Below the pieces are notes generated by a model. The model saw only the letters and a list, made by a program, of their open reading frames with translations, was not told the DNA's origin and searched no databases. Below, piece after piece: positions 1 to 33,293 of a stretch of 33,293 nucleotides of DNA. This DNA comes from Gemmatimonadaceae bacterium (GTDB taxonomy: Bacteria > Gemmatimonadota > Gemmatimonadetes > Gemmatimonadales > Gemmatimonadaceae). How positions within the stretch are numbered: position 1 is the stretch's first letter; each line of letters begins with the position of its first letter. Location: the NCBI GenBank assembly GCA_025928335.1, contig JAICJQ010000029.1, positions 1-33,293 of the forward strand. The letters are read 5' to 3'. Made by a program: the position numbers and the translations under genes.

Positions 1-161
1 AGGGCGCGCTGCATCCGCTCCCAGATGCCGTAGCCGTTGGGACGGATGACCATGCAGCCGCGCACGGGCGAGTAGTCGGCCAGTTCGGCGCGCAGGACCA
101 CCTCGTTGTACCAGGCGCTAAAGTCGGCTTCGCGAGTCGTCAGCTTCTTGTCGTCTGCCAT
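1..161 (-). CDS. proS: Prolyl-tRNA synthetase, N-terminal fragment (runs off the left edge)
   Basis: Charges tRNA-Pro with proline. Only the first 53 residues are inside the window. They read [20 protein letters not shown], then a segment containing [14 protein letters not shown] and GYGIWERMQ (residues 28-51), which is the characteristic N-terminus of the short 'type 3' (archaeal/eukaryote-like, Thermus-like) bacterial ProS that lacks the editing insertion. That subtype is inferred from the N-terminus only. The ATG at 161-159 lies 15 nt after the hisS stop codon, with an AGGA overlapping the end of hisS as a likely ribosome site, so the two synthetases are probably co-transcribed. The catalytic motifs are outside the window. 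Confidence 0.9.
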
Positions 162-176
162 TGATCGAATCAGTTC

Positions 177-1457
177 CTAGAGACCAATTTCGGTAATCGC
201 GCGATTCCAGTCGGGTGGTGCGTCCGGCTTCCAGCTGTGCGGTTCAGGCGGGGCTTCGGGTCGTCCCGGGAGATGCAACGTCAGCACCCACTCGGCACCA
301 GCCGCCTTCGCGGAACGTACCTGCTTCATCAGCGGCTGGTCGCGCAATGCGTATTCCACGCTGACGCCGATGCGCCGCAACGCCGTCGCGGCACGACGAA
401 CGTCGCTCTGCTGCGATGGGGCTTCCGCCGCGACCCAGACTTGGGGATGTGGTGCCGCACTAGGAAGCAGGCCACGCTCACGGAGCAACTCGGTGAGCAC
501 CACATCGCCCATCCCGAATCCTAGTGCCGGAAGGTCGACACCGCCCAGCGAGGCGAGGAGCGTGTCGTATCGCCCGCCGCCGCAGATCGCGCGGAGCTCA
601 CCCTTTGCGTCGAACAGCTCGAAGACAATTCCAGTGTAGTATGCCAATCCGCGAACGATTGACAGATCGATCGTCACCCACTCGAGGACGCCGAGTCCCT
701 CGAGACAGGCGAAGTAGCGCCGCATCTCGTCGATCGACGCCTTCACCGCCGCGGCACCGCCGAAGCGTTGGTCGAGTTGGTCGAGGGTCGCCTCTTTCGT
801 GAGGCCCATGAAGTCGTCGATCGCATCGTCGCGCATGCCGGCAGCGGTCAGCTTCTCGCGCGAGACATCCCGTGGCTGTCGATGAATCTTGTCCACGACG
901 CCGAATACCGTGGGATGTCGCTCTTCGACGACGCCGAGCTCGGCGAGGATCGCGTGTAGGAGACGACGATCCGAGACGCGCGCGCGAACGTCGTGCGCCG
1001 ACAGTCCGCAGCCGCGCATCACTTCGATGGCGACCGCGAGCAGCTCGGCGTCGGCGGTGACGTCGGCTTCGCCGATGATGTCGACGTTCAGTTGAAAATG
1101 CTCGCGGAGACGGCCTCGCTGCTGCCGTTCGTAGCGGAAGAGCTGGGGCATCGAAAACCAGCGGATCGGCTTTCGCAGCGCCGCTGCCTTCGCGGCCGCC
1201 ATGCGAGCGAGGGTCGGTGTCATCTCGGGGCGCAACGCGATGTCGCGCCCGCCCTTGTCGGTGAAGTTGTAGAGCTGTCCCACGATCTCGTCACCGCTTT
1301 TCTTGGTATAAAGCTCCAGCGGCTCCAGCGGCGGTCCATCGTATTCGGCGAACGCGAAACGACGCGCGACATCGCGCCACACGTTTGTCACGTGCGCGCG
1401 TTCCGCGAACTGTTCCGGATAGAAGTCACGAAATCCCGGGAGGGCGCCCTGGGCCAT
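177..1457 (-). CDS. hisS: Histidyl-tRNA synthetase, divergent motif 3
   Basis: Class II synthetase that charges tRNA-His; 426 aa, the usual length. Visible are motif 2 (residues 107-122, FRYERQQRGRLREHFQ), the histidine-specific HisA motif (269-276, RGLAYYTG), the glycine-rich GGGRYD (293-298) and a C-terminal region with QPLMKQVRSAKAAGAEW resembling the anticodon-binding domain. Two departures from textbook HisRS: RGLDYY has Ala instead of Asp, and motif 3 reads ALGFGMGDVVL (311-321), so the usual class II motif 3 arginine is replaced by Val320. I believe this combination occurs in a known divergent HisRS clade, but could not check. The intact HisA motif argues against the HisZ regulatory paralogue. 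It starts 9 nt after folC and is followed by proS. Confidence 0.93.
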   Translation of the reverse strand: MAQGALPGFRDFYPEQFAERAHVTNVWRDVARRFAFAEYDGPPLEPLELYTKKSGDEIVGQLYNFTDKGGRDIALRPEMTPTLARMAAAKAAALRKPIRWFSMPQLFRYERQQRGRLREHFQLNVDIIGEADVTADAELLAVAIEVMRGCGLSAHDVRARVSDRRLLHAILAELGVVEERHPTVFGVVDKIHRQPRDVSREKLTAAGMRDDAIDDFMGLTKEATLDQLDQRFGGAAAVKASIDEMRRYFACLEGLGVLEWVTIDLSIVRGLAYYTGIVFELFDAKGELRAICGGGRYDTLLASLGGVDLPALGFGMGDVVLTELLRERGLLPSAAPHPQVWVAAEAPSQQSDVRRAATALRRIGVSVEYALRDQPLMKQVRSAKAAGAEWVLTLHLPGRPEAPPEPHSWKPDAPPDWNRAITEIGL

Positions 1458-1466
1458 CCAGCAAAG

Positions 1467-2774
1467 CTATCCGGCTTTCGACGCGGGCGGCAACAGCGAC
1501 ATCGTATCGCCCACCGTGTGAAACGAGCCGGTGACGAGCACCGAGCCGGCTCCGGACGAGGCACGGTCGATCGCCTCGTGAAAGTCCATCACGACGTCAA
1601 CATCGCGCCCGGTGTCTCGCGCGAAGGCCGCCGCCTCGGCGATGTCCCACGCGCGGCTTTCCGGAGCGGTTGGTGCCATCGTGAGGACGAATCGGGACAC
1701 GACGGTCGACAGCACGCGGATCATGTCGCGCCAGTCCTTGTCGCGCAGGACACAGAGAAGCGCCACGATCGGCTCCGGCGGCGCGACCGATCGCAGCGTT
1801 TGAACGAGGACGTCTACGCCAGCGGGATTGTGCGCGACGTCGAGGATGAATTTGCCCGCGCGCTCGAAGCGGCCGGGAATGCGAACGGCGGGCAGCGCCT
1901 TCGCCCACGTCTCGGCAGACGGAGCGAAGGGCGGTCCCGCGGCTTCCAGCATCGCCATCGCGAAGGCCAAGTTAGCCGCCTGATGCCGGCCCGCGAGGGG
2001 CGTCGTGAGCCGAAGGTGTTGTCCCTTCCACACGACGTCGCACGTCGTACCCGCGGATCCGACGTCCACGTGCTCGAGCCGAATTTCTTCAGTCGCTATT
2101 CGGACGCTCGATGCCGCGTGTTGCTCGGCAAATCGCGCCAGCAGCGCCCCGATTCGGGGGTTGGTCTCACCGATCACCGCGGCGCGGCCTGGCTTGAAGA
2201 TGCCGGCTTTCTCTCGCGCGATCTCGTCGAGAGTTGAGCCGAGGTATTCGGTATGATCCAGGCCGATCGACGTGACTCCCGCGACGATCGGGTCGACCAC
2301 GTTCGTGGAATCGAGTCGTCCGCCGAGCCCGGCCTCGATGACCGCGACGTCGGCGCCGGCACGCGCGAAGTAGTCGAACGCCATCGCCGTCGTCGCTTCG
2401 AAGAAACTGGCGCCGATCTCTTCGACGACCGGCGTGTAGCGCGTGATGAACGACACGACGTCGTCGGCGGGGATCATCTGTCCGCCAACGACCATTCGCT
2501 CCCGAAAATCCACGAGGTGTGGCGAGGTGTACGTCGCGACTCGGTGTCCCATGGAGGTGAGCACCGTGGCCATCGTGGCGACACTGCTTCCCTTCCCATT
2601 GGTGCCGGCAATGTGCAGCGACGGATAGCGCGCTTCGGGGTTGCCGAGGTGCGCCAAGAGCTCGCGCGTGCGTTCGAGGCCGAACTTGAACCCGCCGGTG
2701 GTGCGGGCGAAGAGGTAGTCGAGCGCTTCGCGATAGCCGGCGAGCGCAGGCTGCGCGTTCAGGGCGAGCTCCAC
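1467..2774 (-). CDS. folC: Bifunctional folylpolyglutamate synthase / dihydrofolate synthase
   Basis: Adds glutamate to dihydropteroate or tetrahydrofolate, an ATP-dependent Mur-ligase-type reaction in the cytoplasm. The family signature is clear: YREALDYLFART near the N-terminus, P-loop GTNGKGS (residues 57-63), TSPHLVDFRER, EAGLGGRLDSTN and, in the C-terminal domain, DVAHNPAG. The reading frame is open back to an ATG at 2855, but that would overlap accD by 97 nt and add residues of no family character. I prefer the GTG at 2774, giving 435 aa and a 16-nt overlap with the accD stop; neither start has a strong Shine-Dalgarno. Gene order accD-folC is common in bacteria. Confidence 0.9.
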   Translation of the reverse strand: MELALNAQPALAGYREALDYLFARTTGGFKFGLERTRELLAHLGNPEARYPSLHIAGTNGKGSSVATMATVLTSMGHRVATYTSPHLVDFRERMVVGGQMIPADDVVSFITRYTPVVEEIGASFFEATTAMAFDYFARAGADVAVIEAGLGGRLDSTNVVDPIVAGVTSIGLDHTEYLGSTLDEIAREKAGIFKPGRAAVIGETNPRIGALLARFAEQHAASSVRIATEEIRLEHVDVGSAGTTCDVVWKGQHLRLTTPLAGRHQAANLAFAMAMLEAAGPPFAPSAETWAKALPAVRIPGRFERAGKFILDVAHNPAGVDVLVQTLRSVAPPEPIVALLCVLRDKDWRDMIRVLSTVVSRFVLTMAPTAPESRAWDIAEAAAFARDTGRDVDVVMDFHEAIDRASSGAGSVLVTGSFHTVGDTMSLLPPASKAG

Positions 2775-3625
2775 CCCGTTGCCGCCGGGCGGCCCGACAT
2801 GTGACGCAGCAACTGGCTCACCGTGCGCTTGAGATTTCGGCGATGCGTCACGCAATCGAGCATCCCGTGCTCGAGGAGAAACTCGGATGTCTGGAACCCA
2901 TCGGGCAAGTCCTGACCCAGTGTCTGCTTGATGACACGAGGGCCGGCAAAGCCGATCACCGCGCCAGGCTCGGCGAGGATGGCGTCGCCAAGCATCGCGT
3001 AGCTCGCGCTCACTCCGCCTGTCGTCGGGTTTGTGAGAATCGAGATGTACGGAATGCGCCGTTCAGCGAGTTGCGCGAGCACCGCGGACACTTTGGCCAT
3101 CTGCATGAGCGAGAGAACGCCTTCCTGCATTCGTGCACCGCCCGACGCCGAGACGACGATGAGCGGATACTTTCGCTCGAGCGACCGTTGGGCGAGGCGG
3201 GCGATCTTCTCGCCGACGACCGAGCCCATCGACCCACCCATGAACGCGAAGTCCATCACGCCCAGGCTCACCGGCAGCGAATCGAGCGTTCCCGTGCAGG
3301 CGAGCAGAGCGTCGGTGTCACCCGCGTTCGTGATCGCCTTCTTGAGACGACCCGGATAATCCGGGAACCCGAGTGGATCGGTGGACCGCAGGTCCACCTC
3401 GACTTCCTCCATCGTGGACTCGTCGAGAAGCAGAGCGCAGTAGTCGGCGGCCCGAATGCGACGATGGTAGTCGCAGTTCGGACAGACGTTCATGTTGCGC
3501 TCGAACTTCTCCCGGATGTCAGTGTGGCCGCAGGCCTCACACTTCTCCCAAACGTCGGCCGGGATCTCCAGACGCTGGCGCTTGGGCTGCCGAGGTTTTT
3601 TGTCCTTCTTCGTCCACCATGCCAT
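2759..3625 (-). CDS. accD: Acetyl-CoA carboxylase carboxyltransferase subunit beta
   Basis: Beta half of the carboxyltransferase that moves CO2 from biotin to acetyl-CoA, making malonyl-CoA for fatty acid synthesis. 288 aa, standard length. The N-terminal zinc ribbon is intact (Cys29, Cys32, Cys48, Cys51), and the crotonase-type core shows MDFAFMGGSMGSVVGEK, SASGGARMQEG and NPTTGGVSASYAMLGD. No accA is in the window, so the partner alpha subunit must be encoded elsewhere. The ATG at 3625 has no obvious Shine-Dalgarno. It follows rodA across an inverted-repeat pair and overlaps the start of folC. Confidence 0.96.
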   Translation of the reverse strand: MAWWTKKDKKPRQPKRQRLEIPADVWEKCEACGHTDIREKFERNMNVCPNCDYHRRIRAADYCALLLDESTMEEVEVDLRSTDPLGFPDYPGRLKKAITNAGDTDALLACTGTLDSLPVSLGVMDFAFMGGSMGSVVGEKIARLAQRSLERKYPLIVVSASGGARMQEGVLSLMQMAKVSAVLAQLAERRIPYISILTNPTTGGVSASYAMLGDAILAEPGAVIGFAGPRVIKQTLGQDLPDGFQTSEFLLEHGMLDCVTHRRNLKRTVSQLLRHMSGRPAATGWSSP

Positions 3626-3671
3626 TAGGGCAATTTGGGGGAGTAGGCAAGCTCAGGCTAGGGTTGGAGCC

Positions 3672-3762
3672 GTCATCCTGAGCGAAGCGAAGGACCTACC
3701 GTCCGAACTCGGTTACTAACCAGGGAGGCTGGGTCCTTCGTCGCTTCGCTCCTCAGGATGAC
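3672..3762. repeat. Inverted-repeat pair between rodA and accD (short element, no gene)
   Basis: The left copy (3672-3699) begins GTCATCCTGAGCGAAGCG and ends GGACCTAC. The right copy (3731-3762) is its near reverse complement and ends CTCAGGATGAC. They are separated by about 31 bp of unique sequence. The outer ends share GTCATCCTGA with two other pairs in this window (19411-19835 and 21552-21657); the inner core differs by small changes in the GCGAAGCGA repeats. The pair begins 5 nt after the rodA stop codon. Transcribed from either strand it would fold into a long hairpin, so it may attenuate or process the rodA-accD transcript. No target-site duplication is visible. Confidence 0.85.
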
Positions 3763-3767
3763 GGCCG

Positions 3768-5027
3768 CTAAACCTTGAGCGCGCCCACCATTCCGCCGCG
3801 TCCCTCACTCGAGATCCGCGCTAGGACGCCAACCGACAGCCAGCACGCGAGCATGAACGAACCGCCGTAGCTGAAGAACGGCAGCGGAATGCCCGTGATC
3901 GGCATCAGCCCGAGCGTCATGCCAATGTTCTCCAGCGCGTGCGTGAACCAGCTCGCGAGCAACCCGAAGGCGACCAGGCTGCTGAACGAATCGTTGGCGC
4001 GCTCAGAAATTCGAATGACGCGCAGGAAGAGAAACAGGAACAGCGCGAGCGCCACCATCACGCCGATGAAGCCCAATTCCTCGCCAACGACGGCGAAGAT
4101 GAAATCGGTGTATTGCTCGGGAAGAAATGCGAGGCGTTTTTGCGGACCGTGGAGATAACCGCGCCCGAACCAGCCACCCGAGCCGATCGCGACGCGCGAC
4201 TGAATGACGTGATAGCCGCTGCCGCGCGGATCGACGTTCGGATCGAGGAAAACCTTGAGCCGGTTTTGCCGATAGGGCTTCAGGTGCTCCCACAGCAACG
4301 GCCCGAGAACGCCCATGATCACATTGAGTGCAATGATCGCCAGGGCTTCGCCGAGGAAGGGCTTGTACCAGAGCACGAGGGCAAGAACGGTCAGGAACCA
4401 CGCGCCCCAGATTCGCGAATCGAAACCCAACATCAAGCTGATCACGGGACTCGCGAGCAGCACGAGCAGTTGCCACTCCACACCGGCCCAGAACAGCATC
4501 GCGAAAAAGATTCCGACGAATACGATCGACGTGCCGAGGTCGCCCTGCGCCATGATGAGGAGCAGCGGCAGGCCGGCGACGACCAGCGGCTTCCAGAGCT
4601 CGATCATCGACTTCGGCGCGATACGATTCTGGCTGAGCACGCGTGCCAGCATCAGCACAACGGTGAGCTTCGCCAACTCAGCCGGTTGCCCGAGCCGATG
4701 GCCGGCGATGGTAAGCCAGCCCGATGTGCTCGTCGCCGTGCCGGCACCGGAGCCGAATCCCGCGAGGAGCGCAACGAGAAGCAAGATCGTCAGCCCGTAC
4801 GCGGGGAGCGTCATCCACTCGATGAGCCGCACGGACGCGCGGCTCACGGCGAACGCGCCAAGGATACCGACGCACGTCCAGATCGCCTGGAGTCGGTACG
4901 CGCCCTGTGCGACCGTTTTGACGTCCGTCTGGCCCGCCGAGAAGACGATCGCGAGCCCGTACAGCGTGAGCGCGCAGGCGACGATGACCAGCGGCAGATC
5001 GACGTTGATGCGCCGTGTGACCGGCAT
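3768..5027 (-). CDS. rodA: Rod-shape peptidoglycan polymerase RodA (SEDS family)
   Basis: Membrane glycosyltransferase that polymerises lipid II into glycan strands in the elongasome, working with PBP2. 419 aa with about ten hydrophobic segments. SEDS landmarks include GQPAELAKL, the periplasmic loop with LKVFLDPNVDPRGSGYHVIQS, FLPEQYTDFIFAVVGEE and a C-terminal TGIPLPFFSYGGS. The frame is open further upstream to 5189, but that extension is arginine-rich shadow of mrdA. The ATG at 5027 shares one base with the mrdA stop (TGATG), so translation is probably coupled to PBP2. Confidence 0.95.
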   Translation of the reverse strand: MPVTRRINVDLPLVIVACALTLYGLAIVFSAGQTDVKTVAQGAYRLQAIWTCVGILGAFAVSRASVRLIEWMTLPAYGLTILLLVALLAGFGSGAGTATSTSGWLTIAGHRLGQPAELAKLTVVLMLARVLSQNRIAPKSMIELWKPLVVAGLPLLLIMAQGDLGTSIVFVGIFFAMLFWAGVEWQLLVLLASPVISLMLGFDSRIWGAWFLTVLALVLWYKPFLGEALAIIALNVIMGVLGPLLWEHLKPYRQNRLKVFLDPNVDPRGSGYHVIQSRVAIGSGGWFGRGYLHGPQKRLAFLPEQYTDFIFAVVGEELGFIGVMVALALFLFLFLRVIRISERANDSFSSLVAFGLLASWFTHALENIGMTLGLMPITGIPLPFFSYGGSFMLACWLSVGVLARISSEGRGGMVGALKV

Positions 5028-6820
5028 CAGCCCGTGTTCTCGATCGTGTTCGCGATCTGCGTGTGCAGGTAGTGCGCGATAATCTTCGTCGCAAAGCCGG
5101 CGGAGGTCGCGCCTTCGAACGTGACGTTCGGGACCATGACGACGACGACGATCTGTGGATCGTCGGCGGGCGCCATGCCGGCGAACCACGCCCAGTAGAG
5201 CGGCTTGCCGTTTTTGTCATTGCGCATCGTCTGCGCCGTCCCGGTCTTACCGGCGACCTTGACGCCCTTGATCGCCGCGCCGGCGGCCGTGCCGCCTTCC
5301 GAGACCACGCCCATCATCGCCTTGCGGAGCTGTGCGATCTGCTCGGGAGCAAGTGTGATGCGTTTGGAGAGCTTGGGTGTTCCCTTCTTGATCATCGGCG
5401 TCGGCTCGGTTCCGTCGGTCGCCAGGGCGCTGTAGAACCGCGCCATGTTCACGACGGTCTGCGCGTTTTCACCCTGACCGATCGCCATGTTCAGCGAAAC
5501 TGCCTCGGGCGTCCAATTCCGCGGACCATACTTCTGATTGAAGTAGTCGGGCACGCTCGTCGGGAAACGCGGTTTGTTCTCTTCGGGCAGGTCAATGCCG
5601 CTCTTTCGGTCGAACCCGAGCCCCACGCCGCCCGCAACGAGGCGGCTCAAAGACAGTTTCAAGCCGAGCTGGTAGAAATAGACGTCGCATGATTGCGCGA
5701 TCGCGCCGGCGAGACTCAGACTGCCGTGCCCTTCTTTTCGCCAACAACGCCAGGGACGGTTGCCGAAGTAGTAGAAGCCGTTGCAGGCTTGTGGCATGTG
5801 GGAATCGAAGGTGATGAGACTGTCCTCGAGTCCCATGACCGACGTCGCCAGCTTGAATGTAGAGCCGGGCGGCTGAGTCGCCTGCGTCACCTTGTTGTAT
5901 TCGGGTTGGCGCGGGTCGGTTCGAATGGAATCGTAGTACGACGCCGGCACGCCGCCGACGAACCGGTTCGGATCGATCGAGGGCGAGCTATAGAGGGCGA
6001 GCACCTCGCCCGTCTTCGGGTTCATCGCGATCGCTCCGGCGGCGAGCGAGTCGCCGAAGAGCGAGTGAATGTACTCCTGCAAATCCAGATCGATGTTCGT
6101 GTAGAGCGGTGGTCCTTCCTCGGGCGTGATCGCGTCGCGCGCGCGCCCCGTGGAAACGATGCGATTTTTTGCGTCGACCTCGACGAACTGCACTCCTTCA
6201 CGACCGCGCAGCTCCTGCTCGTACTGCTTCTCGAGCCCGCGCTGACCGATCAACTGACCGGGCTTGTAGCCCGCGCTCGCGAGATTGGTGAGCTGGCCTT
6301 CGCTGATCTCGCCGATGTAGCCGACCAGCGCGCCGACGGCGGTACCATTCGGATAAATCCGCTTCGGAGCCGACTGGATGATCAGGCTCGGGAAGTCCAT
6401 GTGGTGCTCCTCGAGCACCGACACGACGTCGAGCGACGCATCCTGGATGATCACCGTGGGACGCGTCGGGTCGCGATGGAAGCGCCGGATGGCGTCCTGA
6501 TACTGCCTCGGCGTGAGATTGATCGCCGTCTTCAACCGGTCCAGTGTCGAGCGCAACGTGTCCTCGCGCTGGGCGAGGAGCGCGACGGAATATCCGACCA
6601 CGTTCTCGGCGATCGGCTTGTTGTTGCGGTCGAGAATGCGGCCACGCGGCGCGGCCGTCGGGATTTGGCGGAGTCGGTTTTCCTCCGACTGGAGCAGTGA
6701 TTCCTGGTTGCGGATCACCTGCGCGCGAAAGAACGCGCTCAGCAGGAATATGAGCACGCCCGAGACGATGACGCTTGCCGCGCGCCCACGCCGGATGACG
6801 TCGTTCGGATGGAAGCTCAT
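5027..6820 (-). CDS. mrdA: Penicillin-binding protein 2 (elongasome transpeptidase)
   Basis: Class B PBP that crosslinks peptidoglycan during side-wall growth with RodA. 597 aa with one N-terminal membrane anchor (about residues 15-32). The transpeptidase motifs are SxxK = STFK (320-323), S377-C-D379 in place of SxN, and KTG (525-527). Cys346, Cys359, His365 and Cys378 match the spacing of the zinc site described in E. coli PBP2 (Asp, Asp, His, Cys there), so a Zn site with an extra pair of cysteines is plausible; this is inference. The start is the ATG at 6820, since the open frame up to 6982 is a shadow of mreD. It overlaps the mreD stop by 4 nt (ATGA). Confidence 0.95.
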   Translation of the reverse strand: MSFHPNDVIRRGRAASVIVSGVLIFLLSAFFRAQVIRNQESLLQSEENRLRQIPTAAPRGRILDRNNKPIAENVVGYSVALLAQREDTLRSTLDRLKTAINLTPRQYQDAIRRFHRDPTRPTVIIQDASLDVVSVLEEHHMDFPSLIIQSAPKRIYPNGTAVGALVGYIGEISEGQLTNLASAGYKPGQLIGQRGLEKQYEQELRGREGVQFVEVDAKNRIVSTGRARDAITPEEGPPLYTNIDLDLQEYIHSLFGDSLAAGAIAMNPKTGEVLALYSSPSIDPNRFVGGVPASYYDSIRTDPRQPEYNKVTQATQPPGSTFKLATSVMGLEDSLITFDSHMPQACNGFYYFGNRPWRCWRKEGHGSLSLAGAIAQSCDVYFYQLGLKLSLSRLVAGGVGLGFDRKSGIDLPEENKPRFPTSVPDYFNQKYGPRNWTPEAVSLNMAIGQGENAQTVVNMARFYSALATDGTEPTPMIKKGTPKLSKRITLAPEQIAQLRKAMMGVVSEGGTAAGAAIKGVKVAGKTGTAQTMRNDKNGKPLYWAWFAGMAPADDPQIVVVVMVPNVTFEGATSAGFATKIIAHYLHTQIANTIENTG

Positions 6821-7305
6821 GCGGTGCGCATTTCCATGAGTGGACGGAGAATCGACAGTGCGATCACACCGGCCACCGCGGTAACGGCCGCCGAGAGCGG
6901 CGACCACACGAACAACTGCATCGCAAGCTCGGCACCATGCGCGCGGTGGCCGACCAACAGAAAGACCAAATCGAACAGCCACTTCGCGATGAACAAGAAG
7001 AAGCCGTTCAACGCCAGGTTATCAGCGAAGAATACTGCCTTGAGCCAAGACGCGCCGAAGCCGATGATCGACATGCCGAGCGCGGCCGCACCGAACCCGC
7101 CGACGTCGAGTGATCCCGCCACCAGCCCGAGCGCGAAGCCATATAACGCACCCATTCCGGGGCGAAGTCGAACCGCTCCCAGCAGGAGCGCGATGATCAA
7201 GAAATCAGGCGAGGCCCGCAAGGCGAGCAACGGCCTCAGCGTGAAGTGTAGTACGATCAGGATCGCGCAGACGATGATGGTCCGCGCCACGCCGGTCCAA
7301 CTCAT
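6817..7305 (-). CDS. mreD: Rod shape-determining protein MreD
   Basis: Small integral membrane partner of MreC in the elongasome. 162 aa beginning MSWTGVARTII, with about five hydrophobic segments, including a SPDFLIIALLLGAVRLRPGM stretch typical of MreD and GFALGLVAGSLD. MreD is poorly conserved, so the call also rests on position between mreC and mrdA. The ATG at 7305 overlaps the mreC stop by 4 nt (ATGA). The upstream open frame to 7560 is arginine-rich and antisense-like in character, so I excluded it. Confidence 0.9.
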   Translation of the reverse strand: MSWTGVARTIIVCAILIVLHFTLRPLLALRASPDFLIIALLLGAVRLRPGMGALYGFALGLVAGSLDVGGFGAAALGMSIIGFGASWLKAVFFADNLALNGFFLFIAKWLFDLVFLLVGHRAHGAELAMQLFVWSPLSAAVTAVAGVIALSILRPLMEMRTA

Positions 7306-8393
7306 GGTCGCTTCGTTCGAGCGGTGTCGGGGCGAGTTGAGTCGCGAGCCGGTCGTCCCGCGGCGTGCGACGTGTCGGCCTGTGGCGGCGCGAAAGCGCC
7401 GAGCGATCGTCGCACCGAATCGATCGTCGCGCGACGCACCGAGTCGAGTACGGCGGCGCGGGCCTGCGCCTCGAGCTGCGCCGCCTGTTTCGCAATCGAA
7501 TCGCCCGCGGCCGCGATGCGTCGCGTCGCCGAATCCGCGTTGACCGCGGCGCCGCCCCACACATTCCCCGTTCCCTGCGTCACGCGCTGAGCATTGAGAA
7601 CGAGAACGGTCGTAATCCGTGACGGCGTGACGGCGGGGCGCACGAGATACGTGCGGCTCCAGACCTCAGACGTCTTGATCTCCTGGGCGACCGTTCCGAC
7701 CGTAATTCCGCGCGGAAAGACGCCGCCCAAGCCGGCGGTATAGATCACCGTGCCCGGCTTGAGGGTGATCTTCGTCGGCACGTTGCGCATCTCGAGCATG
7801 TACGCGTCGGCGCGTGCGACGCCGGGATTGTGCGGATAGATGATACCGAATGCGGCACCGTCCGCCGACATCGCGCTGGCGTGAAAATCCGGATGCGTAT
7901 AGAGGATCGCGATGCTCATCGACGGATCTGCCGTCTGGATCATTCCCACGATCCCTTCCGGAGCGACAACCGGGCTGTAACGCTTGATGCCCGCGCTGCT
8001 GCCGGCGGTCAACGTGATCGTCGTGACGAGCTCCTCGCTCTGCGCGGTGCTGTGGAGCGCTTCGGCGGGCACGAAGCCCCAGCCAAGTCGCGATCCGAGC
8101 CCGATGAGCTTGCGCAGCTGGTCGTTCTCGGACCTCATGGCCTGCGCATTCGCGGCGCGCAGGGAGAGCGAATCAATCGTCGTTTGGTACTGGTCGCTCG
8201 CGACCCAGGCATTGCGCCATCGCTCGGCGCCGCGCTGCAAGCTGACGAGCGGGGCGACCAATGATCGGCGCAGCCCACTGGCGATCGGCTCGCGGTCTTC
8301 GTCCTTGAGAACGACCATGACGAGCGACAACACGACGCAGCCGGCCAGCAGGCCGACGTCGACGCGATTTCCAAGTCGTGCCGCGTTCGCCAA
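7302..8393 (-). CDS. mreC: Rod shape-determining protein MreC, with long C-terminal tail
   Basis: Periplasmic scaffold of the elongasome, linking MreB/MreD to PBP2. 363 aa: a short cytoplasmic start, one membrane segment (about residues 13-28), a coiled coil (about 55-90) and the beta-barrel MreC core with VVAPEGIVGMI, GLGGVFPRGITVGTV and SRTYLVRPAV. The last ~90 residues go beyond the usual core: an Ala/Arg/Asp-rich, probably helical tail with two DSVRR repeats, then a Pro/Thr/Arg-rich end. The start is TTG at 8393, with GAGGT 6 nt upstream that overlaps the mreB stop. It overlaps mreD by 4 nt. Confidence 0.93.
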   Translation of the reverse strand: MANAARLGNRVDVGLLAGCVVLSLVMVVLKDEDREPIASGLRRSLVAPLVSLQRGAERWRNAWVASDQYQTTIDSLSLRAANAQAMRSENDQLRKLIGLGSRLGWGFVPAEALHSTAQSEELVTTITLTAGSSAGIKRYSPVVAPEGIVGMIQTADPSMSIAILYTHPDFHASAMSADGAAFGIIYPHNPGVARADAYMLEMRNVPTKITLKPGTVIYTAGLGGVFPRGITVGTVAQEIKTSEVWSRTYLVRPAVTPSRITTVLVLNAQRVTQGTGNVWGGAAVNADSATRRIAAAGDSIAKQAAQLEAQARAAVLDSVRRATIDSVRRSLGAFAPPQADTSHAAGRPARDSTRPDTARTKRP

Positions 8394-8401
8394 CGCTTAC
8401 C

Positions 8402-9439
8402 TCACGAGCTGAGGACCGACGCGTATTTCTCCTCATCGTCGAGAATCCGGCCTGTTCCGCGCACGACGCACGTGAGCGGATCCTCGTCGACGTGAATGGG
8501 CAGGCTCGTCTCCTGACTGAGCAGAAGGTCGAGCCCTCGAATCAAAGCACCGCCGCCCGTCATCACGATACCCCGATCGACGATATCGCTCGCCAACTCC
8601 GGCGGCGTGATCTCGAGCGCGCGACGCACGGCGTCGACGATCTGCTGGATCGGCTCCTGGATCGCCTCACGAATCTCGCTCGAGTGGACGCGCACCGTCT
8701 TCGGGATGCCGGAAACGAGGTCGCGTCCCTTCACTTCCATTTCGCGTTCGTCGCCGACGGGCGCCGCCGAGCCGATGTTGATCTTGATCTGTTCGGCAGT
8801 GGGCTCGCCGATGAGGAGGTTGTAGTTCTTTCGCATGAACTGCACGATCGAAATATCGAGCTCGTCGCCGCCGGTGCGAATCGATGTATCACTAACGATG
8901 CCGGAGAGCGCGATAACGGCGATTTCCGTCGTCCCGCCGCCGATATCGATGACCATGTTGCCGGTCGGGGTCTCGACGGGCAGACCGACCCCGATCGCCG
9001 CCGCCATCGGCTCGGCTACCATGAAGACTTCTTTCGCGCCAGCGCCAAGCGCCGAGTCGCGCACGGCACGCTTCTCCACCTCGGTGATACCAGAGGGTAC
9101 ACACACGATCACTCTGGGTTTCACCTTGAAGACGTGGTTCTCGATGATGAGGGTGAGGAAATACCGCAGCATCTTCTCGGTCACGTCGAAGTCGGCGATG
9201 ACGCCGTCTTTCATCGGGCGAACAGCAATGACGCCTTCGGGTGTACGGCCGAGCATTCGTTTCGCCTCGAGCCCGACACCCTTGATTTTCTTACTCTCGC
9301 GGTCGATAGCGACGACGGACGGCTCGTTGAGGACGATCCCCTCACCCTTTACATAGATGAGAGTATTCGCCGTGCCGAGGTCGACACCGATCGCGTTCGC
9401 GGGAAAAAGCGAGCCTGCTTTGAGGAAAGGCCAGCGCAT
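8402..9439 (-). CDS. mreB: Rod shape-determining protein MreB
   Basis: Actin homologue that forms membrane-associated filaments and directs side-wall synthesis. 345 aa, normal length. ATP-binding motifs are complete: phosphate 1 GVDLGTANTLIY (from residue 18), phosphate 2 VIDIGGGTTEIAV and the adenosine motif IVMTGGGALIRGLD; CVPSGITEVEKRAV is also standard MreB. The N-terminal MRWPFLKAGSLF could be a short amphipathic membrane-binding segment. The gene leads the mreBCD-mrdA-rodA run and lies 29 nt behind ald. Confidence 0.97.
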   Translation of the reverse strand: MRWPFLKAGSLFPANAIGVDLGTANTLIYVKGEGIVLNEPSVVAIDRESKKIKGVGLEAKRMLGRTPEGVIAVRPMKDGVIADFDVTEKMLRYFLTLIIENHVFKVKPRVIVCVPSGITEVEKRAVRDSALGAGAKEVFMVAEPMAAAIGVGLPVETPTGNMVIDIGGGTTEIAVIALSGIVSDTSIRTGGDELDISIVQFMRKNYNLLIGEPTAEQIKINIGSAAPVGDEREMEVKGRDLVSGIPKTVRVHSSEIREAIQEPIQQIVDAVRRALEITPPELASDIVDRGIVMTGGGALIRGLDLLLSQETSLPIHVDEDPLTCVVRGTGRILDDEEKYASVLSS

Positions 9440-9468
9440 TTCACTTCAAGGTATTGGGACGTCGGTAC

Positions 9469-10584
9469 TTAGGAGACGAAACCTTCAGCGGATTCGTAAC
9501 GGAGCCCGAATGCCTCGGCGACGCCGGGATACGTAACGTGACCTTCGGTCATGTTGAGGCCGCGAAGCAGCGCCGGATTCTCCCGGAGCGCCCGCTTCCA
9601 GCCCTTGTTCGCCAGTTGTAGCGCGTACGGCAACGTCGCGTTGGTGAGGGCAAGCGTGGAGGTTCTCGGTACGCCACCCGGCATGTTGGCCACGCCGTAG
9701 TGGATGATGCCGTCGACGACATAGGTGGGGTTTTCATGCGTGGTCGCGTGGATCGTCTCGACGCAACCGCCTTGGTCGATCGCTACATCGACGATTACGG
9801 CGCCAGGTTGCATCAACTTGAGGTCATCCCGCCGGATGAGTTTCGGCGCCTTCGCGCCAGGGATGAGCACCGCGCCCACCACGAGATCAGCTGTTTCAAT
9901 CTGCTCGAGGATGTTGTGGCGGTTGGAGTGGATCAGAACGCAATTCGCCGGCATGACGTCGGACAGGTAGCGGAGCCGTTCCAGGGACAGGTCGAGAATT
10001 GTGACCTTGGCGCCCATGCCGGCCGCTATCTTCGCGGCGTTGATGCCGACGATGCCGCCGCCGAGGATCACGACCTTCGCCGGCGCGACGCCCGGGACGC
10101 CGCCGAGCAGGACGCCTCGGCCGCCGTACAGCTTCTCGAGGTACTTGGCGCCCTCTTGGACCGCCATGCGACCCGCGACCTCGGACATCGGCGTGAGCAG
10201 CGGAAGCTCGCGCGTCGGAAGCTCGACCGTCTCGTAGGCGACGCAAGTCGCGCCACTGTCCATATGAGCCTTGGTCAGCTTTTCGTCGGCCGCGAAATGG
10301 AAGTACGTGAAAACCAGCTGGCCGCTACGCATATGCTGCCACTCGCGCTCGATCGGCTCCTTCACCTTCATGATCATTTCGCTGTCGCGCCACGTGGTGG
10401 CCGCGTCGGGCGCGATCTTGGCACCGACGGCCGTGAAAGCCTCATCGGGGAAACCGCTTCCCAACCCTGCCCCGGTTTCGACGAGCACGGAATGTCCCGC
10501 AGCAATCAGCGACTCGGCGCCCGCGGGCACCAGCGCGATACGATTCTCGTTTGTTTTGATTTCCTTCGGAACGCCGATCTTCAT
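9469..10584 (-). CDS. ald: Alanine dehydrogenase
   Basis: NAD-dependent interconversion of L-alanine with pyruvate and ammonia. 371 aa, matching the family. The residues known to be important are all at canonical positions: Arg15, Lys75, His96, Ser134 and Asp270, with the nucleotide-binding GGGIVG at 175-180 and an acidic residue (Asp198) at the end of the second strand. It sits directly upstream of mreB in the same direction with a 29-nt gap, so it may be co-transcribed with the cell-wall genes, perhaps linked to alanine supply for peptidoglycan (inference). Confidence 0.96.
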   Translation of the reverse strand: MKIGVPKEIKTNENRIALVPAGAESLIAAGHSVLVETGAGLGSGFPDEAFTAVGAKIAPDAATTWRDSEMIMKVKEPIEREWQHMRSGQLVFTYFHFAADEKLTKAHMDSGATCVAYETVELPTRELPLLTPMSEVAGRMAVQEGAKYLEKLYGGRGVLLGGVPGVAPAKVVILGGGIVGINAAKIAAGMGAKVTILDLSLERLRYLSDVMPANCVLIHSNRHNILEQIETADLVVGAVLIPGAKAPKLIRRDDLKLMQPGAVIVDVAIDQGGCVETIHATTHENPTYVVDGIIHYGVANMPGGVPRTSTLALTNATLPYALQLANKGWKRALRENPALLRGLNMTEGHVTYPGVAEAFGLRYESAEGFVS

Positions 10585-10649
10585 CGTGAGGTCAGGCTGA
10601 AGTAATTAGCGGTGGGTTCGATTTGCGCTGGAAGCTAATTGGGCCCATC

Positions 10650-11921
10650 TCATTCTGCGCCCTTCGGCCCGAGACTCACGACAGTCATTCGCTCCGGATC
10701 GAAGTAGACGCTCGCCACCCGCGAAACGTCATCGACGGTGATGGCGTCGACGAGCGCGAGGATCTCGTCGAGCGTGCGAAATGGCTCGTCGTACAGCTCG
10801 ACCGACGCCGCTCGATACATGCGCGACGAGACGCTTTCGAGAGAAAGGGTGATCTGCCCTTTCAGCTGTTGGCGACCCATCGCCACTTCGTCCGCCGGCA
10901 AGCCATGCTCGACGACCGTGCGGAGCTCGGCGCGGATCGCGTCGAGCGCAGCGCCCGTCGAATCGGGCGCGGTCGCCACGTACACGCCGTGCATGCCGCT
11001 GTCGGCGTGAAACGATTGGTAGGTATAGACGGCGTACGCCAAGCCCAGATCCTCTCTCACCCGCTGAAAGAGGCGCGAGCTCATGCCGCCGCCGAGGAGC
11101 ATGCTCACAAGGAGCAGGGGGAACCGCTCCGGATCACCATGCGCGACTGCCTTCGTTCCCATCACGACGTGGGTCTGGGCGCCGTCCCGTGTCACGTGGA
11201 TGGACTTGGGCGGCGCAGTCTGCGCGGGCGGGGAGGACATTGGGCTCGAGTCACCGGCGTCAGGGTCCGTCCATCCAGTTTGGGCAAGGACGTCGAGCAG
11301 CCGGTCGTGTTCCACGCTCCCGGCCGCGGAGATCACCAACCGACCAGGATGGTACGCGCGGCGATGGAGATCGCGGAGCTCTGGGACACCTAATGTGTTC
11401 ACGGTGTCCCGGGTGCCGAGGATCGAGTAGCCGTACGGGTGCTCGCCCCAGAGCGCTTCGTTGTGGACCTCGAACACCAAGTCGTCGGGCGTGTCGTCGA
11501 CCATCCCGATCTCCTCGAGGATGACCTTGCGTTCGAGCTTGAGGTCCGATTCGCGAAGTGACGGGTGGAAAACGATATCCGCGATGACGTCTGCGGCCTC
11601 GTCGAGGTGCTCGTCGAGCACGCGGGCCTGATAGACCGTGTGCTCCCGCGACGTGTAGGCGTCGAGCGATCCGCCGAGGGCCTCGAGCGATAGCGCGATT
11701 TCGTGGGCTGTTCGTCGCTTCGTTCCCTTGAACACCATGTGCTCGAGCAGATGCGAGACGCCCATACGCTCACGCGGCTCGTGCAGCGACGCGGCGCGAA
11801 CCCACGCCGCAAAAGCAACCGACCGTACTCCCGGCATGAACTCCGAGAGTACGGTCAGGCCATTCGGAAGGACGGTTCGGCGAAAAACGGCGTCGGCCGC
11901 AACGTCTGCCACTTCGGTCAC
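10650..11921 (-). CDS. M16-family zinc peptidase (processing-peptidase-like)
   Basis: Pitrilysin/M16B metallopeptidase of the YmxG/mitochondrial processing peptidase type. 423 aa. The inverted zinc motif HLLEH is at residues 57-61 and the distal ligand is probably Glu136 or Glu137 in RKVILEEIG, so it should be catalytically active. The second M16 domain shows GGGMSSRLFQRVREDLGLAY, the usual non-catalytic half. The start is GTG at 11921, directly abutting the pnp stop (TAGGTG); another GTG lies three codons further in. The pnp-M16 linkage is widespread in bacteria, but the substrate is unknown. Confidence 0.93.
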   Translation of the reverse strand: MTEVADVAADAVFRRTVLPNGLTVLSEFMPGVRSVAFAAWVRAASLHEPRERMGVSHLLEHMVFKGTKRRTAHEIALSLEALGGSLDAYTSREHTVYQARVLDEHLDEAADVIADIVFHPSLRESDLKLERKVILEEIGMVDDTPDDLVFEVHNEALWGEHPYGYSILGTRDTVNTLGVPELRDLHRRAYHPGRLVISAAGSVEHDRLLDVLAQTGWTDPDAGDSSPMSSPPAQTAPPKSIHVTRDGAQTHVVMGTKAVAHGDPERFPLLLVSMLLGGGMSSRLFQRVREDLGLAYAVYTYQSFHADSGMHGVYVATAPDSTGAALDAIRAELRTVVEHGLPADEVAMGRQQLKGQITLSLESVSSRMYRAASVELYDEPFRTLDEILALVDAITVDDVSRVASVYFDPERMTVVSLGPKGAE

Positions 11922-14171
11922 CTAGTCGCGGTCCCGGCGCTCTCCACCACGGCCAGCCCCGCCGCCACGACGCGGTCGGCCGCCACGGTCACCGCGGTCG
12001 CCACGGCTTTCGGATCCCTCACGACGCGGACGCTCTCCGCCGCTACCGCCGCCGTTGCTCTCCGGCTCAGGCATCCCTTCGGGACGCGGAGTCAACGCCT
12101 TCATAGACAGACGCAGTCGGCCACGCTCGTCGCGATCGATCAGCTTCACCTTGACGCGATCGCCCTTCTTGACCACGTCCTCGGTCTTCTCGGTGCGCTC
12201 ATGGCGCATCTCCGAGATATGCACGAGTCCCTCGGTACCGGGCATGATTTCGACGAAGGCGCCGAACGGCGTCGTCGTCTTGACGGTGCCCTCATAGGTC
12301 TCGCCGACAACTGGCTCGGCCGTGAGCGCCTGGACCATCTGTCTGGCGCGCTCCATTGACTCGCCGCCGACGGCAGCGATGGTGACGAGGCCGGTGTCGT
12401 CGACGGTGAGCTCGGCGCCCGTCTCGTCCTGAATGCCGCGGATGGTCTTGCCCTTCGGTCCGATGAGATCGCCGATCTTCTCCGGGCTGATCGTCATCGT
12501 CACGATGCGCGGCGCGTATGGCGACAGATCCCCGCGCGGCGCGTCGAGCGCCTTGTCCATCTCGCCGAGGATATGCATGCGGCCTTCCTTCGCCTGCGCG
12601 AGGGCTTCCTTCATGATGTTGAGATCGAGCCCCTCGATCTTGATGTCCATCTGGATCGAAGTGATGCCGTTCCGCGTGCCGGCGACCTTGAAGTCCATGT
12701 CGCCGAGGTGATCCTCGGTGCCGAGAATGTCGGTGAGAATCGCGTACTTCTTCCCTTCCTTGATGAGTCCCATCGCGACACCGGCGACGGCGGCGCGAAT
12801 CGGAACGCCGGCGTCGAACAGCGCAAGCGAGCCGCCGCACACCGACGCCATGGACGATGAACCGTTCGACTCGAGGACGTCGGAGACGATCCGTATCGTG
12901 TACGGGAACTCATCGAACGCCGGCAGCACGCCCTGCAGCGCACGCTCGGCGAGATTCCCGTGGCCGATCTCGCGGCGCGAGGTGCCCCGCATCGGACGGA
13001 CTTCGCCCGTCGAGAACGGCGGGAAGTTGTAGTGCAACATGAACGACTTGGTCGATTCCTTCGCTTCGTTGACCGTCTCGTAGCGCTGGACGTCGTTCGC
13101 GGTGCCGAGGGTCGCGGCGACGAGCGCCTGCGTCTGGCCGCGGGTGAACAGCGCCGAGCCGTGGGCGCGCGGAATCACGGTCGTGTCGATCGTAATCGGA
13201 CGGACTTCGTTCGCCTTGCGGCCGTCGACGCGGAAGCCCGAGTCGAGGACCTGCGAACGGAGTTGGTTGTATTCGACGTCGCCGAGCAGCGTCTTGATGT
13301 CCTTGCCGTTGTCGGGGAAATCGACGAGCATCTGCTCCCCGATCTCTTTCTTCACGCGCTCGACGGCAGCAATGCGGCCGTGCTTGTCCTTCTGGTTGAG
13401 CGCGTCCTTGATCTTTCCGTTCGCCAGATCCTGCACTTTGCTGGTCAGCGTCTGGTCGACGGCGGCCTTCGCCCACTCCATCTTCGCGGGCCGCTCGGCG
13501 CCCATTTTCTTGAGCAACTCTTCCTGCGCGGCGATGAGCTCGCGGATGCCCTTCTGCGCGACGCCGAACGCTTCGACGACGTCCTCTTCCGAAACCTCGA
13601 GCGCGCCACCTTCGACCATGTTGATCGAGTCCGCCGAGCCGGCGACGACGAGCTCCATGTCGCTGTAGGCGAGCTGTTCGAAGGTCGGGTTGAGGAGCCA
13701 CTTGCCCTGCACCCGGCCGATGCGCGTCGCGGCAACCGGCGTGGTGAACGGAATCTTCGAGGCGTTGAGCGCGGCGGATGCGGCGACGAGCGCGAGCACG
13801 TCGGGCGCATTTTCCTGGTCCGCGGAAATCACGTAAATGAAGACCTGGACTTCGTTCTTGAAGCCCTCAGGAAACAGCGGACGAATCGTTCGGTCGATGA
13901 TGCGGGCCGAGAGAATCTCGTTGTCGCTGGGCCGGCCTTCTCGCTTGATGTAGCCCCCGGGGATCTTGCCGGCGGCGTAGGTCTTCTCGCGGTATTCCAC
14001 GAGCAGAGGGAAGAAATCGAGCGGGCTCTGATTGTCGCTCACGGTGACGGCGGCGAGCACCATGGTGTCGCCGAACTGCACGAGCGCGGAGCCGGCGGCC
14101 TGCTTGGCCATACGTCCGGTCTCGATGGAGAGCTTGCGCCCCGCGAACGTCTTTTCAACGCGTTGCATCAT
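11922..14171 (-). CDS. pnp: Polyribonucleotide nucleotidyltransferase (PNPase) with RGG-rich tail
   Basis: Phosphorolytic 3'-5' exoribonuclease of RNA decay. 749 aa. Domain order: RNase PH 1 (about 10-145, including EKTYAAGKIPGGY), helical linker (about 240-320), RNase PH 2 (about 325-540, GQTQALVAATLGT and SNGSSSMASVCGGSLAL), KH (about 565-620, with the GPKG loop) and S1 (about 633-700, GAFVEIMPGTEGLVHISEM). After the S1 domain comes a disordered tail of about 45 residues rich in Gly, Arg, Asp and Glu with RGD/RGG repeats, longer and more RGG-like than in E. coli. The start MMQRVEKTF has two ATGs. It follows rpsO, the classic order, across a probable attenuator. Confidence 0.97.
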   Translation of the reverse strand: MMQRVEKTFAGRKLSIETGRMAKQAAGSALVQFGDTMVLAAVTVSDNQSPLDFFPLLVEYREKTYAAGKIPGGYIKREGRPSDNEILSARIIDRTIRPLFPEGFKNEVQVFIYVISADQENAPDVLALVAASAALNASKIPFTTPVAATRIGRVQGKWLLNPTFEQLAYSDMELVVAGSADSINMVEGGALEVSEEDVVEAFGVAQKGIRELIAAQEELLKKMGAERPAKMEWAKAAVDQTLTSKVQDLANGKIKDALNQKDKHGRIAAVERVKKEIGEQMLVDFPDNGKDIKTLLGDVEYNQLRSQVLDSGFRVDGRKANEVRPITIDTTVIPRAHGSALFTRGQTQALVAATLGTANDVQRYETVNEAKESTKSFMLHYNFPPFSTGEVRPMRGTSRREIGHGNLAERALQGVLPAFDEFPYTIRIVSDVLESNGSSSMASVCGGSLALFDAGVPIRAAVAGVAMGLIKEGKKYAILTDILGTEDHLGDMDFKVAGTRNGITSIQMDIKIEGLDLNIMKEALAQAKEGRMHILGEMDKALDAPRGDLSPYAPRIVTMTISPEKIGDLIGPKGKTIRGIQDETGAELTVDDTGLVTIAAVGGESMERARQMVQALTAEPVVGETYEGTVKTTTPFGAFVEIMPGTEGLVHISEMRHERTEKTEDVVKKGDRVKVKLIDRDERGRLRLSMKALTPRPEGMPEPESNGGGSGGERPRREGSESRGDRGDRGGRPRRGGGAGRGGERRDRD

Positions 14172-14219
14172 TGCTGGATTGCCCCAGTGGGGCTGTTAGA
14201 AGAACGAGTGGGGGATAGC

Positions 14220-14252
14220 AAAACGCGCGGGCCGCAATCGATGCGCCCGCGC
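14220..14252 (-). terminator. Rho-independent terminator/attenuator between rpsO and pnp
   Basis: Reading the minus strand after the rpsO stop: GCGCGGGC (14252-14245), a 12-nt loop that can itself pair, GCCCGCGC (14232-14225), then G and TTTT (14223-14220). The 8-bp GC stem followed by Ts fits an intrinsic terminator. Because pnp lies 50 nt further on, it is probably partial, as in the rpsO-pnp arrangement of other bacteria. A second small hairpin (GCCCC AGT GGGGC, near 14181-14193) lies in the pnp leader. Confidence 0.65.
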
Positions 14253-14270
14253 CGTCGTGCTCATCCGTGA

Positions 14271-14531
14271 CTAGTACCGGAGTCCAAGCTCCTGGACGAT
14301 CTGCCGGTATCCCTCGACATCCGTGCGCTTCAGGTAGTTCAACAACCGGCGTCGCTTACCCACCATTTTGAGAAGGCCACGGCGACCGTGGTGATCCTTC
14401 TTGTGGGCGCGGAAGTGGTCGGTGAGATAGTTGATGCGCTCGGTGAGGAGCGCGACCTGAACGCGTGTCGACCCAACGTCGTTGCTGTGCGTCTGGTACT
14501 TCGCGATGGTTGCGGTCTTGTCGAAACCCAT
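14271..14531 (-). CDS. rpsO: 30S ribosomal protein S15
   Basis: Primary 16S rRNA-binding protein of the central domain. 86 aa, near the universal length. It starts [20 protein letters not shown] and contains [20 protein letters not shown] and [25 protein letters not shown], all S15 signature. The open frame extends upstream to 14654, but those residues have no S15 character, so the ATG at 14531 is preferred. It lies 95 nt after rseP and is followed by pnp. Confidence 0.96.
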
Positions 14532-14626
14532 GGCCTGGCTGATTCCCCGCCCTTTTGGCGGCGTCCGATGTTTTTTGTGATAGCTTTGAAGCGTAATCGG
14601 ATCGTAACGCCATGTAAAGGGGAGAG

Positions 14627-16069
14627 TTACGCGCCAAACAAGCGTCCTATCCACCCAAACAACTTCGCAAAACCGGCGCGGGTGTCGTTGTACATCACGA
14701 TCGCGAACAACAGCGCGATGGCAAAGAGACCAAACCGGAGGATGTATTCCCTCGTTCGCATGCTGAACGGGCTGCCCTTCGCCGATTCGAGGACGTTGAT
14801 GAGAATTTGCCCACCGTCGAGGATTGGAATCGGCAGCAGGTTGAGCACCGCCACGTTGATGCTCAACAGCGCAATGAGCGCGAACAGATCGTCCCAGCCT
14901 TTGCGCGCCTGACTAACGGCGACGCGCGTGATCGCGATCGGACCACCGAGCTCCTTCATGGATTGCTTGCCGGTGCCGATGCGCCGCAGCACGCGGAAAA
15001 CTTGACCCGCATCGCTCTTCGTCTCGCGCAACCCCAATCGGATGGCGTAACCAAGGCCGACCGGAACACGATGCGCGGTGTTGCGCGCGCCCGCGCCGAT
15101 GCGCCCAAGGGTTGTATCCGCGCTCGGCGAAATCTCCGTTTTCACGGCCTTCGGCGTCACGGTGAGCGACTCAGTCGCGCCGGCACGACGCACGACGAAG
15201 TTCAAGGGTCGCTCAGGAGAGGCGCCCACCTTGTCGACCATGTCGGTCCACGAGAAGATCGGCTGCCCGCCGACGCTCACGACCGAGTCGCCCTTGCGGA
15301 GTCCAGCCTGCATCGCGCGATCGTCGGCGAAGACTGTATCGATGACCGGAGCCAGGTATGGATCCAGGAGGCTCGCGATCTCACGGGCGTCGGGGCCGTC
15401 GTCGGTCAGCGGCACGGCCAACGTTCCGCGGTTGGTCGTCAACTCGATTTGGCCCTTGCTGTCGAGCATGCCCTCGATCAGTCCGCGCCAACTCGTGACG
15501 ACCTTGCCGTTCACGGCGCGAACGGTGTCGCCGGAGTGCAGTTGTGCGAGGGCGGGCACGGAAACGTCGCGCTCCACCCCGCCGATGACGGTCGAATCGT
15601 AGTCCGCCTGCCCGGCGCGCATGACCAACGTCGTTGCCACCACGACGGCGAGTAGGCCGTTCATGATGACGCCGGCCGTGAGAATGATGACACGAGCCCA
15701 AAGTGGCTTGCTCTCGAACCAGCGATTTTCGGGGACCGGTTTGGGGCCGAACGGAATCATCGCGTCCGGATCGTAGCCTGGATCGTTCTCCGTCCGCGCC
15801 GTGCTCTCCTCGTTTCCGCCCTCGAGGAACGCGGCCTCTGCATCGTGCCGCGAGGCCATGCGGACGTATCCGCCGAGCGGCAGCCAAGCGAGGACGTACT
15901 CCGTTTCGCCGCGCCGCTTGCGGAAGATTGCCGGACCGAAACCGATGGAGAAGCGCGGCGCATAGACGCCGAGGGCCTTCGCCGCAATGAAATGCCCGAG
16001 CTCGTGGACGAAGATGACGAGCCCGAACACCAGAATTGGCGCGAGGATCGGGAAGATGGTGCTCAACAT
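14627..16069 (-). CDS. rseP: Site-2 intramembrane zinc protease RseP
   Basis: Inner-membrane S2P protease; in other bacteria it performs the second cut of anti-sigma factors in the envelope stress response. 480 aa. The zinc motif HELGH is at residues 22-26 in the first membrane segment, and the distal motif [11 protein letters not shown] lies in a later one. Two PDZ-like regions lie between them (about 190-240 and 255-320; [18 protein letters not shown] is clear). An acidic insertion of about 40 residues follows [12 protein letters not shown]. The ATG overlaps the dxr stop by 7 nt. No sigma or anti-sigma gene is nearby. Confidence 0.94.
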
Positions 16070-17199
16070 CCGAAGTGCTCCTGAACGTGCCGCCGCGCCG
16101 CCGAGTCGGCGCGGAGAATGGACTCCCGGGTGTCGCCCGGCAGATCGGCCAGCGCGTCAATCGAATTAGCAATCGCTACGCCGATGTCGCTGAAACGGAT
16201 CCGCCCGTCGAGAAAGAGCGCCACGGCCGCCTCATTGGACGCATTGAATACCGCCGGTGCTACACCACCCCGCCGACCGGCTGCCACGCCGAGGGCAAAC
16301 GCCGGAAACTGCTCCGCCCGAAGCGGTTCGAAGGTGAGCGGGGAAAGCGCCACGGGGTCGAAACGAGGTACACCGGAGTCCGGCACGCGGTCCGGATGCG
16401 TCAGGGCATACAAGATGGGAAGTTCCATGCTCGGCACGCCCAGTTGGGCGAGGACGCTTCCGTCGACAAACTCGACGAACGAGTGGACGACGCTCTGCGG
16501 GTGGACGACGACCTCGATGCGGTCGTACGGCAGGTTGAAGAGGTAATGCGCCTCGATGACCTCGAGTGCTTTGTTGGCGAGGGTTGCGCTGTCGACGGTG
16601 ATCTTCCGACCCATGCGCCAAGTCGGATGCCGTAGGGCGTCGGCAAGGGTCGCCTGCTCCAGTTGCTCGGCACTCCATTGACGAAAAGGTCCACCCGATG
16701 CCGTAATGATAATTCTCTGAATCTCCACGTCGGGTCGACCGGTGATGCACTGCAGGATGGCGCTGTGCTCACTGTCCACCGGCACAATCTCGCCGGCGCC
16801 GGCGCGACAGGCCTCCGTGACCAATCCGCCGGCCATCACCAGCGTTTCCTTGTTGGCGAGCGCCACGCGTTTCCCACGTGCCAGCGCCGCCAGCGTCGCT
16901 TCGAGGCCCGCCGCCCCCACGACGGCGTTCAAAACGACATCCACGTCGTCGCGCGTCGCCGCCTCGACGAGACATTGCCCGCCGGCTCGCCATGACTCGT
17001 GCGCGCCGTTGTTCACGATGCCGATGAACGGGGGCGCGAAGCGGGCCGCCTGTTCCTCGAGGAGCGCCGCGTTGTTGAATGCCGTTAATGCAGCAACCCG
17101 GAAACGTGAATGCTGACGCTCTAACACGCGCAACGCGGCGGTTCCAATCGAACCGGTCGACCCAAGAATCGCCACGCCCCGACGCTCGTCGGTGGTCAT
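16063..17199 (-). CDS. dxr: 1-deoxy-D-xylulose 5-phosphate reductoisomerase
   Basis: Second step of the MEP isoprenoid pathway: converts DXP to MEP with NADPH. 378 aa. NADPH-binding GSTGSIG is at residues 13-19, NKE at 115-117, the metal ligands Asp141 and Glu143 lie in VDSEH, and the catalytic-loop SASGG-type ITASGGPFR follows. MGRKITVDSATLANKALEVIEAH is also diagnostic but is split here to stay short: MGRKITVDSAT, then KALEVIEAH. The open frame continues upstream to 17988 as a shadow of cdsA; the ATG at 17199 overlaps the cdsA stop by 4 nt (ATGA). Confidence 0.96.
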   Translation of the reverse strand: MTTDERRGVAILGSTGSIGTAALRVLERQHSRFRVAALTAFNNAALLEEQAARFAPPFIGIVNNGAHESWRAGGQCLVEAATRDDVDVVLNAVVGAAGLEATLAALARGKRVALANKETLVMAGGLVTEACRAGAGEIVPVDSEHSAILQCITGRPDVEIQRIIITASGGPFRQWSAEQLEQATLADALRHPTWRMGRKITVDSATLANKALEVIEAHYLFNLPYDRIEVVVHPQSVVHSFVEFVDGSVLAQLGVPSMELPILYALTHPDRVPDSGVPRFDPVALSPLTFEPLRAEQFPAFALGVAAGRRGGVAPAVFNASNEAAVALFLDGRIRFSDIGVAIANSIDALADLPGDTRESILRADSAARRHVQEHFGC

Positions 17200-18113
17200 G
17201 CCGGGGCCCAAGTCAGCAGCCAGCCAAACATGACGAACGACAGCGGGAGGACGAACAGCAAGCTGTCCACACGATCGAGCACGCCGCCGTGTCCCGGAAT
17301 GATGTGCGAGGCGTCCTTCACACCGGCTTCCCGTTTGAGGAGCGACTCCGCGAGGTCGCCGATCTGCGCCGCGATACTGACGAGCGCTCCGACGACGATC
17401 ACGCCAACGGGCCGCCAACGAAAGTCGAGCTGCGCCGTGGGTCGAAGGAGAAACTGTGTGAGCAGCCACGCGACGACGACACCGAAGACCAGTCCGCCGA
17501 TCGCCCCCTCGACGGTCTTTCCGGGGCTCACCGATGGAATCAGCTTGTGCCGCCCCATCGTGCGACCGACCGCGTAGGCGCCGATGTCGGACGCCCACGT
17601 CGTGAGCAGCGGCAGGAGCAGCAGCAGCCCTCCGCTCGGAAGGGCGAATGACTTTCCCGCGAGCGACAGGTTGGCCGGCGCGAATGCGTATTCGTGATAC
17701 CGAATCGCGTACGCGAAGCTGAGCATCCCGCCCGTGTACGCGATACCGAACAACGTCGTCGCGACGGCACTCATCGGCTTGCCGCTCACACCTCGTCGCC
17801 AGATGGCGAGGGCGAGGAGCGCGAGAATTACGAGCGCTCCGATCTCGTCGGTGCTCAGCTTTCCATTCGGATCGTAGAGCTGCAGATACCGCGCATGAAC
17901 GAGCAGCGGCAGCAATCCGGCGAGCGCGACGCCGATGTCGTCGAAGGGGGTTTGGCCCGCGGCACGCGCGATCCGGAAGAACTCCCACGCTCCCAGCGCT
18001 GACGCCACCGCCAGCAGCGCGGCGAGCGGGGCGCCGCCCTCGAGGACGAGCGCGATCGCGAGCGGCGCCGCGACGACTCCAAAGGCGACGCGGCGCGCGA
18101 GCTCGGAGCTCAC
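17196..18113 (-). CDS. cdsA: Phosphatidate cytidylyltransferase (CDP-diglyceride synthase)
   Basis: Makes CDP-diacylglycerol from phosphatidate and CTP, the precursor of bacterial phospholipids, in the inner membrane. 305 aa with about eight hydrophobic segments. The family signature is complete at residues 257-281: Ser257, Lys260-Arg261, Lys266-Asp267, PGHGG (273-277) and Asp280-Arg281. Upstream, WASDIGAYAVGR and SVSPGKTVEG are also typical. The start is GTG at 18113, overlapping the frr stop by 4 nt (GTGA). The uppS gene that often sits between frr and cdsA is absent. Confidence 0.95.
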   Translation of the reverse strand: MSSELARRVAFGVVAAPLAIALVLEGGAPLAALLAVASALGAWEFFRIARAAGQTPFDDIGVALAGLLPLLVHARYLQLYDPNGKLSTDEIGALVILALLALAIWRRGVSGKPMSAVATTLFGIAYTGGMLSFAYAIRYHEYAFAPANLSLAGKSFALPSGGLLLLLPLLTTWASDIGAYAVGRTMGRHKLIPSVSPGKTVEGAIGGLVFGVVVAWLLTQFLLRPTAQLDFRWRPVGVIVVGALVSIAAQIGDLAESLLKREAGVKDASHIIPGHGGVLDRVDSLLFVLPLSFVMFGWLLTWAPA

Positions 18114-18664
18114 ACTTCCATGATCTCGGCTTCTTTCGCCTTGATCAACTCGTCGACCTTGTGGATGTAATCGTCGTGGAGCTTCTGGAGGTCCTTCTCC
18201 GCGTGCTTCACGTCGTCTTCCGATACGCCCGCAAGCTTCTTGAAGCCTTCACGCGCATGGGTCCGCGCGTGACGGATGGCGACCTTGCCATCCTCGGCGT
18301 ATTTGTGCACGACCTTCACGAGGTCCTTGCGTCGCTGCTCGTTCATCGCGGGCAGGGGCACGCGAATGATGCCGCTCTGCGCCGACGGCTCGAGGCCCAG
18401 ACCGGACTCACGGATCGCCTTTTCGACGATCTTGATCTGACTCTTGTCGAACGGCGTCACGATCAGCACGCGCGGCTCGGGCGCGTTGATCGTCGCGACC
18501 TGGTTGAGCTGCATCTGCTGGCCGTACATCTCAACCCGGACCGTGTCGAGCATGCCGGGCGTCGCCTTGCCCGATCGCACTGAGGAGAACTCGTGCTTGA
18601 TGTGCGCGATGTCCTTGTCCATCGACGCGCGGGCGTCCTTCATGATTTGTTGAATAGAGCTCAT
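18110..18664 (-). CDS. frr: Ribosome recycling factor
   Basis: Splits post-termination ribosomes together with EF-G. 184 aa, the standard length. It contains the three-helix bundle sequence with [20 protein letters not shown], the hinge region around [19 protein letters not shown] and the C-terminal [20 protein letters not shown]. The ATG at 18664 overlaps the pyrH stop by 4 nt (ATGA), implying coupled translation. Confidence 0.97.
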
Positions 18665-19407
18665 CGAACGAGGGTGCCGACCCGCTCGCCGCGCACGGCC
18701 GCGACGATCGAGCCCGGACGGTGGATGTTGAGAACGATCAGCGGCAGCGAGTTCTCACGGCACAGCGTGCTCGCGGTCTGGTCGATGACCTTGAGCTCTT
18801 CCATGATCACGTCGCGGAAGCTGATCTCTTCGTACAATTTGGCGGTCGGGTCTTTCTTCGGGTCGGCCGAGTACACGCCCTCGACGCTCGTCGCCTTGAT
18901 GATGACGTTGGCCTTGATCTGAATGGCCCGCAACACCGCCGCGGTGTCGGTCGAGAAATACGGGTTGCCGGTTCCGGCGGCGAAGATGACCGTGCGCCCT
19001 TTTTCGAGATGTCGAATGGCGCGACGGCGGATGTACGGCTCCGCGAGCTCCTCCATGCGGATGGCCGTCATGACTCGCGTATCGATGCCCTTCCGCTCGA
19101 GGACGTCTTGCACGGCGAGGGCATTGATCACGGTGCCCAGCATGCCCATGTAGTCGGCGGCGACGCGGTCCATGCCGGTCTTCGACAGCTGCGAACCGCG
19201 GACGATGTTGCCGCCGCCGATCACGAGGCCGAGCGACACCCCCGTCTGGGTAACCGAGAGGATCTCATCGGCGAGGCGGTCGACGACGTCGAAGTCGTAG
19301 CCGAAGCCTCGCTCGCCGGCGAGGGCCTCGCCGGAGACCTTGAGGAGAATCCTGGGGTATTTCAGGCTGTTTGAAACAGCGGGTGACGTCACGGCGGTGG
19401 CTGTCAA
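18661..19407 (-). CDS. pyrH: UMP kinase
   Basis: Phosphorylates UMP to UDP with ATP; hexameric amino-acid-kinase-fold enzyme. About 248 aa. Recognised by [59 protein letters not shown] and YSADPKKDP. The start is uncertain. TTG at 19407 has an AGGA 7 nt upstream (19418-19415), and that AGGA is inside the inverted repeat of the neighbouring element. GTG at 19392 is an alternative without a visible Shine-Dalgarno. Either way there are 12-17 extra residues before the conserved domain. Confidence 0.94.
19366..19380. other. 15-bp palindrome at the pyrH 5' end
   Basis: GCTGTTT-G-AAACAGC is a perfect 7-bp inverted repeat around a single central base. It lies within the first codons of pyrH as annotated, or directly in front of the conserved coding region. 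It resembles a repressor half-site pair, but could equally be coding coincidence. Confidence 0.35.
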
Positions 19408-19410
19408 GCA

Positions 19411-19448
19411 GTCATCCTGAGCGAGCGCAGCGAGCGAAGGATCTACTG
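19411..19448 (+). repeat. Left inverted repeat of the GIY-YIG element
   Basis: 38 bp, from GTCATCCTGAGCGAGC to GCGAAGGATCTACTG. It differs from the reverse complement of the right copy at two positions (GC versus AC after CCTGA, and AAGG versus AGGG). Read on the minus strand, its AGGA is the probable ribosome-binding site of pyrH. Confidence 0.9.
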
Positions 19449-19497
19449 GGCATTCTTATGATGCTAACTCGGCAAGATTTGCAGGACAAAGTAGTGA

Positions 19498-19795
19498 ATG
19501 CGTCAGTACTACACGTACATCCCCCGCCAGTCACTCCCGCAGGCTTTATGTCGGGATGACAAACGATCTGGTGAAGCGCATGTATTACCATCGATCGGCC
19601 ACCGACAGTTTTGCAACACGCTACCGAACCTTGCGACTTGTGTACTTCGAAGTTCATCGCCATCCAATGAATGCCATCGTTCGGGAAAAGCGGATCAAAC
19701 GCTGGCTTCGGTCGAAAAAGATCGCCCTCATCGAAACGGCAAATCCTGCGTGGGACGATCTGGCTGAAGGCTGGCTTGACCTACCTCTCGGTTAG
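19498..19795 (+). pseudogene. Small GIY-YIG nuclease (YhbQ/UPF0213-like), frameshifted
   Basis: Homologue of single-domain GIY-YIG endonucleases of about 80-100 aa. The start frame gives MRQYYTYI, then loses the family pattern. From 19531 the frame shifted by one gives SHSRRLYVGMTNDLVKRM, continuing to REKRIKRWLRSKKIALIE and NPAWDDLAEGW, which ends at 19795. Deleting one C from CCCCC (19521-19525) restores a 98-aa protein with the YTYI...LYVG motif, an Arg near residue 27, catalytic Glu63 (REKRIK) and the Asn of NPAW. Both halves are well conserved, so either the break is recent, the gene is phase-variable, or the base is a sequencing error. The intact downstream frame is 19556-19795. AGGA lies 11 nt before the ATG. 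Confidence 0.8.
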
Positions 19796-19797
19796 TG

Positions 19798-19835
19798 CAG
19801 TAGATCCCTCGCTCGCTGCGCTCGTTCAGGATGAC
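19798..19835 (-). repeat. Right inverted repeat of the GIY-YIG element
   Basis: 38 bp, reverse complement of the left copy except at two positions. It ends CAGGATGAC. Its last base at 19835 is also the final base of the tsf stop codon (CTA on the plus strand at 19835-19837), so element and gene touch with no spacer. Confidence 0.9.
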
Positions 19836-20431
19836 TACTCCGAACCGAGCTGATACCGGACGAACCGGCGAACCTGGACGTTCTCACCCGTCTTCGCCGA
19901 GACCTCTTTGACGAGATCACCAATCGACTTCTTCGGATCGCGCACCCACATCTGGTGCATGAGGGCGACGTCCTTGTAGAAGGCTTGGACCTTCCCCTCG
20001 ACGATCTTGTCGATCATGTGCTCCGGCTTGCCCTCGTCCTTCACCTGCTGAACGAAGATGCGGCGCTCGGAGTCGACCTTCTCCTGCGGTACCTGATCCT
20101 TGTCCACCGCCAACGGCGCGGCAGCGGCGATATGCTCGGCGAGGTACTTGCCGAGTTGCTGGAAGTCCTCCGTGCGCGCGACGAAGTCGGTCTCGCAGTT
20201 GATCTCGACCAGCACGGCGATCTTGCCATTGTGGTGGATGTAGCTGCCGATGACGCCTTCTTTCGTCTGGCGGCCCGAGCGCTTCTCGGCCTTCGCCGCC
20301 CCTTTGGAGCGGAGCAGCTCGACCGCTTTGTCGAGTTCGCCGTTCGTCTCCTCGAGCGCTTTCTTGCAATCCATCATGCCGGCTCCGGTTCGCTCACGGA
20401 GGGCGGCTACGTCTTTCGCGGTAATTCCCAT
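19835..20431 (-). CDS. tsf: Elongation factor Ts (short form)
   Basis: Nucleotide exchange factor that recharges EF-Tu. 198 aa, the short one-core form as in Thermus, versus about 283 aa in E. coli. It begins MGITAKDVAALRERTGAGMM and contains DCKKALEET, the TDFVAR motif that contacts EF-Tu (residues 81-86), and a C-terminal VRRFVRYQLGSE. The frame is open back to 20476, but the ATG at 20431 is the conserved start. It follows rpsB across a hairpin-rich 116-nt spacer. Its TAG stop is completed by the adjoining repeat element. Confidence 0.96.
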   Translation of the reverse strand: MGITAKDVAALRERTGAGMMDCKKALEETNGELDKAVELLRSKGAAKAEKRSGRQTKEGVIGSYIHHNGKIAVLVEINCETDFVARTEDFQQLGKYLAEHIAAAAPLAVDKDQVPQEKVDSERRIFVQQVKDEGKPEHMIDKIVEGKVQAFYKDVALMHQMWVRDPKKSIGDLVKEVSAKTGENVQVRRFVRYQLGSE

Positions 20432-20462
20432 TGGTCTGATCCAGCGTACGGTGTTCGTGGAA

Positions 20463-20491
20463 ACGCCGCCGGGCAATGCGTCCGGCGGCGT
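20463..20491 (-). terminator. Strong hairpin in the rpsB-tsf spacer (possible attenuator)
   Basis: ACGCCGCCGG (20463-20472) pairs perfectly with CCGGCGGCGT (20482-20491) around a 9-nt loop. On the transcribed minus strand only TTT follows, a weak U-tract, so it is more likely an attenuator, pause or processing hairpin than a full terminator. The start of tsf lies 32 nt beyond it. Confidence 0.5.
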
Positions 20492-20547
20492 GTTGAAGCT
20501 AGTCCGACAGGCAAGCGCTTGTCAGCGCGCCTGGTGCCGCTCTGCTC

Positions 20548-21444
20548 CTACTCGCCTTCGACTGCCTCGGCCGGTGCATCGCCACCCTCACCCGGGCCCT
20601 TGAGCCGAGCCGCGATCGCTTCCGGCTTGGCGCGACGACGACGCGGGCGGCGGCGACGGCGCTTGTCCTCTTCGCCGGCCGGCTCGGCTCCGCGATCCGA
20701 GCTATACGTGTAGCTCTCGCCTTCTTCCGGCTCCTCGCGGACCGGCGCTTCGCGACGGGCTTCGACGACGGAATCGGCGATCGCTCTCGCGATCAGCTCG
20801 ACGGAACGGATCGCGTCGTCGTTGCCGGCGATCGGCACGCTGATGAGGTCCGGATCAGCGTTCGTATCGACGATCGCGACGATCGGAATGCCGAGCTTAT
20901 TGGCTTCGCTGACGGCAATCCGCTCCTTCTTCGAATCGACGACGAACATGAGGCCTGGCAGCCGATTCATGTTGCGAATGCCGTGCAGATACTTCGACAG
21001 CTTCTCGCGCTCGCGGCGGAGCATGAGCTGCTCTTTCTTGGTGTAGTTCTCGAACTCACCGCCCTCTTCGCCGCCCGCCTCGAGCTCCTTCATGCGGCGA
21101 ACCTGCTTTTTTACCGTCTGGAAGTTCGTGAGGAGACCGCCGAGCCAGCGCTCGGTGATGTACAGCGCGCTGGCGCGCTCAGCTTCGCTCTTTACGAGCG
21201 TGGCGAGCTGCGGCTTCGTGCAAACGAACAGCACGTTGTCGCCGCGAAGGACGACGTCGCGCACGAGCTTCTGCGCGAGCTCGATCTGTCGAAGGGTCTT
21301 CTTGAGATCGATGATGTGGATGCCGTTCCGCTCGGCGAAGATGAATTGACGCATCTTCGGGTTCCAACGACGGGTCTGGTGCCCGAAGTGGACGCCGGCA
21401 GCCAGCAGTGACTCGAGGGACGGTGCTCCTGATTGATCGGCCAT
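20548..21444 (-). CDS. rpsB: 30S ribosomal protein S2 with arginine-rich C-terminal extension
   Basis: Small-subunit protein needed for S1 binding. 298 aa; the conserved core is residues 1-228, with LLAAGVHFGHQTRRWNPKM, KPQLATLVKSEAER, RWLGGLLTNF and GIPIVAIVDTNADPDL. The remaining ~70 residues are an extension not present in E. coli S2: an acidic, Ser/Tyr stretch, then the basic block KRRRRRPRRRRAK (261-273), then an Ala/Gly/Glu end. The ATG at 21444 has AGGAGC about 10 nt upstream. A 217-nt spacer with an inverted-repeat pair separates it from rpsI upstream. Confidence 0.97.
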   Translation of the reverse strand: MADQSGAPSLESLLAAGVHFGHQTRRWNPKMRQFIFAERNGIHIIDLKKTLRQIELAQKLVRDVVLRGDNVLFVCTKPQLATLVKSEAERASALYITERWLGGLLTNFQTVKKQVRRMKELEAGGEEGGEFENYTKKEQLMLRREREKLSKYLHGIRNMNRLPGLMFVVDSKKERIAVSEANKLGIPIVAIVDTNADPDLISVPIAGNDDAIRSVELIARAIADSVVEARREAPVREEPEEGESYTYSSDRGAEPAGEEDKRRRRRPRRRRAKPEAIAARLKGPGEGGDAPAEAVEGE

Positions 21445-21501
21445 ACGGTGGTTTGCTCCTGTTTGGTTTGTCGTTGGCTCACCGTCATTGCCCGTGTCAG
21501 A

Positions 21502-21514
21502 CCGGAGTTTCCGG
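21502..21514. other. Small hairpin in the rpsB leader
   Basis: CCGGA-GTT-TCCGG lies about 60 nt upstream of the rpsB start on the transcribed strand. It could be part of an S2 autoregulatory leader, but I cannot match it to a known motif. Confidence 0.3.
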
Positions 21515-21551
21515 CACCGTGACGGGGCTCGAGTGAGCCTGTGAGATGGTC

Positions 21552-21657
21552 GTCATCCTGAGTGAGCGCAGCGAGCGAAGGATCTACTGTACCGGTATCG
21601 TGGCTGGCCACGCGGTAGAGACATTAGATCCCTCGTCGCTGCGCTCCTCAGGATGAC
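21552..21657. repeat. Inverted-repeat pair between rpsI and rpsB (short element, no gene)
   Basis: The left copy (21552-21589) starts GTCATCCTGAGTGAGCG and ends GGATCTACTG, 37 of 38 bases identical to the left repeat of the GIY-YIG element. The right copy (21622-21657) is the diverged reverse complement ending CTCAGGATGAC. The 32-bp middle contains a small GTGG-CTGG-CCAC hairpin and no coding capacity. The pair begins 4 nt after the rpsI stop codon. It looks like an internally deleted relative of the 425-bp element. Confidence 0.85.
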
Positions 21658-21661
21658 AGCA

Positions 21662-22051
21662 CTACCGCTTCGAGAACTGGAACCGCTTACGTGCCTTCGG
21701 ACGACCTGGCTTCTTGCGCTCGACGGCGCGAGCGTCGCGAGTGAGCAATCCGAGGTCGCGCAATTTGCGGCGGTGCGCCTCGTCGATCTTGACGAGAGCA
21801 CGAGCCACCGCGAGACGAAGGGCGCCGGCTTGGCCGGTCTGGCCGCCGCCGTCGACATTCGCCTTCACGTCGTAGCGACCGAGGGTATCGGTCGCCACGA
21901 ACGCCTGTTGAATGGCGGTCACGAGCGCCGGGCGAGGGAAATAATCGCCCAACGTTCGGCCATTCACGTCCCACTTGCCCGAGCCGGGCTTAATGAACAC
22001 GCGGCACACCGCTTCCTTCCGGCGGCCGATGGCATTGATCATATCGGCCAT
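21662..22051 (-). CDS. rpsI: 30S ribosomal protein S9
   Basis: 16S rRNA-binding protein whose C-terminal tail reaches the P-site tRNA. 129 aa. It shows INAIGRRKEAVCRVFIKPGSG, GRTLGDYFPRPAL, DVKANVDGGGQTGQAGALRL and the basic tail with KKPGRPKARKRFQFSKR, ending in the conserved Lys-Arg. The ATG at 22051 is 3 nt after the rplM stop, so the L13-S9 pair is coupled as in most bacteria. Confidence 0.97.
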   Translation of the reverse strand: MADMINAIGRRKEAVCRVFIKPGSGKWDVNGRTLGDYFPRPALVTAIQQAFVATDTLGRYDVKANVDGGGQTGQAGALRLAVARALVKIDEAHRRKLRDLGLLTRDARAVERKKPGRPKARKRFQFSKR

Positions 22052-22054
22052 GGG

Positions 22055-22531
22055 TTACTTCTCGCTCGCTTTGTCGCCTGCGCTCCGCAGCGCAGGCTTG
22101 TTGAAGGAGAGCGGCGTCGGCTGCTGCGCCGCGTGCGGATGTTCAGCGGTTGCGTAGACGCGCAGCTTGCGGCGTAGAACCTGACGCCCGAGCGCGGTTT
22201 TCGGGAGCATACCGTGCACGGCCTTCTCGATGATGCGCTCAGGATGCTTGGCAAGCATCGTCGCGAAGGGGGTGAACTTCTCGTGACCCATGTAACCGGT
22301 GTGGCTGAAATACTCCTTCTGCTCGGCCTTGCGGCCGGTGACCTTCACCTTCGACGCATTGATGACGATGACGTTGTCACCGGTATCCATGTGCGGGGTG
22401 AAGATCGGCTTGTGCTTGCCGCGAATGATTCTCGCGACTTCGGCGGCGAGACGGCCGAGTACCATGCCGTCCGCATCCACGATGAACCAACGCTGCTCGA
22501 TATCGCGCGGCGTGGCGGAAAAAGTCTTCAT
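22055..22531 (-). CDS. rplM: 50S ribosomal protein L13
   Basis: Early-assembly 23S rRNA-binding protein. 158 aa. It contains [40 protein letters not shown] and [13 protein letters not shown], all canonical. The C-terminal ~15 residues (after [13 protein letters not shown]) extend slightly beyond E. coli L13. It is the first gene behind a recognisable promoter and heads the long translation/envelope gene run. Confidence 0.97.
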
Positions 22532-22623
22532 TGCTCGACGAACAAAAGTGGGTCCCGCGCCTCACCGGTGCGTCACGCAACCCGGGTCTCGGCTGCCATC
22601 AAAGGCATTTTTGACAGACCTGT

Positions 22624-22652
22624 AAGTTAGACAACGACTTAGGGCCTGTCAA
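22624..22652 (-). promoter_or_regulatory. Sigma-70-type promoter for rplM-rpsI
   Basis: On the minus strand, TTGACA (22652-22647) is a perfect -35 box and TAACTT (22629-22624) a plausible -10, with exactly 17 nt between. Transcription would begin near 22617, giving a leader of about 86 nt before the rplM ATG. Confidence 0.65.
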
Positions 22653-22657
22653 CGAAC

Positions 22658-22703
22658 CCAACTTCGCGGCACTGGTACAAACGGTACGAGTGCCAACTTC
22701 GCG
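22658..22703. repeat. Hairpin flanked by 11-bp direct repeats behind the biotin carrier gene
   Basis: CCAACTTCGCG occurs at 22658-22668 and again at 22693-22703. Between them GGCACT (22669-22674) pairs with AGTGCC (22689-22694), with an inner GTAC/GTAC pairing. It lies between the carrier-protein stop at 22712 and the rplM promoter. There is no T-run on the minus strand, so it is not a convincing terminator. Confidence 0.45.
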
Positions 22704-22711
22704 CGTGCGAG

Positions 22712-23212
22712 CTACTCGAGCTCCACGAGGAGTGCGCCCTTTTCCACCGCCATGCCAGGCTGGGCCGGAACAGCCTTCACTCGGCCCGCTGCGACAGCGC
22801 GGAGCTCGTTCTCCATTTTCATCGCTTCCATGACGACGAGTCCCTGCCCCGCCCTGACGTCATCGCCGGGCTTCACAGTGACCCGGACCACCAAACCCGG
22901 CATCGGCGCGACGAGGGGAGCGGGCCCGGTGGGCGCCGACGACGTCTTGGAGAGCTCACGAATGGCTCGGGCGCGCTCATCGAGCGCCTCGACCTCGAAC
23001 CGAAACCCATCGAGCCAGAGCGTGTAGCTGCCTCGCTGAGCGCCGCGTCGCACCACCACTCGGTGAACCTCCGCACCGATCCACACTGAGCGAACCGGCG
23101 TGCCGTCGAAGGGAGACACGCTTGCCGCGACCGGGGTTCCGTCGATCTGGATGCCCGCGCCGTCGAGCACGACCTCGTGATCCTCCTCGCCGATTCGCAC
23201 GTGGTATTTCAT
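22712..23212 (-). CDS. Biotin carboxyl carrier protein of an acyl-CoA carboxylase
   Basis: Carries carboxybiotin between the biotin carboxylase and the carboxyltransferase. 166 aa. The C-terminal biotinyl domain (about residues 100-166) has the EAMKMEN motif with the biotinylated lysine at 132, preceded by VAPMPGLVVRV. The N-terminal ~90 residues form a beta-rich domain of the type seen in propionyl/methylcrotonyl-CoA carboxylase carrier regions. The ATG at 23212 overlaps the stop of the upstream methyltransferase by 4 nt (ATGA); an open frame to 23236 is not needed. Substrate is inferred from the linked carboxyltransferase. Confidence 0.92.
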   Translation of the reverse strand: MKYHVRIGEEDHEVVLDGAGIQIDGTPVAASVSPFDGTPVRSVWIGAEVHRVVVRRGAQRGSYTLWLDGFRFEVEALDERARAIRELSKTSSAPTGPAPLVAPMPGLVVRVTVKPGDDVRAGQGLVVMEAMKMENELRAVAAGRVKAVPAQPGMAVEKGALLVELE

Positions 23213-24438
23213 GCGGCCTCCGGCACCAGCTCGCACACCGTTTCCACGTGCGCCGTCTGCGGGAACATGTCGAAGGCGCGCAGCCCGGCGACCCGATACC
23301 GCGGCATCCGCGCGAGATCCCGCGCGAGCGTCGGAGGATCGCAGCTGACATAGATGATCCCTCGCGGCGGCGTGCGGCTCTGTTGCAACTCAGCGGTCAC
23401 GCGCTCATGCAGACCCGTTCGAGGCGGATTGACGAGGATCAGGTCCACAGGAAGCAGTTCGCTGAGCACGTCTTCGACTCGCGCAGCGATCGCGCGGGAG
23501 CCTTCCGGCAATTCGGAGGCACATCGAGCCGACGCCTCGCGATCGGCCTCGACGGCAACGACGCGAGTTCCTGCGCGCGCCAACGGAATGGCGGTGGCCC
23601 CCGACCCGGCGTAGGCGTCGACCGCGGTGGATGCGCCGTAGTCGCCGGCCCGCTCGAGTACGAATCGGTGAAGGCGGGCACCCATCGCCGCGTTCACCTG
23701 CGCAAACGACGCGCCGGCAGCCGGGGTTCCCCGGCTGGCAACCAGCGATCGCGCGCGATGCGCGGGCTTCCACCAGAGCTCCGTCGCACTCGGGACGGCT
23801 TCAAAGAACGCTACACGCTCCGGCCAATCGTTCCCGCCCTCAACGACAACCGCCGCACCGTCGTCGAGCAGCCGTACGGACGCCCGCAACTCGTCAGCGA
23901 CGGGAAAGTGCCGCCGCGCATCCATGACCTCGCGCCAGATGGCCACGACCCGTTCGTCGGTGATCGGGCAGTCGGCGAGCTGGAACACGTTCACTGGGTC
24001 GTCGAACGGATGGAGGCCGATGGTCCACCGCCGGGATCGATCGCGGCGCATGGCTAACGTGAGCTTGCGACGATAGCGCCACGGCTCGGCGCTGGGTTCG
24101 ATCTCCGGGAGCTCAATCTGGCGACGTCCGATGCGAGCGAGCGAATCGCGAATGATCGCGCGTTTGGCCTCGAGCTGCGCATCGTAGCGCACGTGTTGCA
24201 ATTGGCAGCCGCCGCAGCGGTCGACTCGATAGTGGTAGCAGAACGGATCGATCCGATCGGCCGATGGTTCGACGATCTCGAGGATAGTTCCGCGCGAGAA
24301 GCGCTTTCGATTGTCGAGCTCAACGCGCACCCGATCGCCACGCGCCGATCGTGGGACGAACACGACCACGCCATTCGCTCGGCCCACGCCGTCGCCACCC
24401 GCGGCGATGGAATCGATGACGATTTCGGCCGTCGTCAA
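23209..24438 (-). CDS. 23S rRNA (uracil-C5) methyltransferase, RlmD/RumA-TrmA family
   Basis: SAM-dependent m5U methyltransferase of rRNA or tRNA. From the TTG at 24438 it is 409 aa: TRAM domain (about 1-60), [4Fe-4S] cysteines Cys67, Cys75, Cys78 and Cys157, SAM-binding VDAYAGSGATAI (273-284), NPPRTGL (337-343) and the catalytic Cys366 in YVSCDPPT. The TTG overlaps the biotin carboxylase stop by 4 nt (TTGA) and has GGAGAG 6 nt upstream. ATG at 24471 is an alternative with a 37-nt overlap. RlmD, RlmC, RlmCD and TrmA types cannot be separated by eye. Its place inside a carboxylase operon is odd. Confidence 0.9.
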   Translation of the reverse strand: MTTAEIVIDSIAAGGDGVGRANGVVVFVPRSARGDRVRVELDNRKRFSRGTILEIVEPSADRIDPFCYHYRVDRCGGCQLQHVRYDAQLEAKRAIIRDSLARIGRRQIELPEIEPSAEPWRYRRKLTLAMRRDRSRRWTIGLHPFDDPVNVFQLADCPITDERVVAIWREVMDARRHFPVADELRASVRLLDDGAAVVVEGGNDWPERVAFFEAVPSATELWWKPAHRARSLVASRGTPAAGASFAQVNAAMGARLHRFVLERAGDYGASTAVDAYAGSGATAIPLARAGTRVVAVEADREASARCASELPEGSRAIAARVEDVLSELLPVDLILVNPPRTGLHERVTAELQQSRTPPRGIIYVSCDPPTLARDLARMPRYRVAGLRAFDMFPQTAHVETVCELVPEAA

Positions 24439-25958
24439 CGCAAACTCTCCAGTCGTGCAACGCGGGTCCATGCGTCGGCGATTGGCGCGGCATTCCTTTC
24501 TCCGCCATTCGCGGCGCCGCTGTTGAGGACTGGCGTGTGGCGATCGCTGTCGGCAATCAGCGCAGCGACGAGCGCGGCGAGGCGACTCGCTTCGGCCGGA
24601 GGTTTCCCGCCGATGAGCGAGTCGAGCCGGCGCTCGAGCCATTGAATCTCGATCGCACCGGCGCGGAACTCAGCGTCTTCCATGACCCGCAGATGAAAGT
24701 CGCGCGACGATTCGATGCCGTCGATCGTGAGCTCGAGCAGCGCGCGATGCATCCGGTCGATCGCCGCCTCGCGATTCGCCGCGTAGACGATGAGCTTCGC
24801 CAACATCGGATCGTAGTGAAGCCCGACTTCAGATCCGGTCTCGATGCCGCCGTCCCAGCGGACACCGGGCCCCGACGGAATGCGAAGATAGCTGACGGTT
24901 CCGGTCGAGGGCAGAAAACCGTTCGCCGGATCCTCGCTCGTGATGCGGCATTCGATCGCCCAGCCACGCGGGACAATATCCTCCTGTCGAAACGGGAGGG
25001 CCTCGCCGGCCGCGACGCGTATCTGCCATTGCACCAAGTCGATTCCCGTGATGAACTCCGTGACAGGATGCTCGACCTGAAGCCGCGTGTTCATCTCGAG
25101 AAAGTAGAAATCGCCGTCGCGGTCGAGGAGGAATTCGCAGGTGCCGGCGTTCACGTAGCCTGCCGACTTCGCGGCGCGAACCGCCGTTTCGCCCATTTGT
25201 CGCCGTAACTCCGGCGAGACGGCGACGCTTGGCGCTTCCTCGATCATTTTCTGGTGGCGGCGCTGCACCGAGCACTCGCGCTCGAGCAGCGAAACCATGT
25301 TGCCATGCGTGTCCCCGAGCACCTGGATCTCGACGTGGCGCGGCCCGACGACGTATTTCTCGACGTAGACGGCGTCGTCACCGAAGGCGTTTTTCGCTTC
25401 GCGGCGCGCCGCGTCGAGCGAGGCGCTCAACTCCCCGGCCTCGCGCACGACGCGCATCCCCTTTCCGCCCCCGCCGGCCGCCGCCTTGAGAAGCACGGGG
25501 TATCCGAACTGTTCGGCGATCGCGTGCGCCTCGGTGGCGTCGCGCAGCGCCTCCGTCGTGCCCGGCACGACCGGTACGTTCGCCGCGATGGCCAACTGGC
25601 GCGCGGCGACTTTGCTTCCCATGGCGGCGATCGCCTCGGGTGGCGGTCCGATGAACACGAGCTCTGCATCGCGGACGGCCTTGGCGAACCATTCCCGCTC
25701 GGAGAGGAACCCGTACCCGGGATGAATCGCTTGCGCGCCGGTTTGCTTCGCCGCCTCGATGATGACGTCGCCCCGCAGATAGCTCTGCGACGACGGCGCC
25801 GGCCCGATGTTCACGGCTTCATCAGCCTCACGGACATGTGGCCCGCGCGCGTCGGCGTCGCTGTACACCGCCACGGACGCGATGCCCATCTCACGGCAGG
25901 CGCGAATCACGCGCAGCGCGATCTCTCCCCGATTGGCGACCAGGATCTTCGTGAACAT
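24435..25958 (-). CDS. accC: Biotin carboxylase subunit of an acyl-CoA carboxylase
   Basis: ATP-dependent carboxylation of the biotin on the carrier protein. 507 aa: N-terminal KILVANRGEIALRVIRAC, ATP-grasp glycine loop GGGGKGM (162-168), the active-site EMNTRLQVEHPVT (288-300), and RITSEDPANGFLPSTG in the C-terminal domain. The last ~55 residues, after SLIGGKPP, are beyond the compact AccC core and Ala-rich. The gene begins 8 nt after the carboxyltransferase and most likely serves the propionyl-CoA-type complex encoded here, although it might also serve acetyl-CoA carboxylase if no other copy exists. Confidence 0.94.
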   Translation of the reverse strand: MFTKILVANRGEIALRVIRACREMGIASVAVYSDADARGPHVREADEAVNIGPAPSSQSYLRGDVIIEAAKQTGAQAIHPGYGFLSEREWFAKAVRDAELVFIGPPPEAIAAMGSKVAARQLAIAANVPVVPGTTEALRDATEAHAIAEQFGYPVLLKAAAGGGGKGMRVVREAGELSASLDAARREAKNAFGDDAVYVEKYVVGPRHVEIQVLGDTHGNMVSLLERECSVQRRHQKMIEEAPSVAVSPELRRQMGETAVRAAKSAGYVNAGTCEFLLDRDGDFYFLEMNTRLQVEHPVTEFITGIDLVQWQIRVAAGEALPFRQEDIVPRGWAIECRITSEDPANGFLPSTGTVSYLRIPSGPGVRWDGGIETGSEVGLHYDPMLAKLIVYAANREAAIDRMHRALLELTIDGIESSRDFHLRVMEDAEFRAGAIEIQWLERRLDSLIGGKPPAEASRLAALVAALIADSDRHTPVLNSGAANGGERNAAPIADAWTRVARLESLR

Positions 25959-25966
25959 CGAGCCGT

Positions 25967-27517
25967 TCAGAGAGGAATGTTGCCGTGCTTCTTCGGCGGA
26001 TTCCGATCGCGCTTCGTGCGAAGCGTGTCGAGCGCATCGATCAGGCGCGGGCGCGTGTCACGCGGATCGATGATATCGTCGAGGTAGCCGCGACCGGCCG
26101 CGATGTACGGATGCGCGAACATGCCGCGATACTCGTCGATCTTTGCATCCGTCGCCGCGGCGGGATCACTGCTCTCGTTGATCTCCTTGCGAAAGAGGAT
26201 TTCCACCGCGCCCTTGGGACCCATCACGGCGATCTCCGCCGACGGCCACGCGACGTTGAAGTCCCCACGAATGTGCTTCGACGACATGACGTCGTACGCG
26301 CCACCATATGCTTTCCGCGTGATCACGGTGAGCTTGGGCACGGTCGCCTCGCAATACGCGTACAGCAGCTTTGCGCCGTGCTTGATGATGCCGCCATGCT
26401 CCTGCGCGATCCCCGGCAAAAAACCCGGCACGTCCTCGAATGTCACGAGCGGAATGTTGAAGGCGTCGCAAAAGCGAATGAAGCGCGCGCCTTTCAGCGA
26501 CGCGCTGATATCGAGGACGCCGGCGAGCACGGCCGGCTGATTCGCCACGACGCCGACGCTCGTTCCGCCGAGGTGCGCGAAGCCACAGACAATGTTCGCC
26601 GCGTAATCGCGCTGGACTTCATAGAACTGCCCGTCGTCGACGATACGACGGATGACGTCGTGCATGTCGTAGGGCTTGTTCGGATTGTCGGGGATGACGT
26701 CGAGGAGCGCCTCGTCGCGGCGGTCGCGCGGATCGGTTCCTCGCCCTCGCGGCGGATCGTCGACGTTGTTCTGCGGGATGAAGTGGAAGATGTCGCGGAT
26801 CGCGGCGATACACGCCGGTTCCGAGTCATGCACGAAATGCGCGACCCCTGACGTGCCCGCATGCGTGTCGGCGCCGCCGAGCCGTTCCATCGTCACGTCT
26901 TCGTGGGTGACGGTCTTCACGACGTTCGGGCCGGTCACGAACATGTACGACGTGCCGCGCGTCATGAAGATGAAATCCGTGATCGCCGGCGAATACACCG
27001 CGCCACCGGCGCACGGCCCGAGGATCGCGGAGATTTGCGGAACGACGCCCGACGCGAGGGTGTTCCGCAAAAAAATTTCGGCGTAGCCGCCGAGCGAAAC
27101 CACGCCTTCCTGAATGCGCGCTCCGCCCGAGTCATTGAGTCCGATGACAGGCGCACCATTGCGCATCGCCAGATCCATGATCTTGACGATCTTCTCGGCG
27201 AAAGACTCCGACAACGACCCACCGAACACGGTGAAGTCCTGCGAGAAGACGTAGACGAGTCGGCCGTCGATGCGACCGTAACCGGTGACGACCCCGTCGC
27301 CGTAATACTTCTCTTGATCCAAGCCGAAGTCCGTCGAGCGGTGGACGACGAAACGATCGAGCTCGACGAACGAGCCCTCGTCGAGAAGAAGGTCGAGGCG
27401 CTCGCGCGCCGAAAGCTTTCCTTTTCCGTGCTGCGCCTTGACGCGTCGTTCGCCCCCTCCCTGCTCCGCCTCGGCGACGCGACGCTCGAGGAGCTCCAGC
27501 TTCTCGCGCATGGTCAT
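25967..27517 (-). CDS. pccB: Acyl-CoA (probably propionyl-CoA) carboxylase, carboxyltransferase subunit
   Basis: Transfers CO2 from carboxybiotin to an acyl-CoA. 516 aa with both crotonase-fold halves: [20 protein letters not shown] and [16 protein letters not shown] in the N half, [18 protein letters not shown] and [18 protein letters not shown] in the C half. Asp409 in GGAYDVM corresponds to the residue (Asp422 in Streptomyces PccB, Ile in AccB) reported to favour propionyl-CoA over acetyl-CoA, so a methylmalonyl-CoA-producing role is likely. The product would enter the methylmalonyl-CoA/succinyl-CoA route. The start MTMREK has two ATGs; the first lies inside an inverted repeat. Confidence 0.93.
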
Positions 27518-27533
27518 AGGCGTTCAACCTATG
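27515..27533. promoter_or_regulatory. Inverted repeat covering the pccB start codon
   Basis: CATAGG-N7-CCTATG. The left arm contains the pccB initiation codon. It could be an operator, or an RNA hairpin that hides the start codon. No clear Shine-Dalgarno is visible before this ATG. Confidence 0.4.
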
Positions 27534-27574
27534 GGAAGCGAGGCAAAACACAAACCGATTGACAAGGCGCCTCG

Positions 27575-27601
27575 CGTTCGGCACTAGTCATCCGCCGAAC
27601 G
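27575..27601. promoter_or_regulatory. Inverted repeat in the divergent pccB / 27638 gene spacer
   Basis: CGTTCGGC (27575-27582) and GCCGAACG (27594-27601) form perfect 8-bp arms around 11 bp. It sits midway in the 120-bp divergent spacer, a typical place for a regulator site. A TTGACA on the plus strand at 27559-27564 has no good -10 at the right distance. Confidence 0.4.
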
Positions 27602-27637
27602 ACCCCTCTCACATCCAACGCACAATCCCGACGAATA

Positions 27638-28900
27638 GTGGCCGCAAACCGTGAGCGCGTCCGGGTAACCATTCGGGAAGCCTGTCAGCTCGCCGAGCAG
27701 GTCCTCGCCCCGGACCCGCGGCAACAGATCATCGACGTCGTGCAATCCAGCGAGGGACTCGAGGCGTCTCTGGCGCGTCTGCGGCGGGCCATGCGCTCGC
27801 ACGCCTTCCCGACTGCCCGTGCTACGCATTCCCTCGCCCGTGTCGTTCAGGCGCTCGATCAGCGGGCGAAAGCCGAGGGTTTTCACGTGCTGGAGAGTTG
27901 GGATTACGTCGCCCACAAATTCGCGGACGACATTACGCCGATCCTGATGCTCGACCGCTGTGTGCTCGATGCGGACGAACGGACCGACGACGAGACCGTG
28001 GTCTCTATTCTCATCGATCAGTATTTCCTCGCCGTGCTCGGTCTCATCGTCCTCCGGGCCTGGGACGACGAGAATCCGAACGAGGTCTTTGACGAGGTCA
28101 CGCGCCTGCTCGCGCTCCTCGGCGGCGGGTCGGGCCGCTTTGTAAACGACGCCGCGACGCTCCTTTTGCTCGCGGTATCACACTATCACCCGCAGGAGCG
28201 CGCCTACGACGTGCTCATCGAGCGAATCGGTGCGCTCGACGATGACCACCGTTTGCAATTCGCTCTCGCGTGCGCGCCGGTGCTCAGCGGGCATTTCCGG
28301 TGGGGCCTCCGTTTCATGTACGGGCGCGATTTCGGGCGGCTTCGCGACGACAACGTCGTGGACTATCCCTGGCTCTTGCTGGCGGTGCGCACACTCGTCG
28401 CGGTGTATTGCGGCGGGACGGGAGGCCCGGCGGCACGGACCGCGGTCGTCGAAGGGCTTCTCGCCGGCCTGAGCGCGGATCCGCGCGCCTTCACGGGACC
28501 AACTCCGCGATGCTTTCAGGGAAGTGAACGCGATCACGAATTTATTCGGACGGCGCTTGGCGATCGACGTGCGGAGCTGTTGCGCGAGTTCGACACGTTT
28601 CGGCCGTCGGCACATTCCTATTCGCCGCTCGGCTTCTCGGCCAACTTTCTCTGCAATGCGCACGTGGCGATGGTGGCGACAGCGTTGAAGCGAGGCGCTC
28701 GCCACCCCACTCTCGACGATCTCTTGGGCGGGGCTCGAAGAACGGACGGGCTGCCGCGCGAGGTCGAGACCTACGCGAGGTCACTGATGGATTACGCATC
28801 GGGTGGCCGCGCCACCGGCGTGCCGGCCTTGATTGTCTACGATCCGCTCGACGCCCGGCACGCGTACAACCTCACGGTCCAGGTCCTGAACGAGAGTTGA
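27638..28900 (+). CDS. Protein of unknown function, 420 aa
   Basis: I do not recognise a family. The frame is open from a GTG at 27638 to 28900 and shows coding character. The protein looks soluble and mainly helical, without signal peptide or clear membrane segment; the most hydrophobic stretch is FLAVLGLIVLRAW. It is rich in Asp and Arg, with helical heptad-like stretches (for example residues 30-60) and a few possibly conserved Trp, His and Cys positions (ESWDYVAHKF, CFQGSERDHEF, FSANFLCNAHV). It is divergent from the carboxylase operon and precedes a Ser/Thr kinase by 125 nt; a functional link to the kinase is only a guess. Confidence 0.8.
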   Translation: MAANRERVRVTIREACQLAEQVLAPDPRQQIIDVVQSSEGLEASLARLRRAMRSHAFPTARATHSLARVVQALDQRAKAEGFHVLESWDYVAHKFADDITPILMLDRCVLDADERTDDETVVSILIDQYFLAVLGLIVLRAWDDENPNEVFDEVTRLLALLGGGSGRFVNDAATLLLLAVSHYHPQERAYDVLIERIGALDDDHRLQFALACAPVLSGHFRWGLRFMYGRDFGRLRDDNVVDYPWLLLAVRTLVAVYCGGTGGPAARTAVVEGLLAGLSADPRAFTGPTPRCFQGSERDHEFIRTALGDRRAELLREFDTFRPSAHSYSPLGFSANFLCNAHVAMVATALKRGARHPTLDDLLGGARRTDGLPREVETYARSLMDYASGGRATGVPALIVYDPLDARHAYNLTVQVLNES

Positions 28901-28937
28901 GCGCGGACCGAGCCATCGCTTCGTTCACTGAGCCGAC

Positions 28938-28971
28938 GGCCGGGACCGCCAGCGAAACCAACGTCCCGGCC
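28938..28971. other. Hairpin between the unknown gene and the kinase gene
   Basis: GGCCGGGAC (28938-28946) pairs perfectly with GTCCCGGCC (28963-28971) around 16 nt. No T-run follows on the plus strand. It could be a Rho-dependent or weak terminator, or a leader structure of the kinase gene. Confidence 0.4.
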
Positions 28972-29025
28972 TCGCGTTATGATTGAGCATCCCATCCGTG
29001 CCAGCGCCCACCCGTCGAGAAGGCG

Positions 29026-30894
29026 ATGACCGATCCGCTCCGCGAACGAATCAGCGCCGCCATTGGCGGCCAGTACCGCATCGATGACGAGATCGGACGC
29101 GGCGGCATGTCCATCGTTTATCGGGCACAGGACGTTCGACTGAACCGGGCCGTGGCGGTCAAGGTGCTACCGCCTGACTTGGCTCTCGACCCCGCGGTAC
29201 GCTCGCGCTTTCGGCGCGAAGCACAAACCTCCGCACAGCTTTCTCACCCACACATCGTGCCGATCTACGACGTGGGTGAGGCGGACGGAATTGTGTACTT
29301 CGTCATGACGTTAGTGACGGGCGGCAACCTGGCGACGCACCTCGAGCAGCGGCCGTTGCGCGCGATCGAAGAAGTGCGGCGCGTCCTCGCCGAGGTCGCC
29401 GATGCACTCGCTTACGCCCATCTCCGTGGCGTGATCCACCGTGACATCAAGGCCGACAATCTCCTCATGGAGGCCGAGGGTGGCCGCTGCATGGTCACCG
29501 ACTTCGGCATCGCGCGCGCGATGGAGGGCGGCGCGCGGCTCACGCAGACCGGAATTGCTGTCGGCACGCCAACGTACATGTCCCCGGAGCAAGCGGTCGG
29601 CGACAAGCACGTCGATGGTCGCAGCGACATCTATTCGCTTGGCGTGGTCGGGTACCAGATGCTCACCGGCCGAGTGCCATTTACCGCGGGCAACGCGATG
29701 GCGCTGCTGCTGAAGCACGTGAGCGAGCGTCCGCAGCCGATTCTCGAGTTGCGGCCCGAGACGCCGCGCTCGCTCGCCGACGCGGTGGAACGGGCGATGT
29801 CGAAAACGCCCGACGCTCGATGGGCCACGGCGGCAGCGTTTCGCGAAGCGTTGTTGTCCGGCGAGGGCGGCTCGGCGTGGCGCGCCGAGCCGCGCGAGCC
29901 GGTGCGCTATATCTCGCCGGTACCTCGCGGGGGACGACGCGATGCGCAGCTCGTCGTGAAGGGTTCCTCGACACCGCAGCATCCCGTCCCGGACGGTCAG
30001 GCAACGACGACGCCGATCGAGATGGAAGCCGCGCACCTCTCGGCGCTCACTCTGGACCAGCGAGCCGATCTCCGTCTCTGGAACGGTCGGGTGAATCTGC
30101 TCGATCGGGTCAAATTCATTCGGCGGTACGCACTGGCCACCGGCATCATGACCTTCGTCGGCTTCGGCGCCGTGGCCGGAGCACCCGACGTGCCCCCGCT
30201 CGCGTTTGCCCCGCTCGTTCCACTCTACATGTCATTCAAGTTGTGGCGACGCGGCCAATCGCTTCGGCTGCGCGGCCTCCGGCTGCGTCGCGTCTTCCTC
30301 TCACGTCGGTCGCGGTCGGTTTTCCCCGCCCCGGCGGCGGCATCGGAACGAGAGCTCGAGAAGCTCGCCACGCGCATTGTGCTCGATGGTCCGTTCGGCG
30401 GGCTGATTCGACGCGCCGCGGGCGATCGCGCGGCCATTGTGGAGATCGTCGGCAAGATGTCGAAGGACGATCGCGCCCTCGTCCCGGACGTCAAACCCAC
30501 CGCCGACGCCCTGCTCGACCGAGTCGTCGGGCTCGCGCGCGCCATTCACAACATGGAGAGCGACGTCGACACCGCGCAGCTGGCGGACCTCAACGCGCGC
30601 ATCGCGTCGATTCGCGATGATGCTCCGACGCCGGAAGAAGAGCGTCGGGTCGCGCTGATGCACCACCAGCGGGACACGCTCGACGAGCTTGCCCGACGCC
30701 GAACGGCGATGATCAAGCAAATGGAAAGCGCCGCCCTGGCGCTCGGCAACCTGCGGCTCGACCTCATCAAGCTCCGCTCGTCCGGAGCCCGTGCTTCCCT
30801 GCGCGAGGTTTCGTCGGCGACCCAGCAAGCACGCGCGCTCTCGAACGAGATCGACACGTTCCTCGCCGCCGCCGAAGAACTTCGCGACCTGTAG
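29026..30894 (+). CDS. Membrane-anchored Ser/Thr protein kinase (PknB-like) with coiled-coil tail
   Basis: Hanks-type kinase, 622 aa. Catalytic domain (about 17-280): glycine loop IGRGGMSIVYRA, Lys46 in VAVKVL, HRD 138-140 with KADNLL, DFG 159-161 and GTPTYMSPEQA (180-190), all intact, so it should be active. The activation segment includes Thr/Ser sites (LTQTG). A linker rich in Pro/Arg follows, then two hydrophobic segments (about 370-384 and 391-405) forming a hairpin, and a long coiled-coil C-terminus (about 480-622). There is no PASTA, TPR or beta-propeller sensor, so both ends are likely cytoplasmic. The substrate is unknown. Confidence 0.92.
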   Translation: MTDPLRERISAAIGGQYRIDDEIGRGGMSIVYRAQDVRLNRAVAVKVLPPDLALDPAVRSRFRREAQTSAQLSHPHIVPIYDVGEADGIVYFVMTLVTGGNLATHLEQRPLRAIEEVRRVLAEVADALAYAHLRGVIHRDIKADNLLMEAEGGRCMVTDFGIARAMEGGARLTQTGIAVGTPTYMSPEQAVGDKHVDGRSDIYSLGVVGYQMLTGRVPFTAGNAMALLLKHVSERPQPILELRPETPRSLADAVERAMSKTPDARWATAAAFREALLSGEGGSAWRAEPREPVRYISPVPRGGRRDAQLVVKGSSTPQHPVPDGQATTTPIEMEAAHLSALTLDQRADLRLWNGRVNLLDRVKFIRRYALATGIMTFVGFGAVAGAPDVPPLAFAPLVPLYMSFKLWRRGQSLRLRGLRLRRVFLSRRSRSVFPAPAAASERELEKLATRIVLDGPFGGLIRRAAGDRAAIVEIVGKMSKDDRALVPDVKPTADALLDRVVGLARAIHNMESDVDTAQLADLNARIASIRDDAPTPEEERRVALMHHQRDTLDELARRRTAMIKQMESAALALGNLRLDLIKLRSSGARASLREVSSATQQARALSNEIDTFLAAAEELRDL

Positions 30895-30914
30895 CCGCGA
30901 CATATGGAGGTCGA

Positions 30915-31973
30915 TTGAAACGCGTCTGGTGCGTTGCCGCCGCGGCGCTTGTCTGCGCCATGAACCCGGATACCGGGTCGGGACAAAGCACGCTCGTCGT
31001 CGATTCGGTGTCGTCGCCGGGCCTTCGCGCGAACGTCGTTGGCGACAGTCCCGTTCGAAAAGTGCTCGTCTACCTGCCGGCATCATACCGGCGCGAATCG
31101 ACGCGGCGCTATCCGGTGTTGTACCTGCTGCACGGGGCAACGTCCACACCCGAGGAATGGCTCAACGGCGTCTATCAGGGGATGAATCTCCAGGTCGCGG
31201 TCGATAGCCTCGCCACCGCCGGCGCGATCCCCGAATTCATTGTCGTGATGCCCGATGCCAATAACGCGCTCGGTGCCGACTGGTATACGAACTCACCGGC
31301 GACGGGCCATTGGCAGGACTTCGTCGTTCGGGATCTGGTCGCCCACGTCGACCAGCATTACCGCACTGATGCCAGTCGCCGTCGTCGGGCGCTCGTTGGT
31401 CACTCCATGGGCGGATTCGGCGCGCTGGCGATCGGCTTCGAGCATCCGGATGTGTTCGGCCTGATCTACGCGATCAGTCCGTGCTGCATCGGGTTCGTCG
31501 GACGACTGGCACCGTCAGCACCCGTTTGGCCGGCACTCTCAGGCGTCACGAACTGGAAGTCGGCCGTCGATCAACTCGGGCTGGTTTTGGGGATGGCTGC
31601 CGCATTCGACGGCGATAGGTCGGATCCACGCCTCTTTCGTGAATTGCCATTCGAATCCCGAAATGGGGCAACCGTCGCGAATCCGGCGGTGCAGTCGCGG
31701 TGGTTGGCGAGGATGCCGCCGGATCTCGCATCGGCGATGGCGCGGCGAGGAGAACATGAGCCGACGATCCACATCGAGGCCGGCTCGCAGGAGGCGGGAA
31801 TTCTCGAGGGCATTGCACTTCTTCGCAACCGCCTGGACAGCCTTCGCGTTCGGTACTCGGACACGGTGTTCGTGGGAGGCCACATCGATCGGGTGCGAGA
31901 GCGCTTCACGACCGGTATGCTCCCGGACATTGGCCGGTGGTTCGGGTTGACGGGCGGCGCCAGCCCGCGATAA
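30915..31973 (+). CDS. Secreted esterase-like alpha/beta hydrolase (esterase D / putative esterase family)
   Basis: 352 aa with an N-terminal signal peptide (about residues 1-24, MKRVWCVAAAALVCAM...); the cysteine there lacks a proper lipobox. The fold is recognised by VLVYLPASYRRESTRRYPVL, the oxyanion-loop LLHG (71-74), FIVVMPDANNA and the nucleophile elbow GHSMGG with Ser164. A late GGHIDRVRERF supplies a candidate catalytic His. The position of the usual Asp reads GSQEAGI, so the acid may be Glu; this is an alignment guess. The start is TTG at 30915 with GGAGG 4 nt upstream, 20 nt after the kinase stop, so the two are likely co-transcribed. Substrate unknown. Confidence 0.88.
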   Translation: MKRVWCVAAAALVCAMNPDTGSGQSTLVVDSVSSPGLRANVVGDSPVRKVLVYLPASYRRESTRRYPVLYLLHGATSTPEEWLNGVYQGMNLQVAVDSLATAGAIPEFIVVMPDANNALGADWYTNSPATGHWQDFVVRDLVAHVDQHYRTDASRRRRALVGHSMGGFGALAIGFEHPDVFGLIYAISPCCIGFVGRLAPSAPVWPALSGVTNWKSAVDQLGLVLGMAAAFDGDRSDPRLFRELPFESRNGATVANPAVQSRWLARMPPDLASAMARRGEHEPTIHIEAGSQEAGILEGIALLRNRLDSLRVRYSDTVFVGGHIDRVRERFTTGMLPDIGRWFGLTGGASPR

Positions 31974-32007
31974 CAAAAGGCCCCGCCTCACGGCGGGGCC
32001 TTTTGTT
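31972..32007. terminator. Bidirectional intrinsic terminator between the esterase gene and rpsA
   Basis: AACAAAAGGCCCCGCC (31972-31987) is followed by loop TCAC and its exact reverse complement (31992-32007). The 16-bp perfect stem has an A-tract on one side and a T-tract on the other, so it can stop both convergent transcripts. It begins within the esterase stop codon. Confidence 0.92.
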
Positions 32008-32026
32008 TCACTCCTCCAACAATCCG

Positions 32027-33293
32027 CTACTCGACGTCGACAACGGACATATCGACGGGCGGATACCCCATGTCCGTTTCGGACTCCATCGGGATGATCT
32101 TGGACGGCGTCTCCGGACGCGGCGGCTGGTCTTCCGGAATGTTGGTCACGCCCAGCACGATGCGGCGGTGGATCGGGTCCACCTCGAGCACACGCAAGTC
32201 GAGACGCATCGTTTCGTAGACGACGTCGGTCGGGCTGTTCACCGGCTTGCCGGTGACGGAAAGCTGCGACAGCGGAACGAAGCCCTCGATGTCGTTGCCG
32301 ATGTCGACGACGACGCCCTTGTCCATCAGGCGCACGACCGTACCCGTGAGCTCCATCCCGACGGGATAGTTCTCGCCGATGCGAAGCCACGGATCTTCCT
32401 CGGCCTGCTTCAGCCCGAGGCTGATGCGCTTGTTGTCACTGTCGATGTTGAGGATCACGACGTCGACCGCGTCGCCCTTCTTCACGACTTCCGACGGATG
32501 CTGCACCCGCTTGGTCCAGCTCATGTCGGAGATGTGAATGAGGCCGTCGATCCCCGGCTCGATCTCGACGAACGCGCCGAAGCTCGTGAGGTTGCGGACC
32601 TTGCCGTTGATGCGCGTCCCGACTGGGTAGCGGAGCGGCAGCACCATCCACGGATCCTGCTCGGTCTGTTTCATACCGAGCGAGATCTTCTCTTCGTTCG
32701 GATCGACCTTGAGCACGACCGCCTCGATCGTCTCCCCGATGCTCACGAGCTTCGACGGATGACGAACGTTGCGCGTCCAGCTCATCTCGCTGATGTGCAC
32801 GAGGCCTTCGATGCCCGGCTCGAGCTCGATGAACGCACCGTAGTTCGTGATCGAGACGACCTTGCCCGCGACACGAGTGCCGACTGGATACTTGTCGGCA
32901 ACGTCCTTCCACGGATAGCTCTGGAGCTGCTTGAGCCCAAGGCTGATCCGCTCGCGCGTCCAGTCGATGTCGAGCACCTTGACCTCGAGCTCCGCGCCGA
33001 TCGCAACGAGCTCGGACGGATGCGAGATGCGGCCCCACGACATGTCGGTGATGTGGAGCAGGCCGTCGACGCCGCCGAGATCGATGAACGCACCGAAATC
33101 GGTGATGTTCTTGACGACGCCCTTCCGCACCTGATCCTTGGCGAGGTCCTTCATCAGCTTCTCGCGCTTGCCCGCCCGCTCCTGCTCGAGGATCACGCGG
33201 CGCGACACGACGATGTTCCGCCGGCGCTTGTTGAGCTTGATGATCTTGAACTCGTACTTCTGCCCGAGGAGCTCGTCGATGTTCGGCACGCGC
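32027..33293 (-). CDS. rpsA: 30S ribosomal protein S1 (5' end outside the window)
   Basis: mRNA-binding ribosomal protein built of S1 OB-fold repeats. The visible 422 residues contain the end of one repeat (VPNIDELLGQKYEFKIIKL and RRRNIVVSRR, typical of repeat 2) and four full repeats, each starting near VRKGVVKNITDFGAF, TRVAGKVVSITNYGAF, TRINGKVRNLTSFGAF and MELTGTVVRLMDKGVV. The frame remains open at the right edge; a GTG near 33289 is internal (RVPN) and not the true start. The C-terminus is a short acidic/Pro tail. It converges with the esterase gene across a bidirectional terminator. Confidence 0.95.
   Translation of the reverse strand, partial: RVPNIDELLGQKYEFKIIKLNKRRRNIVVSRRVILEQERAGKREKLMKDLAKDQVRKGVVKNITDFGAFIDLGGVDGLLHITDMSWGRISHPSELVAIGAELEVKVLDIDWTRERISLGLKQLQSYPWKDVADKYPVGTRVAGKVVSITNYGAFIELEPGIEGLVHISEMSWTRNVRHPSKLVSIGETIEAVVLKVDPNEEKISLGMKQTEQDPWMVLPLRYPVGTRINGKVRNLTSFGAFVEIEPGIDGLIHISDMSWTKRVQHPSEVVKKGDAVDVVILNIDSDNKRISLGLKQAEEDPWLRIGENYPVGMELTGTVVRLMDKGVVVDIGNDIEGFVPLSQLSVTGKPVNSPTDVVYETMRLDLRVLEVDPIHRRIVLGVTNIPEDQPPRPETPSKIIPMESETDMGYPPVDMSVVDVE

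Follow-up and report, generated by a model that had tools for sequence, protein, structure and literature searches.

The question raised by this locus is whether a small GIY-YIG nuclease gene enclosed by two inverted repeats is the partner enzyme of those repeats. REPs are widespread in bacteria, and the consulted parts of Di Nocera et al. (2013, PMC3733652) divide most of them into a GTAG and a CGTC superfamily: RAYT genes go with GTAG REPs, while CGTC REPs ‘apparently lack a dedicated transposase’ and have no associated transposase genes, which leaves one half with a known partner enzyme and the other half without. The window analysed here is a 33,293-nucleotide stretch of a Gemmatimonadaceae genome (4.5 Mb in 281 contigs, estimated 79% complete), in which a 425-bp unit at 19411-19835 lies in the gap between pyrH and tsf. 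The unit, its flanks and two gene-less repeat pairs elsewhere in the window are as follows.

18661..19407, minus strand: pyrH (UMP kinase), flank of the insertion
19411..19448, plus strand: left terminal REP arm, with tag GTC, hairpin and tail CTACTG
19498..19795, plus strand: GIY-YIG nuclease gene, frame-broken, with the MRQYYTYI start part in one frame and the remainder to the stop in another
19798..19835, minus strand: right terminal REP arm, 36/38 identical to the left arm
19835..20476, minus strand: tsf (elongation factor Ts), flank of the insertion
3672..3762: gene-less REP pair, REPIN-like, 91 bp, with arms at 3672-3696 (plus) and 3732-3762 (minus)
21552..21657: gene-less REP pair, REPIN-like, 106 bp, with arms at 21552-21584 (plus) and 21627-21657 (minus)

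Alignment of the arms and a match of the enclosed gene to PF01541 (43.5-44.5 bits, above the cut-off) agree with the original prediction of 38-bp inverted repeats, identical at 36 of 38 positions, around a small GIY-YIG gene. The unit abuts the tsf stop codon, with the last base of TAG forming the outermost base of the right arm. In Pfam, the window protein matched GIY-YIG alone and is not a Y1/HUH tyrosine transposase; against NCBIfam it had no match at E 0.001, and three of four relatives gave weak, sub-cut-off matches to group I intron endonucleases. Across 84 aligned family sequences G, R, H, E and N are invariant, which we take to be the catalytic residues, and both tyrosines are near-invariant. 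The start of the window gene (from 19498) is out of frame with the rest, reflecting either a true mutation or an assembly error. The 425-bp copy had been proposed as the autonomous unit; because its reading frame is broken, it is not autonomous as read, and it is the only family copy found in its genome. In our best reading, the unit is probably a decayed copy of a compact mobile element some 0.4 kb long, whose lone GIY-YIG nuclease would cut and spread REP-ended DNA. The family is a candidate for the nuclease that partners GTCAT/CGTC REPs, much as RAYT partners GTAG REPs.

Within the window, the GTCATCCTGAGCG core has four matches with at most one mismatch versus 0.10 expected. GTCAT tags point outward in both gene-less pairs, whose arms, as delimited by the pattern, measure 25 and 31 nt (3672-3762) and 33 and 31 nt (21552-21657). 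The original prediction had the same repeat occurring twice more without the gene; its tags-outward pairing stands, but the pairs do not repeat the same 38-mer, each consisting of two differing hairpin variants. Among the six window arms, the tag is CGTC in three, TGTC in one and AGTC in two, and the tail is CTAC in four, CTAA in one and CCAG in one. Their stems comprise four or five outer pairs starting from AT, followed by a GA mismatch and further stem; with T-G at the fifth pair, the right arm of the unit fails a strict five-pair hairpin rule.

Using the pattern GTCATCCTGAG-N(8-20)-RGGAYC, with the backward pattern as control, we found 84 matches in the 4.5-Mb genome and none with the control. 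Of these, 56 form 28 close pairs with tags outward, and close pairs with tags inward number zero; the genome-wide count that had been proposed for this repeat therefore finds it both in excess and paired. As the pattern measures them, the 28 pairs have an inner spacing of 34-43 bp and a total length of 85-109 bp. Stems are diverse across the genome (for example, GAGCGAAGCGA, GGCCGCGAAGCGGCC and GGGCCGCAGGCCC), most being self-complementary by eye (uncounted), and many arms end in GGACC, whereby the outermost A-T pair is lost. The gene-less pairs look like shortened versions of the ends of the gene-bearing unit, since the inner flank ATCTACTG is common to the unit and several of the pairs. A 25-26-nt arm is joined to a 29-34-nt arm in 20 of the 28 pairs, and this asymmetry, in the window pairs and genome-wide, is as if the two ends had different roles.

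Relatives outside the window were sampled with the family consensus as query and one genome per species, taking the best 80 of at least 506 confirmed; 290 positions in the same loci, 1.2-1.9 kb from the gene, served as controls. Inverted repeats scoring at least 16 enclosed the gene in 39 of these best 80 versus 0/290 controls, and at score 14 in 47/80 versus 2/290. A second test sought an outward GTCAY-tagged hairpin with a following C within 400 bp of the gene; such hairpins stood on both sides in 42 of the best 80 versus 0/290 controls, and on at least one side in 59/80 versus 13/290. A looser hairpin rule (GTC plus a 5-bp stem) recovered 52 of the best 80 on both sides but also 23/290 controls, and was replaced by GTCAY plus following C because it was too permissive. 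Among the 42 loci of the best 80 with hairpins on both sides, the median unit length is 400 bp. Inward hairpins were also seen in the best 80 (either side in 24, both sides in 9), as would result from a REP pair at each end of the unit, an arrangement present in two loci outside the 80 (L224, of Azospirillum lipoferum 4B AZO_p3, and L227).

In total, 59 of the best 80 of at least 506 relatives show at least one of the two arrangements, inverted-repeat enclosure or outward hairpins on both flanks, and 21 show neither; several Bacteroidales loci are close kin, so that the 80 are not all independent. At least four (L112, L113, L146 and L184) lie in genomes also within the genome sets searched here. 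By phylum-level group, assigned by record title, the loci with either arrangement number 18/22 in Chloroflexota, 12/15 in Pseudomonadota, 9/11 in Bacteroidota, 6/9 in Patescibacteria, 4/6 in Gemmatimonadota, 4/6 in Bacillota, 3/3 in Desulfobacterota/delta, 2/3 in Armatimonadota and 1/1 in Verrucomicrobiota; neither arrangement was found among the best 80 in Acidobacteriota (0/3) or Actinomycetota (0/1). The association of gene and repeats that had been proposed as a check thus recurs in 9 of the 11 groups represented among the best 80, with dispersal of the flanking repeat established for the window's genome and phylum, not for the 80 loci. In the window's own phylum, the six Gemmatimonadota loci of the best 80 show enclosing inverted repeats in four and hairpins on both sides in none.

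Such an association could be a coincidence if intergenic gaps accumulate repeats and small genes alike, and most described REPs are indeed intergenic in the consulted parts of PMC3733652. Outward enclosure in 42 of the best 80 stands against three controls with hairpins on both sides in 0/290, 0/27 and 0/24 loci, the 290 positions being the less fair comparison because they are probably more often coding than gene flanks. We therefore rejected chance clustering as an account of the association and give coincidence practically no credence. The 27 control loci are UPF0213-like sister genes from 121 genomes of the same order; none was enclosed by inverted repeats (1/27 at score 14) and one had an outward hairpin on one side, compared with inverted-repeat enclosure of 16/26 REP-type family genes in the same 121-genome set. 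UPF0213, to which the nearest solved structures (1zg2 and 1ywl) belong, shares the single GIY-YIG domain and a similar size with the REP-type family and differs in its lack of enclosing repeats in the order studied and in its separate tree branch: in a FastTree tree, one branch splits 27 UPF0213-like rows from 110 REP-type rows (node support after re-rooting, 0.196).

The 24 control loci are RAYT genes, and bear on the view that a RAYT (Y1/HUH transposase) moves the REPs in trans with the GIY-YIG gene as a passenger. Consistent with that view, the window's genome has one Y1_Tnp gene (L081), and in the 121 genomes a Y1_Tnp gene is present in 11/19 repeat-bearing genomes versus 38/102 others, a difference that is not significant (p 0.13); the corresponding figures for the GIY-YIG gene are 13/19 versus 13/102 (p 1.4e-6). 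The L081 gene has GGGGTCAGACCC-type ends and looks like a TIRYT/TIRtron. From 31 RAYT loci of the order (L242-L271 and L081), seven incomplete ones were skipped; among the 24 scored, inverted repeats of score at least 16 enclosed 13, often palindromic repeats of another kind, while GTCAY hairpins stood on both sides in none and on one side in two. No Y1_Tnp match was found in the repeat-rich genomes G110, G066 and G097, and CGTC repeats are not associated with transposase genes in the consulted parts of PMC3733652. Since RAYT loci have their own inverted repeats and none of the 24 has GTCAY hairpins on both sides, the two enzymes appear to be paired with different repeat families within the same genomes. 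We set RAYT aside as the main explanation on the 0/24 result and regard it as very improbable.

The likeness to REPIN/RAYT systems is one of organization: short tagged hairpins, dispersed gene-less inverted pairs, a patchy distribution and a single small nuclease gene lying between copies of those repeats. The differences lie in the enzyme (GIY-YIG here, Y1/HUH there), in the tag (GTC as CGTC, TGTC or AGTC here, GTAG there) and in the lack of GTCAY REPs on both sides of any of the 24 scored RAYT loci of the same order. TIRYTs or TIRtrons, defined in the consulted parts of PMC3733652 as RAYT relatives flanked by terminal inverted repeats, likewise have a lone nuclease gene between inverted repeats, and these repeats can be dispersed as well, but the enzyme is of the Y1/HUH kind and the repeats are unrelated. 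GIY-YIG homing endonucleases and Penelope-type retroelements link a GIY-YIG nuclease to mobility; the present family differs from both in lacking an intron, a reverse transcriptase or a second domain, and in having REP hairpins as its ends.

We examined co-occurrence at the genome level in 249 genomes of the phylum, using a protein-profile search and the pattern GTCAYCCYGAG-N(6-20)-GARGGRYC, whose backward control gave two matches over all 249. A genome was counted as gene-positive if its score reached 75 bits, a threshold set once the scores were known so as to leave out the sister family (at most 64 bits); it also removes truncated gene pieces such as those in G075. The gene is patchy, being present in 32/249 genomes. 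At least two repeats were found in 23/32 gene-positive versus 17/217 gene-negative genomes (p 7e-15, odds ratio about 30), and at least 20 repeats in 11/32 versus 2/217. A within-genus permutation test over the 12 genera holding both gene-positive and gene-negative genomes gave p 0.008. The proposed co-occurrence of gene and repeats was thus borne out as enrichment, and the 17 gene-negative genomes with two or more repeats count partly against it. Among these, G127 has 40 repeats, G056 has 20, G063 has 16 and G049 has 12, although the assemblies searched are incomplete. Conversely, 9/32 gene-positive genomes hold fewer than two repeats of the searched pattern, and in two that are without it (G013 and G072) repeats of another type surround the gene (L069 and L075).

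The patchiness of the gene also bears on whether the nuclease has a host or cargo function, processing REP hairpins in DNA or RNA (cruciform resolution or mRNA ends) without moving them. GIY-YIG enzymes include structure-specific nucleases, and the REP hairpin is conserved, both of which fit such a role. A gene with this function, however, need not sit inside a repeat pair in so many phyla, and the presence of this one in only 32 of 249 genomes, together with its absence at orthologous sites, argues against it. We consider a host function improbable.

Comparison of orthologous sites, as proposed with the original prediction, revealed relatives lacking the unit at pyrH-tsf, sufB-sufC and fnrL. 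Among 29 family relatives, the pyrH-tsf gap is at most 45 bp in 13 and 63-122 bp in five, and the tsf match ended early in 11. In G110, of the same genus, the gap holds a gene-less REP pair. In another member of the genus, G135 (L083), it holds a different palindrome, GTCCGTGGACC...GGTCCACGGAC, and the pyrH-tsf site may therefore be prone to insertions. In Azospirillum lipoferum 4B, a unit lies between sufB and sufC; 11 other Azospirillum records match 66-68% of the sufB-sufC query in two pieces, as expected without the unit, and it is absent from all three that were aligned. At the Sphingobium fnrL site, seven records align over the full length including the unit, and four match partly, in two pieces. 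Of the three part-matching records that were aligned, TomTYG72 has no REP, and TomTYG74 and TomTYG64 have a single hybrid REP (L237 and L238), tagged with GTC at each end, in the position that the complete unit occupies in relatives. The left half of the left REP is joined in this hybrid to the right REP, as expected from a deletion between the direct copies, two in number, that the palindromic stem provides. Target-site duplications were not readable in the Azospirillum sufB-sufC and Sphingobium fnrL alignments because the intergenic flanks differ too much.

The gene-less REPs at orthologous sites in two of three cases (the G110 pair and the TomTYG74/TomTYG64 solo hybrid) make a homing-type parasite the best rival: REPs would spread by other means, and the GIY-YIG gene would be copied into cut REPs through repair over the arms, which alone supply the homology. 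A solo REP could equally be a deletion product, because the stem, being palindromic, supplies a direct repeat at each end. TomTYG72 and the three aligned Azospirillum sites point to sites without any REP. A mere parasite, moreover, would not predict that gene-negative genomes are seldom repeat-bearing (17/217 with at least two repeats of the searched pattern). We judge this alternative unlikely and favour the reading in which the nuclease itself spreads the REP-ended DNA.

We examined covariation in 30 of 33 distinct 24-nt REPs from the best 80 of at least 506 loci. The tested fold consists of five outer pairs, a GA/GA mismatch, two inner pairs and a 3-nt loop, with 97.6% of cells paired. No slid version of the fold, and 0/500 shuffles, attained this pairing and the covariation score of 0.518. 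Two-sided changes occurred at 5/7 pairs, a number equalled by 31/500 shuffles, and the count of further pair types in the 30 REPs was not above that in shuffles. The outer five pairs had entered into the selection of the REPs, which leaves the two inner pairs as the only unbiased test: the first is GC in 17 REPs, AU in 11, GU in one and unpaired in one, and the second is paired in 26/30, without two-sided change. In some units the two arms have different stem sequences but the same hairpin form and tail (for example, L122, L129, L148 and L187); other units, such as L119 and L139, also have unlike tails. REP distance correlated with protein distance across 54 loci (Mantel r 0.34, p 0.001), a relationship that shared descent would explain as well as specificity does.

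On the basis of these comparisons, we propose an element whose only gene is a single-domain GIY-YIG nuclease and whose ends are two inverted REPs, each comprising an unpaired GTC tag, a hairpin and a tail beginning with C. In its commonest form the hairpin would have an outer stem of 5 bp, separated by a tandem GA mismatch from a short inner stem with a small loop. We infer from sequence that the nuclease recognizes and cuts such REPs and moves the DNA between them in cis and in trans. It would recognize the REP as a folded strand or cruciform together with tag and tail, and cut at the REP ends; this would free or copy the stretch between two REPs, which repair or replication by the cell would then move. 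Gene-bearing unit and gene-less pairs would both spread in this way because they have their ends in common and it is the stretch between REPs that would be freed or copied. GIY-YIG enzymes cut by hydrolysis, and re-joining would therefore probably depend on repair or replication by the host, in contrast to the covalent HUH/Y1 route that RAYTs take.

The repeats in the window are of a type related to CGTC REPs, not a listed family, as their GA mismatch and tail differ from CGTC-1 to 4. In the consulted parts of PMC3733652, the CGTC superfamily has the tag CGTC (also TGTC or CCTC), an 8-9-bp stem starting with AT and a CCA tail. Of the six window arms, four fit the tag (three CGTC and one TGTC); none has the 8-9-bp stem from AT, which is seen in L069, L224, L227 and L230, and all but one (CCAG) depart from the CCA tail, which is seen in L069, L173, L177 and L224. 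The tag, the start of the stem from AT and, in several lineages, a CCA-type tail are shared with CGTC REPs, while the window type differs in the GA mismatch between two short stems and its mostly CTAC tail. A further difference is that a nuclease gene is found here, as opposed to no associated transposase gene in the consulted parts of PMC3733652.

Repeats with these shared features enclose members of the same GIY-YIG family in eight loci (L069, L169, L177, L224, L227, L230, L232 and L233). Taxa in which the CGTC form encloses the family are Azospirillum, Shinella, Neorhizobium, Hansschlegelia and Aeromonas, besides a Neisseria gonorrhoeae record. Close CGTC variants enclose it in Sphingobium (stem starting with AC) and Novosphingobium (stem starting with GC). 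The family may accordingly extend beyond the window type: we see evenly balanced prospects that it is the missing nuclease of the whole GTC/CGTC REP superfamily, dRS3 included, and forms a class of autonomous elements of about 0.4 kb using a hydrolytic route. Candidate elements of this size were seen in nine bacterial groups among the best 80 of at least 506 relatives and, if autonomous, would to our knowledge be among the smallest autonomous elements known. REP-ended DNA would then be moved hydrolytically rather than by a covalent route of the HUH, DDE or recombinase kind. This would bring in a nuclease fold, and probably a chemistry, that is new among bacterial mobile DNA, and give meaning to many small ‘GIY-YIG nuclease family protein’ annotations (at least 506 relatives). 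The presence of the gene inside CGTC-type repeats across phyla makes the partner-enzyme question directly testable at the bench.

Among the matches listed in a search of the open-access literature, none linked GIY-YIG to REPIN, RAYT, REP or dRS3 by title or start of abstract, and those with both GIY-YIG and REPIN all concern restriction enzymes. A later paper with the terms CGTC, RAYT and REP (PMC6006769) has CGTC in its reference list only and, in its consulted parts, no GIY-YIG. The repeat strings themselves, searched in the same literature, led to papers on unrelated subjects by their listing, where the strings are probably primers.

Of 37 replicon records, 12 were examined, and nine of these have an enclosing repeat of score at least 16; L222, L226 and L229 are without one, and in L223 and L225 the arms do not clearly belong to the GTC type. 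On a Planktothrix plasmid (L222:1501-1785), the family member lies, without an enclosing repeat, between a type IIL restriction gene (MmeI) and the DISARM gene drmA. Neisseria dRS3 is equated with CGTC-1 in the consulted parts of PMC3733652, and the Neisseria gonorrhoeae record (L227:1260-2110) holds a family member inside dRS3-type repeats, unannotated in the table used.
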